A DNA stretch of 64,000 nucleotides from an uncultured Gammaproteobacteria bacterium (GCA_913060565.1 CAJXRU010000008.1:1-64000); one strand, 5' to 3'. Positions 1-64,000 are shown, counted from the stretch's first letter. A program made the numbers and translations. Notes: generated by a model not told the origin, from the sequence alone.

Positions 1-49
1 ACGAGATCATGCCTAGTCTCGTGGGCTCGGAGATGTGTATAAGAGACAG
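1..49. other. Sequencing adapter (Illumina Nextera i7) left on contig end
   Basis: Positions 31-49 read AGATGTGTATAAGAGACAG, the transposon mosaic end used in Nextera libraries. Positions 16-30 read GTCTCGTGGGCTCGG, the Nextera read-2 adapter arm. Positions 8-15 (CATGCCTA) sit where the i7 index belongs, and 1-7 (ACGAGAT) match the end of the P7 oligo. The order and spacing are those of a library molecule, so these bases are synthetic and genomic sequence begins at 50. Confidence 0.97.
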
Positions 50-52
50 CTA

Positions 53-835
53 TCACTGATAGTAAACCGGTAGCCTGACGTTTTTTAGATTTCCCATCAA
101 GACATAACAACTTTTTTGATGGGGCATTGAAAGGCAACGAGATTCAGATGTCAGCTCAATATGAGATAATATTCTCGAAATATCGATAACTATATTTTTG
201 TTGAGCTTAAATTCTAAAATTTCTATATTAATATTGTTTGGCTCTCTACATTCAGCTTTTGGGGCTCGCATAACACTAGGAGATTTACAGCCCACAGCAC
301 CAATGTGATAGGCCCAACCTGCTTTATCGCTTTTTAGATCTAAACGCAGTGATTTATAGCCTTGCTGCCACGTCCAAAACATATTGGCATTGTCAAAAAT
401 GCTCTGCGCCTGCAGAGGGTTCTGATGATTTAATTCAAACGGTACAGCGATTGAGAATGCTAATTTTTCGCCATCAACTAATTCATCTTTATTTAGCGTT
501 AATTGCCAATTTTTTTCGGTGTTATCACTACAATGCTGACCTAGTAATGCAACGTTTTTATGTTGCCATTTAGTATCTGGTAAGGTGATATCACGCCATT
601 CTCCGTTCACTTGAACTTTTATCTGAGAAAGATAAAACCAAAATTGAGACAACTCCATCCCCTGCACTGTGGGTTGCCCACAGTTTATTTTATTATCTTG
701 AAATTGAAGAGAGAAGAATACAGAGTCATTATCAACATTTTTATTACAACCAAACAAAGCCAGTCCGGCAGCACAAATAAAACCGCTATATGCAAAGTTT
801 TTTATTATATTTTTCACAGCCTTAATTAGATCCAT
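53..835 (-). CDS. MbnP-family four-cysteine lipoprotein (metallo-mystery pair)
   Basis: Predicted periplasmic lipoprotein: with the ATG at 835 the N-terminus is a short basic stretch, a hydrophobic segment and a lipobox LALFGC. MbnP family marks are visible: a Trp-rich stretch with WQQGYKSLRLDL, then a His-Ile-Gly-x-x-x-Cys element (HIGAVGC), and paired cysteines near the C-terminus (SRCLSMPHQKSC). In characterised systems MbnP binds copper and is modified by the di-heme enzyme MbnH, normally encoded beside it. No mbnH is visible, but the gene reads toward the contig end. The stop codon (53-55) is only 3 bases from the adapter junction, so the exact C-terminus deserves caution. An ATG at 865 and a TTG at 886 are alternative starts that spoil the signal peptide. 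It is divergent from the secreted protein gene at 880. Confidence 0.8.
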   Translation of the reverse strand: MDLIKAVKNIIKNFAYSGFICAAGLALFGCNKNVDNDSVFFSLQFQDNKINCGQPTVQGMELSQFWFYLSQIKVQVNGEWRDITLPDTKWQHKNVALLGQHCSDNTEKNWQLTLNKDELVDGEKLAFSIAVPFELNHQNPLQAQSIFDNANMFWTWQQGYKSLRLDLKSDKAGWAYHIGAVGCKSPSVMRAPKAECREPNNINIEILEFKLNKNIVIDISRILSHIELTSESRCLSMPHQKSCYVLMGNLKNVRLPVYYQ

Positions 836-879
836 TTCAAATTTACAAACTTGATAAAATACCATATTAAAGTAAGGTA

Positions 880-3657
880 ATGACAAATAAATTTACAAGG
901 CTGTTACATATGACTTCTTTAGTGAAACTTCTGGTGATGTTTACCGCTCTATTTCTCATGTCTACAATTTCTTTTAGTAGCCATGCTCATGCAGAGAAAG
1001 ACAAAGCAAGATACGTGTCTCCTGATGGTGTTGATGAGGGATTATGTGATAACCCCCTTCGCCCATGTAAAACGATGCTTTATGGCATATCTAGAGCGGC
1101 AAAAGGTGACAAATTACGTCTTGCAGCGGGTGACTATCATCTCGAGTCTTTAGAAGAGATATTGGCGCTTAAAGGTGCATTAGTGCCAGTTTTAGGTGGT
1201 TACAATCGATTTGATCACTATAGCAACCAAAGTCCTTCAACAAATATCTCACGGTTATTCGGTGTACCTAATGATATGACGACATTGGTTCGTCAAAAAG
1301 GTTTTACGGTGATGAGTGATGGCAAAGCAAAGTTTTCAAAGCAACGTATCAGCGAAGCGAATAAGCAGTATTTAGCAGCAAATCAGAGTCATTCTTCAGC
1401 CAAGTGTGTCGATGGCAGTGCAGCTGGTTTTTCTTGTAATAATATCGATCTTGTTGCTCACGTTGCTTTAGCTGACTTTGGTTTTAGACCCAGCGCAGGT
1501 AACGATATTTGGGGCCATGTTGATCTCAATACTAATAAAGAATATGCCATTATGGGAATCATTAATGGTGTTGCCGTATTTGACTTATCTAATCCAGAAT
1601 CACCAAGAGAAGTAGGCGCTATTTCAGGTCAAAACTCTAGCTGGCGCGATGTAAAAGTTTATCAATACTTCGATAAACAGCAAGGTATCTGGCAAGCTTA
1701 TGCATATGCCACTATCGATAGCAGCAGCGACTTCGTAACCATTATTGATTTGAATCAATTACCCAATAGCATTTCTTTAGTAACCAAGGACACCGCAGTT
1801 TCAACATCTCACAATGTTTATATTACTAACGTTGATTATACAACCAATACAGCGCTGAAGGGTGCCACACCATCTCTGCAACTTGTCGGCTCTAAAGGGG
1901 CAAAAATAAGTTCGGAATCATTTCTTAGTTATTCGTTAAGTGATCCGAAAAAATTAACTCCACTAGCCGTTGGGGCTAATGGTACAAATGGCTACACCCA
2001 CGATGGCACATCGTTAAGAATTGACGATGATCGAAAATCAACTGACTGTATTTCACAAGATAAAACTTGTGAAGTGTTCATCGATTTTAATGAAAAAGAA
2101 GTAATGATCTGGGATGCAACAACTCCCGGTAGTGAAAAAAAACTCAGTGAATTTAGCTACAACGATGTCCCCTCTTCTTCTCAATATGTCCATTCAGGAT
2201 GGTGGAGTGAAGACAAACGTTTTATTTTTGTTCACGATGAGTTCGATGAATATCGCGGTGGGTTAAACACCACCTTAAGAGTTTATGACATAACCTCATT
2301 AACCAACCCAACCCTAGCAGGCGTATGGAAAGGTGATACCAAAGCAATTGATCACAATGGATTTGTCCGCGGTAATCGCTACTACATGTCAAACTACCGC
2401 AGAGGCCTGACAATTTTAGATATTACCGACCCAGCAACACCACAAGAAGTTGGTTTTTTTGATACTTTTTCAGCCAGTGATTCAAATGGTTTTGATGGTG
2501 CATGGGGTGTATATCCGTTTTTACCATCGGGACTTATCTTAGTTAGTGACATTAATGGTGGCCTATTCATAATGCGAGACAACACGCGAAACGTGTCTCA
2601 AGGAACCCTGTCATTTACGCAAGATGCTATTCTTACAGCGCCTAATACGCCAGTTAATATCGAGATTACGCGACAAACAGGAAGCTCAGATAGTATAAGT
2701 GTCGGTTGGGAAATATTGCCAGGAAGTGCAATTCCAGAACAAGATTATACTGATAATTCAGGTATTATCACTTGGGAAGATGGCAATAGTGATAATAAAA
2801 CCATCACGATTAACATCAATGACAATACTGATATTAATGAATCCAAAGAACAGTTTTTCGTGCGTTTATTTAACCCACAAAATGGCGCAACGTTGTCATC
2901 TCCTCATTATATGACAGTTAATATTGATGGTAAGAAAATTCCAGGTGCTATTGGTTTTGAGAAAAATGCAATTGCACTCAACGAGCAAAGCGGCGAAACA
3001 ACCATTGAGGTATTTCGTAATGGCGGTTCAGATGGCGAATTAAGCGTTACTTACACCACGTCTCCTACCTCAGCGACTAGCGATGAAGATTTTCAATCGT
3101 TAGATGGCACATTAACATGGCAAGATGGTGATAACTCACCTAAAGCACTCTCCTTAAATATTCTTAATGACGATAATAGCGAGAGTGACGAAAGTTTTAA
3201 TCTAACGCTACTTGCAATTGGCGACACTCAATTAGCTGAGAATTCTGTACTTGCAATTACCATTAGAGATGAAGATTCCAATACAGCCCCTGAAATCACA
3301 ATTAAAGAGAACTTTGAAGTCAACACAAGCCAAACAGCACAATTAACGAGTTCAGCAACAGATGTTGAAAGTGACGAGTTAACCTATCTGTGGACTCAAA
3401 CCAGCGGTCCTAATGTTTCTATAAACAACAACACGTTAATGAACGCTAGTTTTGTTGCACCGCCACAAGCTGCGACGTTAGAATTTAAGGTTTCTGTGTC
3501 TGATATACGAGGGGCAGTAAGTGAAAAAACGGTAACGGTATCAGTGAAAGCGACCATTCAGCCAGAGCCACCTAAGTCATCTTCAGGGGGGCATATCGGA
3601 ATTTTACTACTGATATTCTTATCTGTTGTAGGATATAGAAAAACAGTAAACCGTTAA
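880..3657 (+). CDS. Secreted choice-of-anchor B family protein with Calx-beta domains
   Basis: A 925-residue exported protein. Residues 1 to about 38 form a signal peptide ending SSHAHA. A short segment with the pattern YVSPDG...C..PLRPC...GD...AAGDY resembles the start of right-handed beta-helix proteins. Residues about 190-575 carry LVIVD-type beta-propeller repeats (for example RGLTILDITDPATPQEVGFF), typical of the choice-of-anchor B family. Two Calx-beta-like repeats follow (about 575-800), then a PKD/REJ-like domain with YLWTQTSGPNVS. The tail SSSGGHIGILLLIF...GYRK looks like a GlyGly-CTERM sorting signal, which in other bacteria is processed by rhombosortase after type II export. The ATG at 880 has TAAGG 5 bases upstream. 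Function is unknown. It starts 44 bp from the divergent MbnP gene, so the two may be co-regulated. Confidence 0.82.
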   Translation: MTNKFTRLLHMTSLVKLLVMFTALFLMSTISFSSHAHAEKDKARYVSPDGVDEGLCDNPLRPCKTMLYGISRAAKGDKLRLAAGDYHLESLEEILALKGALVPVLGGYNRFDHYSNQSPSTNISRLFGVPNDMTTLVRQKGFTVMSDGKAKFSKQRISEANKQYLAANQSHSSAKCVDGSAAGFSCNNIDLVAHVALADFGFRPSAGNDIWGHVDLNTNKEYAIMGIINGVAVFDLSNPESPREVGAISGQNSSWRDVKVYQYFDKQQGIWQAYAYATIDSSSDFVTIIDLNQLPNSISLVTKDTAVSTSHNVYITNVDYTTNTALKGATPSLQLVGSKGAKISSESFLSYSLSDPKKLTPLAVGANGTNGYTHDGTSLRIDDDRKSTDCISQDKTCEVFIDFNEKEVMIWDATTPGSEKKLSEFSYNDVPSSSQYVHSGWWSEDKRFIFVHDEFDEYRGGLNTTLRVYDITSLTNPTLAGVWKGDTKAIDHNGFVRGNRYYMSNYRRGLTILDITDPATPQEVGFFDTFSASDSNGFDGAWGVYPFLPSGLILVSDINGGLFIMRDNTRNVSQGTLSFTQDAILTAPNTPVNIEITRQTGSSDSISVGWEILPGSAIPEQDYTDNSGIITWEDGNSDNKTITININDNTDINESKEQFFVRLFNPQNGATLSSPHYMTVNIDGKKIPGAIGFEKNAIALNEQSGETTIEVFRNGGSDGELSVTYTTSPTSATSDEDFQSLDGTLTWQDGDNSPKALSLNILNDDNSESDESFNLTLLAIGDTQLAENSVLAITIRDEDSNTAPEITIKENFEVNTSQTAQLTSSATDVESDELTYLWTQTSGPNVSINNNTLMNASFVAPPQAATLEFKVSVSDIRGAVSEKTVTVSVKATIQPEPPKSSSGGHIGILLLIFLSVVGYRKTVNR

Positions 3658-3660
3658 CCA

Positions 3661-3696
3661 AAAAAATGCCGCTAATTCAAATTTAGCGGCATTTTT
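3661..3696. terminator. Bidirectional terminator between convergent genes
   Basis: AAAAAATGCCGCTAA pairs with TTTAGCGGCATTTTT around a short A/T-rich loop. The A-run on one side and T-run on the other suit termination of both the rightward gene ending at 3657 and the leftward gene ending at 3712. Confidence 0.9.
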
Positions 3697-3711
3697 ACAA
3701 CAATACATCCA

Positions 3712-4482
3712 TTAAATAGATTGTGACTTCAATAAATCAAACGCGGCAATTTCAGGGATCTCTTTCTGCATTTTAGTTTCAAGTGCATCCAATTTTTTCA
3801 TTTGTCCACACATCGCTTCAGCGCTCTTTTCTAACGCTTCACCACGTGCTTCCATCGATTCACCAAAAGCTTCCATTTTTTGTTCGAAATCTGCCATGCC
3901 ACCCTCTCCATTTAGCATCATTTTCCCAATGAGTACCATCATATGGCCAGCGGATTCCTTCATCAATGTTTCAACTTCAGCCTCAATCTCTTTACTTAAG
4001 TCTTCACCGCCATTAGCGATTTCATCTTTAGGCAAATAATACTCGCCAGCTTCTTCATCCATTAGCGGTGTAATACGATCTTCAAATTTAGCAACAATGG
4101 TTTGCACTTTATCTTGCAGTTGAGTCTCATCACCAAATAACTCTGTAAATACTTGTTCTACAGCATCCTTAGCCATATCTAGACCCTGAGTCACTAAATG
4201 TGCAACCTGTGGTGCCAATTCTTGCATTAAGTCGCGATACTCATCAACAATGGCTTGTTGTTCACTATTTAAATGAATACGTTTACCCTGAGCATATAAG
4301 CGAGAGTCGTCAGTAATGCGATAAAGTGATTTGTCCCCATCAAGAATTTGCACGTACGCAGGCGTGACTTTAATACTTTGATTAATGTTGATATCACACG
4401 AATTATGACGTCCATGAGAATCATGGGCGAAAGCAGAAGTTGATAATAATGCGGTAAGTGCCAGTGCTATTTTAGTTTTCAT
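3712..4482 (-). CDS. yggN: DUF2884 family exported protein (YggN-like)
   Basis: A 256-residue protein with a clear signal peptide (MKTKIALALTALLSTSAFA). The mature part begins with a His-rich stretch (HDSHGRHNSC), followed by an acidic, helix-rich body and two cysteines (CDININQSI near the start and MCGQMKKLDALETKMQ near the end). Overall pattern, size and conserved ends match YggN/DUF2884, a periplasmic family of unknown function in gammaproteobacteria. It lies between two terminator hairpins, so it is probably monocistronic. The same neighbourhood (yggN, yggL, trmB, mutY, yggX) is found in E. coli and supports the call. Confidence 0.85.
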   Translation of the reverse strand: MKTKIALALTALLSTSAFAHDSHGRHNSCDININQSIKVTPAYVQILDGDKSLYRITDDSRLYAQGKRIHLNSEQQAIVDEYRDLMQELAPQVAHLVTQGLDMAKDAVEQVFTELFGDETQLQDKVQTIVAKFEDRITPLMDEEAGEYYLPKDEIANGGEDLSKEIEAEVETLMKESAGHMMVLIGKMMLNGEGGMADFEQKMEAFGESMEARGEALEKSAEAMCGQMKKLDALETKMQKEIPEIAAFDLLKSQSI

Positions 4483-4605
4483 CGTCTTTCCTTATGTATC
4501 TAATGTCTTGTCGTTAATTAACTAGCTATTTGCAACGGTTAGGCCAACAAAATAATATATTTAAAAACAACAACTTAAGCAACCACCATCAAATTTACAA
4601 TAAAA

Positions 4606-4648
4606 AAAATGGCTAATCCAACTAAGAGTTAGTGGGATTAGCCATTTT
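4606..4648. terminator. Terminator downstream of yggL
   Basis: AAAATGGCTAATCC (4606-4619) pairs perfectly with GGATTAGCCATTTT (4635-4648) around a 15-base loop. On the minus strand it follows the stop of the gene at 4694 and is trailed by a T-run. Confidence 0.88.
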
Positions 4649-4693
4649 AGATTTTGATGAAATATTTAAACGACTTAATTCGTTAAATATTAA

Positions 4694-5026
4694 TTAACCC
4701 CACCAAAGATCGAATAATTCTGTTACTTCAACATTCTCAAGAGAATGACCTTCTAGATAGGCTTTAACGGCACTACGTTGTTCATCGGTACATTGACCAA
4801 TTTTTTGCGTGCAAACAATACCTTCCCACTCAAGATCACCGCCACCAGCAAAACCAAGACCATTAACTTCAATGATTTCATTAATTAAGCCATCAATAAC
4901 CGAATCTATTTTCGCGTCATCAGTTCCTTGAGGAAAGTGCCAGCTAACTTCAAAGCCTAGTTCTTTAAATTCATCAACACGTAATTTTTTACGAATTCGG
5001 CGATTACGTTTTGCGTTATCTTTCAT
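4694..5026 (-). CDS. yggL: YggL family 50S-associated protein (DUF469)
   Basis: A 110-residue protein with a very basic N-terminus (MKDNAKRNRRIRKKLRVDEF) and the family signature FEVSWHFPQGTD...GLGFAGGGDLEWEGIVC. Length and sequence match YggL, which in E. coli associates with the large ribosomal subunit. It sits 75 bp after trmB on the same strand and may share its transcript, ending at the hairpin near 4630. Confidence 0.93.
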   Translation of the reverse strand: MKDNAKRNRRIRKKLRVDEFKELGFEVSWHFPQGTDDAKIDSVIDGLINEIIEVNGLGFAGGGDLEWEGIVCTQKIGQCTDEQRSAVKAYLEGHSLENVEVTELFDLWWG

Positions 5027-5101
5027 GGTTTTTCCCTTTATAAATATGTAGGTATTAATTGCAGTAACAACTGCCGTCTAATGTAGACTAAATCGAAACA
5101 A

Positions 5102-5830
5102 TTAGCTAATGCGCTTGTACATCAAATCCCAAACACCATGGCCTAAACGGTGACCACGTGCTTCAAATTTTGTTAATGGTCTATGCTCTGGACGCTCGAT
5201 GTAATCGCCATTCGTTGCAATATTTTCATAACCAGGCGCAACACCTAATACTTCAACCATATGTTCGGCATAGTTTTCCCAGTCTGTTGCTAAATGAAAA
5301 ATACCGCCGACAGCTAAACTTTGACGCACATTTTCACAAAACTCTGGTTGAACAATACGACGCTTATGATGGCGTGCTTTATGCCAAGGATCTGCAAAAA
5401 ACAGCTGCATACAGGACAAGCTTGCTTTTGGAAAACAATCAGCCAATACTTCAATTGCGTCATGACAATAGACACGTAAATTAGTAACACCTTGTTCACC
5501 GGCTTCCATCAAACAAGCACCGACGCCGGGCGTATGAACTTCAATACCAATGAAGTTTTTGTCAGGGGATGCCTTAGCCATTTCTACTAAAGATTTCCCC
5601 ATGCCAAAGCCAATTTCAGCAACAACAGGATTGTAGTTTCCAAACACTTGCTCAAAGTTAAGCATGCCATCTTCATGATCAAGCCCCATTGCAGGCCAGT
5701 GTTCTTCTAACGCTGTTTCTTGCCCTTTAGTAAGCCGACCTTCACGTTTTACAAAGCTTTTTACGGTTCTAATATATACACCATCTTTCTTTTTCTGTTC
5801 AATGATGTCTGTAGTATCTTCTTTAGTCAT
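5102..5830 (-). CDS. trmB: tRNA (guanine(46)-N7)-methyltransferase
   Basis: Class I SAM-dependent methyltransferase that makes m7G46 in tRNA variable loops. The SAM-binding motif [18 protein letters not shown], the acidic [13 protein letters not shown] strand, the [15 protein letters not shown] motif and the C-terminal [17 protein letters not shown] are all present. At 242 residues it has the usual length. It is divergent from mutY across 190 bp, as in many gammaproteobacteria. Confidence 0.97.
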
Positions 5831-6020
5831 GGTTGCTAGTCCTAGGAATGTTTGGGGACGTTATGCGGCGGCATTTTATACACTGCACTAAGTGAGTCAA
5901 TTAAATTGTGAAACTTTCTAGTAAATTTGCCTACCATCTAGATAATTTTTTAGTTAAACAACTAGCAATCTAATTTAAGGAAAGTACACTGGCGCAACGA
6001 ATAAATGTAAGCAAGTTTAT

Positions 6021-7088
6021 ATGACACAACCATCTAACTTACAGCAAGCCAATTCAAGTGAACACTTTTCTCGTCGAATTATTGATTGGTACCATGAATT
6101 TGGACGTAAGACACTGCCATGGCAAATTGACAAAACCCCCTATCGTGTTTGGGTATCTGAGGTTATGTTACAACAAACACAAGTTGCAACAGTCATTCCT
6201 TATTACCAACGTTTTATGGAAAGCTTTCCGACCATTATCGATTTAGCCAATGCACCAATTGATGAAGTACTTCACCATTGGACTGGGCTAGGCTATTACG
6301 CGCGCGCTCGTAATCTTCATAAAACAGCGCAAATGGTACGTGACGATTACCAAGGGAAGTTTCCGACAACGATAGAAGAAGTTAATGCGCTGCCTGGTAT
6401 TGGACGTTCTACCGCAGGTGCAGTACTTTCTTTGGCATTAGGTCAGCCTCATTCAATATTAGATGGCAACGTAAAGCGTGTTTTAACACGCCACTTTGCT
6501 ATTGAAGGTTGGTATGGTGTTAGCAAAGTTGAAAAAAAATTATGGCAAGTAACTGACGAGTTAACTCCTCAAGACGGTACAACTTTTTACAATCAAGCTA
6601 TGATGGATTTAGGGGCTTCTCATTGTAGCCGTTCAAAACCCAATTGCGATTCATGCCCAGTTCAGTCAACGTGCATAGCTTACGAAACCAATCGCGTAAA
6701 AGAGTTCCCGCACTCAAAGCCAAAGAAAACAACACCGGTAAAAACAACACTTATGTTGCTTATAGAACATAACCAACAAGTTCATCTCGCAAAGCGCCCC
6801 GATAGTGGTATTTGGGGAGGCTTGTATTGCTTTCCGGAATTTACAGATAAAGATACGATGAATTCATGGCTCGATAACCAAGGCATTGGCGGCGTATTGA
6901 AAAAACTAGCCCCTTTACGTCATACCTTTAGTCATTATCATTTAGATATTACGCCATATCATTTATCATTAGCACAACCGTTAGCTTCATTAATTACGGA
7001 GCCACAACAATCAATTTGGTACGACTTAGCAACACCACAGCAAGTCGGCCTAGCAGCAGTCACTCAGTCGCTGCTAAAGCAATTATAA
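6021..7088 (+). CDS. mutY: A/G-specific adenine DNA glycosylase
   Basis: Removes adenine mispaired with 8-oxoguanine. Residues about 20-220 carry the helix-hairpin-helix GPD core: [19 protein letters not shown] followed by the catalytic aspartate in [11 protein letters not shown] [4Fe-4S] loop has the spacing C-x6-C-x2-C-x5-C ([17 protein letters not shown]). The C-terminal NUDIX-like domain for 8-oxoG recognition begins near residue 240, and [11 protein letters not shown] is typical. At 355 residues it is full length. yggX follows 12 bp later, so the two probably form an operon. Confidence 0.97.
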
Positions 7089-7100
7089 TAGGAGACTCTT

Positions 7101-7373
7101 ATGACTCGTACAGTATTTTGTACTTATTTAGAAAAAGACGCACCAGGATTAGATTTTCAAACACTTCCTGGAGAATTAGGTAAAAAAGTTTTTGAAAACA
7201 TTTCAAAAGAAGCTTGGGGACAATGGATGTCTAAGCAAACGATGCTGATTAATGAAAAAAAGTTAAATTTAATGGCTCCTGAAGATCGTGCTTTATTAGA
7301 AAAAACGATGACTGACTTTCTTTTTGAAGGAAAGGAAGTTCAGATAGATGGTTACACACCAAAGCAAAAATAG
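7101..7373 (+). CDS. yggX: Probable Fe(2+)-trafficking protein YggX
   Basis: A 90-residue protein matching YggX end to end: [35 protein letters not shown], and the C-terminal block [11 protein letters not shown]...MTDFLFEGK. The family is linked to iron-sulfur cluster repair and oxidative stress resistance and carries a conserved Cys (C7 here). A good ribosome site (AGGAG) precedes the ATG, and the gene is coupled to mutY, itself an Fe-S enzyme. Confidence 0.96.
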
Positions 7374-7454
7374 CGTTATTTATCTATTTTTCAAACAAAG
7401 CGAACAACAATCAAGCAAGCGGCTTTTAAATCGCATTTAATTTTAAAATAGTTG

Positions 7455-7483
7455 TTGACTTAAACCCTCAAAATCTATTTAAT
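7455..7483 (+). promoter_or_regulatory. Sigma-70 promoter for tRNA-Phe
   Basis: TTGACT (7455-7460), a 17-base spacer and TTTAAT (7478-7483) form a good sigma-70 promoter. A GC-rich stretch (AGCCGCC) follows the -10, like the discriminators of stringently controlled tRNA promoters. The predicted leader to the mature tRNA is about 50 bases. Confidence 0.72.
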
Positions 7484-7537
7484 AGCCGCCGTTGCTTAGA
7501 TAGCTTGCTTGTAAAAAGTAATCTAGATTTATAAGAT

Positions 7538-7613
7538 GCCTCGATAGCTCAGTCGGTAGAGCAGCGGATTGAAAATCCGCGTGTCCCTGGTTCGATTCCG
7601 GGTCGAGGCACCA
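7538..7613 (+). tRNA. tRNA-Phe (GAA)
   Basis: A 76-base cloverleaf with an encoded CCA end. The acceptor stem GCCTCGA pairs with TCGAGGC, the D arm contains AGCTCAGTCGGTAGAGC, the anticodon stem CGGAT/ATCCG surrounds GAA at 7571-7573, and the T arm contains GGTTCGATTCC. It closely resembles E. coli tRNA-Phe. Confidence 0.98.
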
Positions 7614-7763
7614 TCCCTTTTCTAATATCCATAACTTTTATTAATTGACTGCTTAAACTGGTCAAAACCATCGATTGTTGCGTTGCTCTCAATCCCAATA
7701 ACTAGCAGATATCCTTTTAGAAATTTATCCTGAACTAGAATTTATTCGCTAATATTCAAGCGT

Positions 7764-7800
7764 AAAAAAAACGGTATCGCCATTTAGCAATACCGTTTTT
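7764..7800. terminator. Terminator between the tRNA region and a leftward small gene
   Basis: AAAACGGTAT and ATACCGTTTT pair around a 12-base loop, with a preceding A-run and trailing T-run. It lies just past the stop of the leftward gene ending at 7818 and could also stop rightward tRNA transcripts. Bases 7614-7763 show nothing else recognisable. Confidence 0.85.
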
Positions 7801-7817
7801 GCCCCTCAAGAAATAAA

Positions 7818-8153
7818 CTAGCTGCAGTTATCGACATTCCAATCATTTAGGTATCGCGACACTGGTGCCATCTTAATCATCAATTCCTTATCGTCACTCT
7901 TAATCGCACTTTCAACACTCTTGAGTGCTTGTTCAAACGTGTCGTCTTTAAAGTATCGTGAATTACCTTTAAGCTTGTTAAGTAATTTCTCATCATTAAA
8001 TTCATAATTAGCCAATGAATAAAAATCATCAGCGTGTTTATCAAGTTTTGATATTTGAGAATTAATTTCATTGCATAACTTAGTGTTTGCTTGGACTGGT
8101 AAAACAATGCTTGTAAAAGCAATAGCAAGAGAGGTGAAGGTTAATTTGTTCAT
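7818..8153 (-). CDS. Small exported protein of unknown function
   Basis: A 111-residue protein with a clear signal peptide (MNKLTFTSLAIAFTSIVLPVQA, cleavage near NTKLC). The mature part is about 88 residues, mainly helical, rich in Lys, Asp and Asn, with one cysteine near each end (LCNEINSQ and DNCS) that could form a disulfide. No family is recognised. It has its own terminator downstream and no operon partner. Confidence 0.7.
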   Translation of the reverse strand: MNKLTFTSLAIAFTSIVLPVQANTKLCNEINSQISKLDKHADDFYSLANYEFNDEKLLNKLKGNSRYFKDDTFEQALKSVESAIKSDDKELMIKMAPVSRYLNDWNVDNCS

Positions 8154-8473
8154 TGAAAGTTACTCATCATTCCATGTTTATATCAACTAAAAGTACACTA
8201 TCGTAAAAAATACATACGTAATCTTTTATAATTACATGTTATCAACTGTAATTAGTACCCAGCAATTCGACATACAGCTAACTGTTATGCCGAATTCATC
8301 AATTATAAATAAAAATGTCATAAAAGGCTTTAATTTCGGGGAAAATACGTAATATGAGGATCTGACAGGCTGTATTTAATACCAATCTATTAGTTTTTAT
8401 CCAAAGAGCTGCATAAGCATTACACTCGAATTAGCTCTTTTTATGAATGAATACCAATTCGCAAAGCCAATAT
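8154..8473. other. 320-base intergenic region with a weak hairpin and a short repeat
   Basis: No coding region was found. AATACCAAT occurs twice in the same orientation (8378-8386 and 8450-8458). Between them AAAGAGCT (8403-8410) pairs with AGCTCTTT (8433-8440) around a 22-base loop, a possible weak terminator for the leftward kinase gene. The left part presumably carries the promoter of the small exported protein gene, but no convincing -35/-10 pair stands out. Confidence 0.5.
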
Positions 8474-9811
8474 CTAATTATCTAATGGTATTCTTACTTT
8501 AAATGCTGCACCGCCTCGCTGAGATTTTTCAATGGTTATTCTACCGCGCATATTCACCGTGGCGGCTTTAGTAATTGATAGTCCTAAACCAATACCGCCA
8601 GTTTTTCGGCTGCGGCTACTGTCTAAGCGCGCAAATGGTATAAACACCGTGTCATAATTTTCAGGCTCAATTCCTCTACCGTCATCTTCCACCAATAAAA
8701 CAACCTCATTGAACTCTATAAAAACTGCGATATTGACTTGAGATTTTGCATAAATGAGAGCATTTTTTATCAGGTTATCAATAACTAAACGTAAATAAAC
8801 TGGATTAGTCGTTATTTGAGCTTCATTACAAATATTTAACTGTATTAATATTTCCTGCGGCGAATCAACAAGCGCCATACGAGCATTTATAAAATCAGCT
8901 AATAAAATAGACTCATAGTGATGATAATACTCGGCAGAATCGGTATTCGTTAATTTTGAATAACTAACTATTTGAGTGATCAGTTCATTAATGTCAAAAA
9001 TATATTTATCAACATCATCAAGTAAGACGCCGATATTTTCATCTGACGTTTGCTGACGCATTACTCCTGCCGCCAATTGAATTCTGCTCAATGGGGTTCG
9101 TATCTCATGCGGAATAGCATGAGCAAAGACAGCACGTTCTTTAACACTTTTATCTATCGCATCTGCCATTTGATTAAAATTAGTCGCTATCTCATCTAGC
9201 GGCCTTAAAATATCCTCACTCGCTCTTACTGACATGTCTCCTGCCCCAAACAGTTTTTGGGCTTTATTTAAACCACGGATCTGTTGGCGCATTTTCTTTA
9301 ATGGCCAATATAGACTGACGGACATCAAAAGCAGGCAAAGAAACAGAAATAAAAAGTGATCTAACTCTTCTATATGCAGCTCTTCAATCTCTCCTTCATG
9401 TTCTTCGTCTGTTTTTTCATAAACCGTTAAGTAATACCCACCGTCGTCCAGTAGATATCTGGCAACATATTCTCCTTCTTTTAATTCAAAATATTCCACA
9501 TTGTTTGTTTGCGCTTTAAATGTGCATTGCTGACAGAATGAGGACCATTGCGATTGTTGGATAAACTTAGCACTAAAATAGAAGGTAAAAGGAGGTGGTA
9601 ATTCGTAGTCGTTCAAGCTTAATTGCGGGGTTTCCTTTACTTGCTGCAAAGCAAGCTCCTTAATATACTCAGACGTGGTAGAAAAGTGAGTAAATTCTTC
9701 TTTTTTAAATACCATTTCCCCCGCTATTCTGGTCACTACAACACTGCATAAAATGACAAATGCAACGCCAAGATAAAGTCTTGAAAACAAAGAAAGTGGT
9801 AATTTAATCAT
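8474..9811 (-). CDS. Membrane sensor histidine kinase
   Basis: A 445-residue kinase. TM1 spans about residues 10-27, a periplasmic domain 28-151, TM2 about 152-170, and HAMP follows to about 220. The dimerisation/phosphoacceptor motif is HAIPHEIRTPL, with H235 as the likely phosphorylated residue. The C-terminal ATPase domain has an N box (LVIDNLIKNALIYA), DDGRGIE and GGIGLGLSI. The periplasmic domain has a CQQC pair (C93, C96) and 11 acidic residues between 132 and 151, next to TM2. It overlaps the response regulator gene by 8 bp and is divergent from eptA, suggesting a cation or antimicrobial-peptide stress sensor of the PhoQ/PmrB/RstB type. The signal is inferred. Confidence 0.9.
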   Translation of the reverse strand: MIKLPLSLFSRLYLGVAFVILCSVVVTRIAGEMVFKKEEFTHFSTTSEYIKELALQQVKETPQLSLNDYELPPPFTFYFSAKFIQQSQWSSFCQQCTFKAQTNNVEYFELKEGEYVARYLLDDGGYYLTVYEKTDEEHEGEIEELHIEELDHFLFLFLCLLLMSVSLYWPLKKMRQQIRGLNKAQKLFGAGDMSVRASEDILRPLDEIATNFNQMADAIDKSVKERAVFAHAIPHEIRTPLSRIQLAAGVMRQQTSDENIGVLLDDVDKYIFDINELITQIVSYSKLTNTDSAEYYHHYESILLADFINARMALVDSPQEILIQLNICNEAQITTNPVYLRLVIDNLIKNALIYAKSQVNIAVFIEFNEVVLLVEDDGRGIEPENYDTVFIPFARLDSSRSRKTGGIGLGLSITKAATVNMRGRITIEKSQRGGAAFKVRIPLDN

Positions 9812-10478
9812 TGATTAATTTATATCCTTTGTTGCGCACTGTTGTAATGATTTGATATGGCATTTGGTCGTCTCCTAATTTTTTCCGCAGCCCAGAGATC
9901 CGCATATCAATTGATCTGTTGTTAAAATCATAATCAATACCTCGCAATGCCTGACAACATTCATCGCGACTAATAATTTCGCCTTTATGATCGATCAATA
10001 TTTTAAGCATTTCAAACTCTGCATTTGTCAAAACTAAGCGTGTCCCACGGCAAAACACTTGTTGATTACTGATTTTGATTACTTGGTTAGCCTCATTCTT
10101 GCTATCCACTTTATTGATTCGGCGAGTTAATGCTTCAATTCTAGCAACTAAGACATGGGGTTTGAGTGGCTTTACCAAGTAATCATCAGCGCCTAACCTT
10201 AACAAGCTAACTTCGCTGATATCGTCATCACAGGCTGTTAACACTAATATAGGTTTATCATAGAATTGACGCGCACTTTTACATACGTCAATGCCGCTCA
10301 TGCCTGGCAGCATCAAATCAAGCACAATAAGATCAGGGGATATTTGTTTAATTGACTCAATTGCTAAACTGCCGTCGTCTATTGTGGTCACACTATAGCC
10401 TTCAGCTTCAAGATACATCGCCGTTAAACGAGATATTTCGGCGTCATCTTCTACAAGTAATATTTTCGCTTTTCTCAT
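9804..10478 (-). CDS. OmpR-family response regulator
   Basis: A 224-residue regulator with a receiver domain (acidic pair D11/D12, phosphoacceptor D54 in VLDLMLPG, K103 in VKPLKP) and a C-terminal winged helix (LTNAEFEMLKILIDHKGEIISRD...NKGYKL). It is the first gene of the two-gene operon with the kinase at 8474. Its start is about 200 bp from the divergent eptA gene, and CTTACA direct repeats lie in between, which makes eptA the most likely target. Confidence 0.93.
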   Translation of the reverse strand: MRKAKILLVEDDAEISRLTAMYLEAEGYSVTTIDDGSLAIESIKQISPDLIVLDLMLPGMSGIDVCKSARQFYDKPILVLTACDDDISEVSLLRLGADDYLVKPLKPHVLVARIEALTRRINKVDSKNEANQVIKISNQQVFCRGTRLVLTNAEFEMLKILIDHKGEIISRDECCQALRGIDYDFNNRSIDMRISGLRKKLGDDQMPYQIITTVRNKGYKLIND

Positions 10479-10557
10479 GATTTTCTCAGTAAATCGTTCT
10501 CTTACACTAAAGAAGCGACCGCACCATAAAAGAATCGTTCATTAATTCCTAGAGCCC

Positions 10558-10573
10558 CTTACAAAGGCTTACA
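10558..10573 (+). promoter_or_regulatory. Candidate response-regulator binding site upstream of eptA
   Basis: CTTACA occurs at 10558-10563 and again at 10568-10573, a 10-base (one helical turn) tandem spacing usual for OmpR-family dimers. Related copies lie at 10501-10506 (CTTACA) and 10597-10602 (CTTACT). The site is between the regulator gene and eptA. Binding is inferred from pattern only. Confidence 0.4.
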
Positions 10574-10679
10574 TTCCTAATTTTAAATTACACAGCCTTA
10601 CTCAGTAAATGCAACCACTTCGCTATGCTCGCGTCCAAAATCATCACTGTTCCTTTGATGGATTTTTACGCGACTTGGT

Positions 10680-12311
10680 ATGTATTTTATGATTCAAAAT
10701 TTTCAATCCGCAATAACAACTAATAAATTATTACTCGTTATTGCGACTTACTTTACATTGGTTTTTAACTACCCTTTTCTGAGCGAATTTATGGGGGCAA
10801 TTATCGCACTTGAGCAATTCAATGTGCTGTTTCTGCTATCGGTTCCATTACTGTTAGGAAGTATCTTACTCATTGTCTTTGCTATCTTGGCAATACCAGT
10901 GATATTTAAACCAATATTAATCAGTATCACCCTAACATCAGCATTGGTATTTTATGCTGTATTGAATTACGGCACTGTCTTTGATTATGGCATGATCCAA
11001 AATTCAGTTGAAACAGATCAGGCAGAAGCCTTCTCTTACTTAAACCTTCAAGCTGTTATTCATTTCTTTATTTTTGGCCTGTTACCTGCCCTATTTATCG
11101 CTAAAACAAAAATAATCACCCAAGGGTACCCCAAAGCAGTATTCGCCCGTCTAAAAGTGCTTGCGGGCGCATTTGTCGTATTGCTCACTATCGTATTCTT
11201 TTTCTATCAAGATTATGCAGCTGTGGGGCGTAACAACAGCCATGTAAAAAAGTTTATTAACCCCACTCAATATCTTTATAGCGGCGCTAAATATCTTAAA
11301 TACAATTTTTTTGAAAGTGAGATACCGTTTAAGACCTTGGACATTGCGCCAATAGATGCGTCTCCTGATAACAACGAAGTCATGGTTGTGGTATTGGGTG
11401 AGACGGCGCGTGCTCAAAACTTTTCTAGTAACGGCTATAGCAAAAACACTAATCAACACACGTCGACGTATGACATTACCTCATTTGAAAACATGTTTTC
11501 ATGCGGTACGGCTACTGCTGTTTCTGTTCCTTGCATGTTCTCAATGATGACACGCGATAATTTTGAAAGACGCCACGCTGACAAACAACAAAATGTAATA
11601 GATCTTATTCAGCTGGCAGGGTTTGATGTGCAGTGGATTAGTAATAATGGCTGCAAAAATGTCTGTGATCGTGTTCCAACGATTAACATCGATTTATCTC
11701 AGGATAACCCATTATGCGATGGCCATTACTGTCAAGATGAAATTTTGCTATTGCCTTTGCAACAAAAACTAACGTCTCTTTCAAAGAAAAAAACACTCAT
11801 CGTCCTACATATGATGGGCTCCCATGGACCAACTTACTTTAAGCGTTACCCAAAGGAGCATCAGAAATTTACACCTGATTGCGCCAGAAGTGATATTCAA
11901 AACTGCAGCTCAGAACAGCTCATAAATACCTATGATAACACCATTGCTTACACCGATTTTGTGCTCTCAAAAGTCATTGAACAGCTAGAACAACTGCCTG
12001 AGGATTACAAAACTTCAATGCTTTATGTATCTGATCACGGCGAATCATTGGGCGAATCAGGAATCTATTTACACGGCCTACCGTATTCTTTTTCTCCACA
12101 GCAACAACGCCACATTCCTATGCTGCTGTGGAGCAATAGCGAACAACACCATACAAACTGTGTAAAAGAACATGCAAAAAATCAATCATTTAGCCATGAC
12201 CATTTATTTCACAGCTTACTCGGCTGGTTAAATATTTCATCAACCGCCTATCAAAGTGAGTTAGACATTTTCGCGCCTTGTATCCCCTCAAAAACTCTTG
12301 CAAAGAATTAG
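10680..12311 (+). CDS. eptA: Lipid A phosphoethanolamine transferase
   Basis: Inner-membrane enzyme moving phosphoethanolamine from phosphatidylethanolamine to lipid A, which lowers surface charge and sensitivity to cationic peptides. It has an N-terminal domain of about five transmembrane helices (to about 175), then a periplasmic alkaline-phosphatase-fold domain. Key residues by family position: zinc ligand E241 (VLGETARAQNFS), nucleophile T279 in SCGTATAVSVPCMFS with the flanking C275/C285 pair, HMMGSHGPTYFKRYP and YVSDHGESLGE. At 543 residues it is full length. An in-frame ATG at 10689 is an alternative start. It leads an operon with dgkA (8-bp gap) and is divergent from a two-component system. 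EptA/MCR family membership is secure; lipid A as acceptor is by homology. Confidence 0.92.
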   Translation: MYFMIQNFQSAITTNKLLLVIATYFTLVFNYPFLSEFMGAIIALEQFNVLFLLSVPLLLGSILLIVFAILAIPVIFKPILISITLTSALVFYAVLNYGTVFDYGMIQNSVETDQAEAFSYLNLQAVIHFFIFGLLPALFIAKTKIITQGYPKAVFARLKVLAGAFVVLLTIVFFFYQDYAAVGRNNSHVKKFINPTQYLYSGAKYLKYNFFESEIPFKTLDIAPIDASPDNNEVMVVVLGETARAQNFSSNGYSKNTNQHTSTYDITSFENMFSCGTATAVSVPCMFSMMTRDNFERRHADKQQNVIDLIQLAGFDVQWISNNGCKNVCDRVPTINIDLSQDNPLCDGHYCQDEILLLPLQQKLTSLSKKKTLIVLHMMGSHGPTYFKRYPKEHQKFTPDCARSDIQNCSSEQLINTYDNTIAYTDFVLSKVIEQLEQLPEDYKTSMLYVSDHGESLGESGIYLHGLPYSFSPQQQRHIPMLLWSNSEQHHTNCVKEHAKNQSFSHDHLFHSLLGWLNISSTAYQSELDIFAPCIPSKTLAKN

Positions 12312-12319
12312 GAGTCTCC

Positions 12320-12691
12320 ATGCAATTTGGTAACACCAACAAACCAACTGGCATCCGCCGCGTTTTTCTCGCATTTAACAATACCTTAAAAGGGTTTTGG
12401 TGGATGTGTAGAAACGAAGCTGCTTTTAAACAAGAAGTGACTCTTACCTTAGTGCTGACATGCGTCACTTTCTTCCTTGATATAAGTTTCGTTGAACAAG
12501 CGATTCTCATTTCGACGCTGTTAGGCGTGTTACTTGTAGAGACGATCAACACCGCTATCGAAGCCGTTGTTGATCGTATTGGCCTGGAAATTCATCCATT
12601 GTCAGGCCTCGCAAAAGACTTAGGCTCAGCCGCCGTATTTCTTAGTCTCACTATCACTTTTTTCGTCTGGGGAGCGATTCTATGGACCTAA
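12320..12691 (+). CDS. dgkA: Diacylglycerol kinase
   Basis: A 123-residue integral membrane kinase that phosphorylates diacylglycerol to phosphatidic acid. The family core is present: NEAAFKQE and LLGVLLVETINTAIEAVVDRIG, followed by HPLSGLAKDLGSAAVFLS. The ATG at 12320 is chosen because GGAG lies 5 bases upstream, overlapping the eptA stop, and gives the usual length. It overlaps the next gene by 10 bp. DgkA recycles the diacylglycerol released when phospholipid headgroups are transferred, which fits its position between two such transferases. Confidence 0.95.
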   Translation: MQFGNTNKPTGIRRVFLAFNNTLKGFWWMCRNEAAFKQEVTLTLVLTCVTFFLDISFVEQAILISTLLGVLLVETINTAIEAVVDRIGLEIHPLSGLAKDLGSAAVFLSLTITFFVWGAILWT

Positions 12692-14682
12692 TTTGCCAAG
12701 CGCCCAAAACCCTCAAAAACAGCAAATTAGCCCAGTTCTTAGGACCATATTGGCTGACATTTGTTTTTATGCTAACCGCCTTAATGGCACTGACCTTATC
12801 TCGGATGAGTCTTGCAAGTTGGCAAAGTGATCGAGTATCAACGTTGCATGATTTAACGGCAATATTAGTCGGAGGTTTACGAGTAGATATCTCACTGGTT
12901 AGTTATATCGTTGTGATTCCAACGCTCTTAACTATTGCAGCGTTGGTTATGCCGCGACTACTCCTGCTCGTAAAATGGTTTAGTATTGTTTGGTATAGCG
13001 CATTTTTGTGCTTAGTTGTCTATTTAGAAGTCATTACACCAACGTTTATCAATGAATATGATTTGAGGCCAAATCGTTTACTTATCGAATACCTAATTTA
13101 TCCTAAAGAAGTCATGGCAATGTTGTTTAGTGGCTACAAATTAGAAATATTTACTGCGACCACCTCCCTATTTCTGACAAGTTATTTCGGATTTAAATGG
13201 CTCAAATCACAATGGGTAGAGCGTACAAACACCAAAATATTTCAACGAATTATATTGTGCATTACAATGCTATTTATTGTGTTATTAGGTGCGCGTTCTT
13301 CTTTGGGGCACCGACCATTAAACCCTGCGATGGTGTCTTTTTCAACGGACCATTTGTTAAACGCGCTAGTACTCAATTCAACCTACTCTGCCGCATTTGC
13401 AATTAAGCAAATGAACCTTGAAAACTCCGCTGCTGATTTTTACGGCTCAATGCCTCAACAAGATATCTATCAAAGTGTTAGAGAGCATAGCATTTACCCG
13501 TTGGAAAGTTTTAACGAACAATCTTTACCCACAGCATCATTTAAGCAAGCTAGCTATCGCGGTAAACCTAAAAATTTGGTTATTTTATTACAAGAAAGTT
13601 TAGGTGCGCGCTTTGTTGGTGGTTTAGGCGGTTTACCATTAACACCCAACCTCGATAAACTCATGCAGCAAGGCTGGAATTTTAATGAACTTTATGCCAC
13701 AGGCACACGATCTGTGCGGGGTATAGAAGCGGTCATAACAGGATTTACGCCAACGCCCTCGCGCGCTGTTGTAAAACTTGATAAATCTCAGAAAGATTTT
13801 TTCACCATCGCCAGTTTATTGAAGCGTCATGACTATCACACGCAATTTATTTATGGTGGCGAAAGTCATTTTGATAATATGAAAAGCTTTTTTCTTGGTA
13901 ATGGTTTTAATCAAATTGTCGATAGCGATGATTTTGATAATATTGAATTTGAGGGTTCATGGGGGGCAAGTGATGAAGATCTCTATAACCAAGCTCATCT
14001 AGAATTAAACGAGCTACACAAACAGGGGACACCGTTTTTTAGTCTTGTATTTACCAGCTCAAACCATTCACCTTTCGAGTATCCAGATAATAAAATCGTT
14101 CAATTTGATGCTGAAAAACGAACACGAAATCACGCCGCAAAATATGCCGACTACGCGCTTGGTCAATTTATTGAAAAAGCCAAACACTCCGATTACTGGG
14201 AAGATACTATTTTTCTTGTGGTGGCAGACCATGACTCTCGAGTCTTTGGCGCTGAGTTAGTTCCAGTTAAACACTTTCAAGTGCCAGGCGTTATTATTGG
14301 AAAAGATATTAAACCACGTCAAGATAACCGCTTGGTAAGTCAGATTGATCTCGCTCCAACGCTATTATCTCTGATGGGCATTAGTGATGTTACGCCAATG
14401 TTAGGGCATGATCTTACCAAAGAGATCCCGCTAGATAAGCAACGAGCATTAATGCAATACGATAAAAACTTTGCATACATGACGCCCGACAGCATCACTG
14501 TTTTACAACCTCACTTACCGCCAAGAGCGTTTACTCGTCAGAACAATGAACTTGTAAAAACCAAAGTCAATCAATCAATCATTAATAGAGCTAAAGCCCA
14601 TGTTTTATTTGGAAGCTTGGCCTACAACAACCAACTTTATCGATTGTCGAAAGAGAAGTACCTAAATGAATCGATAAATTAA
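12682..14682 (+). CDS. LTA synthase family sulfatase-fold phosphoglycerol/phosphoethanolamine transferase
   Basis: A 666-residue protein with about five N-terminal transmembrane helices (to about 210) and a periplasmic sulfatase-fold domain. Catalytic features: VILLQESLGARFVGG (metal-binding Glu), ATGTRSVRGIEA (nucleophilic Thr), FIYGGESHFDNM, SSNHSPFEYP and VVADHDSRVFG. Family members transfer glycerol-phosphate or ethanolamine-phosphate from phospholipids to envelope polymers; in Gram-negatives the acceptor may be periplasmic glucans (OpgB) or lipid A. The acceptor here cannot be read from sequence. It is translationally coupled to dgkA, and its stop codon shares a TTAA with the convergent gene at 14679. 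Confidence 0.85.
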   Translation: MDLICQAPKTLKNSKLAQFLGPYWLTFVFMLTALMALTLSRMSLASWQSDRVSTLHDLTAILVGGLRVDISLVSYIVVIPTLLTIAALVMPRLLLLVKWFSIVWYSAFLCLVVYLEVITPTFINEYDLRPNRLLIEYLIYPKEVMAMLFSGYKLEIFTATTSLFLTSYFGFKWLKSQWVERTNTKIFQRIILCITMLFIVLLGARSSLGHRPLNPAMVSFSTDHLLNALVLNSTYSAAFAIKQMNLENSAADFYGSMPQQDIYQSVREHSIYPLESFNEQSLPTASFKQASYRGKPKNLVILLQESLGARFVGGLGGLPLTPNLDKLMQQGWNFNELYATGTRSVRGIEAVITGFTPTPSRAVVKLDKSQKDFFTIASLLKRHDYHTQFIYGGESHFDNMKSFFLGNGFNQIVDSDDFDNIEFEGSWGASDEDLYNQAHLELNELHKQGTPFFSLVFTSSNHSPFEYPDNKIVQFDAEKRTRNHAAKYADYALGQFIEKAKHSDYWEDTIFLVVADHDSRVFGAELVPVKHFQVPGVIIGKDIKPRQDNRLVSQIDLAPTLLSLMGISDVTPMLGHDLTKEIPLDKQRALMQYDKNFAYMTPDSITVLQPHLPPRAFTRQNNELVKTKVNQSIINRAKAHVLFGSLAYNNQLYRLSKEKYLNESIN

Positions 14683-15419
14683 GGGCTGTTTTTTCCAAGC
14701 CAATGCAACTTCAATTGGCTTTTAATTCCCTTTGATGCAACCGTTTGATAAGCATTACGTAATTTTATCGCTAGTGCTTCATCAGACTTTTTACTCAAAG
14801 CGATATAAAGTTTCTGATCAATTTCTTCAAAATGAAGGTCTGTTTCGACACTATCAACAGCATAGCCAGTTTCTTTTAATACTTCTTCTAATGGTCCTTG
14901 AGATGCAAACAAAAAATCAAAACGGTTAGCGTTTAACATATCTATTAGCTGAGCATATTTAATGCCTGTGGTGAGTCTAGAAAACCCAAGGTTGACTAAG
15001 GTGTCGTGCTCAAACGACACTCTCGTGACGCCAATCCGGTAATTACGAGCTTCTTCAATTGATTTAGCAGACAAATCTTTTCGCGCGCTGAGCTTATATA
15101 GAAAGTAATGCAATTGATCAACTTCACCGATCCATTTGAATAAATCTTCCCTTTCAGGTGTTCGCACCATTGAAAAAAGCACCACATTTTTTCGCTTTAG
15201 TGCTTGGTTATAACCGCGAGCCCAAGGAACAACAGAGATATTTGCATTAATATTTGCTTGTTCAAGAATGGCTTTCATAAGAGCAACACCATAGCCTGTG
15301 GCATCACCTAGTTCGTCTTTGTATTGGTAAGGCGGTAACTCTTCTGTTAACACAGTGATACGCTGTGCAAATGAATTTGAGATAAATAAGGCCAGGCAAA
15401 TAAATAGAATCAAACGCAT
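14679..15419 (-). CDS. Periplasmic solute-binding protein, SBP_bac_3 type
   Basis: About 246 residues with an 18-residue signal peptide (MRLILFICLALFISNSFA). The start at 15419 is preferred over 15428 and 15446 because AAAGGA lies about 10 bases upstream. The domain follows the amino-acid-binding periplasmic pattern: ITVLTEELPPYQYKDELGDATGYGVALMKAIL and VPWARGYNQALKRKNVVLFSMVRTPERE. No permease or ATPase gene is adjacent, so it may be an orphan binding or sensory protein rather than part of a transporter. Stop codons overlap with the convergent gene. Confidence 0.8.
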   Translation of the reverse strand: MRLILFICLALFISNSFAQRITVLTEELPPYQYKDELGDATGYGVALMKAILEQANINANISVVPWARGYNQALKRKNVVLFSMVRTPEREDLFKWIGEVDQLHYFLYKLSARKDLSAKSIEEARNYRIGVTRVSFEHDTLVNLGFSRLTTGIKYAQLIDMLNANRFDFLFASQGPLEEVLKETGYAVDSVETDLHFEEIDQKLYIALSKKSDEALAIKLRNAYQTVASKGIKSQLKLHWLGKNSP

Positions 15420-15523
15420 AAAATCCATATCCTTTGATATTAACAACTCTCTGGATAGTTAACCTACATTAAGTAATCATGCGATTAAAGAATTATGTTT
15501 AAAAATAAAGCAGTAAATTAGAT

Positions 15524-15949
15524 CTATTGTGTTGAATTCATTGATGAAAGTATTTTTTTGACCTGCAATAATTCTATGGCGGTTAATTCACTATATTTTC
15601 TTGAAAAAGGCCAACCATATCCCCAACGAAATGGCGTTGGTAAAGCAGGACTACCGCCGACACGCACGCCATTAAACATCAAGATAGCAATATTAGTCTG
15701 GCCTGTGTCGGAAACGCACTGCTCAAGTCTAAGATCTGACAGAAGGCGCTGAGCTCGGGTGCCCCCTTGCCAATAATCCAGATCGTGAGCCTTACAGCAA
15801 TGTAACCACAAACTTGGTTTTTCAGGTGTTCCATTAGGAAACAAGCTACAGCCATCAGTAGTAAATGGAACGAGTTGTTGCACCGAATTAGCGTTTGATG
15901 ATGCAAAGAATCCTGCCAATCCAATGACAACTAATAGTCGCATCATCAT
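15524..15949 (-). CDS. Exported phospholipase A2-like protein
   Basis: A protein of about 141 residues with a signal peptide (MMMRLLVVIGLAGFFASSNA). The mature part has FTTDGCSLFP...LWLHCCKAHDLDYWQGG, which resembles the phospholipase A2 active-site block (paired Cys, His-Asp, then Tyr). A conserved-looking GGSPALPTPFRWGYGWPFSRKY follows. Three consecutive ATGs (15949, 15946, 15943) lie directly after the pdxJ stop, and the first is taken; a start at 15982 would run into pdxJ. It is the last gene of the pdxJ block, where acpS is found in E. coli. Phospholipase activity is inferred from the motif only. Confidence 0.68.
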   Translation of the reverse strand: MMMRLLVVIGLAGFFASSNANSVQQLVPFTTDGCSLFPNGTPEKPSLWLHCCKAHDLDYWQGGTRAQRLLSDLRLEQCVSDTGQTNIAILMFNGVRVGGSPALPTPFRWGYGWPFSRKYSELTAIELLQVKKILSSMNSTQ

Positions 15950-15959
15950 CCCCACAACC

Positions 15960-16697
15960 TTAAATACCGTGGCGAGCTTCAATCATTTTCGCGCGGATAT
16001 CTTTAACTGCTTGCTCTAAGCCAACAATAGAAGCGCGTGCAATAATTGAATGACCAATATTCAATTCATATATTTCAGGGATTGCAGCAATTGGCGCAAC
16101 ATTATGATAATGCAAGCCGTGACCAGCATTGACCACAATGCCTTTACTGTGGGCATATGCTGCCATATCTTGAATGCGTTTAAGCTCTTTCGTTTGTTCA
16201 AAACTATTTTCAGCGTCAGCATAACAGCCCGTATGCAGCTCAATATAAGGCGCCCCAACAGTAACAGCGGCATCAATTTGCGCTTTATCAGCATCAATAA
16301 ATAACGACACTTTTATCCCAGCACCTTTAAGCTGTGCAACCGCTTCAAGCATTGTATCTAACTGCCCTGCAACATCTAAACCGCCTTCAGTTGTTAGTTC
16401 TTCGCGTTTTTCAGGCACTAAGCAAACATATTCCGGCTTCACGTTACACGCAATGGATAACATTTCTTGAGTGACTGCGATTTCTAAATTCATTCGAGTT
16501 TGCAGCGTTTGGGCCAGCGTATAAACATCACGATCTTGAATATGACGGCGATCTTCACGTAAATGTATAGTAATGCCATCAGCACCAGCTAACTCCGCAA
16601 CACTTGCGGCGTGAACAGGATCTGGATAAGTCGTGCCACGCGCCTGACGTAGCGTCGCGATATGGTCGATATTAACGCCAAGATAGATTGGATTCAT
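15960..16697 (-). CDS. pdxJ: Pyridoxine 5'-phosphate synthase
   Basis: Last step of DXP-dependent vitamin B6 synthesis, condensing 3-amino-1-phosphoacetone with deoxyxylulose 5-phosphate. At 245 residues it is the usual length. Signatures: [72 protein letters not shown] and [11 protein letters not shown]. It starts 2 bp after recO, so the genes are co-transcribed. Confidence 0.98.
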
Positions 16698-16699
16698 GA

Positions 16700-17437
16700 T
16701 TAATTCCTTAACGATTTTGAGCGGGAAAACAAGCGCCTACTTTGCAATGGCTTATTGCCTAATAAAGGTGTTAGCGCTTGTCTTGTCAGCAACTTTGCAT
16801 GATTGCGGGTAATAGTGTCACAAAAATTTGTGTTTGCAATATTAATTAACGATTGGCCAATATATTTTCCGTCAACACGGCTAATAAAGCCTTGCTCTGT
16901 GAGTAAATCATAGCGCCAATTTGGTTCTATTGATTGACCATCGACATCACAGACCAGTGAGAATCCATGTCCCAACTCACCCAGCAGTGACAATTCAAAC
17001 TGACGCAATGTTAATTCAATATCAGCGTTCTTCGATAACGAAAGTAGTGTTGCATGATAAGCACTATAAATGATTGGCTGAGAAGCCTCTTTGGCCAATA
17101 AACGCATGATCAACTCATTGAGATAAAGACCGCTGTAAAGATATTGTTTGGCTAATGGAAAAGCCAAAGTCGGTGAATCAATGCGGATCAATGTTTTTAA
17201 ATCACCATGCCCACGCCAGCTTACAAGCAGCGGCCTAAAAGGCTGTAACAAACTTTTATTGATATTATTTTTTCGCTTGGCGCCATTAGCAACAGCCGCC
17301 ACCCGACCATGGGATTCAGTGAAGAGTTCTACAATAAGACTCGTTTCACTAAACGGGCGGGAATGAATGAGATAAGCGGCGCACAATACAGATTGCTCAT
17401 TGCTGCGCGCCGTATTGTTGAGGTTAGTCGTCTCCAT
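16700..17437 (-). CDS. recO: DNA repair protein RecO
   Basis: RecF-pathway mediator that anneals DNA and helps load RecA. An N-terminal OB-fold region ([36 protein letters not shown]) precedes a helical domain ([27 protein letters not shown]). About 245 residues. The ATG at 17437 is taken; one two codons upstream is possible. The start overlaps the era stop, as is usual for the rnc-era-recO order. Confidence 0.95.
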
Positions 17438-18344
17438 AACCAAGGCTATTTAATGCCCTTTCGTCGTCAGCCCAACCCGACTTGACCTTAACCCAAAGTT
17501 CAAGGAAGACTTTATTGTCAAACATTTCTTCCATGTCTTTACGCGCTTCACGGCCAACTTGCTTTAGTTTTTCACCTTTCTTACCAATGATCATGCGCTT
17601 TTGCCCTTCGCGCTCCACCAAGATAAGAGCGCTCACGTTGAACACGCCATTAGGCTGCATCGTAAATGCTTCAATTTCAACAGTCACTGAGTACGGTATT
17701 TCATCACCCATAAAGCGCATGAGTTTTTCACGAATAATTTCTGAACCCATGAAACGTTGAGAACGGTCAGTAATATATTCTTCAGGAAAATGATGTTGCC
17801 CTTGCGGAATAGCCTGACGAGCGATACTAATTAGTTTATCAACACCAGTTCCTTGTTTCGCAGAGATAGGAATAATCTGTTCAAAATCGTACTGACTTCC
17901 CAACCATTGTAAATGAGGCATCATCTCTGAACGAATTTGCACATTGTCTTCTTTATTCACCACACAAATAACTGGTGTATCTTGGCAGCTTTTACGCAGC
18001 TTATTTAGAATCATTTCATCGTCGCCGGTCCATTGAGTACCTTCAACTAAAAAGAAGACCATTTCAACATTACCAATAGAACTTGCCGCAGCACGATTCA
18101 TTAATCGGTTAATAGCTCGCTTTTCTTCACTGTGCAAGCCAGGCGTATCAACGTAAATAGTTTGATAAGCGCCATCAGTATCAATCCCCATCACACGGTG
18201 ACGAGTAGTTTGAGGCTTACGTGACGTAATACTTACTTTTTGACCTAAAATCTTATTGATAAGTGTCGACTTACCAACATTGGGACGACCAACAATGGCA
18301 ACAAAACCACAGTATGTTGCGTCATCATTATTTTGCTGTTGCAT
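17424..18344 (-). CDS. era: GTPase Era
   Basis: Essential GTPase for 16S rRNA maturation and 30S assembly. G1 [10 protein letters not shown]3 [20 protein letters not shown] and G4 NKED are visible, followed by a C-terminal KH domain containing [21 protein letters not shown]. At 306 residues it is full length. It overlaps rnc by 17 bp, indicating translational coupling. Confidence 0.98.
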
Positions 18345-19014
18345 GAATAACCTCTAATGCTTTTTGTGCGGCATCTTGCTCTGCTTTGCGACGTGAAGTC
18401 CCTACGCCAACGGTCTGCTCTGCAACACCTTCAACACTACAAGACATTGTAAAACGTTGATTATGTGCCTGTCCGGTCACTTCCATGACTTCGTAAGTAG
18501 GAAGTGGTAAGCGACGGCCTTGTAGCCATTCTTGTAACTGTGTTTTCGGATCCTTTTGGCTCACACCTGGCTCAATAGCTTCTAATCGTGAGTGATACCA
18601 TTGTAAAACAAGTGCTTCACAGGTTTTCATATCACTATCTAAATATACTGCGGCGATAATTGCTTCAACGGAATCAGCTAAAATTGAATCGCGACGGAAG
18701 CCGCCACTTTTCAGCTCGCCAGGCCCTAAACGTAAATAATCACCAATAACAAAATCACGAGCAAGCTCAGCTAATGTTTGTCCACGTACCAAGGTAGCGC
18801 GCATGCGGCTCAAATCACCTTCAGCCACCTGAGGAAACTTAAAATATAAAGCTTCAGCAATGAACATACCTAATAAAGAATCACCTAGAAACTCTAAGCG
18901 CTCATTGTGTTCACCACCCATGCTGCGGTGAGTCAGCGCTTGTAATAAAAAATCTCTATTTTCAAAGCTGTAACCGATTTTCTTTTCTAATTTTTCGTAC
19001 GGAATATGTCTCAT
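18328..19014 (-). CDS. rnc: Ribonuclease III
   Basis: Double-strand-specific endoribonuclease for rRNA and mRNA processing. The signature [20 protein letters not shown] with its catalytic acidic residues and the second acidic site [13 protein letters not shown] are present. A double-stranded-RNA-binding domain fills about residues 155-225 ([13 protein letters not shown], ending [16 protein letters not shown]). 228 residues. It starts directly at the lepB stop. Confidence 0.98.
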
Positions 19015-19932
19015 TTATTCTTGTCCAATTTTCCCTATACGCTCGGTACGAATACCACTTGGTACCCACGTAGGAATAATGTCTTCTGGCGCGCGATCAA
19101 ATTCAAAACTTGTCCACACATATACCGCTTTACCAACCATATTTTGCTCTGGGACAAAGCCCCAAAAACGACTATCTAAACTGTTATCTCTATTATCGCC
19201 CATCACAAAATATTGATTGTCAGGAACAACCCATTCGCCTTGACGGATGCCTTCTTGATTAAAATATTCAGGCGCTTGTGCAAAAGCTGGGTTATACAAA
19301 ATTTCATGTTGTACACCAAGCAAATCTTCTTTTGCTTGTGTTAATGGATAACCACCTTCAATAAAGTCACCTTGGGATACAATATCTAGCTCTACGCGTT
19401 TAAATTGATCGCAATTGGCAACTTCTTGTCCATCAACACACGGCGTCTTTATTGACAAAATCTTGTTGCGATAACGAATCACATCACCAGGTTCACCAAT
19501 AACACGTTTAATGTAGTCAACATCTGGTTTAGGTGGGTACTTAAAAACGACTGAATCGCCACGTTGCGGCTTTCCTGTTTCCAACACCTTGGTTCGGATA
19601 ACTGGTAGTTTCACGCCATAAGCATACTTTTCAACCAAAATAAAATCACCGACTAATAATGTTGGCTTCATAGAGCCTGACGGGATTTGAAATGGTTCAT
19701 ACAAAAATGAACGCAATACTAATACAAATGCGATGACTGGAAACAAGCCACGGCAGTTTTCCACTAACGCAGATTCCTGCAAGACAGCCGCCTTAGCTTC
19801 ATCATCGATCTCTTTAGGTAAACCTTCTACAACGGCTTTACGCTTGGGAAAAAACATAAAATGGTCAATTGCCCAAACAATACCTGTAAACAAGGTTGCA
19901 AGAACTAAAATTAGTTCAAAATAAGTCGCCAT
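19015..19932 (-). CDS. lepB: Signal peptidase I
   Basis: Inner-membrane Ser/Lys protease that removes signal peptides from exported proteins. Two N-terminal membrane segments are visible (about 4-27 and 62-77). Catalytic S87 lies in IPSGSMKPTL and the lysine K131 in GDSVVFKYP. The later boxes DYIKRVIGEPGD and GDNRDNSLDSRFWGFV are intact. 305 residues. It follows lepA by 3 bp. Confidence 0.97.
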   Translation of the reverse strand: MATYFELILVLATLFTGIVWAIDHFMFFPKRKAVVEGLPKEIDDEAKAAVLQESALVENCRGLFPVIAFVLVLRSFLYEPFQIPSGSMKPTLLVGDFILVEKYAYGVKLPVIRTKVLETGKPQRGDSVVFKYPPKPDVDYIKRVIGEPGDVIRYRNKILSIKTPCVDGQEVANCDQFKRVELDIVSQGDFIEGGYPLTQAKEDLLGVQHEILYNPAFAQAPEYFNQEGIRQGEWVVPDNQYFVMGDNRDNSLDSRFWGFVPEQNMVGKAVYVWTSFEFDRAPEDIIPTWVPSGIRTERIGKIGQE

Positions 19933-19935
19933 TCA

Positions 19936-21732
19936 TTATTCTCCAACTTTTAAGACGGCTAAGAATGCTTCTTGTGGTAATTCTACGTTACCAACAGACT
20001 TCATGCGTTTTTTACCTGCTTTTTGCTTTTGCAGTAATTTTTTCTTACGGCTCACGTCACCGCCATAACATTTAGCAGTTACATCTTTACGTAACGCTTT
20101 AATATTTGTACGAGCGATGATTTGCCCGCCAATGGCTGATTGAACAGCAATATCAAACATTTGGCGTGGAATAAGCTCTTTCATCTTTTCAACAACGGCA
20201 CGCCCTCTGCGCTGTGCACCATCACGGTGAGTGATCATCGCAAGAGCATCTACACGTTCGCCATTTACAAGCATATCGACACGTACCATGTCTGACTCTT
20301 GAAAACGTTTGAAATTATAATCGAGCGAAGCATAACCACGAGACGTTGATTTCAAGCGATCAAAAAAGTCTAATACCACTTCTGCCATTGGTAATTCATA
20401 AGTCACAGCGACTTGCTTACCGTGATAAACCAAGTTCGTTTGAGTACCACGCTTTTCGATACACAAAGTAATCACTGAGCCCAGATATTCTTGTGGAACA
20501 AGAATATTGGCTTCAACCATTGGCTCTCTTATTTCATCAATATTTTGAACTGGTGGTAGATCAGATGGATTATCAACATTCAATGTTTCACCAGCGGTGG
20601 TTACAACTTCATAGTTTACTGTTGGCGCTGTTGTAATGAGATCAAGATTATATTCACGCTCTAAGCGCTCTTGAATAATCTCCATATGCAACATACCTAA
20701 GAAACCGATACGGAATCCAAAGCCTAACGCACTAGATGTTTCAGGTTCAAACTGTAAAGATGCGTCATTTAAACTTAACTTGTTTAATGCATCACGGAAG
20801 TTTTCGTAATCATCAGAGCTAATTGGGAATAAACCTGCATAAACCTGTGGTGTAGACTTACTGAATCCAGGAAGTACTTCTGCTGCGCTATTACGAGCTA
20901 ATGTCAAGGTATCACCAACCGGCGCGCCGTGTATTTCTTTAATACCAGCGATAATATAGCCAACTTCACCTGCTTTTAAGACGCCCGTGTCTGTTTGTTT
21001 TGGCGTGAAAATACCCACTTTATCGATAATATGAATATCACCTGTCGACATAACCTTCATTTTGTCGCCGGCTTTAACTTGGCCTTCCATAATACGCACT
21101 AAACTAACGACGCCTTGATAATTATCGAACCACGAATCAATAATTAACGCCTGCAATGGCTTACTAGCATCAACATCACCAACAGGCGCTGGAACCTTAG
21201 CAACAATTTCTTCTAAAACGTCTTCAATGCCAATGCCGGTTTTAGCACTACAACGAACAGCTTCCATGGCATCAATACCAACAAGATCTTCAATCTCTTC
21301 AGCCGCTGAGTCAGGATCCGCAGACGGCAAATCAATTTTATTGAGTACAGGAACAACTTCTAAATCCATTTCAATTGCCGTGTAACAGTTTGCAAGTGTT
21401 TGCGCCTCTACGCCCTGCGCGGCATCAACAACCAATAATGCACCTTCACACGCAGCTAACGAACGAGAAACTTCATAGGTAAAATCAACGTGTCCTGGCG
21501 TATCGATGAAGTTTAACTGATACGTTTCACCATCTTTTGCTTTATAATCTAATGTCACACTTTGAGATTTAATAGTGATGCCACGTTCACGTTCAATATC
21601 CATAGAATCAAGAACTTGAGCTTCCATTTCACGGTCAGATAAGCCACCACAAAATTGAATAAGACGATCAGAAAGTGTTGATTTGCCGTGGTCGATATGG
21701 GCAATGATTGAGAAATTACGTATATGCTTCAT
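19936..21732 (-). CDS. lepA: Elongation factor 4 (LepA)
   Basis: Ribosome-associated translational GTPase. The P loop AHIDHGKST, switch region [18 protein letters not shown] and [10 protein letters not shown] are present, and the LepA-specific C-terminal domain ends [28 protein letters not shown]. The start at 21732 ([17 protein letters not shown]) is chosen because family members begin there; a TTG at 21747 would add five residues. No clear ribosome site marks either one. Confidence 0.97.
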
Positions 21733-21810
21733 TGAAAGAATAGCCAACTTAAAATTAATTTAATTTACACCCCGCAGCCATTTGCAATACAGGTCATAAA
21801 TTCAGACACA

Positions 21811-21828
21811 AGAATTGCCGGCAATTCT
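21811..21828. repeat. Perfect 18-base palindrome between rseC and lepA
   Basis: AGAATTGCC is followed immediately by its reverse complement GGCAATTCT. It lies in the 177-base gap between the rseC stop and the lepA start, in the predicted lepA leader. There is no T-run after it on the minus strand, so it does not look like a simple terminator. It could be an operator or an RNA-processing hairpin. Confidence 0.6.
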
Positions 21829-21909
21829 ACCGTAAATAAGCGCGACACGCCAAAAGTATTCACCCTAACGGTGAAAATGGTCACATGAAAATAAAGCGGA
21901 TTTTTTAGA

Positions 21910-22356
21910 TTAAGAAAAGTGCGGTGAAACGATAATGATGGATGGTGACAAATTTTGATTTTTATTAAGCCAATATTTGCCAAACTGCTGACTTAAAAGA
22001 GCCGTCATAATAGCGAGCCCAACAGCACTTAATGAAGGCAACGCTAGTAATTCTACGAGCCATTTCTGACCTAAAATCCCGCCAATTAATAACCCAAATA
22101 AAGGTAACAAATAAGTAATTGCACTAGCCGCCAAAATGTTTGCTTCTTTCGTGCCAATAGTAACCCACTGTCCGACAGACAAGATGTTATTAGTTGATAC
22201 TTTTATGCGTTGAGTTTTACCTGAAAAAGCCTTAGCAACAGTTCCTACGCCGCAATTATTTTCACTAGCGCAGCCAGAGCAGCTTGAATTGATTTCGTAC
22301 TCTAATTCAACACTGCCGTGAAATACTTCTTTGACTAAGGCTTTTTGTTCAAGCAT
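21910..22356 (-). CDS. rseC: SoxR-reducing system / sigma-E regulatory protein RseC
   Basis: A 148-residue inner-membrane protein with a cysteine cluster near the N-terminus (SSCSGCASENNCG), then two transmembrane segments (about 70-92 and 98-118). Its layout and its position as the fourth gene after rpoE, rseA and rseB match RseC. In E. coli it takes part in reducing SoxR and has a mild effect on sigma-E. Confidence 0.93.
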   Translation of the reverse strand: MLEQKALVKEVFHGSVELEYEINSSCSGCASENNCGVGTVAKAFSGKTQRIKVSTNNILSVGQWVTIGTKEANILAASAITYLLPLFGLLIGGILGQKWLVELLALPSLSAVGLAIMTALLSQQFGKYWLNKNQNLSPSIIIVSPHFS

Positions 22357-22359
22357 AAA

Positions 22360-23298
22360 TTACTCGTTTGGCGCGACAGATTGTGCAATTTTTAATGCAG
22401 TTTCATAAGGAATTCGACCAACTACCGTGATATCAGTGAGACCACGCCTAAAGTTTGCAACAGATAATCCATTGTTGGTTTGTAGTTTAGCAGGTAGTTC
22501 AGCTTGCTGCGCTTTCGCAATATAAACCGACACCTGAGTTAATCCATCGCTTAACATCAAATAATCAACATTTTCCACAGTACTAACCACACGGTGCTCA
22601 TCACTTGCTTTAACCTCAAAGCCAGCTGGTAGCCACTTCAAGCGCCAGTTGTCTTGTGCAGTTGAAGGAATCATTACCGTTTCTGATGTCGGCTGAGCAG
22701 CGAGTTTTTCAACATTATCACTTGGACGCTCATTAAGGTGTAAACCAACCGCTTGTACTTGCTCAAGTAAATTATTATTTAGGTCAAACAAGTCATAGCG
22801 TAATAAAAGTTTGGTTTCGACATCTAACCAGAGAATATAGTTAAAACGATTTTTATCTTTCGCCTTTAATCGAATAAGCTGTGTGACACGCCCAGCGATA
22901 CGCCCCTTTTCTATCATCGTTAACGAGTAATTATCGATAATATGTTGCGTTTTACCAACAAAAATAGCTGGTGAAGGTCCAATAATCTGGCCGGCGTTAA
23001 TACTATATGGTCGACTCTCTGGCTCCATATAGGTCACAACATTATCGATTCGGTAACTATGTCTAACAGGTCCACTTAATGCTGCAATATAAACGACCTG
23101 GCGATCGTCGCTTACACCGTGTTCAAATAAATAGGTTTGGGCAGAGTTTGGTTCAAGGTGAACCATCGGAATAGTAAAGTTTAATGTTTGATGAGCCAAA
23201 TTCATTGAATCTAGCCAATCTGTTGGTGTCTTTTCAGCGGCAGCAATGCTTGAGAAAAGTAATGAAAAGACACCAATAATACGACGACAAGTGAACAA
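22360..23298 (-). CDS. rseB: Sigma-E factor regulatory protein RseB
   Basis: Periplasmic protein that binds RseA and shields it from cleavage, and senses mislocalised lipopolysaccharide. A signal peptide (FSLLFSSIAAAEK) is followed by a LolA-like N-terminal domain and a C-terminal domain containing WLPAGFEVK and LMLSDGLTQVSVYI, both typical of RseB. 312 residues. It lies 9 bp after rseA. Confidence 0.95.
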   Translation of the reverse strand: MFTCRRIIGVFSLLFSSIAAAEKTPTDWLDSMNLAHQTLNFTIPMVHLEPNSAQTYLFEHGVSDDRQVVYIAALSGPVRHSYRIDNVVTYMEPESRPYSINAGQIIGPSPAIFVGKTQHIIDNYSLTMIEKGRIAGRVTQLIRLKAKDKNRFNYILWLDVETKLLLRYDLFDLNNNLLEQVQAVGLHLNERPSDNVEKLAAQPTSETVMIPSTAQDNWRLKWLPAGFEVKASDEHRVVSTVENVDYLMLSDGLTQVSVYIAKAQQAELPAKLQTNNGLSVANFRRGLTDITVVGRIPYETALKIAQSVAPNE

Positions 23299-23307
23299 TA
23301 GTTTCCC

Positions 23308-23889
23308 CTATTTGTCTTTTTGTGGCGTTGTAGCTTTCAAACGTTGTTGTAATAAATGATCTTTAACATAAGCATTCATTTTACGTTCAACGGCTAAACG
23401 CTCGCTTTCAGTCATTTGTTGTTGAATGTCAGCAGATGTTTGTGGGATCTGATGACTTACAGGCGATGCATAACCACCCGTTGGAATAGTTTGCAATACA
23501 GGAATATCCTGCTCCGCACCTTGATTAGATTGCAACTGAATTGCACTAACAACCATCACAGCAGCAACTGAAGCTGCAATACCATAAGAACCAAAACGAT
23601 CGAATAATGATACAACGTTACCGCTCGGCTTGTTTTGTGGTTCTACTGGCGCATCAACACTCGCTTTAGGCGCTAAAATAGCCGGTTCTTGTGCTATAGC
23701 AGCTGACACACTACTGGCAAAATCAGTTGTAAAAGCAGGTGCTAACTCTTCACGAATTGCATCACCAATCAAATGATAACGTTCAAAATCTTTAGCACTC
23801 TCAACATCATTGATTAATTGATCAAGTTCTGTTGCTGAAAGCTCTTGTCCATCTGCAAATGATGACAATATTTCTTTATTATTTGACAC
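23308..23889 (-). CDS. rseA: Anti-sigma-E factor RseA
   Basis: A single-pass membrane anti-sigma factor. The cytoplasmic N-terminal domain (about 1-95: KEILSSFADGQELSATELDQL, YHLIGDAIREE) holds sigma-E. A membrane segment follows at about 106-124 (YGIAASVAAVMVVSAIQ), then a Gln-rich periplasmic tail with the region bound by RseB. 193 residues. Regulated proteolysis by DegS and RseP is family knowledge and is not visible here. Confidence 0.94.
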   Translation of the reverse strand: MSNNKEILSSFADGQELSATELDQLINDVESAKDFERYHLIGDAIREELAPAFTTDFASSVSAAIAQEPAILAPKASVDAPVEPQNKPSGNVVSLFDRFGSYGIAASVAAVMVVSAIQLQSNQGAEQDIPVLQTIPTGGYASPVSHQIPQTSADIQQQMTESERLAVERKMNAYVKDHLLQQRLKATTPQKDK

Positions 23890-23901
23890 TATAACTACCT
23901 T

Positions 23902-24480
23902 CTATCGTTGCATTAGTGGATCGATTTGCTTATCCAACGCTTCTCGAGCCCTAAAAATACGCGAACGAACTGTCCCAACAGGACACTCCATTACATTAGC
24001 AATATCTTCATAACTTAACCCATCTAATTCACGCAGCGTAATCGCTGTACGTAAATCCTCAGGTAACTTCTCAAGTGTAGCAACTACCACACCTTGTAAT
24101 TCTTCAGTTAATAGCAATCGTTCAGGTGATGCCCCTTCTCTGAGTTCATCACCACCATCAAAATACTCACCATCTTCAATATCAATATCTGAACTTGATG
24201 GTCGGCGCTTTTGTGCCACTAAATAATTTTTAGCCGTATTAACCGCTATTCTGTACAACCATGTATAAAACGCACTATCACCACGAAAATTTGGTAGTGC
24301 TCGATATGCTTTAATAAATGCTTCTTGAGCAACATCAGGCACATCACCTTGGTTCTTAACAAAACGGCTAACTAAATTTAATACCTTGTGTTGGTATTTT
24401 CTGACTAAAAGATCAAAAGCGGCTTTATTACCTTGCTGTACTAACTCAACTAACTGCTGATCTGTTTTTGTTTCGCTCAT
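23902..24480 (-). CDS. rpoE: RNA polymerase sigma-E factor
   Basis: A group IV sigma factor of 192 residues controlling the envelope stress response. Region 2 contains KYQHKVLNLVSRFVKNQGDVPDVAQEAFIKAYRAL and the -10 recognition stretch FYTWLYRIAVNTAKNYLV. Region 4 contains LPEDLRTAITLRELDGLSYEDIANVM and VGTVRSRIFRARE. It is the first gene of the rseABC block and is preceded by a good sigma-E-type promoter, indicating autoregulation. Confidence 0.98.
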   Translation of the reverse strand: MSETKTDQQLVELVQQGNKAAFDLLVRKYQHKVLNLVSRFVKNQGDVPDVAQEAFIKAYRALPNFRGDSAFYTWLYRIAVNTAKNYLVAQKRRPSSSDIDIEDGEYFDGGDELREGASPERLLLTEELQGVVVATLEKLPEDLRTAITLRELDGLSYEDIANVMECPVGTVRSRIFRAREALDKQIDPLMQR

Positions 24481-24541
24481 TCAAGCATTTTCCTCAACAT
24501 TTGTTCCACTTTACTGATTGCTCGAAGTAAACGCACAATGA

Positions 24542-24568
24542 ATAGACTTAGGTGTTTGTTAAAAGTTC
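24542..24568 (-). promoter_or_regulatory. Sigma-E promoter for the rpoE operon
   Basis: On the minus strand GAACTT (24563-24568), exactly 16 bases, then TCTAT (24542-24546), close to the sigma-E consensus GAACTT-N16-TCTRA. It lies about 60 bases upstream of the rpoE ATG, as in other autoregulated rpoE operons. Confidence 0.8.
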
Positions 24569-24696
24569 ACTTAATGTAACAATTTTTTATTTTACGTAAA
24601 ATTTCATCTAATTTCACACTATTGAATCACTTTTTTACTAGTTATATCAACGTTTGTTAGCTAATATTGGCGAACTTCAAATTTTCAACCAAGATC

Positions 24697-26292
24697 ATGA
24701 CTGACGCCATAGAACATTCCTGTGACACTTTAATTATTGGTAGCGGTGCTGCTGGCTTAACTTTAGCGCTACAAGTTGCGCAATTTTCAAAAGTAATCGT
24801 TCTTAGTAAAGCGCAAATCAATGACGGCTCTACTTTCTATGCACAAGGCGGCATAGCGGCAGTATTTGACAAAAAAGACAGCATTGAATCTCATGTGTCT
24901 GACACACTTATCGCCGGTGCAAATCTGTGTGATAAAAGTGTGGTTGAAATGACAGCTCAAAATGCAAAAGCATCACTTGAATGGCTAATCGATTGCGGGG
25001 CAGATTTCGATCAAGAGCTCTCAAGTAAAGGCGAACAACGATATCACCTTACCCAGGAAGGCGGTCATAGCCATCGCCGAATTCTTCATGCCGCCGATGC
25101 AACAGGCAAAGAAGTACAAACAACCTTGCAAGCTAAAGTGCTTAATCACCCAAATATAACCATATTAGAGCGATATAATGCGGTTGATTTAGTGACTGAC
25201 GGCCTCAGCGCTGACAAGCGCGTTATTGGCGCTTATGTTTGGAGCCGAGATCGCGAACAAGTTGAGACGATTCATGCCAAGCAAGTTGCGCTAGCAACTG
25301 GCGGTGCGAGTAAAGTTTACCAATACACAAGCAACCCTGATGTTGCAAGTGGTGATGGAATAGCGATGGCTTGGCGTGCAGGTTGTAGCGTAGCAAATCT
25401 TGAATTTAATCAATTCCACCCTACAAGTTTATTTCACCCACAATCAAATAATTTCTTATTGTCTGAAGCGCTTCGCGGTGAAGGTGCCTATTTAAAACGA
25501 CCTGATGGCAGCCGATTTATGGACGATTTTGACACCCGCGGCGAACTTGCGCCTCGTGATATCGTCGCTCGCGCTATTGATTATGAAATGAAACGATTAG
25601 GTGTTGATTGTTTGTATTTGGACATCAGTCATAAAAATGATGAGTTTGTAACATCGCATTTTCCAACAATTTATCAGCACTGCTTAGGGTTGGGTATCGA
25701 TATAACAAAAGAGCCTATGCCTGTAGTTCCTGCCGCACATTATACCTGTGGCGGCGTAAAGACAGACAAACATGGCGCAACGGATATAAAAGGATTATAT
25801 GCGATTGGCGAAGTCGCCTATACAGGCCTTCATGGCGCAAATCGCATGGCGAGTAATTCATTACTTGAGTGTTTGGTTTTTGCTAAAACAGCCGCTGATC
25901 ATATTAAGACAAACTCAGATACTCCATCGACACATTACAATATTGCTCCGTGGGATGAGTCCAAGGTCACTGACTCTGATGAAGAAGTTGTCATCCAACA
26001 TAACTGGCATGAGCTAAGACTTTTCATGTGGGATTATGTAGGCATTGTACGTACAAATAAACGCTTAGCACGCGCAAAACGCCGTGTTGAATTATTGCAA
26101 ACTGAAATCGATGAGTATTATTCGAACTTTAAGGTGTCTAATAACCTATTAGAGTTAAGAAATCTCGTGCAAGTAGCGCAACTCATCATAGATTGTGCCA
26201 TCGCACGTAAAGAGAGTGTCGGTCTTCATTATAATCTTGATTATCCAGACGCTTTTGAAGATAGCAGCCCTACCGTATTGACTCCTCATTAG
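24697..26292 (+). CDS. nadB: L-aspartate oxidase
   Basis: FAD flavoenzyme oxidising L-aspartate to iminoaspartate in de novo NAD synthesis. The FAD-binding motif [17 protein letters not shown] starts near residue 13. [53 protein letters not shown], and [27 protein letters not shown] with [16 protein letters not shown] are all diagnostic. The ATG at 24697 is chosen because it places the FAD motif normally; a TTG at 24667 is less likely. It is divergent from rpoE and its end overlaps the convergent ygfX gene by 23 bp. Confidence 0.96.
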
Positions 26293-26728
26293 TTAATCGT
26301 TGTCTGAGCCGAATGATACGGCGAAGGCGGCGATACGCTTTGTTTGACACACTGTCTCGCCAAATTAATAAATCAATGTTTCTCCCTACGTCCACTCTCT
26401 CAAGTTTCAAATAAACAAACCATTTATCTTCGACACTAGTGGCTAATATTACGGCGTCAAACATTAGCTGACCGTAATATCGAACGTCTCCACGTTGCGA
26501 AATGAACATTCGAAAATTAGTTTGCTGCCGACAGAAAAATGTTGCACAAGCAACGAAAAAACAAAAAAAGAAAATGACAGCACCTATGTGCCAATGTGAA
26601 AACCACGCTAACGTGACAAAAAACATAATAAAATGCAAAAATGCAAAGCTTATGACGACAACACGCATACACAGTGCCGAGCTGTTGACTTCTATACAAT
26701 AAAATTGTGAATAGTTCATAGCATCCAT
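26270..26728 (-). CDS. ygfX: YgfX family inner-membrane protein
   Basis: A 152-residue protein with two adjacent hydrophobic helices (about 22-42 and 47-66) followed by a small cytoplasmic domain ending in a basic stretch ([13 protein letters not shown]). The [18 protein letters not shown] block is typical of YgfX, also called CptA, which partners SdhE in E. coli. It follows sdhE on the same strand with a 96-bp gap containing a hairpin. Several nearby in-frame ATGs make the start uncertain. Confidence 0.78.
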
Positions 26729-26775
26729 CCAAGGTTGGATTATCAGCTAAGTATAGTCAATTAATCAAAATAATT

Positions 26776-26797
26776 AGCAAGCGTGGAAACGCTTGCT
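26776..26797. terminator. Hairpin between sdhE and ygfX
   Basis: AGCAAGCGT pairs perfectly with ACGCTTGCT around a 4-base loop (GGAA). On the minus strand it is followed by AATTATTTT, a poor T-run. It may attenuate transcription between sdhE and ygfX rather than stop it fully. Confidence 0.6.
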
Positions 26798-26824
26798 TAG
26801 GGGGACTCTATAGATAAGAAACGA

Positions 26825-27085
26825 TTAAACTTTTACGCGATTTACAATAAAGGTGATCATGGCCTGTAACGCTGGATCATCACTTTTTTGATGTCCCATT
26901 GCCCATGCAAACAAATCAGGATCATCACAGCTTAATAACCGCTCGAATGTTGCTTTATCAACATCGTTTAGCTCGTCCCATGCTTCTTCTACAAAAGGCG
27001 AAAATAGAACATCTAATTCCAACATGCCGCGACGACACGCCCAACGTAAGCGTGGTTTATCTAAAGAAGGTTTTTGATTAGTCAT
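26825..27085 (-). CDS. sdhE: FAD assembly factor SdhE
   Basis: A small soluble protein that helps attach FAD covalently to succinate dehydrogenase and fumarate reductase. The family motif RRGMLELDVL appears as RRGMLELDVLFSPFVEE, followed by FERLLSCDDPDLFAWAMGH. 86 residues, the usual length. It lies 26 bp upstream of the thyA stop-side region but is read separately from nadB, which is convergent. Confidence 0.96.
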   Translation of the reverse strand: MTNQKPSLDKPRLRWACRRGMLELDVLFSPFVEEAWDELNDVDKATFERLLSCDDPDLFAWAMGHQKSDDPALQAMITFIVNRVKV

Positions 27086-27111
27086 TACATAATTCCAAAA
27101 TCTAAATAAGG

Positions 27112-27906
27112 TTAGATAGCAACCGGCGCACTAATATGCGGATGCGGTTCATAATCACTGATTTCAAAATCTTCAAATTTGTAATCAAAAATTGAATCAG
27201 GTTTACGGTTAATGGTCAGTGTTGGTAAAGCTTTAGGCTCTCGAGATAATTGCAATGCAACTTGTTCCATATGATTGCTATAAAGATGAGTATCACCGCC
27301 ACTCCATATAAAATCGCCGACTTCTAAACCTACTTGTTGCGCTAACATATGGGTTAACATTGCGTAACTTGCAATATTAAATGGCAATCCTAAAAAGACG
27401 TCACAGCTTCGTTGATACAGCTGACATGATAATTTTCCGTCGGCAACATAGAACTGGAACAAACAATGACAAGGCGATAAGGCCATTTCACTTAATTGGC
27501 CAACATTCCACGCACAAACGATCATTCGGCGAGAATTAGGGTCGTTTTTCAAAACATCAATGAGTTCTGAAATTTGATCGACAAATTGACCATCACCCGT
27601 CGGCCAACTGCGCCATTGCTTACCATACACAGGGCCCAAGTCACCATTATCATCAGCCCATTCGTCCCAAATTTTTACGCCGTTATCAGTTAAATAACTA
27701 ATATTGGTATCACCATTTAGAAACCATAACAGCTCATGAATAATAGAACGTAAGTGACATTTTTTAGTCGTAACTAACGGAAAGCCCTTACTTAAATCAA
27801 AACGCATTTGATAACCAAAAACTGAGCGTGTACCAGTGCCAGTTCTATCTGATTTATCATTGCCAGTGTCGACAATATGTTGCATTAACTCTAAATATTC
27901 TTTCAT
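27112..27906 (-). CDS. thyA: Thymidylate synthase
   Basis: Folate-dependent methylation of dUMP to dTMP. The start at 27906 ([26 protein letters not shown]) is set by similarity to other ThyA proteins and gives 264 residues; an upstream in-frame start at 27963 would overlap lgt. The catalytic cysteine is in [35 protein letters not shown] and the C-terminal [10 protein letters not shown] are intact. It begins 2 bases after the lgt stop. Confidence 0.98.
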
Positions 27907-27908
27907 TA

Positions 27909-28721
27909 CTAAACCGCTTCCTTCGCCGTCGATTTGTTTTGAAGTGCACGGTAAATTAACCAAGCACCAATAATAAGCATTGGGATGGTTAACATTTGCC
28001 CCATACTTAAACTGTATTCTGTCACCAGTGATTCTAAATGCTTATCAGGGGCTCTAAAGAACTCAATAATAAAGCGGCATACGCCATAGCCAAACAAGAA
28101 CGCGCCACTAATTAAGCCTCGAGGTTGAGGCTTGCGTGACAATAAAAATAACACTAAGAATAAACAGAAGCCTTCCAATGCTGCTTGATACAACTGCGAC
28201 GGGTGTCTTGCCAATGGCCCACCACCAGGAAAAATCATTGCCCATGGCACATCACTCACACGGCCCCATAGTTCACCATTGATAAAGTTACCAATACGGC
28301 CAAAACCAAGACCGAGTGGAACGAGCGGCGCGACAAAATCGCCAATTGATAACAAGTGTTTCTTTTCACGACGTGCAAAATAAAATAACGCTGTAATGAC
28401 ACCGATCAAACCGCCGTGGAATGACATACCGCCTTCCCAGACTTTAAAGAGATAAATAGGATCAGCTAAGAACAAGTCAAAATGATAAAACAGAACGTAA
28501 CCCACTCGCCCACCAAGAATGACACCTAAGAAGCCATAAAACAGTAAATCGCTGACTTGATCACGTGTCCAACCAGAATTCGGTTTGTCAGCTTGCTTAT
28601 TACCAAGCCAAATCGCACCAGCAAACCCCAGTAAATACATCAAACCATACCAACGCAAAGCGACAGGACCGATACTGAAGATGATAGGATCTATTTGCGG
28701 AAATTGAATAAATTCTTGCAC
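27909..28721 (-). CDS. lgt: Prolipoprotein diacylglyceryl transferase
   Basis: Integral membrane enzyme adding diacylglycerol to the lipobox cysteine of prolipoproteins. About seven membrane segments in 270 residues. Key motifs are [12 protein letters not shown] (essential His) and [16 protein letters not shown] (Lgt signature). The lgt-thyA order is common in gammaproteobacteria. Confidence 0.98.
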
Positions 28722-28731
28722 AAAGCTACCT

Positions 28732-29550
28732 TTAACTAAAAATTATCTCTGCTGCTACAATAAACAACAAGATTGAAAAACAACGTTTTAATACTTTAAC
28801 TGGCATACGCTGAGCGACACTTACACCAAATGGCGCAGCCAATAGCGACAAACTAATAATACCTAACAATGCAGGTAAATAAACATAACCAAGTGTCCAT
28901 GGTGGAAGACTCGCTTGTGAGCTTAACCCTGCACTTAAATATCCAATCGACCCCATTGCCGCCACAACAAAACCAACAGCAGCAGAAGCACCAATTGCTC
29001 GTCTCATATCAAGTTTGACTTGCGACGTTAAAAACGGCACTAATAATACACCACCACCGATTCCCAATAAACTAGCAATTACCCCAATTCCAAAACAAAT
29101 AACGACTAATTTAAATGATGAATAATCTGGTTTATCAACAACAGTGACTTCAGCTTTTTTAGCCCCAATCCACATTTGAATTGCCATTAACATGGCAAAT
29201 ACAGCAAAAAACACCTGTAAATAGTCACTGGGAATAACGTCAGCAAAATAGCCACCAGCAAGGCCGCCTAAACCAACACCACCTAATAGTTGTGGCATGA
29301 AAAACCGTGGAATATTACGTTTTCGATAATGAGTCAATAACGTAGAAATTGCGGTTAACACTATGGCAGCCAGCGATGTGGCTAATACGACAGGCATTAA
29401 GTATTGAGGTTCAATACCAGTGAGGGGCAATAACAATATAAGAACTGGCACAATGACTAAACCACCGCCAATCCCTAATAACCCCGCAAGAAAACCCACC
29501 ACAGCACCTAATGCTAGGCAAATTAAAAAGATTTGCAGTGAGATTTCCAA
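28732..29550 (-). CDS. TSUP (TauE/SafE/YfcA) family membrane permease
   Basis: A 272-residue protein of about eight membrane helices built as two similar halves, each beginning with a glycine-rich element ([19 protein letters not shown] near residue 20 and [18 protein letters not shown] near 160). This is the TSUP family, usually implicated in export or uptake of sulfur-containing or organic anions. The substrate cannot be predicted. It lies 10 bp upstream of lgt on the same strand. Confidence 0.88.
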
Positions 29551-29592
29551 AATGATTCAACTCAACTAACGGGTAAACTTTATATCAGGATC

Positions 29593-30096
29593 TTAGTGAC
29601 GGTGTAGATTCTCTTTTTTTGGAATCGGCATACAATGGCTTACCAGTTCTTTCATCGCTCGGCGATACACATCCCGTTTGAATGAAATCACTTGGCGTAC
29701 TGGATACCAATAACTCACCCATCGCCAATCATCAAACTCGGGATGATTTGTACACCCAAAATTAATTGAATCTTCAGGGCTTACTAGCTTTAGTAAAAAC
29801 CAGCGTTGTTTTTGCCCAATACAGACGGGCTTACTGTCATGGCGGATCATGCGATTGGGTAATTTATAATGTAACCATGAACGTGTGGAACCCAAGATTT
29901 TCACATCCTCGGGTTTAAGACCAACTTCTTCATAGAGTTCACGATACATTGCCTGCTCTGGAGTTTCTCCTGAGTCAATTCCACCTTGTGGAAACTGCCA
30001 AGAGTGTTGACGATAGCGTTTAGCCCACATAACTTGGCCATGCCCGTTGCATATAATTATGCCGACATTTGGTCGATAGCCATCAGCGTCAATCAT
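29593..30096 (-). CDS. rppH: RNA pyrophosphohydrolase
   Basis: Nudix hydrolase that removes pyrophosphate from mRNA 5' ends to trigger decay. The start at 30096 ([17 protein letters not shown]) matches family N-termini and has AGAGG upstream; an in-frame ATG at 30120 would add eight residues. The Nudix box is [20 protein letters not shown] followed by VG. 167 residues, near usual length. Confidence 0.96.
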
Positions 30097-30258
30097 TAAG
30101 AAACCTCTATTAATAGGCAATTTGTGTAGTTAACTGAACTTATATCAGAATATGTAATAAATAGATATAACAGCCATTTAGATCGAATAAAGATCAACCA
30201 AAGGATCATTAAATAAGTTAGTACGATATTCAGCTTACTAAATGTTATTAACTTTTTC

Positions 30259-30633
30259 TGTGGATAAACCAGTGAGAAACGATCATAAATCCAATTTATA
30301 TCCACAAAGAATGAGCTTTCAAGTAATAATCCAATATTTACCCACGGTTTGTGTTCGATACAAATATAATTTTAAAACAACACGTTAACAAAACAATCCA
30401 CAACATAAATAACAACTAATTCAACGACTATCGTTCTTTAGAAAATCCACTAATAATCGTATATTTTCATTGTTCACAAACTAACCAAAATTAAGTTACC
30501 CACAAAAGCTGGCGTGTAAATCGCTAATTATTGCTTAAATATTGAATATTTTTACATTTATCGATAGTTATAAACAGCGCTTAAGGTAAGGCAGGAAGTT
30601 ATCCAACAAATCTGTGCATAACTTTGTGCATTA
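30259..30633. promoter_or_regulatory. Cluster of DnaA-box-like sites in a gene-free region
   Basis: The region 30097-30870, between rppH and mutH, has no convincing gene and is strongly AT-rich. It holds a consensus DnaA box TTATCCACA on the minus strand (30259-30267), a second TTATNCACA match, TTATGCACA (minus, 30613-30621), and three one-mismatch copies: ATATCCACA (30298-30306), TTACCCACA (30496-30504) and TAATGCACA (minus, 30625-30633). Whether DnaA binds here is unknown. It could titrate DnaA, regulate rppH or mutH, or be a chance effect of base composition. Confidence 0.5.
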
Positions 30634-30870
30634 GCGAATTAAACGCTCATTTTTTCTAAAAAAAACTCACATCACGGTTTAATTTCAACCGAATAAATAG
30701 ACTTAAACCGCTGTTTATTATCAGTTACTCCTCACAATACCTCGCAAACAACTAACTACTGAACAAAAAACAACCTACCATACTAAAGAACTATTTATTG
30801 ATACCCCCCATTGCCAGCAAAAGCGAATGCAACGTAGAATGCCTTATTCATAAACTATTAAAGCATTTTC

Positions 30871-31542
30871 ATGTCGCAGCCACCTTTATCTCAATCAGAA
30901 TTATTAACTGCTGCGCAGGCTTTATCTGGCCTAACATTAACGCAGGTAGCACATGACAATAACATCCAAGTACCGGAGTCCTTATTACGTAATAAAGGAT
31001 GGATTGGTAACCTTTTAGAAATTGCATTAGGGGCCCATGCTGGGTCAAAGCCAACGCAAGATTTCCCAGAGTTGGGTATCGAACTCAAAACAATTCCAAT
31101 TGATAGCGCTGGTAAACCCTTAGAAACAACATTCGTCTGTGTTACTCCATTGACGTCAATTACAGGATTACAATGGTCTCAAAGCAACATCGCTAATAAA
31201 CTCAGTAAGGTGCTGTGGGTGCCTATTTTGTCTGAAAAGAGACTAGCAATAGGTGAACGACAAATCGGCACACCATTCTTATGGCAACCGAGTCCTCAGC
31301 AAGCGTATTTGTTACAACAGGACTGGGAAGAAATAATGGAGCTAATTTCGATAGGAGAAATAGACGCCATTACCGGAAAGACAGGCCAAGTTTTACAACT
31401 GCGCCCAAAAGCTGCAAATTCAAAAGCGTTAACGAACGCTATCGGCCGTGATGGGCAACCTATCAAAACGCTTCCCCGTGGGTTCTATCTAAAAATACCT
31501 TTTACTCATGATATTCTTAAGCAGCAATTTGGATACAACTAG
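30871..31542 (+). CDS. mutH: DNA mismatch repair endonuclease MutH
   Basis: Nicks the unmethylated strand at hemimethylated GATC sites during MutSL-directed repair. The catalytic D-x6-E-x-K pattern is in DFPELGIELKTI, and GWIGNLLEIALGA precedes it. The late block KTLPRGFYLKIPFT is typical. 223 residues. Its presence implies Dam methylation in this organism. Confidence 0.97.
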   Translation: MSQPPLSQSELLTAAQALSGLTLTQVAHDNNIQVPESLLRNKGWIGNLLEIALGAHAGSKPTQDFPELGIELKTIPIDSAGKPLETTFVCVTPLTSITGLQWSQSNIANKLSKVLWVPILSEKRLAIGERQIGTPFLWQPSPQQAYLLQQDWEEIMELISIGEIDAITGKTGQVLQLRPKAANSKALTNAIGRDGQPIKTLPRGFYLKIPFTHDILKQQFGYN

Positions 31543-31712
31543 TTCAATTCCACGATAAAGCTATCTAACACCCAAAATATCGCTTAAGTTGTAATCTAAA
31601 TAAAGTTCGCGTAGGATTCAAACTAGCGTTTGAATCATAGTTAATCGATAACAATAAAATACAATTAAATTAACTATCAAATACAACTAATAACCCAATG
31701 ATGTGATATTAG

Positions 31713-33809
<2,097 letters not shown>

Positions 33810-33821
33810 GCTCCCTTTTCG

Positions 33822-33850
33822 TTAATACCCGCTGTTTCAGCGGGTATTAA
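33822..33850. terminator. Bidirectional terminator between fadH and the pseudopilin gene
   Basis: TTAATACCCGCTG and CAGCGGGTATTAA pair perfectly around TTT. The right arm overlaps the stop codon of the leftward gene. The hairpin stops the rightward fadH transcript and may do so in both directions. Confidence 0.85.
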
Positions 33851-34413
33851 CAGGCTATCAAGTTTCCTTCACGATCTTCATGAAACCCATCTCCGTCATT
33901 GTCTTTAGATAATCTAGTTCTACCTATTTTAGTCACAATAACAGCGCGATTAAAGCGAGCAGATTCATTAGCAAAACAAAAACGAAAAGTACCATTTTGA
34001 TTATTTGTCCAACCGTTGGCGGTATATTGTAGATAACTTTTATTCTGAAATGCTCGCCAAGTTACTCGCAAGTTTTTAGAATTAGATTGAAAAAACCTAA
34101 CAATCTTGTCATCGCTGTCTACTTTTCTATTACCGTTGCGATCGACAAAAATAAGCGCCCCTTCATTCCAATGCTTTTTAGACACACAGGCCAAGCCATC
34201 AATTGATGCGCAAAAGGTAACATTAGCTTTATGATTTAAGGCAAACTGACGAGCCATACGTTGCATCGTCACAAATTCATTGACATGCGTTGTCATATGA
34301 CTTCTCAAAGTCATAGTCTTTAAAGAAGAGACTCCCAGGTGCATAACAATAATCATTATGGCCATGGCTACTATTAGCTCAACGATGGTGAATCCTTTTT
34401 GTCGAAAAGTCAT
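33847..34413 (-). CDS. GspH/FimT-type pseudopilin
   Basis: A 188-residue type IV pilin-like protein. A prepilin peptidase site MTFRQKG|FTIVE is followed by a hydrophobic helix (FTIVELIVAMAIMIIVMHLG). The globular part has four cysteines (FCASIDGLAC, FCFANES and the last residue) and RNGNRKVDSDDKI, as in GspH/FimT minor pseudopilins. It is isolated from other pilus genes, so assignment to type IV pili or type II secretion is open. Confidence 0.88.
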   Translation of the reverse strand: MTFRQKGFTIVELIVAMAIMIIVMHLGVSSLKTMTLRSHMTTHVNEFVTMQRMARQFALNHKANVTFCASIDGLACVSKKHWNEGALIFVDRNGNRKVDSDDKIVRFFQSNSKNLRVTWRAFQNKSYLQYTANGWTNNQNGTFRFCFANESARFNRAVIVTKIGRTRLSKDNDGDGFHEDREGNLIAC

Positions 34414-34575
34414 ATTTGCTCCTTGCAGTTAATACTTGACCAATTATAGTCAAGGGATTGCAAAGAGGAGCGTTGATTGATTTCACAATTTTTAATTTGT
34501 AAGTTTTACATCAACTTAAATTAAAAATAATTATGCTACTCTAATTGACACTCTAATAAGAAGGTTTGATGATTT

Positions 34576-36663
34576 ATGAAAATTAACCCATTACTTGTAT
34601 CTCTGTGCTTGTCAACTGGGCTAGCCAGCATGACGGTTAACGCCAGCGAACAAAAAACAATTATGGAAATTCAAGGAGCAGAAAATAACTCTCCCTTTGT
34701 TGACGTAGGCAATAAACAATATCAATCAAAAAATGCATTCCAAGTAACCGGCGTTATTACGCATATTCAAACCAAAGGTCTCGGACGCGATATTCCAAGC
34801 GGCTTATATATCCAAGATGCTAAAGGCGACAACAATCCTGCCACTTCAGATGGTTTATTTGTGTCTTTTGATGTTAATGCATTGTCAGCATTACCACTTC
34901 AGGTTGGCCAAACCATTACCGCAACCGGAAAGATCAAAGAAGCCTATCATTGGACACAACTAGCAGCCCAAGACATTTCTATTAGCGATGACGCAATACA
35001 AATAATTCCTGCAACGCCTATCATTTCATTGGCTACTGATAAGCACTTAAGTGATACGTTAGAGCGTTATGAAGGAATGCACGTAGCAATTGCTAACGAT
35101 GATAACTTAATAGTCAGTCGTAATTTTGGCTATGACCGAAATGTACGCCGTAACAACCTAGCACTTGCTGTTGGGGCTATTAATTTCCAACCAAATCAGC
35201 AGTATGCTCCAAATTCTAAATCGTCAAAGCGACAAGCTATCGATATCAAAAATAATGAATTGATTATAGAATCTTTTAGTAAAGCACCTGCAGGAAAAAT
35301 CCCTTGGTATCCTTCATTTGCTCAAAGCGCCAACGGCGTAGATTATGACTATATTCGCATTGGTGATTCTGTTGCAGACTTGACTGGCGTAATTGGTTAT
35401 TCCCACAATAATTTTCGTTTGTTTGTTCAAAGCACTGCAACAAGCGAAAACTTTAAACACAACAACCCTCGCACAATGGCACCAACGCTCAAAGACGGTG
35501 ACATAAAAGTCGCGACCTTTAATGTACTAAATTACTTTAATTCTCCATTTGGCGGCGATAAAAACCCATTGGGACAAAATCGCGGCGCTAAAACCCTTGA
35601 AGAATTTTCAATGCAACGTGCAAAAATTGTTAAAGCAATTGTTGCCCTTGACGCTGATATTATTGGATTAATGGAGATTGAAAATAATGGCACTCAAGCT
35701 AATTCGGCATTAAAAGACTTACTATCTCATGTCAACAAAGAGCTACCATTGGATAAGCAATATACCTTTGCGAGCAATAGTGAAAAATACAATGGTACAG
35801 GCGCGATAACGTCACAAATTATCTATCGTAGCGAAGAGATGTCTCTTGCTAACTATCAAGTAATTACCATGCCACAGCAGGATGCTCCAACGGTTGGCAA
35901 AGAAAACGGTAAAAACTTTATGCGCAACGCCGTAACGCCAACATTTAAGCTCAAAGACAGTGGTGAACTGCTAACAGTGTCGGTCAATCACTTTAAATCT
36001 AAGGGCTCAACGTGTTGGGAAGATGTTGCCTTGCAAAATAGTAAAGACGTTGATCATCAAGGAAGTTGCGAGCACTTTCGTGTCTCTGGCGCTTATCATT
36101 TAGGCCAAGCCCTTGAAAAAATCGAAGGCCATAAATTAATTATTGGTGATCTAAATTCTTATGCGCTTGAAGATCCACTTGCAGTATTGACAAACCGTCA
36201 ACACTTACCACAATCCTATGAACTTCGCGCTGCTAGAGATACATTTATTGGTGGTGATTCAGAAAAAGGGAAATCTTTACATGGTAAGAATGGCGCTGTT
36301 ATTAATAAATCTTTTGGTTATATCAATACCATTCGCGAACTACACCCTGAAGCATTCGGCTACAGTTTTTCAAATGTTGTTGGCACTTTAGATTACGTTT
36401 TAGCGTCACCATCCCTTGCTGACCATATTGTCGATGCGACTGAGTGGAATATTAACTCCCCAGAATCTACATTGTTTGAATATGGCACACGCTATACTGG
36501 CGATATGAAAAAATACGCTGATGTGTATCGCTCGTCAGATCACGACCCTGTCATAATTTCATTAAACTTTAGCAAACCTTTGAAAGACGATAGCGGTAAT
36601 ACAGGCATCGCCGTCTTGTTGATAGGTCTAGGCCTTTTAATACGCCGCAGACTCGCTAAATAA
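34576..36663 (+). CDS. exeM: ExeM/NucH-type extracellular DNA endonuclease
   Basis: A 695-residue secreted nuclease. A signal peptide (to about residue 24, ending VNASEQ) is followed by an OB-fold-like segment (about 50-155), then an endonuclease/exonuclease/phosphatase domain from about 310: IKVATFNVLNYFN, DADIIGLMEIENNG, VNHFKSKGS, LIIGDLNSYALEDP and SSDHDPVIISL. It ends NTGIAVLLIGLGLLIRRRLAK, a GlyGly-CTERM-like membrane tail. In Shewanella, ExeM degrades extracellular DNA in biofilms; the same role is inferred here. It is monocistronic with a strong terminator. Confidence 0.93.
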   Translation: MKINPLLVSLCLSTGLASMTVNASEQKTIMEIQGAENNSPFVDVGNKQYQSKNAFQVTGVITHIQTKGLGRDIPSGLYIQDAKGDNNPATSDGLFVSFDVNALSALPLQVGQTITATGKIKEAYHWTQLAAQDISISDDAIQIIPATPIISLATDKHLSDTLERYEGMHVAIANDDNLIVSRNFGYDRNVRRNNLALAVGAINFQPNQQYAPNSKSSKRQAIDIKNNELIIESFSKAPAGKIPWYPSFAQSANGVDYDYIRIGDSVADLTGVIGYSHNNFRLFVQSTATSENFKHNNPRTMAPTLKDGDIKVATFNVLNYFNSPFGGDKNPLGQNRGAKTLEEFSMQRAKIVKAIVALDADIIGLMEIENNGTQANSALKDLLSHVNKELPLDKQYTFASNSEKYNGTGAITSQIIYRSEEMSLANYQVITMPQQDAPTVGKENGKNFMRNAVTPTFKLKDSGELLTVSVNHFKSKGSTCWEDVALQNSKDVDHQGSCEHFRVSGAYHLGQALEKIEGHKLIIGDLNSYALEDPLAVLTNRQHLPQSYELRAARDTFIGGDSEKGKSLHGKNGAVINKSFGYINTIRELHPEAFGYSFSNVVGTLDYVLASPSLADHIVDATEWNINSPESTLFEYGTRYTGDMKKYADVYRSSDHDPVIISLNFSKPLKDDSGNTGIAVLLIGLGLLIRRRLAK

Positions 36664-36672
36664 CTCATCAAT

Positions 36673-36727
36673 AAAAAGCCGCTAATCACTGTCTTATTGC
36701 AATAAGATTAGTGATTAGCGGCTTTTT
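36673..36727. terminator. Long bidirectional terminator after exeM
   Basis: AAAAAGCCGCTAATCAC pairs with GTGATTAGCGGCTTTTT. Inside it a second hairpin (TCTTATT GC AATAAGA) continues the stem, giving a nearly perfect 55-base palindrome. It serves convergent exeM and the DoxX gene. Confidence 0.92.
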
Positions 36728-36741
36728 ATTTTAGTTTTTAT

Positions 36742-37191
36742 TTAACGAATTAAGCTATCAACTGATGCTTTACCACCGCCATGCTTAATCAAATAAAGTA
36801 ATGGCACTAACCACATAATATGAGTTGGCCACGCGTCTGGGTAAACAAATATTTGAATAACCAATGTCATTCCTAGTAATGCAATAGCACTTAAACGCGT
36901 GAATAATCCAAGAATAATCGCACCACCTAAGAAAAACTCACCGTACGTCGCCAAATAAGCAGCGATATCACTTGGAATAATAGGCAGTTCATATTCATAT
37001 TCAAACAATGTAAACGTTGAATCTGATACATTAAAGAATTGCCACTTTTGTCCTAAGATTGTACTACCATCTATCTTCGTTTGTGCGCTGCGCCAAAAAA
37101 CTAAACCTATTGCGATACGCGCGACTAGCGCAATAATATCTTCAGGAATTTTACTACATAATTGATTTAACGATTCAATGAGACTCTTCAT
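36742..37191 (-). CDS. DoxX family membrane protein of the bufferin operon
   Basis: A 149-residue four-helix membrane protein of the DoxX family: IALVARIAIGLVFWRSAQTKI, ATYGEFFLGGAIILGLFTRL, and LPIIP near the periplasmic side. The ATG at 37191 is chosen because AAGG lies about 8 bases upstream; one at 37209 would overlap hvfC. It is the last gene of hvfA-hvfB-hvfC-DoxX. DoxX-like proteins are frequent partners of DUF692/DUF2282 loci, but their role there is not established. Confidence 0.85.
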   Translation of the reverse strand: MKSLIESLNQLCSKIPEDIIALVARIAIGLVFWRSAQTKIDGSTILGQKWQFFNVSDSTFTLFEYEYELPIIPSDIAAYLATYGEFFLGGAIILGLFTRLSAIALLGMTLVIQIFVYPDAWPTHIMWLVPLLYLIKHGGGKASVDSLIR

Positions 37192-37201
37192 AATATTTAC
37201 C

Positions 37202-38032
37202 TTATGCATTAATTTTAAATGCGCTTAATATTTCTAAACTAAATAAGTAACCTAGCATCGCACCAAGCTCACTCTCATCAAGTTCTCGTTGGGCATTGCT
37301 CGCATCTTCTTGAGTCGCTTGCCAAGCTTCTCCAATGGTTTTATTAAGGCTTAATTGCTGTAATAAATAAAAGCAATTTTCCTCTAAATTAACTATTTGT
37401 ACGTTATACCCTTCACGAAAAATAGCTAAATTTGCTGCTTGGCAATCATCAAGGTTAATAACTTGCTGCTCTTCTTGTTGATTTTGACGCCATATTTCAT
37501 CAATCGGCCACGGTGAAGACAATAATGCTAAGGAGCCTACACATGTAAACCTCACCTCGCCTAGCTGCTCAGGCGCGACGCTCGCCAACTGTTGAGGATC
37601 TAAGATATCACTATCAGCTTGGTGATAAGCTTGGTTGTAATTGAATTCTAATTGAGCAATATCCGCTAAAAACGGCAAGTTTTCACATGGTGGATATTTA
37701 CCAATAAACTCACTAAATTTTTCACCGTAATGTAATAAAGCTGCACGTTTAGGTGGATACCTACGCACGAATTCAATTGCAGCCCCTTTAAAACAGGCTT
37801 CTCCAACGAGTTTTTTAATGACAGGATATAAATCAGCTAACGCTGTTGTAAGCGAATGCATGACATTGTTACGATAAATTGCCAATCGTAATTTAGCTTC
37901 GTCCTGTGCATCACTTAGCTCGCCTTTAGGCGCAAATAAACTCATCAATTGATGACAATCATTATCTACATTGTCAGATAACAAACTATGTTCCATTAGT
38001 GATTGAAACTGCTGTAAATTTGGCTTATTCAT
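37202..38032 (-). CDS. hvfC: HvfC-type RiPP recognition protein (DUF2063)
   Basis: About 276 residues. The N-terminal DUF2063 domain starts with LQQFQSLMEHSLLSD and includes RLAIYRNNVMHSLTTALADLYPVIKKLVGEACF and FVRRYPPKRAALLHYGEKFSEFI. In DUF692 systems this partner binds the precursor peptide and helps the iron enzyme act on it. The start at 38032 overlaps the hvfB stop; a start at 38050 is also possible. Located between hvfB and DoxX, all overlapping or nearly so, which implies one transcript. Confidence 0.92.
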   Translation of the reverse strand: MNKPNLQQFQSLMEHSLLSDNVDNDCHQLMSLFAPKGELSDAQDEAKLRLAIYRNNVMHSLTTALADLYPVIKKLVGEACFKGAAIEFVRRYPPKRAALLHYGEKFSEFIGKYPPCENLPFLADIAQLEFNYNQAYHQADSDILDPQQLASVAPEQLGEVRFTCVGSLALLSSPWPIDEIWRQNQQEEQQVINLDDCQAANLAIFREGYNVQIVNLEENCFYLLQQLSLNKTIGEAWQATQEDASNAQRELDESELGAMLGYLFSLEILSAFKINA

Positions 38033-38891
38033 AGGTATCCAACGCAACATCTATTTTCTTTAAATAGCTATTGGCTATGTCAGCTTGCTCTACAAGCTCT
38101 TGCCATGCAGGGACATCATTATCCCATTCAATTAGCGTTGGTTTAGCACCAATTTTATCTAATGTATATTGATAGAGCTCCCATACTGCATCACAGACTT
38201 TTGAGCCATGATCGTCAATACGAATTTCTTTATCATGCATTGCCTGCACGCTATGTCCCGCAAGGTGGATTTCACCAACCGATACAGGTGCAACAGCATC
38301 AATATATTCTTTAGCATCAAAACCGTGATTCATCGCACTCACATAAACATTATTAACGTCAAGTAAGATGCCACACCCCGACAGCTGCGCAATTGACACC
38401 AAGAATTCAGGTTCAGAAAATTCATTGTAGTTTAGCTCAAAGTAACTAGAAGGATTTTCAATTAAAATCTGACGCCCTAATACATCTTGAGTATGAGAAA
38501 TATTATCAACAAACACTTTCAACGATTCTTGTGTATAAGGCATTGGCAACAAATCATTTAAGCTATAAGTGCCATGACGACTCCAAGATAAATGCTCGGA
38601 CACTAGCGCTGGTTGATATCGATTAACCAAGGTTTTCAGGTCGGCTAACTGACGATCACATACGCCATCAAAGCTACCTAAAGATAATCCAACGCCATGA
38701 ATTGATAATGGATAATTTAGACATAACTGTTCTAAATGGTGATGAAATATTCCACCTTTCCCCATGTAGTTTTCTGCATGAATTTCAAACCATGCGACAT
38801 TGGTTTGCTGGTTAATGATAGATTCGAAATGTTGAGGTTTGAAGCCAACACCAGCGAGCGCTGGCATTGACTGACTTAATAGATTAGACAT
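38025..38891 (-). CDS. hvfB: MNIO-family (DUF692) cysteine-modifying iron enzyme HvfB
   Basis: A 288-residue TIM-barrel enzyme of the multinuclear non-heme iron oxidative family. Metal-binding pattern residues are visible: EIHAENYMG, SIHGVGLSLGS, SEHLSWSRHG, ENPSSYFE, LLDVNNVYVSAMNHG, GEIHLAGHS and EWDNDVP. Related enzymes convert cysteines of bufferin peptides to thiooxazole-type heterocycles. It starts 12 bp after hvfA, whose product is its expected substrate. Confidence 0.95.
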   Translation of the reverse strand: MSNLLSQSMPALAGVGFKPQHFESIINQQTNVAWFEIHAENYMGKGGIFHHHLEQLCLNYPLSIHGVGLSLGSFDGVCDRQLADLKTLVNRYQPALVSEHLSWSRHGTYSLNDLLPMPYTQESLKVFVDNISHTQDVLGRQILIENPSSYFELNYNEFSEPEFLVSIAQLSGCGILLDVNNVYVSAMNHGFDAKEYIDAVAPVSVGEIHLAGHSVQAMHDKEIRIDDHGSKVCDAVWELYQYTLDKIGAKPTLIEWDNDVPAWQELVEQADIANSYLKKIDVALDTYE

Positions 38892-38903
38892 TAGGACTAA
38901 TGG

Positions 38904-39167
38904 CTATTTCTTTGGCTTTAAACTACCGCCAACGATCTTTTCACATGTACCTTTAGGAACAAACATCCAAGCATCTTTTTGTGCATCTTTTGTTGAAGAA
39001 CCTGCACATGACGTACCAGGGCCAGCTTTACAATCGTTTTGACCTGCTTTAGCAACCCCATAACATTTTTCTAGTTTTTTACCTTTAGCTTCTGCATCAA
39101 CAGAAGTAAGTGCAGCTAGAGAGATAGCAGCAGCGATAGCACCGGTAACTAATACTTTGTTAGACAT
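38904..39167 (-). CDS. hvfA: Bufferin precursor peptide (DUF2282)
   Basis: An 87-residue exported peptide precursor with a signal peptide (to about A25-A27, ending VDAEA). The mature part has four cysteines (C35, C46, C54, C75) in [22 protein letters not shown] and PKGTCEK. That layout is typical of DUF2282 bufferins, copper-binding RiPPs in which cysteines are modified by the DUF692 enzyme. GAGGAA lies about 7 bases upstream of the ATG. First gene of the operon. A MITE sits about 190 bp upstream of its start. Copper as the metal is family knowledge and is not shown by this sequence. Confidence 0.92.
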
Positions 39168-39359
39168 AATTTATTCCTCGTGTGTTGTATAGGTGTTTAT
39201 ACGTTTTACATAATCAATTGCTATGCTCAACTTACTTTAAAAGACCTGCATAGCAAAAAATAATTTCAATAAAAATAACTTATTTGTTTAATTACTATAA
39301 AGCTAAGCAGTCCTATTAACAACAACCCTATGAAATAAAGGGAATTAAAAACTAATATT

Positions 39360-39582
39360 ATTAGGGCCTGTTGATCTTTCGAGGATGAATTTTGTGCAAA
39401 TGACAAGGCTTGTTCGTGATTTCTACGGCGTTATCGCCGCGGCAGTGTGCTCCTGCACTGCTCTAATGTGACCATCCTTGGTCAAATACTAGCTTAGCCC
39501 ACTAAGCGACGCAGGTTCTGCCTTGTATAAAACCCGAATAATTCGCTGCAAAAACCTTCACCAAAGATCAACAGGCCCTAAT
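39360..39582. mobile_element. MITE-like element with 20-bp terminal inverted repeats
   Basis: ATTAGGGCCTGTTGATCTTT (39360-39379) is repeated exactly in inverted form at 39563-39582. If the ends are the GGGCC trinucleotide boundaries (39364-39578, 215 bp), the element is flanked by TA on both sides, as a TA target duplication would leave. Inside are two hairpins, CGGCG-TTAT-CGCCG (39426-39439) and GCAGTG/CACTGC (42-61 of the same block). No transposase is encoded, so it would be mobilised in trans, for example by an IS630-type or IS5-type enzyme. The remaining bases of the gap 39168-39607 presumably carry the hvfA promoter; no clear -35/-10 was picked. Confidence 0.85.
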
Positions 39583-39607
39583 CACCGTTAAATAATCATT
39601 AGCGTTG

Positions 39608-40303
39608 CTATGCAAGTTTTTTTCTCAATTCTGCTATCCGTGTTCGGCCAATTGGTAGGTTATCGCCGGTTTTAAGGATAAGCCAATATTTACTGCCAGC
39701 TTGGGTCTCAATGGACTTTATTTGATGCAGTGGCACGGCATATGAACGATGAGTTCTAATGAAATGCTCAGGCAGTGTGGCCAACAATTTATCGAGATTT
39801 TTATCGTGAAGAATTTCTCGATTATCGACCGTGATAATGTGGGTGTAATGCCCTTCGGCACGCAGATAATTAATGTGTTGAATCGCTAATAATTCTGATT
39901 TTCCTAGATGTTTGTAGGTGAGGTATTTACTGCTTCCTACTTGTGTATTATCAAGTAATCGATTGATTGCAGTTTGAACGCGCTCAAATGTAAATGGTTT
40001 TGCGACAAAATCTAAAACGCCTAGATCAAAGGCTTCGATTGCACGGTCGCTATTGGCCGAGACAACAATGGTATGAAAACTCTCGCACAGCTTTTCTTTC
40101 AATAAACTAAAGCCGTCCTTACCTTGTAAGTTAAGGTCTAAAAATAAGACATCGATGGTATGGCCTGCTAGAAAGTCATCAGCATCGTCTAATGTGTTTA
40201 ATACGGTTAACTTAAATGGTTGGTCGCCAAATGCTTGGCTTACAAAGCGCGTTAAGCGTTTTGCAATCATGAATTCGTCTTCAACAATTAGTGCATTAAT
40301 CAT
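39608..40303 (-). CDS. LytTR-family response regulator
   Basis: A 231-residue LytR/AlgR-type regulator. The receiver domain (about 1-120) has VEDE, FLDLNLQGKDG (phosphoacceptor Asp near 55) and AKPFTFERV. The LytTR DNA-binding domain (about 130-230) has INYLRAEGHYTHIIT, FIRTHRSYAVPLHQIKSIE and LPIGRTRIAELRK. It overlaps the kinase gene at 40296 by 8 bp and forms a pair with it. Targets are unknown. Confidence 0.93.
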   Translation of the reverse strand: MINALIVEDEFMIAKRLTRFVSQAFGDQPFKLTVLNTLDDADDFLAGHTIDVLFLDLNLQGKDGFSLLKEKLCESFHTIVVSANSDRAIEAFDLGVLDFVAKPFTFERVQTAINRLLDNTQVGSSKYLTYKHLGKSELLAIQHINYLRAEGHYTHIITVDNREILHDKNLDKLLATLPEHFIRTHRSYAVPLHQIKSIETQAGSKYWLILKTGDNLPIGRTRIAELRKKLA

Positions 40304-42041
40304 TTTTTAGCTCGTGTAGTGTGTCGTTCAGTCGTTTTAGGGGGAATGAAATATCGATATGCCACATGTCATCGATTATTGACGATTTCATGCTCCATCG
40401 ATCATTAAAGCTTTCATTAAGTCTCGCGTCGATGTACTGACTGCCGATGCCGAGGCGAATATTATTGCCGTGAACTTGCTTATCTTTCTTAGTATCTATC
40501 GGCGCTGTAAACGATAGCGTTTGTTGCGATTGATTAATGGTTTGCACTAAAGACAAAGTAACATCACCACGTTGATAATGGTTGTGCGAAATTGCATTTT
40601 CGACGAGTGTTAAAATGATGCCCGGTGGAATAGCGGCGTGCTGTAAATTAGCATCGATTACTAAAGAGTATTCAATGTTTGTTCTATAACTCATGACTTT
40701 AAGGTGTGACTGACACAGCGCAATCTCATCTTTTAACGTAATAATTGATTGAGCTGAGGTCGCCGCCATGAATCTAAATTCATCGGCAAGGGCATTAATA
40801 AACTTTACGGCGGTTGCTGGTGATTCTTCAATCCATTCTTCAACGGCTGTCAGTGTATTCAAAATAAAGTGGGGTTGAAGGTTTCGTTTAACTAATTCAA
40901 GCTCTAATCGATTGGCGGTTAACTGGCTCTGGATTAATTGTTTGTGCCTTTGGTTCATGCTTTGGGCTAGCGTATACAGCATAAGACAGAGTAGAGCGCT
41001 GAATGAGAGAAAGAAATATTGATCCATGTAGGAATACATATTAATCGATATAGGGGCGATAAATAAGATGAGTCCACCTAACATTAATATTGCATGTTGC
41101 TGTTTAGCAAGTGTCGCGTAGATAGTAATACCTAGCGCGCTCCCCACACCAATGATAAAGACAATTAAACTCCTGTTATCAAATCCATCAATGGACACTA
41201 GCGTTATGAACTGACCAATAACGACGAGCGATAGCCATATTATTTTTTGACGAGATTTAAGTTGATAAAACCAGCTAAAGAATAGGGTTAGTAATAACGA
41301 TGCGAGACAAGATAGCAATAGCACGAGCTGTAATCTCGGGATCTGCCAGTCGTAAGTGTAGGGAGCTAAACCTCGCCAAGACTCCGTAAGCAATAAGCAT
41401 AATATCGTAAGGCAAAGTCCGCTAAAAATAAGATAACTAGCCTGTTTAAAACTGGTGAAATATAGAAATAATGAATACAAAGCCACTAACAATAATGCCC
41501 CTGACATAATGAGTGGGCGACTGGCTTTTTTATAAGGGAGTTGAATGAGTTGCTCGTAATCTGTGACTAAACTAAAAAAGGACCCATTATCTAAGCCTAA
41601 AGGCACGTGCTGGCTCGATACTCTTAAGCTCAACGTGTGTTTTCCTGGTCTACTTAGTGTTGGTGGAATCAACATTATTTTATCAATGATTCCAGGGGTT
41701 TCAGTCGATTTAGAAAGACCAACAACACCATTTTTAGCAATGAGCTGTCCATCCCAATACGCTTCAAAGGATCCTAAGATACTTACAAAAACACCAAAGT
41801 TTTGAGTGGATTCATGTCGATGAGGTAGCTCAAAGTCAATTTGAAACCAAGAGATATCAGGTCGAATAACAAATCCATTAAAAGCGTGCTTTTGCCACTG
41901 CGATTTGTCAGTTATCGGATAAGCGTATTCAGGCTTGTCATCATTAATGACATGGTAGGTGTCGCTAGCAATTAAAATCGGCTGCTTGGCATGGAGTGAA
42001 AATGTGAATAAGCAAATCATGATCAAATAAACAATACGCAC
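40296..42041 (-). CDS. LytS-type membrane sensor histidine kinase
   Basis: A 581-residue kinase. A signal peptide (ending SLHAKQ) is followed by a periplasmic beta-rich domain (about 20-170), then seven or so membrane helices (about 180-360), an arrangement like 7TM-DISM receptors. The His_kinase domain motif is LELVKRNLQPHFILNTLTAVEEWIEE (phosphoacceptor His in QPHF), then IPPGIILTLVENAISHN and IRLGIGSQYIDARL of the ATPase domain. It is the upstream gene of the pair with the LytTR regulator. The periplasmic domain would bind an unidentified ligand. Confidence 0.9.
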   Translation of the reverse strand: MRIVYLIMICLFTFSLHAKQPILIASDTYHVINDDKPEYAYPITDKSQWQKHAFNGFVIRPDISWFQIDFELPHRHESTQNFGVFVSILGSFEAYWDGQLIAKNGVVGLSKSTETPGIIDKIMLIPPTLSRPGKHTLSLRVSSQHVPLGLDNGSFFSLVTDYEQLIQLPYKKASRPLIMSGALLLVALYSLFLYFTSFKQASYLIFSGLCLTILCLLLTESWRGLAPYTYDWQIPRLQLVLLLSCLASLLLTLFFSWFYQLKSRQKIIWLSLVVIGQFITLVSIDGFDNRSLIVFIIGVGSALGITIYATLAKQQHAILMLGGLILFIAPISINMYSYMDQYFFLSFSALLCLMLYTLAQSMNQRHKQLIQSQLTANRLELELVKRNLQPHFILNTLTAVEEWIEESPATAVKFINALADEFRFMAATSAQSIITLKDEIALCQSHLKVMSYRTNIEYSLVIDANLQHAAIPPGIILTLVENAISHNHYQRGDVTLSLVQTINQSQQTLSFTAPIDTKKDKQVHGNNIRLGIGSQYIDARLNESFNDRWSMKSSIIDDMWHIDISFPLKRLNDTLHELKND

Positions 42042-42198
42042 AATTAGTTTCTCTTTTAATGTTTAACATCATGATATCAAGGAATGTGATTTCTCATGAG
42101 GCGTTGAAGTGAGTCATGAGCAGTTGAGGAAATATCACCACAAATACGCAGATTTATCCATCACTATGAGCTTACTTTATTCTTGATGGTAGAATTTT

Positions 42199-44055
42199 AT
42201 GACACTTTATACACAAACAATTCGGACAATGAAAACAAGCCTAGTTATCTTATGCATGGCGGGCTCATTAGGTGCTAATGCTTATGATGTGAAGGATACA
42301 AAAATCACTAATTATGATGAATTACTTGGAAAGTTTACGGCACCAAACGGTTCAAAACACAGTTATGATGCATTTCTTAAGCATTTTAAAGTGTCAGGCC
42401 TTAGCTTTGCAGTCGTAGATGATTATCAGGTGGTTTATAGCCACAGCGTTGGTGAAAAGGCTTTTGGTAGTCAGGAGTTTATCGATAATAATACGGCATT
42501 TTCGACGGCATCAGTGTCAAAGCCCGTGACGGCAACCATTGCCGTTATGTTGGCAGAGCAGGGCAAGCTGGACTTAGATGTCCCCGTAGCTCGTTATCTA
42601 AAGCGCTGGAAAATGCCTGCGTCACCTTTTACTGATAAATCGCCTATAACGATGCGTCAATTGCTATCTCACACGGCCGGTATGAGTCAGGGAGGTTATG
42701 CTGATTTTCATTTAGGTGATGATATTCCAACGACGTTAGATACCTTAAATGGTTTAAAACTTCCTCGTTATAAAAAACCAATAGAAGTGATGTTTGCGCC
42801 GGGAACGCAATGGGAATATAGCGGTGGTGGATATGTTATTGCTCAAATCGCGCTTGAAGATATTACAGGTAAATCGCTGCAAGTGTTGGCTCAGGATATG
42901 TTATTCACACCGTTAGGCATGAAAAATACGACGATGTATCAACATGGTCATCCTAAATTTTTAACTAATGTTGCTAAGGTACATGACGCCAAACAAAACG
43001 TGATTCTAGATGGTATTCCTATTTGCCCGCAAATTGCACCATCAGGCATGTGGAGTACGCCACATGATATGGCAAAGTTTACTATTGAAATACAGCGGGC
43101 ATTAGCTGGCGAAAAAACTGACGTAATCTCATCTTATGTTGCGCAGCAAACAACTAACATCGCGACATTAGATACAACAGGCGGTTGGGCTGCTGGTTGG
43201 ATGCGACTTGAAGCACAAGGTAACATCGATTGGTTCTCTCATGGTGGCTCGAATACCGGTACTGGCGGACAGGTGATGGCGAGTATGAAAGGCGGAAAAG
43301 GTATTATGGTATTTATTAACGCCTTCACCCCACAACGTAACCCTGCAGTTGCGGCACTCATTAAGCAAGTTGTTCATGCTTTATCGTGGGAACAGTCGGT
43401 GAAATCAACCGATAAGTCATCGCAACAAATAATTGAGCAGATAACTGGACGCTATTTATCACCGTTTGATCAAGTGGTAACCATCACTGCCAATAAAGGC
43501 ATTTTAACTTATGTCGATCCGTTGAGTATTGGTGGTGGACGCTATGAAAGTGAAATGTACCATCAGGGAAACGGACAGTTTTTATTAAATGAAAAAGCAA
43601 ATGTTGTGTCGTTGCAAACTAACCCGACAGACAAGTTTGAGTATTTAACATTGACGCGCCCATCGACGAACTTACGTAGCTTTGCTATGCGAAAACTTAA
43701 GGGTGATGAGTTATTACCTTTTGAAGTTGCTTTAAAAGGTAGCGTGCAACAAAGCTTAAACGCTTATCAAGCATGGAGAAAGAAAAAGCCAAACTCTCGT
43801 TTTTTAAGTGCTAATGCCATTAATAATGCTGGGTACAGTGCACTGAGACAAAAGAATATCAAAGGGGCAATTAATTTAATGACCGTCTATACCGAGCTTT
43901 ATCCGCAAGATGCTAACGCATTTGATAGCTTGGGAGAAGTTGTGATGGCAAGTGGTGACAATAAGCAGGCTATTATGTGGTACCAAAAATCGCTTACATT
44001 AAATCCTGCCAACGATAATGCGAAAAAGATGATTGAAAAGTTACTTAAAAGATAG
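42199..44055 (+). CDS. Serine hydrolase (class C beta-lactamase/penicillin-binding fold) with C-terminal TPR
   Basis: A 618-residue exported protein with signal peptide residues MKTSLVILCMAGSLGANAYD (from an internal Met at 42229, an alternative start). The Ser-hydrolase domain (about 50-400) has the SxxK motif in STASVSKPVTAT, a Tyr motif in WEYSGGGYVIAQ, and the HxG-type motif in FSHGGSNTGTGGQ. A linker and a C-terminal pair of TPR-like repeats (YSALRQKNIKGAINLMTVYTELYPQDANAFDSLGEVV) follow. Such proteins are D-aminopeptidase, esterase or peptidase-like. True beta-lactamase activity is not implied. It is divergent from the LytS/LytR pair. Confidence 0.85.
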   Translation: MTLYTQTIRTMKTSLVILCMAGSLGANAYDVKDTKITNYDELLGKFTAPNGSKHSYDAFLKHFKVSGLSFAVVDDYQVVYSHSVGEKAFGSQEFIDNNTAFSTASVSKPVTATIAVMLAEQGKLDLDVPVARYLKRWKMPASPFTDKSPITMRQLLSHTAGMSQGGYADFHLGDDIPTTLDTLNGLKLPRYKKPIEVMFAPGTQWEYSGGGYVIAQIALEDITGKSLQVLAQDMLFTPLGMKNTTMYQHGHPKFLTNVAKVHDAKQNVILDGIPICPQIAPSGMWSTPHDMAKFTIEIQRALAGEKTDVISSYVAQQTTNIATLDTTGGWAAGWMRLEAQGNIDWFSHGGSNTGTGGQVMASMKGGKGIMVFINAFTPQRNPAVAALIKQVVHALSWEQSVKSTDKSSQQIIEQITGRYLSPFDQVVTITANKGILTYVDPLSIGGGRYESEMYHQGNGQFLLNEKANVVSLQTNPTDKFEYLTLTRPSTNLRSFAMRKLKGDELLPFEVALKGSVQQSLNAYQAWRKKKPNSRFLSANAINNAGYSALRQKNIKGAINLMTVYTELYPQDANAFDSLGEVVMASGDNKQAIMWYQKSLTLNPANDNAKKMIEKLLKR

Positions 44056-44169
44056 GGCGCTTTATAAAAGAGGTGAAACGAATGTTAGCCTCAATTTGAA
44101 ACTCTCAGTCAAATCAATCACGCGCGCTTCATTTTACACTAGGGTTAATATTACTAACCGAGAAGTAAA

Positions 44170-45111
44170 ATGAAGCGAATCGTAAGTTTTTTATTGATGA
44201 GTGTTGTGGCTTGGAACACAAATGCCACCGTGACAGCGGTTGAGGCCTTTAAGCAATTAAATTTCCAACATAAAAAGACTAATAACGTTAGTAGCTATTT
44301 TATGAAGGAAAGTAGTCAACATTTACCCATAGCAGAAGATATCGTTACCGATTCAATTGCATTTTACCAACAGCTATTTGGCCAATCATTTCAAATCTCA
44401 TTAGCATTGCCAAATAGATCAGGGTTTAAGGCGTATAAAGCGTTAACAGGTGATCGACCGCCGTACGGAATGCCTTATGTTCGCCCAAATGGCGATGATA
44501 AAAATCACTATGTTGTCATTCTTCCTGCCACTAAATTAGGAGTTATCAGTCAATCGGTTATCGACTTAAAGGACAAGGCATCATTAGTCACTAAGAAATC
44601 AATCATTGATACTGGCCATAGTTTTGAGCAAGCGGCGACAATTTTTCCTTATATCATTGGCGCTCATGAAGTTAGTCATGTGTATGTGCGAAATTACGGT
44701 ATTCACCCCATTAACGCATGGACAAATGAATTCCTTGCGCAACTTGGTGCGTACGTTTACTTGGCCGAGCGAAAGCCTAAATTAGCGCGTTTATTTGAGT
44801 TAACAAGTTATCAAATTAATGCTGAGAGTTATCAACCAGAAGATAGTTCATTAGAGCGATTTGAGCGTCTCTATTCTGGTGTTGGTGCTAAGGATTACGC
44901 ATGGTATCAAGGTATGTTTTTAAAACTTGCAATCATGGCTTATAAGGAGCACGGCACAGATATTTTTAACGTTCTCAAGAAGCAGTTTCCAGCTGGTTTA
45001 GTGGCAGGTAACGCCGATGTGGCAACGCGTTTGGCAACGGAAAGAGCGCAGTTTTTGCAAGTTATTCCAAATTACGATGACTGGTTTAATGCATTTAAAC
45101 AGCAGCAGTAA
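44170..45111 (+). CDS. Exported HExxH putative metallopeptidase
   Basis: A 313-residue exported protein with a signal peptide (MKRIVSFLLMSVVAWNTNA). It contains a zinc-peptidase-like HExxH, AHEVSH at residues 166-170, followed 17 residues later by a Glu (E187 in WTNEFLAQLGAY), as in gluzincins. No named family is recognised. It is 114 bp downstream of the serine hydrolase on the same strand. Proteolytic activity is inferred from the motif. Confidence 0.7.
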   Translation: MKRIVSFLLMSVVAWNTNATVTAVEAFKQLNFQHKKTNNVSSYFMKESSQHLPIAEDIVTDSIAFYQQLFGQSFQISLALPNRSGFKAYKALTGDRPPYGMPYVRPNGDDKNHYVVILPATKLGVISQSVIDLKDKASLVTKKSIIDTGHSFEQAATIFPYIIGAHEVSHVYVRNYGIHPINAWTNEFLAQLGAYVYLAERKPKLARLFELTSYQINAESYQPEDSSLERFERLYSGVGAKDYAWYQGMFLKLAIMAYKEHGTDIFNVLKKQFPAGLVAGNADVATRLATERAQFLQVIPNYDDWFNAFKQQQ

Positions 45112-45175
45112 CGATTTGAGTAAAAGTAATCTGCTATTTGCAATTGAACGGCACAATCATTAATTTAGTAGTTCG

Positions 45176-46153
45176 ATGAATTGGGTTGGTAATTGTGTGA
45201 CTATTGATGATAATGCTCTATCACTAGAGCAACGATTAAATGATTGGAATGAATCATTAACGCTGTCGTGTGGTCAATACAGCACGCAGCTTTCGGACGT
45301 TGTGTCTTTTACTGGTTGCGTTAATATCAGTGAAGTGTCTGATATTGAATTGTCATCAATCTCTACTAATGCACGCAGTATTATCAAGCACAGTGTTGAC
45401 GAACCAGACGATGGTTTTTTTCATTATTTTATTGTATTGCAGCAGCGTGGTAGCTCTCAGTTTGAACAAGCTGGGCGGCGAATATTACTCAACGCTGGCG
45501 ATATGACTATTATGGATCAGCGACTTCCTTGTAAATTGATTCACGATGGGGAAGTTAAACATTTATCAATTCACGTGCCCATTAATTTAATAAAAGATTA
45601 TATTAATGAAGGTGATATTGACGTCGCGCGCAAAATTAATATTAAAAGCGGTATGGGATTTCTGCTGAAGATTTACGTAGAACAGTTGGATTTTTCTCGC
45701 CATCACGATAACGATCAACTAGCCCTTGAAAATGATCAGCAAAGCTTGATTAATTTATGGGGCAATACAATGCCAAACTCTGATTGCTTAGTGACCAGAC
45801 GCTCAATGAGCAATATTCAGTTCAACCAACTAAAAATCGCCCTGTATCAGCAGCTGTCGGATCCCAATGTTAATATCGAACATATTGCCAAACAGCATCA
45901 TATTTCTAAGAGTAAACTTTACCGCTTTTTCGCCAAACAACAGTTAACTCCTAATGCTTGGCTAAAGCAGTTACGTTTAGATTATGCTTCTCGATTAATG
46001 AAAGAAAAGGTTTGGTTTAACAAACCTATTATCGAAATCGCAAATGGTGCAGGGTTTAATGATTTAGCGCACTTTACCCGCTCATTTACATCATTTAGTG
46101 GTTTATCACCACATCGTTACCGCACTGATTACTTTAAGAATAAATCTATTTAG
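45176..46153 (+). CDS. AraC-family transcriptional regulator
   Basis: A 325-residue regulator. The N-terminal part resembles the AraC-binding-like domain (about 20-200). The C-terminal HTH pair is clear: NIEHIAKQHHISKSKLYRFFAKQ, LTPNAWLKQLRLDYASRLM and IIEIANGAGFNDLAHFTRSFTSFSGLSPHRYR. It follows the HExxH gene by 64 bp and is convergent with a solute-binding gene. Effector unknown. Confidence 0.93.
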   Translation: MNWVGNCVTIDDNALSLEQRLNDWNESLTLSCGQYSTQLSDVVSFTGCVNISEVSDIELSSISTNARSIIKHSVDEPDDGFFHYFIVLQQRGSSQFEQAGRRILLNAGDMTIMDQRLPCKLIHDGEVKHLSIHVPINLIKDYINEGDIDVARKINIKSGMGFLLKIYVEQLDFSRHHDNDQLALENDQQSLINLWGNTMPNSDCLVTRRSMSNIQFNQLKIALYQQLSDPNVNIEHIAKQHHISKSKLYRFFAKQQLTPNAWLKQLRLDYASRLMKEKVWFNKPIIEIANGAGFNDLAHFTRSFTSFSGLSPHRYRTDYFKNKSI

Positions 46154-46886
46154 TGACCATTTTGACAAAATCACTATATGACGTAGGTAAGTAATTTAAA
46201 TAAAGCCGATTCATCGTGCCATCATTAATCATCTCGATAATCTTGGCATCGAACTTATTCATTAACACTGATTTATTATGATTGAAGACTAAATAAAGTT
46301 CTGCGGTATCAATAACGGGTGTGAGCATCTTAAGTTTGACGTCGTGTGTTATTTCTAGGTTTTTAGCGGCGAAAGGATCTAACAAAATGTAATCGAAACG
46401 TTTTGCTTTGAGCATTTTTACAAGAATACTTTCAGATTGGGCATAGAGCTTATTCCACAGTTTAAAAGAAGCGATTTTCTCTGTGTAATCGTAACCTTTC
46501 ACCATCGCTACATTTTTGTTTTCCATCGCAGCCCATGAAAACTTCGATTGTTCAGCATCGCTTCGTACATATATCGCTAAAGGATAAAAGGCTGTTGGCG
46601 TGGGGCCGTGAATGAAATCATCGCTGTGAGTATTATCGATTAGTGCATCCATTGAACCATGCTTAACTAATTTCATACAGCGCTGCCACGGCATTGATTT
46701 TACATCGATCTTCATGCCTAGGCGTCGAAAAGCTTCCGAATACACATCAATGGATAAACCATGAGTTAACGTGCCATGTTTGCTATTGGTAAACGGTGGC
46801 CAATCAACACCGCAGAGCTTCACCGTTGTGGCAAAACATCGATGGCTAATTAGGAGTACGAATAGAACAAGTAACGTTTTTTTCAT
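46146..46886 (-). CDS. Periplasmic solute-binding protein, SBP_bac_3 type
   Basis: A 246-residue exported protein (signal MKKTLLVLFVLLISHRCFA). The binding-protein pattern is visible in VKLCGVDWPPFTNSK, GLSIDVYSEAFRRLGMKIDVKSMPWQRC and AMVKGYDYTEKIASFK. No transporter genes adjoin it. Its stop overlaps the convergent AraC gene. It is a second orphan of this type in the window (compare 14679). Confidence 0.78.
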   Translation of the reverse strand: MKKTLLVLFVLLISHRCFATTVKLCGVDWPPFTNSKHGTLTHGLSIDVYSEAFRRLGMKIDVKSMPWQRCMKLVKHGSMDALIDNTHSDDFIHGPTPTAFYPLAIYVRSDAEQSKFSWAAMENKNVAMVKGYDYTEKIASFKLWNKLYAQSESILVKMLKAKRFDYILLDPFAAKNLEITHDVKLKMLTPVIDTAELYLVFNHNKSVLMNKFDAKIIEMINDGTMNRLYLNYLPTSYSDFVKMVTK

Positions 46887-47008
46887 TTTGCCTTAGCATA
46901 TTAAACTTCTAGTTTCGTAAAATAACAAATGTACCAAGGTGAGTCGAGTATTAAGAGGAGAAAACTCCCCCTCTAAATGTTTGATAGATATTTAATTTTC
47001 GTTAAAGA

Positions 47009-47722
47009 CTAACAGGGCGCTTTATTGTCACACTGTGGCTTAACGGCGGGCATTTCAGCTTTGCGCTCAGAGTAGCGATTGACGAGATAATCAGTTTTGT
47101 TACGCGTTAGCAGCGTGAATTTCACTAACTCTTCGCAAACATCGACGATACGCGCATAGAAAGGTGAGTCCTTCATACGGTTATTAGCATCAAACTCTTG
47201 CCACGTTCTTGCAATTGAAGATTGATTAGCAATGGTGAACATGCGCATCCAGCGGCCGAGAATACGCAGTTGATTAACGGTATTAAATGATTGCGAACCA
47301 CCTTCAACTTGCATCACGGCGAGCGTTTTACCTTGCGTTGGACGTACGGCGTCTATGGAGAGTGGTACCCAGTCGATTTGGTTTTTCATGATGCCGCTCA
47401 TGCCGCCGTGTTTTTCGGGCGAGCACCACACTTGACCTTCTGACCAAGTCATTAATTCACGTAGTTCTAGTACTTTGGAGTGATTGTCATATTGGCTGTC
47501 GGCTACTGGCAAATCTTGCGGATTGAAGATACGGGTTTCACAGCCAAGTTTTTGCAAGATACGTGCGGACTCTTTTACTACCAGTCGGCTCATTGAGCGC
47601 TCACGTAATGAGCCATACAACAGTAAAATACGTGGTGGGTGTGTGAGCTCTTCACCATTGTTTAGTGCGGCTAGTGTTGGAATATCAAATGCGTTTTCAA
47701 CAATGTTAGGTAAATCAGTCAT
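47009..47722 (-). CDS. arsH: ArsH-type NADPH-dependent FMN reductase
   Basis: A 237-residue flavodoxin-like reductase. [20 protein letters not shown] is the FMN-binding element, and [22 protein letters not shown] and [30 protein letters not shown] are typical of ArsH. ArsH oxidises trivalent organoarsenicals and reduces quinones. No arsR, arsB or arsC lies nearby, so it is an orphan copy and may serve oxidative stress. Confidence 0.9.
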
Positions 47723-47802
47723 CTTTTTTTCTGCTTTTAAAATGGAATGTATTGCTTAAGACGAAGCAAGATTAAAAAAGACGACTTTATTTATAAAAAT
47801 AA

Positions 47803-49074
47803 TCAAAAAACAATTTCTAAACCGATGGCAAGCATCGCCATAAAACCCAATAACTGGCCTATGCAGGTAAGCGGTTTAGAATAGTTTTTTTGCATCTTTA
47901 AACCAAAAACAAAGCGCAGTAAATCAACTCGTTTAATCAACTCAAACAAACTAAAGCAACCGACGATTGTTAATACAACAACGAGTAGAGGCTCAATAAT
48001 TGGACCAAGCGATAATGCTGTGAGTTGATAGCCAATGACGATTATTAGCGTTTGGTGAATGATATAAAACGGGTAAACAGCATCATTTAAATAACGTAGT
48101 AGCGACGAGGATTTATTGAGGTAATGATGAGCAAAACCAAAGGCGCAGAATACGCCCAATATACGCATCATATTGTAAATTAGCAGACCAATGAGGTTTA
48201 GCCATTCAGGTTTACCTTCTGGTTGAAGCCATATTAGGTTGTAAAATGAAATGACGGTAATTGCGCAGGTGATGAGTGCAATTAATAGTGGTTTTCTTAA
48301 TGTCGTAACGCGTTGCCAAAATAGATTATGCCACCCAATGAGATAGCCATAGAGCATACAAGTAAATCCAATGGCATATCTTGTTTCGTCGTCGGGTAAG
48401 GCGAGCTGAAAGATAAATAGTGGCGCGGTAAATACTAATACAAGCAGCACAAAATGTTGCTGCATTACCCAGTTTGTGAAACGCGTAACCCATGTCGCGT
48501 TAAGTAATGGCATTATCAGTAAAATAATTAGAGAGTATTTCCACAATGAGCGTAAAAACCACAGATGATTGACGTCGATATGTGGCCAGATCCCAGAGGA
48601 GTATTTATTAAAAAGTTGCGTGTCAGACGAGTAAAACTCCAGCATGAACTGCCAATAGCTTATCGATAGGTCGTTATTTTGCGTCATTTCGACATAAAGC
48701 TGAGGCGGCACGACGATCAATATGCCAAATAAAAGCGGTATTAATATGCGCACCGAACGTTGATAAACGAAATGAGCAACGGTGACTTTAGCCATGATGA
48801 ATTTGATGGCTATGCCTGCGATGACCCAAAGAATTATCATGCGCCATGGCTGAATTAGCAACATCACGCTTTCTAAAGTTTCACTGCGATATTGACTCTT
48901 GGCGTGAAAACCCCAATTTTCAACGTAGAACATACCGCTATGAAATAATATAAGTAATCCAAAGGCGACTACGCGAAGCCAATCGAGATCATGGCGTCGT
49001 GTTGGTAGTTCGGTTAAGTCAGGTGTGAACCCTTGTTTTAATTTGATGAAAAATTGGGAGTTTATTAGCGACAT
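47803..49074 (-). CDS. Acyltransferase family 3 membrane protein (OpgC-like)
   Basis: A 423-residue membrane protein with about ten hydrophobic helices. The N-terminal RRHDLDWLRVVAFGLLILFHSGMFYVENW carries the Arg and His typical of family 3 acyltransferases, and WRMIILWVIAGIAIKF and VYPFYIIHQTLII are also characteristic. Related OpgC proteins O-succinylate periplasmic glucans. The donor and acceptor are not predictable here. Confidence 0.87.
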   Translation of the reverse strand: MSLINSQFFIKLKQGFTPDLTELPTRRHDLDWLRVVAFGLLILFHSGMFYVENWGFHAKSQYRSETLESVMLLIQPWRMIILWVIAGIAIKFIMAKVTVAHFVYQRSVRILIPLLFGILIVVPPQLYVEMTQNNDLSISYWQFMLEFYSSDTQLFNKYSSGIWPHIDVNHLWFLRSLWKYSLIILLIMPLLNATWVTRFTNWVMQQHFVLLVLVFTAPLFIFQLALPDDETRYAIGFTCMLYGYLIGWHNLFWQRVTTLRKPLLIALITCAITVISFYNLIWLQPEGKPEWLNLIGLLIYNMMRILGVFCAFGFAHHYLNKSSSLLRYLNDAVYPFYIIHQTLIIVIGYQLTALSLGPIIEPLLVVVLTIVGCFSLFELIKRVDLLRFVFGLKMQKNYSKPLTCIGQLLGFMAMLAIGLEIVF

Positions 49075-49241
49075 TTCTCTATTCTATTTGATGATTCGGC
49101 ATGGACACTTTGCCAATTAAAATATCGATTAACATGCAAAAAGTGCTGTATTTACAATAGATAGGGACAAGCGGCAATATAATGTGATGAAATGAACATT
49201 AAGATTTTTTATTTTTCTGTCTAACCTATTAAACTGGCGCA

Positions 49242-50090
49242 ATGAGTAAATTAAATCACTTTCAACAATATAAAACGGCTTATGAAATAGGGACTATCTG
49301 TCTGCTATTTTTTATCAATAGTTTGCTATTAGCTACCTCCACCATTATGGAAGCAACGAGAGATTCTAAGACGATGTCGTTTCAGATCTGGGAACCATTT
49401 TTATGGGAGTTCTCAAGTGCAATAAGTGCTTTGTCGTTATTTCCTTTAATCATTGTCGCGTTTAAACGCTGGCCTATTGGTTGGGGAAAACTACTGCATA
49501 CCGCTAAATTTATTGTTCTTGGTTCAATTGTTTTCTCATTGCTTCATGTTGCCATTATGGTGGCAATCAGAGAAAGCGTGTATTGGTTAATGGGGGCTAA
49601 CTATGACTTTGGTGATGTGTGGTTTGAGCTACTTTATGAATACCGAAAAGACTTATGGAGCTTTATAGGCTTTGTAATTTTTATTCAGGGTTATGATTTT
49701 ATTTTCAGTCGATTACAAGGTGAGGCGACTGCTGTCAGTGACAATGAAGATGACGTAGAGCCGAAAACACTAGAGCGCCTACTCGTTAAAAAGCTGGGTA
49801 AAGAGTTCATTGTTAACGTTAAAGACATCGAATGGTTAGAGTCGTCAGGAAACTACGTTAACTTGCACAGTAAGGGACGTATTTACCCGATGCGTGCAAC
49901 ACTCACTAAGTTAATTCTACAAATTTCAGAGCAAGGTTTTTGTCGAATCCATCGCAGTGCAGCCGTTAATATGAGTTGCATTGATTCTATTACGCCAACC
50001 GGCAATGGCGACAGTGAAATTGCGTTGGTTAGTGGTAAAAAATTAAACTTGTCCCGTCGCTATAAAGAGCACTTTAAATTTAAGTTGTGA
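49242..50090 (+). CDS. Membrane-anchored LytTR transcriptional regulator
   Basis: A 282-residue protein with four predicted membrane helices (about 15-160) followed by a cytoplasmic LytTR DNA-binding domain (about 180-280: EFIVNVKDIEWLESSGNYVNLHSKGRIYPMRATLTKL, FCRIHRSAAVNMSCIDSI, LNLSRRYKEHFKFKL). It lacks a receiver domain, so the membrane part probably senses directly. It is upstream of a TonB-type receptor and on the same strand. Confidence 0.88.
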   Translation: MSKLNHFQQYKTAYEIGTICLLFFINSLLLATSTIMEATRDSKTMSFQIWEPFLWEFSSAISALSLFPLIIVAFKRWPIGWGKLLHTAKFIVLGSIVFSLLHVAIMVAIRESVYWLMGANYDFGDVWFELLYEYRKDLWSFIGFVIFIQGYDFIFSRLQGEATAVSDNEDDVEPKTLERLLVKKLGKEFIVNVKDIEWLESSGNYVNLHSKGRIYPMRATLTKLILQISEQGFCRIHRSAAVNMSCIDSITPTGNGDSEIALVSGKKLNLSRRYKEHFKFKL

Positions 50091-50197
50091 CATCAATATC
50101 TCTTGATGAAAATGTTGGCGTACACTGGCGCCTTGTCTGTATGACGACTTTTATACCTTTCCTGTTTTCCTTTGATGTTCCTTTTACATAGGATTTG

Positions 50198-50213
50198 TTA
50201 TGTTATAACATAA
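50198..50213. promoter_or_regulatory. Perfect 16-base palindrome upstream of a receptor gene
   Basis: TTATGTTA followed directly by TAACATAA, centred 66 bases before the ATG at 50271. The core TGTTATAACA resembles overlapping halves of a Zur-type site, but spacing differs from the odd Zur boxes at 58854-58898. It is a candidate operator, perhaps for the adjacent LytTR regulator. Confidence 0.5.
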
Positions 50214-50270
50214 TGGTGTTGCAAACGCTGCACTATTAATTTGTCTTAGAATCGCCTCAGGAAATAGATA

Positions 50271-52295
50271 ATGAAAAGAGTTTTACTGTCGTTTTATGCT
50301 GTAGCTTTGACAGCAATCTTTTGCCTTTCAAGCCAAGCTAGTAACAAGCTTTTTCATGAATTTTCGCAACGGTTCTTTGATGATTACGCCGTTCAAACAG
50401 CACTTGATATGGTTAATGTTATTCCGGGATTTCAAGCTGATTTTGGCGAATCAGTTCGTGGACTATCCGGTGGTGGCGGCAACATTCTTATTGATGGAAA
50501 AAGGCCATCGGTAAAGTCAGGAGATATCAGTGATATTCTGAGCAATATACCAGCGCAAGATGTGGCCAAGATTGAATTAATTGTTGGTAGTTCAGGTTCC
50601 GGCGATGCGGCTGAAAAGAGTAATGTAATTAATATTATTCGTGCAAAATCAGCGTCGAGTTTACGAATCGAAGGAACAGAAAATTATGTCGACGAAAGCC
50701 GTGTTCAGCCCAAGTTACTCGTCAATTATAGTGGCCATTGGAACCAATGGCGCTTCCAAGTTGATAGCCTTTATAACACTGAAAAAATACCAACGTTGGC
50801 AACGGTGGATACATTCGATGCTACAGATTTCGGTGTTGATAGATACGTTCAATCTCAAGTATCAGATCTTGATGAATACACCTTAACGACCAATGTGTCT
50901 CGTCAATATGATAAATCAGAGTTAGCTATTTACAATAAATTGAAATGGAGTCGTTATCAGCCACTCACTAAGCGGCGTAAGAATTTACAGCAATTGCATT
51001 ATTTTCTTAATGACCGTGATAGTGCATATATCATGGGAGAACTAGGCATTGATTATGACGTTGAACTGAGCAATCAGTGGCGCAGTCGATGGCAAGGTAT
51101 TTTTCTTGTTAATCATTGGGATGTAGAGCGTTTAACCCTCGACGACATTGTGTCTGACATTGGCAGTCATCAACGCCGATATGATTATGTATTTGATCGC
51201 AATAAAACCGAGACTATTTTAAAAAGTACTTGGCGTAATAGCGCTTTGTTGTTTAATCCAGAGTTTGGCGTTGAAGTAGCGCATAATAAAAGCAAGTTTA
51301 CGACTGATTACAGCAAAGTTGAGCACGGCGTTCGAGAGCCCATTACTTTAGCTGCTGCTAACGTAATGGTCGAAGAATTGCGCGGTGATGTGTTTGTAAG
51401 AGGCTTACATAAGCTTTCATCCCAATTTTCGTTGAATTTTGCTATGGCCGCTGAATATTCTAAGTTGTCAGTTTCGGGCGGCGCGTCGAATCAGCAAAAT
51501 TATGTCTTTGCAAAACCGAGTGTTGCTTTGGTTTATTCTTCTCCTAATCGCTGGACGTGGCAAACACAAATTGCGCGTAGTGTTGGGCAGTTAAACTTCA
51601 AGTTATTCGCGGCACAGTCCAATCAGGTAGATAATAGAAATACCGCAGGAAACCCGTCAATAAAGCCGGATACAAAAGTTCGATTAACTAGCCAAATTAA
51701 TTATTCATTCTCAAGTAAAGGGGCAATTAAGCTCGAAATATTTCGAGATTGGCGTAAAGATGTGTTGGAGCAAATAGTATTGCCATCTGGTGACATTGGT
51801 ATTGGAAATAGTGGTGATGCTAGCGTTGTAGGCTTATCTTCGCAATTGACATTGCCAATAGATTACTTGTTGCCGAAGGGATTGCTATCGATTGATGCGC
51901 AATTTACCGATGGTGACTATAGAGACCTATCTACCGGGGTTTCTCGTCAATTGACGGCGACTAAACAACCAGATGTGAATGTAAGTATTCGGCAAGATAA
52001 TACGTGGTATGGTTTGTCTTGGGGAGCCACCTATACCTTACAAACTACAACTGATCATTTTTATATTAGCGAATATAATCAAGTTGCTGAAGATGGGATA
52101 TGGGCGGTTTATATTGAAAAAGAAATGATGAGTAACTGGCGATTAAGATTAGATGCTAATACATTGGGTCGGGCGTTAAATCAGAGTACCCGCTATTTTT
52201 ATCCTCAACATCGAGCGCAAGAAGTGTCACATTGGCAGCGTAGATCGATCCAAAATCCTTGGCGGTTGGCATTGTCGCTTTCTGTGGTTATCTAG
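50271..52295 (+). CDS. TonB-dependent-receptor-like outer membrane protein
   Basis: A 674-residue exported protein (signal MKRVLLSFYAVALTAIFCLSSQAS). A plug-like domain lies at about 45-125: LDMVNVIPGFQADFGESVRGLSGGGGNILIDGKRPS, then DILSNIPAQDVAKIELIVGSSGS and VINIIR. A beta-barrel of alternating aromatic and polar strands follows and ends with a hydrophobic terminal strand (WRLALSLSVVI). No clear TonB box was seen at the mature N-terminus. CAGGAAA lies upstream of the ATG. Substrate unknown; a palindrome lies in its promoter region. Confidence 0.82.
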   Translation: MKRVLLSFYAVALTAIFCLSSQASNKLFHEFSQRFFDDYAVQTALDMVNVIPGFQADFGESVRGLSGGGGNILIDGKRPSVKSGDISDILSNIPAQDVAKIELIVGSSGSGDAAEKSNVINIIRAKSASSLRIEGTENYVDESRVQPKLLVNYSGHWNQWRFQVDSLYNTEKIPTLATVDTFDATDFGVDRYVQSQVSDLDEYTLTTNVSRQYDKSELAIYNKLKWSRYQPLTKRRKNLQQLHYFLNDRDSAYIMGELGIDYDVELSNQWRSRWQGIFLVNHWDVERLTLDDIVSDIGSHQRRYDYVFDRNKTETILKSTWRNSALLFNPEFGVEVAHNKSKFTTDYSKVEHGVREPITLAAANVMVEELRGDVFVRGLHKLSSQFSLNFAMAAEYSKLSVSGGASNQQNYVFAKPSVALVYSSPNRWTWQTQIARSVGQLNFKLFAAQSNQVDNRNTAGNPSIKPDTKVRLTSQINYSFSSKGAIKLEIFRDWRKDVLEQIVLPSGDIGIGNSGDASVVGLSSQLTLPIDYLLPKGLLSIDAQFTDGDYRDLSTGVSRQLTATKQPDVNVSIRQDNTWYGLSWGATYTLQTTTDHFYISEYNQVAEDGIWAVYIEKEMMSNWRLRLDANTLGRALNQSTRYFYPQHRAQEVSHWQRRSIQNPWRLALSLSVVI

Positions 52296-52419
52296 CCGTA
52301 ACCACAAGGGTACAAATTTAAAATTAGCGACTTATTGATATAAGTCAATTATGGGTACGCTTTGTCAATTTGATTGTATACGATGTGATAGCATCGACAT
52401 ATTCACGTAATTTAGACAG

Positions 52420-54972
52420 ATGGTGGGGCGGTCGTCGGTCAAACTTATGAAAGACAGTGCTTTAGACAATGTTGTCGAGCGCAGAGTTGTCACGTGTAGC
52501 AAAGAAACGACGTTGCGAGAAGCAACGAAGCTGATGCATCAACGACACTGCAGTTCGATCATTATTACCCAAGAAAACATTCCTATTGGTATATGGACAG
52601 AAGCCGATGCATTAAAGGTTAACATCCACCAATCAAGTATATTTGACTGCGAAATTTCGCGGTTTATGTCAACGCGCATCCACACTATTAAGATTGAGAT
52701 GTCACTGAACGATGCAACCTTAGAGCTCAAGCGTAATAACGTTAGACATTTAGTGGTTGTAGCGGCGGATAATCAACTTGTTGGCATCCTTTCCCAAAGT
52801 GATATTGTCATTCATCAAGATGCAACATTGTTTTTGAGTATGACGCAGGTGCAAACAGTGTTGCCTGAGCATACTCAATTGCATTTCGACATGAGCGGGT
52901 CGTTAATTGAAGCTATTCGGCACATGGGCACTCATCAATGTGATGCGCTTGTGATCGTTGAGAATACAATACCCATTGGTTTATTAACGGAACGCGATGT
53001 TGTGCGGCTGATGGCGCTAAATCAGCTAAACCTTCCATTAATTGATGCTATTAGTAAGCCTCTTATCACAGTGCCCAAAGGCATGAGTTTACTGGCCATT
53101 CGTTCATTTATGGAAAAACGCCATATTCGACATTTAGGTGTCGATGATGACGATGGTTCATTGCTTGGTATCATTTCATTTTCTGACATTCTTAATCGTA
53201 TTGAGCAAAGCTATGTCTCCCGTTTACGTAGTGCGTTAGCAAGCAGCGAAGCGTCGTTAAAAGAGAAAGAGTTTAATCTGCATATGGCGCATGCACTTAT
53301 TGAAGCGTCAGATGATGGCATCATGGTGGCAGATGAAAATGCGATCATTCAGTCGGTAAATCCTGCCTTTAGTATTCTTACAGGTTACACGGAAGAAGAA
53401 GCCGTTGGTCAGCGAGCCAATCTTTTAAGCTCCGGTCAGCATGATAAGAGTTTTTATGACGAGATGTGGGAAACTATTGATCGACAAGGGCGATGGCAAG
53501 GAGAGATTTGGAATCGCCGTAAAAATGGCGAAGTGTATCCGGAATGGTTAACCATCACGCGTATTAAAGAACCGGTAAATCAAACGGTGCTTTATGCTGG
53601 TATTTTTAATGACATTACTGAGCGCAAAAACTCAGAAACGATGATCGAGCACCTTGCTTATTATGATCCATTAACCAAGCTTCCAAATCGCCAACTATTT
53701 TACGATCGTCTTGATGCCGCTATTCTACAAGCTAATGCACATCATACTCAGTTGGCAGTGCTGTTTGTCGATTTAGATCACTTCAAGCGAATTAACGATT
53801 CTCTAGGTCATTCAGTTGGCGATAAAGTGCTGTGTGAAGTCGCCGATTTATTTGCTGAGTGTTTATCGGAGGTTGATACCATTGCCCGTATTGGTGGTGA
53901 TGAATTAGTGGTACTGCTCAATGATGTTCAAGAGCAAGCTGATGTATATCGAGCGGCACAGCGAATTGTTGATAGCCTCAAAAAGCCGTTAGCCATTGAT
54001 GGTCGTGAGCTTGTGATGACCACTAGCGTTGGCTGTGCTATCTATCCGCAAGATGGTGATAGTCGTGAAGAGCTGTTAAAGCATGCAGACAGCGCAATGT
54101 ATCGTGCTAAAGAAGAAGGCCGTAATAGATTCTGTTTGTTTTCAGCACAAATGAACGAACAGTCACAACGTCAACTGGCGATGGAGTCACGTTTACGTCA
54201 AGCATTAAAAAATGATGAATTTAACTTAGTTTATCAACCAAAGGTTAATGCGCAGACTTATGATATTGAGTCAGTGGAGGCGTTAATTCGATGGGACGAT
54301 CCTATCAATGGCAGTGTGCCTCCTAGCGTGTTTATTCCGCTGGCTGAAGAGCTCGGTTTAATTGAAGATATCGGTCATTGGGTGTTAATTGAAGCCATGC
54401 GTCAAGGTAAAGCATGGCAAGAAGAGCATCGTTTATCGATGCGGGTGTCAGTGAATGTTTCTGCTCGTCAATTGATTACCGAATCCTTAGTTAAGCAAAT
54501 TCAAGAAGGTCTTGATAACACAGGCTTCTCAGCGAGTTTACTTGATATTGAAATTACCGAAACCAGTGCCCTCAATAGCATTGAAACCATGATTAACTGT
54601 TTAACAGCGATTCGAGCAATGGGGGCAACGGTATCAATGGATGATTTTGGTACTGGGTATTCAAGTTTGAGTATGTTGACTAAGATGCCACTAGATTTTC
54701 TTAAAATTGATCGCAGTTTTATGGAAGGCATTCCCGGCAATATTGGTAATGAAGAGCTGATATCAACGATTGTGGTGATGGCGCATAACTTGAATTTACG
54801 TGTTGTCGCAGAAGGCGTTGAAACCTTAGAGCAGTTGCAATTTTTACAAGATTTAGCTTGCGAATACATTCAGGGATATTATTTTAGTAAACCAGTTGAT
54901 GCCAATACGATTGTTAAGCTTATTCATCAAGGCGTAGCCCCTAGCAATGAGCTAGGGACTGAGCTTACTTAA
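52420..54972 (+). CDS. CBS-PAS-GGDEF-EAL signalling protein
   Basis: An 850-residue cytoplasmic protein with no membrane segment. Four CBS motifs (about 20-265) such as VRHLVVVAADNQLVGILSQSDIV, a PAS domain with PAC (about 290-410; IMVADENAIIQSVNPAFSILTGYT), a GGDEF domain (about 420-580) with RIGGDELVVLL, and an EAL domain (about 600-845) with VEALIRWDDP, DDFGTGYSS, KIDRSF, VAEGVETLE and QGYYFSKP. It may make or break cyclic di-GMP; the GGDEL signature departs from GGDEF, so cyclase activity is uncertain while the EAL residues look intact. An ATG at 52447 is an alternative start. Confidence 0.93.
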   Translation: MVGRSSVKLMKDSALDNVVERRVVTCSKETTLREATKLMHQRHCSSIIITQENIPIGIWTEADALKVNIHQSSIFDCEISRFMSTRIHTIKIEMSLNDATLELKRNNVRHLVVVAADNQLVGILSQSDIVIHQDATLFLSMTQVQTVLPEHTQLHFDMSGSLIEAIRHMGTHQCDALVIVENTIPIGLLTERDVVRLMALNQLNLPLIDAISKPLITVPKGMSLLAIRSFMEKRHIRHLGVDDDDGSLLGIISFSDILNRIEQSYVSRLRSALASSEASLKEKEFNLHMAHALIEASDDGIMVADENAIIQSVNPAFSILTGYTEEEAVGQRANLLSSGQHDKSFYDEMWETIDRQGRWQGEIWNRRKNGEVYPEWLTITRIKEPVNQTVLYAGIFNDITERKNSETMIEHLAYYDPLTKLPNRQLFYDRLDAAILQANAHHTQLAVLFVDLDHFKRINDSLGHSVGDKVLCEVADLFAECLSEVDTIARIGGDELVVLLNDVQEQADVYRAAQRIVDSLKKPLAIDGRELVMTTSVGCAIYPQDGDSREELLKHADSAMYRAKEEGRNRFCLFSAQMNEQSQRQLAMESRLRQALKNDEFNLVYQPKVNAQTYDIESVEALIRWDDPINGSVPPSVFIPLAEELGLIEDIGHWVLIEAMRQGKAWQEEHRLSMRVSVNVSARQLITESLVKQIQEGLDNTGFSASLLDIEITETSALNSIETMINCLTAIRAMGATVSMDDFGTGYSSLSMLTKMPLDFLKIDRSFMEGIPGNIGNEELISTIVVMAHNLNLRVVAEGVETLEQLQFLQDLACEYIQGYYFSKPVDANTIVKLIHQGVAPSNELGTELT

Positions 54973-56345
54973 TGAGCGTGCTCTTCTTCGTTTTTAATAC
55001 CTAACCAACTGATATTAGCTGGTGTGAAATCTAAACTAAGTGCAGTTGTGATATCGCCATCGGCTAAATCCACCGCCACAATAGTATTGGCTAATGGATC
55101 GCTAATATAAGCTGTGTCAGCGTGTTGTGACATAACTAAGCTAAAGCTTTGTCCATCAGGCATTGTTGATACATCTTGCTGCGTAAAATCAACACGTGAA
55201 GCGAATTCCCACTCGGTTTCACCGTCATGGTCATGAGATTCTAGTAAGGTTAAATAACCTTGATTGTCTAGAATAACAAAGACGTCACCATCAACTGAAA
55301 AGCCGTAAGACACTGGGGCTGCATCAGTCTGCGGTTGCCAATCGATTTCACTCATTGCGCCATTAACGGCGTCGACAGTCACTAATAGTGGTGTTGTATC
55401 ACGTGCAGATGCGACACCAATAAGTGCATTGTGGCTATGGTGCCCATAAAGGCTGCCAACACGGCGCGAATCGAAGTTATCTAAATTGGCTATTTTGCTC
55501 ACATCAAAATCATGGCCGTCGTCTTTGGCCAAAAATACGCCGTCACCACAACCAAAAGCAACGAAGTTTTCACTTTGCGCCGCGCCATGCAGGTTTGGAC
55601 AAGTTGTATCGAAAATAACATCTTGCTCGTACTCATCGCCATGTTTGTGATAAACCGCCACTTGGTCTGGCAAAATTTTCGCTGCTGATGTGCTGGTGGC
55701 ATCATCACGTCGCACTGTGGTTAAAATGAAATCGCCGCGAGGCTCTGCTACGCCGTGCATATTCATATCGAATGTAATCACTTCACTGTCTGTTTTAGCT
55801 GCAGTGATGTTTTCGTCAGTGAGTAAATTGACAGAAGCATTAGTGCTGGTATCGGCATTACCATCGTTAAAAATAGCCATCACACCTTCGTGTTTAACGA
55901 CGTGAGTAGGCTGGCTGCTATCAATATGAAAATCGATTGTTGCAGGTGCTTGTTCATAATCATGCAAATGCGCGACGTGATCTTCGCGCCATAAACCACC
56001 ATCAATAAATCCAGTGTGGCCGTTCTCACGATTGGTAATGACTAGGTAACGGTAGCCGGCGGAAGCAGTGATTCTACTGCCAGCGTAGGTCGTTGAAAAC
56101 TGGCCAACTAGTTCACTATCGTCGAGATCAAATACTGATATTTGATCGCTATCAGGTGCGCTAATTGCCAATCGACCCAAACTATCGATGGTAATGTCGC
56201 CGCCGTTGCCGTGATTATGACCGTCATCTGGTGCTGGTTGTTCAGACTCTTTTTCATTGATGGTTGTTTTTGCGTCGCCACAACCTGTTAGCCAAAGGGT
56301 GCTGCATAGCGTTGCTATTAGGCTAAGTTTACATGTGTTTTTCAT
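54969..56345 (-). CDS. AztD-like zinc metallochaperone lipoprotein
   Basis: A 458-residue predicted lipoprotein (signal ending LWLTGC). A His-rich linker DDGHNHGNGGD follows the anchor, then a beta-propeller-like body with HVAHLHDYEQAPATIDFHID, VVKHEGVMAIFNDGN, NMHGVAEPRGDF and GHHSHNALIG. This fits the periplasmic AztD family, which hands zinc to binding proteins. It is downstream of the ZnuD-like receptor (36-bp gap) on the same strand, and Zur-box-like sites lie at the head of that operon. Its C-terminus ends NEEEHAH. Its stop shares a TTAA with the convergent gene. Confidence 0.8.
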   Translation of the reverse strand: MKNTCKLSLIATLCSTLWLTGCGDAKTTINEKESEQPAPDDGHNHGNGGDITIDSLGRLAISAPDSDQISVFDLDDSELVGQFSTTYAGSRITASAGYRYLVITNRENGHTGFIDGGLWREDHVAHLHDYEQAPATIDFHIDSSQPTHVVKHEGVMAIFNDGNADTSTNASVNLLTDENITAAKTDSEVITFDMNMHGVAEPRGDFILTTVRRDDATSTSAAKILPDQVAVYHKHGDEYEQDVIFDTTCPNLHGAAQSENFVAFGCGDGVFLAKDDGHDFDVSKIANLDNFDSRRVGSLYGHHSHNALIGVASARDTTPLLVTVDAVNGAMSEIDWQPQTDAAPVSYGFSVDGDVFVILDNQGYLTLLESHDHDGETEWEFASRVDFTQQDVSTMPDGQSFSLVMSQHADTAYISDPLANTIVAVDLADGDITTALSLDFTPANISWLGIKNEEEHAH

Positions 56346-56381
56346 CGTTAGTTCCTTGTTTAAATTTGTTCGCTATCAAAA

Positions 56382-58832
56382 TTAGAAATAAGCACGGAAG
56401 CCAACAGCTAGGCTTCGTCCTTGTCGCGGGGCAATGTCTTTCACAAAAGAGCTGTGCACTTTGGCGTATTCGTCGGTGAGGTTTTTTGCGGTGGCGTAAA
56501 ATGTAATATCGTGATCCAAGAGCGGTAACTGATAGCTAACACCAAGATCTACCAAGGTATAACCGTTGGTTGCCGTTTCTAAATTGGCCACCTTGTCTTG
56601 TTCTTGATAGCGCGTAATATCAAGATGGGCACTAAAGCTCTCAAGTTGATATCTCAAGTTTGTGCCAAAGCGCAGCGGTGGAGTGCGCGGTAAATCACCG
56701 CCATTTTTCAAGCGTGCTCTGACGTAATCAGCGAAGAATGATGAAGACAATTGTTCGTTAATATTCCAATTAACTTGCGCTTCAAAACCGTGTAATGTCG
56801 CATCTTGTGATTTAAAGATGTAAACAGGGAGTTCACCTGCGCTATGGCCGCCGTGATCATGACCATGATGGTCATGTCCGTCACTACCAAACAAGCCTGT
56901 AGCAACTTGGTAATAGTAGTTGTCTACTTGGTTATAAAAGGCGTTAACAATAACGGCAACATCGCCCTGGGTTTTTCTAAAGCTGATATCAATGTTATTG
57001 GCTGTTTCTAAATCGATGCTTTGGTTGTTTAATGCAACTTCATTGTGATCGTTAAGGGAAAATAATGCGCCGACTTCATAACTTCGCGTACCAATGTGTG
57101 GACCAAATGATAGTAATTCTGATGCTGAAGGGGCGCGTTGTGAACGAGATATCGAGGCACCAACGTTATAGCCTTCAGTAAAATCCCACACTACACCTAG
57201 TGATGTAGTTATCGGCGTGAAGGTTTGCTCTACTGCGAATACACGTGTTAATTCAGTACTTTCTTCTTCGTGACCATGGTCATGAATCTCTGCTTCACCT
57301 GCTTCATCGTGACCATGAGCTTCCAAATGTGGTAGTCGAACATTTTTTGCATCTAACGTTACACGCTCTACTCGCGCGCCAAATTGAACAAGCACATCGT
57401 CAAAGTGACGCTCTTGCATCATGGCAAGCGCCATCATTTTTTGGGTAGATGGTGGCGTAAATGCTTCGCTGCCAATCGCCTCTATGTCGGTGTCTTTTGC
57501 GTGAAAACTTAGGCCGCCGCGCCAATCCATAATTGGGTGATGGAGTAAATCAACTTTCAGCTCTGTAGTATCATTGGCAAAGGTGGTGCCTACTGCGCCC
57601 GCTTCAATTTCTGCGTGTTTGTAATCGGTGTAAGAGGCCTTGAAATTAACAGCACTAAATAAACTGTCGTCAAAGTTATATTCACCGATTAACTGGTAGC
57701 GATTTTGCTCTAAATCAGCAAAAACTTGTGGCTCTGACTTTTCGTCATGATCGTGTTCATCTGCATGAGTTTCTTCTTCACCATGCGTATGACCAGGAAT
57801 GCCGTATTCGCGGTTTAATTTACCAGCAGAAAGGCCGACGTAACCTTGGTCGAATAGGTAGCTGCCACCTAACGTAAAACTATTTGATTCTTCTGCGCTG
57901 TTTTCAACTTTATTGTGATGTTCGTTACTTGCGGCTGACTTTGGCGGCTCAGGGATACGATAATCATCTGATTCACGCCAAAAACCATCAGCATAAAATG
58001 CAAATGAATCGGTGCCATTTTTGACATTAAAAGCAGCTAATTTTTGGTTGTTAACTGAATTTTTTTCGAGAATAAACTCACCAAATGGCGTGTTGTTAGT
58101 TGGCACGCGCTCATCGACTACATTAACGACGCCACCGATTGCACCGCTGCCGAAAAAGAGCGTTGCTGGACCACGTAATACTTCAATTTGCGTGGCAGTT
58201 GATGCTTCTGTTGCCACGCTATGATCAGGGCCAACACGTGATACATCACTAACATCTAATCCATTTTGAGTAATCATTACTCGTGGCCCGCTTAAACCAC
58301 GGATAATTGGTGTGCTTGCAACGCCAGCGTGAAAATTGGTGTGTACGCCTACTTGCTTCTCTAATGTATCACCCAACGTAGAGGCTTGCTGTTGACGAAG
58401 CTTTTCTCCTGACAGTACAGATACAGGAATACTCGCTTCCATGACTGATGCATGAAATGGCGTTGCTTTGACATCAATGACTTCAATCGCTGAACGCGCT
58501 AACGAGATTGCTACATTGGCACCATCATTGAGGGCAACGTGTTTATTAATATGTGCATACCCTGGCGCTGTGATGTGTAGTTCCAGTGCTTTATCTGGTG
58601 CATTGGCAAAATGAAAATCGCCATTTTTATTGGTAGTTACTTGCTGCTTACTATCAAGAATACGGACTTTAGCGCCGCTAATTTTATTGCCTTGGTTGTC
58701 GATTATCGTGCCAGAAACGGTTTGTGCCATGCTGCCAGTACTGAACATTAAGCCAATGAGCAGACTTACTTTAGTAAGCACGTGTTTGGTGGCTCTATGT
58801 TTAATAGACGTGTGTGTGGCGGAAATATTCAC
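56382..58832 (-). CDS. znuD: ZnuD-like TonB-dependent zinc receptor
   Basis: An 816-residue outer-membrane receptor. A signal peptide (ending STGSMAQ) precedes a carboxypeptidase-regulatory-like domain (VSGTIIDNQGNKISGAKVRIL), a plug (IPVSVLSGEKLRQQQASTLGDTLEKQVGVHTNF, PIIRGLSGPRVMITQNGLD, FFGSGAIGGVVNV) and a barrel. Three His/Asp/Glu-rich loops stand out: HTHGEEETHADEHDHDEKSE (about 348), HLEAHGHDEAGEAEIHDHGHEE (about 500) and GHDHHGHDHGGHS (about 645), likely zinc-capture sites. Transcription starts next to Zur-box-like palindromes. It leads an operon with the AztD-like gene. Confidence 0.9.
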   Translation of the reverse strand: MNISATHTSIKHRATKHVLTKVSLLIGLMFSTGSMAQTVSGTIIDNQGNKISGAKVRILDSKQQVTTNKNGDFHFANAPDKALELHITAPGYAHINKHVALNDGANVAISLARSAIEVIDVKATPFHASVMEASIPVSVLSGEKLRQQQASTLGDTLEKQVGVHTNFHAGVASTPIIRGLSGPRVMITQNGLDVSDVSRVGPDHSVATEASTATQIEVLRGPATLFFGSGAIGGVVNVVDERVPTNNTPFGEFILEKNSVNNQKLAAFNVKNGTDSFAFYADGFWRESDDYRIPEPPKSAASNEHHNKVENSAEESNSFTLGGSYLFDQGYVGLSAGKLNREYGIPGHTHGEEETHADEHDHDEKSEPQVFADLEQNRYQLIGEYNFDDSLFSAVNFKASYTDYKHAEIEAGAVGTTFANDTTELKVDLLHHPIMDWRGGLSFHAKDTDIEAIGSEAFTPPSTQKMMALAMMQERHFDDVLVQFGARVERVTLDAKNVRLPHLEAHGHDEAGEAEIHDHGHEEESTELTRVFAVEQTFTPITTSLGVVWDFTEGYNVGASISRSQRAPSASELLSFGPHIGTRSYEVGALFSLNDHNEVALNNQSIDLETANNIDISFRKTQGDVAVIVNAFYNQVDNYYYQVATGLFGSDGHDHHGHDHGGHSAGELPVYIFKSQDATLHGFEAQVNWNINEQLSSSFFADYVRARLKNGGDLPRTPPLRFGTNLRYQLESFSAHLDITRYQEQDKVANLETATNGYTLVDLGVSYQLPLLDHDITFYATAKNLTDEYAKVHSSFVKDIAPRQGRSLAVGFRAYF

Positions 58833-58853
58833 AAAGACTCCTTTAAATAAAAT

Positions 58854-58871
58854 GTAATGTTATAATGTAAC
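58854..58871. promoter_or_regulatory. Candidate Zur box 1
   Basis: GTAATGTTATAATGTAAC contains GTTATAATGTAAC, a 13-base palindrome with one mismatch. It lies 22 bases from the znuD-like ATG. Together with the site centred at 58891 it sits in the 108-base divergent gap, so one repressor could control both sides. Confidence 0.7.
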
Positions 58872-58883
58872 TTTGGTTGGTAA

Positions 58884-58898
58884 TGTTATATTATAACA
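58884..58898. promoter_or_regulatory. Candidate Zur box 2
   Basis: TGTTATA-T-TATAACA is a perfect 15-base palindrome with a one-base centre. It matches the central part of the gammaproteobacterial Zur consensus (ATGTTATA-N-TATAACAT). Its centre is 26 bases from that of box 1, and the merC ATG is 43 bases downstream. Zur identity is inferred from pattern and from the genes on both sides. Confidence 0.8.
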
Positions 58899-58940
58899 AT
58901 ATGTAATTCAACAGACGGTTTGATCTTCAGAGGAATATTT

Positions 58941-59342
58941 ATGGAACACGCAATAATCAAGCAACAATCAATCAAAGATAAAATGGGTATCTTTTTCTCG
59001 GGAGTGTGTATTGCACATTGCTTAGTCATGCCATTTTTGGCCATTGTGTTGGGGTCAAATGTGTTAGTCAGTGCATTAACTGAGGAGTGGTTTCACACGT
59101 TGTTGCTATTGCCTATTTTCGCCATGCTAATTTTTAGTGTGCCGCAAGTTTGGTTAGTGACACGTAATCCGTGGTTGTTGGTGTTAGCGATTAGCGGTGT
59201 TGCATTATTATCATGTTCACGCATGTTTCACGGCATTGGTGAAACGTTCTTGACCGTTGCAGGTTCAGGTTTAGTCATCGCTGCTCATCATTTGAGTCTA
59301 AAACTTCGTCAGTTATTTCTTGAACAAACTCAAGAGTATTAA
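58941..59342 (+). CDS. MerC-domain membrane protein
   Basis: A 133-residue protein of about four membrane segments with the MerC-type cysteine motif in FFSGVCIAHCLVMPFLAI. The ATG at 58941 is chosen for an AGAGGA site about 7 bases upstream; a TTG at 58920 would overlap the presumed promoter. It is 12 bp upstream of a COG0523 GTPase and opposite the ZnuD-like gene. MerC proteins carry mercury, but the zinc context suggests a zinc or other transition-metal role here. That is inferred. Confidence 0.82.
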   Translation: MEHAIIKQQSIKDKMGIFFSGVCIAHCLVMPFLAIVLGSNVLVSALTEEWFHTLLLLPIFAMLIFSVPQVWLVTRNPWLLVLAISGVALLSCSRMFHGIGETFLTVAGSGLVIAAHHLSLKLRQLFLEQTQEY

Positions 59343-59354
59343 TGGGTCGGATCG

Positions 59355-60365
59355 ATGAAAAGTAATGAACAAATAAGTGCGGTGCCGACTAATGTTATTA
59401 CCGGCGCTCTGGGCGTTGGCAAAACAACATTTATTGAGCGCCTTTTGCGTGAAAAACCGGAGCATGAACGATGGGCAGTTCTAGTTAATGAGTTTGGTGA
59501 AGTTGGAATCGATGGTGGACTGTTAAACGATTCAAATCACCAAGGGGTGTTTATTGCCGAAGTTCCTGGCGGCTGTATGTGTTGTACAGCTGGGTTGAGT
59601 ATGCAAATTACTTTGAATCGCTTGATAGCTCGCGCTAAGCCGCATCGTTTATTGATAGAGCCAACAGGTCTTGGTCATCCGGCAGAAGTGTTAGCAACAT
59701 TGCAAGCACCGCATTATCGAGATGTTATTGATGTAAAAGCGACTTTAACACTGATTGATGCAAGGCGAATTAATGATTCTCTATGGTTAGATAATGCCAG
59801 TTACCGCGAGCAGATGCAGGTAGCGGATGCGTATATTTGCAGTAAAGCAGACTTATATACTGGCATTGAAAACACATTAATTCAGCAATACGTCCATACA
59901 GAAGAACTCAATGAAAAGCCTTTGTTAATGAAGTTTGATAGTGAACAAGTGAAGGCGCTGCTGGAAATGCCATGCGCTTACCAAGCGGTTGATTGTCCGG
60001 TGCCTGCAATTAGTCTACGAAAGAAATCATTAAGTGTCAGTGAGCAATTAGCTACCCAAGATTTCGTGCGTTTGAATAATTCTGGCGATGGTTTCACATC
60101 TTTTGGTTGGGCTTTAGCACCTCATAAACGATTTGATTTACATCGAGTGCTTAACGTATTAAGCGAAGTGAGTATTAATCGTTTGAAAGCCATTTTAATC
60201 ACTTATCAAGGAATATTTGCGTTTAATATTGTTGGTAAAGAAATGGACTATCAAGAAATTGATGAGAGTGGTGATTCACGTTTAGAGTTTATTAGTGATG
60301 ACAACACAGCTGCTAAACAGTTGGCTCAGCAGCTGGAGATTAGTTTATTCGCTTTGGTTGAATGA
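59355..60365 (+). CDS. COG0523 (CobW/G3E) GTPase, putative zinc chaperone
   Basis: A 336-residue G3E-family GTPase. The P-loop is GALGVGKTTF, the metal-binding motif CxCC is in GGCMCCTAG, and EPTGLGHPAEVL and SKAD (guanine specificity) follow. The C-terminal CobW_C domain begins near residue 240. This is a zinc-type member by context: it follows a MerC-type gene in an operon under Zur-box-like control. Zinc-limited metal allocation is the likely job; specificity is not proven by sequence. Confidence 0.88.
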   Translation: MKSNEQISAVPTNVITGALGVGKTTFIERLLREKPEHERWAVLVNEFGEVGIDGGLLNDSNHQGVFIAEVPGGCMCCTAGLSMQITLNRLIARAKPHRLLIEPTGLGHPAEVLATLQAPHYRDVIDVKATLTLIDARRINDSLWLDNASYREQMQVADAYICSKADLYTGIENTLIQQYVHTEELNEKPLLMKFDSEQVKALLEMPCAYQAVDCPVPAISLRKKSLSVSEQLATQDFVRLNNSGDGFTSFGWALAPHKRFDLHRVLNVLSEVSINRLKAILITYQGIFAFNIVGKEMDYQEIDESGDSRLEFISDDNTAAKQLAQQLEISLFALVE

Positions 60366-60488
60366 GAAAAACTCTTACACAACTGAAAATGTTACTAAAT
60401 TAGTATTGTGATAAAGGCTTGTAGTGTAGTTAATCCCGCTTTTTATCATTTAAGATTGGGTGATAAATCACGGGGCGCCTTTCTTTTG

Positions 60489-60522
60489 GTTACTTTTCTT
60501 TGGCGAAGCAAAGAAAAGTAAC
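60489..60522. repeat. Intergenic hairpin element (REP-like)
   Basis: GTTACTTTTCTTTG (60489-60502) pairs perfectly with CAAAGAAAAGTAAC (60509-60522) around a 6-base loop. It lies in the 246-base gap 60366-60611 after the GTPase gene. Hairpins of this kind recur between genes in some gammaproteobacteria; it might also serve as a terminator although it lacks a T-run. Confidence 0.6.
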
Positions 60523-60543
60523 TGGTGTGCAGCCAATGGTTTT

Positions 60544-60617
60544 AAATAGATAGATAAATCTAATCAGCACATCAAATATATTTCACAAACCAATGGTTGG
60601 TTTGATGCTATCTATTT
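60544..60617. repeat. Nested inverted repeats next to a GST gene stop
   Basis: AAATAGATAG (60544-60553) is matched inverted by CTATCTATTT (60608-60617), and within it CATCAAA (60570-60576) by TTTGATG (60601-60607), with AACCAA/TTGGTT at the centre. The right arm overlaps the stop codon of the leftward GST gene. It may fold into a hairpin downstream of that operon, hence act as a terminator, but it has no clear T-run. Confidence 0.55.
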
Positions 60618-61280
60618 AGTGACCATTTTTTGGATTTGGGCAGCACGTTCTTCGTCTGTTAAGTCTGGTGACGGTGGAATTTGTAACCCTTTAATACAGG
60701 CGGGCCGTTGAGCTAACTCATCGAGCCAGCGCTGTAAATTATCTAACCCTGAAATATCTATGCCACTCCATTCGTAAATTCTTACCCAAGTAAAGGTTGA
60801 GATATCAGCAATAGAATACTCATTACCAGCCAAATATTGATTGCTGGCCAACTGATTGTTCATTACTTCAAATAAGCGGCGACCTTCTTTTTGATAGCGT
60901 TCAATGGCCTCAGGGATTTTCGTTGGGAAATAACGATAAAACACATTTGCTTGGCCCATCATTGGGCCTACGCCACTCATTTGAAACATAAGCCATTGCA
61001 GTTGTTGGGAGCGCTTTTTAGGATCTGACGAATAAAATTTTCCTGTTTTCTCAGCGAGATAAACAAGAATGGCACCTGTTTCAAAGACAACAAAATCATC
61101 ATTGTCGTGATCAACAATGGCGGGAATACGGCCATTGGGGTTGAGATCGACAAAGGGTGATTGCTTTTGTTCGTTGCTTGATAAATCTAGTGCTACAACG
61201 GTGTATTCAAGCGCCATTTCTTCTAGCGCAATTGATATTTTGTGACCATTAGGCGTCGGTGCCGTGTATAGGGTGATCAT
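60612..61280 (-). CDS. Nu-class glutathione transferase (YfcG-like)
   Basis: A 222-residue two-domain protein. The thioredoxin-like N-terminal part begins [21 protein letters not shown], matching the YfcG/YghU nu-class pattern with a TPNGHK motif, and [13 protein letters not shown] and [15 protein letters not shown]. The C-terminal helical part has [17 protein letters not shown] and [15 protein letters not shown]. Such enzymes act as disulfide oxidoreductases on glutathione or small substrates. It overlaps the next GST gene by 4 bp. Confidence 0.9.
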
Positions 61281-61900
61281 GGTTCAGTACTCGCAATCGA
61301 AGGACGGGCTTTCATTGATGTAAACCAATGACTTAAATTCGGTGTGTCTTCATCAAGTTTAAATTTAATTACTCGGGCAAAATTTAAGAATGAGAATAAC
61401 GTAATGTCAGCAATACTAAATCGCTCGCCTGCAACGAATGGTTGAGCACCAAGCTGCACTTCAAATGTTGAAAGTGCATCGATAAATCGTTGTTTGGACT
61501 CTTCGCCCCATTCCTGATTGATGTTTTCACGATCTTCATAGATACCGCTAATGTTTCTAAAGGCTTGTAATAAAGGAACCATAATTTGAAACTCAACCAT
61601 GCGATGCCACATTTCAATATTGGCTTGCTCTAAAGGTGACTCACCAAATAGTGATGGAACAGGCTGGCCATGAACGCTTTCAAGATAACGACAAATAGCA
61701 ATCGATTCACAAATACAGGTGCCATCGTCAAGCTCTAGAAAAGGAATGAGTCCGTTAGCCGCTTTTTCTTTAAATTCAGGCGTTAAATTCTCACCGCCGC
61801 GAATGTCGACGTTGATTCGCTCTATCTCTAATTCAATCTCAGCGAGAAAAATGCTTACGCGTCGAGCATTGGGAGCGATAGGAAACTCATAAATTTTCAT
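61277..61900 (-). CDS. Glutathione transferase family protein
   Basis: About 207 residues. The GST N-terminal fold is visible in [29 protein letters not shown] and [25 protein letters not shown]; the C-terminal domain has [15 protein letters not shown]. The ATG at 61900 is used because TGAGGT lies just upstream; an ATG four codons earlier is possible. It is the first gene of a two-GST operon; substrate unknown. Confidence 0.88.
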
Positions 61901-62010
61901 GTATAACCTCATTGTTTACTTTGATGCCTCAATGGCTTGACTATAAAGTAATCAAAAATAGTGGTTGTGGGAAGAGCATAACGGTAAATAGTCTGAAAAA
62001 AGAGTGAATT

Positions 62011-62502
62011 ATGAAAGTATTGTATTTTGGTGGTCAAAAAAGTGGCAAGAGTAATGCAGCAACGGCTAAGGTGTTATCACTAGCAAAACGCAAGCCGTTT
62101 TATGTGGCGACCTATGACAACTCTTTTGATGACAGTGCGATGCAAGAGCGTGTTGATAAACACCAAGAAGTTCGCCGATCGCAATTGCACACAATCGAAG
62201 CCCCAACAAATATTACCAATCAACTACAAGCAGGTGAAAGTTATATTATTGATTGTTTGTCGATGTGGATTTTTAATAATTTAACATGCTCGGAACAGGA
62301 TTTATGCGAGCAGTTATCAGCTATATTCGCCATCGACTGTGATGTTGTGTTTGTGCTCAATGATGTCAATCACGGCGTGATCCCAATGGATTCACAATCA
62401 CGACGCTTTGTTGATTTAAGCGGGGTTATCGGTCAGTTTGTCGCTAAACATTGTGACGAAGTTTACCGCGTAAGTTTTGGCATTGAAGAGCGGCTTAAGT
62501 AG
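62011..62502 (+). CDS. cobU: Adenosylcobinamide kinase/guanylyltransferase-like protein
   Basis: A 163-residue protein. The P-loop is FGGQKSGKSNAA, followed by FYVATYDNSFDDSAMQERVDKHQEVR and YIIDCLSMWIFNNL, as in CobU/CobP. CobU phosphorylates adenosylcobinamide and attaches GMP for cobalamin nucleotide-loop assembly. No other cobalamin gene and no cobalamin riboswitch is seen nearby, so it would be an isolated salvage gene. Confidence 0.85.
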   Translation: MKVLYFGGQKSGKSNAATAKVLSLAKRKPFYVATYDNSFDDSAMQERVDKHQEVRRSQLHTIEAPTNITNQLQAGESYIIDCLSMWIFNNLTCSEQDLCEQLSAIFAIDCDVVFVLNDVNHGVIPMDSQSRRFVDLSGVIGQFVAKHCDEVYRVSFGIEERLK

Positions 62503-62664
62503 CTCGTTTTATTTTTAAGGGCGCAGCTTCGCCAAAATAGGCAATATTCTTGAATATTCATGGATTATTCTATTAGCATTCCAGCCAAGACTTGCTAAGA
62601 ATGTGGAATGTTAATTCGTTAAGTCGATGACAAATAAAGATTAAATTATGCAAGGAAACATATA

Positions 62665-63369
62665 ATGAAATTTGGCGTATACATTCGAAGTTTAAGAGAG
62701 AAATTTGGTTGGACTCAACCTGAAGCAGCTGAAAAAATTGAAATAGAGCAATCTTATTTATCAAAATTAGAAACAGGTAAGTGCTTTCCATCAGAAGACA
62801 TATTTGCACGATTAAGTAATGTTTATCGCATTGATGCTCAGCAAATGAGTGAATCAATCGACTCTAATGAACTAGAAAAACTAAAAGAAGTGAGTGAAGT
62901 GCGTAAAGTTGTTCTTGAGAACCGTCAATCTCATACGATGGCATTGAGACGATGGCTAGTCACCGGATTAACGTTTCTGATGCTTGGCGGTGCCTGTATT
63001 GGTGCGAGCACACTAAGTGGCAATGAGCAGCAATACCATTATCGCTCTCAGGGCATACTACTAGCTGGCGAAGGACTAGATGCATTTTCAATTGTGAATA
63101 AGCGTACTAGTAGACTTAAAGAAGAGCAGCCTGATCAATTTAAGATACAGAAAGAAATGGTCGAGCGACTCGATCAGTTAGACAATATTTCACGCATCCA
63201 TAGAGGAGCAAGTTATATTGAGAATGTAGAAGGCGGCAAGCGGGTTTTCATTCTCTATACAACCCGTGAGGTAGGCGTTAATACCATGCTGCAATGGTTA
63301 GTTGTTCCAGCGATTATGTTTTTAACCGGTAGTTTTGGGTGCTTTCTTATTGGTTATCGTTGGCGATAA
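62665..63369 (+). CDS. Membrane-anchored XRE-family HTH regulator
   Basis: A 234-residue protein. The N-terminal HTH_3 domain (about 1-60) is clear: IRSLREKFGWTQPEAAEKIEIEQSYLSKLETGKCFPSEDIFARLSNVY. A linker and two membrane segments follow (about 94-114 and 208-228), with a presumed periplasmic domain of about 95 residues between them. The topology suggests a transcription factor that responds to a periplasmic or membrane signal. AAGGA-type site lies upstream of the ATG. No partner is recognised. Confidence 0.8.
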   Translation: MKFGVYIRSLREKFGWTQPEAAEKIEIEQSYLSKLETGKCFPSEDIFARLSNVYRIDAQQMSESIDSNELEKLKEVSEVRKVVLENRQSHTMALRRWLVTGLTFLMLGGACIGASTLSGNEQQYHYRSQGILLAGEGLDAFSIVNKRTSRLKEEQPDQFKIQKEMVERLDQLDNISRIHRGASYIENVEGGKRVFILYTTREVGVNTMLQWLVVPAIMFLTGSFGCFLIGYRWR

Positions 63370-63394
63370 TTGGGGGGAGTTACTTGTTGTTGAA

Positions 63395-63423
63395 TTTTGC
63401 GGATTAGAGACTAATCCGCAAAA
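63395..63423. terminator. Bidirectional terminator between convergent genes
   Basis: TTTTGCGGATTAG pairs perfectly with CTAATCCGCAAAA around a 3-base loop. It stands between the rightward HTH gene and the leftward desaturase gene and suits both. Confidence 0.93.
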
Positions 63424-63429
63424 ACAATA

Positions 63430-64000
63430 TTAAGCGTGACTGGCCATCGTCAGCCATGACTGACGTTGGTGGGCTAATGAGCTTTTTAATTCATTAAGCT
63501 GTGCTTTGATTTCTGATTTTTCAAAATCTTTGAGCAGCTGTTTCTTTTTATCATCAAACAAACGCTTCTTTAACGAATAAAAGGCATTAAGCTTGGCCAT
63601 CAACTCTTCGTATTCGTCATGAATTTTCTGTTTTAATTCTTCGGCATCATGGCGTAAATCTAATTTTTGATTTGCACGTTTTAAAACCATTTGTAATTTA
63701 GCTTGTTCGATTTTTAGTTGTGGTGTTTTACGTAGGCCTGACGCTAAACCGACTAATGACAATGCTTTGATTAACCATTTGGTTGGATCATAGTGATACC
63801 ATTTGATGCCATTACGGTAATCCATTTCAAAGATATGATGATAATTGTGGTAGCCCTCGCCATGAGTGAAAACGGCTAACAAAGCATTATCTTTGGCAGT
63901 GTTTTTATCGGTATAAGGTTGGCTGCCCCACATGTGAGCCCACGAATTAATAAAGAACGTGAAATGATGACTAAGGACTAAACGTGTTACGCCAACCGCA
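63430..64000 (-). CDS. Acyl-CoA/fatty acid desaturase, C-terminal part (cut by window edge)
   Basis: Only about 190 C-terminal residues are present; the reading frame continues past 64000. Before the internal Met at 63933 the frame reads TRLVLSHHFTFFINSWAHMWG. The third histidine box is in HGEGYHNYHHIFEMDYRNG, typical of membrane delta-9 desaturases with a di-iron site. The last 90 residues are an unusual charged, coiled-coil-like tail (LKIEQAKLQMVLKRANQK, AEELKQKIHDEYEELMAKL). The protein would adjust membrane fluidity, useful in cold marine water. Confidence 0.9.
   Translation of the reverse strand, partial: AVGVTRLVLSHHFTFFINSWAHMWGSQPYTDKNTAKDNALLAVFTHGEGYHNYHHIFEMDYRNGIKWYHYDPTKWLIKALSLVGLASGLRKTPQLKIEQAKLQMVLKRANQKLDLRHDAEELKQKIHDEYEELMAKLNAFYSLKKRLFDDKKKQLLKDFEKSEIKAQLNELKSSLAHQRQSWLTMASHA

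Follow-up and report, generated by a model that had tools for sequence, protein, structure and literature searches.

A MerC-domain protein in a putative Zur-controlled zinc locus of an uncultured gammaproteobacterium: a candidate inner-membrane zinc carrier

The presence of a MerC-domain protein, whose family name points to mercury, among genes that resemble those of zinc uptake raises the question of which metal this protein handles and what it does there. In this study, we have explored such a locus in a stretch of 64,000 nucleotides from an uncultured marine Gammaproteobacteria bacterium (GCA_913060565.1 CAJXRU010000008.1:1-64000; this whole stretch is called the window below). A preliminary description of this DNA had pointed to four genes arranged as two divergent pairs around two Zur-box-like palindromes, and this layout was confirmed by the open reading frames and by the protein families (Pfam, NCBIfam) of their products (Table 1). 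On the minus strand, the gene of the ZnuD-like receptor is followed after 36 bp by the AztD-like gene and, on the plus strand, merC is followed after 12 bp by the gene of the COG0523 GTPase. With intergenic gaps of only 36, 108 and 12 bp, the genes therefore form two operons that have one divergent promoter region in common. We place the start of merC at the ATG in 58941; the mechanically called reading frame begins earlier, at a TTG in 58920. Taken as a whole, we lean slightly toward the explanation that this is a Zur-repressed zinc-acquisition locus that would lead from the outer membrane to the cytoplasm, with MerC, which is the novel part of the locus, as the putative inner-membrane carrier.

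Table 1. Features of the candidate zinc locus, in coordinates of the window
Feature	Position	Strand	Details
AztD-like beta-propeller protein	54969..56345	-	458 aa; LTGC lipobox at residues 19-22
ZnuD-like TonB-dependent receptor	56382..58832	-	816 aa; GTG start
Divergent control region	58833..58940	.	108 bp
Zur-box-like palindrome 1	58854..58876	.	GTAATGTTATAATGTAACTTTGG; 18/22 consensus bases
Zur-box-like palindrome 2	58880..58902	.	GTAATGTTATATTATAACAATAT; 20/22 consensus bases; 38 bp upstream of merC
MerC-domain membrane protein	58941..59342	+	133 aa; ATG start; PF03203
COG0523 (CobW/ZNG1-type) G3E GTPase	59355..60365	+	336 aa; PF02492

The control region carries the first part of the argument. 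When up to two mismatches are allowed, the pattern GTAATGTTATANTNTAAC has three matches in the window, all inside the 108-bp gap, while none of 100 shuffles reaches three (mean 0.16). Under a palindromic 22-base consensus that was partly modelled on these same two boxes, they rank first and second within the 2.46 Mb of the genome that were read (57%). An 18-base box pattern, slightly loosened after the first list of matches was known so that the count is not blind, is matched without mismatch at five places in the whole 4.35 Mb: two at this locus and one each before zigA, before rpmE2 (the gene of the type B ribosomal protein L31) and before an operon on contig 112 that encodes an ABC-2 ATPase, two DUF3526 permeases and a TonB receptor. 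As Zur classically controls both zigA and rpmE2, the presence of the pattern before each of these genes makes the Zur reading self-consistent. Boxes also lie between the gene of a DUF6653 protein and zigA, which encodes a second COG0523 protein elsewhere in the genome, and a second ZnuD-like receptor has a weaker box-like site 26 bp upstream. Finally, the genome encodes a Fur-family protein (C60, L050) whose best NCBIfam match, by far, is Zur (NF008646), with 154.5 bits for a cutoff of 167.

The arrangement is also found in relatives. In the sister genome MedPE-C10, all four genes are present in the same order, with 91-96% identity and with both boxes, and two other members of the genus keep the order of receptor, MerC and GTPase together with boxes, in loci that stop before the AztD-like gene would be reached. 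Beyond the genus, the gene set is looser, and the neighbours of MerC include COG0523, zigA, zur, ZrgA (PF10986) and DUF1826. Among 53 non-redundant MerC loci, ten have COG0523 beside MerC (the GTPase homologues that adjoin MerC in other families are 38-45% identical to the one studied here), and 23 have a Zur-like box no more than 250 bp upstream of MerC where about 0.8 would be expected, at a level at which at most one in 100 shuffles reaches the same score. The best of these boxes, in Glaciecola pallidula, matches 21 of 22 bases and lies 50 bp upstream of merC. Not every relative is linked to Zur, as a MerC relative in Tolypothrix adjoins ArsR and a metal P-type ATPase. The earlier Zur and zinc reading of the locus thus gains support from the Zur-like protein, from the boxes at rpmE2 and zigA, and from MerC homologues of other families of the order, which also stand near Zur-like boxes and zinc genes; these lines depend little on one another, and on them we consider it very probable that the locus is a zinc locus under predicted Zur control.

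The proteins around MerC were compared with known families and structures. In the receptor, both Plug (PF07715) and TonB_dep_Rec (PF00593) are above the Pfam cutoffs, the best NCBIfam match is ZnuD (NF038289; 357 bits, under the cutoff of 950), and the ZnuD structure 4rdr is matched with an E value of 8e-59. It also has an N-terminal carboxypeptidase-regulatory-like domain and stretches rich in His, Asp and Glu, with His-rich runs at residues 348, 504, 517 and 651. The beta-propeller protein matches NCBIfam AztD (NF038015) with 103 bits, under the cutoff of 400, and the AztD structure 6cmk with an E value of 1e-8. Because both scores are below the curated cutoffs, we use the names "ZnuD-like" and "AztD-like". 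In a single weak alignment, the three histidines of AztD site 1 correspond to H148, H197 and H253; at site 2, H123 and H126 are kept, Asp104 is changed to a histidine (H128), and there is a C-terminal H458. Its lipobox indicates that the AztD-like protein is probably a lipoprotein, which corrects the picture of a freely soluble protein. The GTPase scores 139 bits against Pfam cobW (cutoff 20.7) and has a GxxxxGKT P-loop (GALGVGKT) at residue 17 and a CxCC motif (CMCC) at residues 74-77.

MerC itself is a clear member of its Pfam family (72.4 bits for a cutoff of 27.6, over positions 1-107 of the 108 of the profile). Six residues are candidate metal ligands and, in the 53 non-redundant sequences, all are highly conserved: C23 and C27 in 53, H26 and H116 in 52, E101 in 51 and H52 in 50. 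For comparison, we used four MerC proteins of mer operons, namely that of Tn21 on R100 and three others encoded beside merR, two of them also beside merA. All four have Ser, Gly and Ile or Val where the present group has C23, H26 and H52, and E101 and H116 are missing where these positions can be aligned (in Tn21 and in one of the four in the group alignment). By general coordination chemistry, a set of Cys, His and Glu would suit zinc better than a bare pair of cysteines. The AlphaFold2 model of MerC has four long helices (mean pLDDT 82), and the distribution of positive charges suggests that both termini are inside. In this orientation, H52, E49 and E101 would face the periplasm, and C23, H26, C27 and H116 would lie deeper in the protein. 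A fold search with this model returned only generic four-helix bundles, under the level that is meaningful for such folds, and a profile search of solved structures with MerC gave chance matches only.

The usual zinc importers were also looked for. The genome is 100% complete by score (215 contigs, 4.35 Mb), and neither ZnuA, nor an ABC-3 permease (ZnuB), nor ZIP was found in it at E<=1e-3, in searches that detected ZnuA in 11 and ZnuB in 13 of 14 reference genomes. The 57% of the genome that was read showed no ZrgA, ZrgB, MerT or MerP either. Within the genus, five of six genomes with MerC lack ZnuA, two of three with ZnuA lack MerC, and two have neither. Across 395 genomes of the order, in presence lists transcribed by hand from tables, ZnuA is absent from 46 of 67 genomes with MerC vs 67 of 328 without it (odds ratio 8.5; Fisher p 5e-14, a value that ignores descent). 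By our reading, most of this signal can be traced to a single family, f7: all the genomes listed for it have MerC, and nearly all are without ZnuA. The association is thus mainly between families and reflects few independent events, and for this reason we rejected it as proof that MerC has replaced ZnuA. Moreover, 45 of the 113 genomes without ZnuA also lack both MerC and a strong ZIP match, which means that other zinc routes exist.

Other explanations have to be weighed against a zinc-carrying MerC. The palindromes could be chance, or sites of another Fur-family regulator such as Fur, as the boxes of this family are AT-rich and similar to each other and as the looser 17-base palindrome, by itself, gives a count in the window that is not significant (three matches, a number reached by 8 of 100 shuffles); the fact that one 18-base pattern marks both rpmE2 and zigA, at only five exact places in the genome, makes this highly improbable. 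Likewise, MerC could be a mercury-resistance transporter that lies here by chance, for which the Pfam name and the fold family speak. However, the locus itself is free of merR, merT, merP and merA, and reading 57% of the genome turned up neither MerT nor MerP nor a close MerA; many MerC relatives have zinc-type boxes and neighbours, and no mer-operon MerC matched the MerC of the window among 72,556 plasmids at E 0.01. On the profile of the group, mer-operon MerC proteins score 20-30 bits vs 58-182 for the group itself, a gap that is partly by construction as its members were sampled with its own profiles. We rejected the mercury role on context and residues, and judge it very unlikely. It would be somewhat less far-fetched, though still improbable, that MerC imports a different metal, such as cobalt or manganese, to take the place of zinc in starvation. 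Members of the COG0523 GTPase family act on several metals, the specificity of the conserved Cys/His/Glu set for zinc is not strict, and zinc-starved Cupriavidus is described as partly swapping zinc for cobalt (PMC11340326). Against this stand the linked receptor and periplasmic protein, which resemble zinc proteins, and the zinc ligands of AztD, which are mostly retained.

The alternative that deserves most attention accepts a Zur-controlled zinc locus and gives MerC an accessory role (docking of the GTPase, sensing or buffering of zinc, or service to another transporter), while zinc would be imported by another protein, such as a ZIP-like/ArsP_1 fusion, an ABC-2 system or DUF6653. The fusion is a serious rival to MerC as importer. 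This 572-aa reading frame on contig 9 (L222 5551-7269), found in the 57% of the genome that was read, has a Zur-like box (17/22) 43 bp upstream, and its N-terminal half contains, by eye, the ZIP-like motifs HILPE, HSLTDG and AHRLPVG; several members of the genus have weak ZIP matches in reading frames of about 580 aa, probably of the same family. However, this half has no Pfam Zip match, the only Pfam match over the cutoff is ArsP_1 in the C-terminal half, and the NCBIfam relatives are Cu/Zn efflux transporters. The fusion may move its substrate into or out of the cell, or its box may have arisen by chance, because other 17-base matches occur. In view of this fusion, we dropped the notion of MerC as the sole candidate at the inner membrane and do not present it as such. 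As for the other two, the exact box before the ABC-2 operon and the boxes between DUF6653 and zigA speak for them, but ABC-2 systems are usually exporters, and DUF6653 is present in just 14 of the 395 genomes and absent from three without ZnuA (G003, G007 and G008), a distribution on which we rejected it as a general importer. The 21 genomes of the order that hold MerC together with ZnuA also favour an accessory role; on the other side, the fusion, the ABC-2 system and DUF6653 all lie outside the uptake cluster and MerC lies inside it. We regard an accessory MerC as possible, although well short of probable.

Based on these results, our preferred reading, with MerC as carrier, would work as follows. 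With zinc available, Zur would sit on both boxes (58854-58902) and both operons would be silent; in low zinc, Zur would leave the boxes and both operons would be expressed. The ZnuD-like receptor would then take zinc through the outer membrane with energy from TonB, and the AztD-like lipoprotein would keep it in the periplasm. As no AztC-type binding protein was found, a hand-over from the AztD-like protein to MerC is a natural idea, which we offer as a proposal. The four-helix MerC, probably as a facilitator or relay, would move Zn(II) across the inner membrane, along a path from H52, E49 and E101 on the periplasmic side to C23, H26 and C27 in helix 1 and H116 in helix 4, and the COG0523 GTPase would pass zinc from MerC to client proteins. 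Gene content and order, the sequences of the boxes, the family relations, the conserved residues and the failure to detect ZnuA or ZnuB are observations; from them we infer Zur binding, control by zinc, the direction of transport, the topology and the hand-overs. The hedged suggestion of the preliminary description, that MerC may carry zinc and not mercury, is favoured by the lack of mer context, the different ligand set, the missing ZnuA and ZnuB, and the recurrent COG0523 neighbours; that MerC itself would carry zinc inwards seems to us, from sequence evidence, evenly balanced.

More tentatively, and with rather less than even confidence, we propose that MerC proteins with CxxHC and the conserved His and Glu could be a subfamily of widespread Zur-regulated inner-membrane zinc importers that have neither ATP-binding nor binding-protein subunits, work with COG0523, and replace ZnuABC in several marine gammaproteobacterial lineages. 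A literature search that missed most subscription journals and the curated regulon databases returned no paper joining MerC to Zur or zinc uptake, and such a link may well have appeared before, in supplementary tables or in a regulon database. If the CxxHC group does move zinc, a large set of annotations as MerC or mercury resistance would be wrong, and bacteria that seem to have no high-affinity zinc importer would gain a candidate. The COG0523 GTPases would also gain a natural membrane partner, and the hand-over from carrier to chaperone could be tested in a four-gene system. In many genomes, proteins labelled MerC or mercury resistance occur without mercury context.

The locus can finally be compared with known systems. 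The MerC of mer operons (Tn21, R100) is likewise a small four-helix inner-membrane protein of PF03203 and has a helix-1 cysteine in common with the MerC studied here. Importantly, there are clear differences: identity is 19%, Ser, Gly, Ile/Val, Thr and Ser stand in place of C23, H26, H52, E101 and H116, and the neighbours are merR and often merT or merA. The expected task of the locus, the entry of zinc into the cytoplasm, is that of ZnuABC and ZrgABCDE, and zrgA adjoins MerC homologues in several genomes; the distinction is that neither ZnuA nor ZnuB was found in this genome, nor ZrgA or ZrgB in the 57% read. In AztABCD, the AztD propeller passes zinc to AztC, and AztD neighbourhoods include CobW-type GTPases (PMC6689063). 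Here, too, an AztD-like propeller with the site-1 histidines kept stands in a zinc context with a CobW-type GTPase, whereas the propeller protein is a probable lipoprotein and the genome has no AztC/ZnuA-type (cluster A-I) binding protein (PF01297). The receptor resembles Neisseria ZnuD in its TonB type and its His-rich stretches, and differs by a score under the NCBIfam cutoff and by its additional N-terminal domain. Zur-linked COG0523 genes and their neighbours have been described (Haas et al., 2009, PMC2770081), in a main text that does not name MerC ("merc" occurs there only within the name Merchant). As in those cases, the GTPase of this locus is a G3E protein with CxCC whose operon lies next to a Zur box; unlike them, it is paired with MerC.

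In the source genome, the ABC-2/DUF3526/TonB operon on contig 112 has an exact Zur-like box upstream, and Zur-like boxes also lie between the divergent genes for zigA and DUF6653 on contig 175; the latter family was found in only 14 of the 395 genomes of the order. A second ZnuD-like receptor, which carries His-rich stretches, has a weaker box 26 bp upstream, and another weaker site (L044 3061-3078, two mismatches) overlaps the mechanically called start of a TonB receptor. In the window, a short Zur/Fur-type palindrome (50197-50214) lies about 57 bp before an ORF (50271-52295) predicted to encode an outer-membrane receptor-like protein.

Features of the source genome and of two plasmids
Feature	Position	Strand	Contig	Remark
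DUF6653 small membrane protein	L041 3058-3546	-	175	
Second ZnuD-like receptor	L046 4055-6229	+	5	NF038289, 360 bits
TonB receptor	L044 966-3080	-	86	
ABC-2 ATPase, two DUF3526 permeases, TonB receptor	L043 4707-9500	+	112	one operon
ZIP-like/ArsP_1 fusion	L222 5551-7269	+	9 (about 45551-47269)	572 aa
Tolypothrix MerC	L111 5633-6393			plasmid
Catenovulum MerC and adjoining genes	L112 6010-9298			plasmid

The ZIP-like/ArsP_1 fusion, which rivals MerC as candidate inner-membrane zinc importer, is preceded at 43 bp by a Zur-like box (17 of 22 bases), and similar ORFs of about 580 aa are probably present across many genomes of the order.

The Tolypothrix MerC, of the same residue type as that of the main locus, is encoded immediately 3' of an ArsR/SmtB regulator gene and opposite a metal P-type ATPase, surroundings that look like a detoxification setting. 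Three further MerC loci (L067, L074, L080) have upstream palindromes resembling GATATGATAT...ATCATATC, which may be a Zur-box variant belonging to another family. The Catenovulum MerC has a strong Zur-like box (20/22) and adjoins DUF3299 and ABC genes, which resemble ZrgE/ZrgC/ZrgB.
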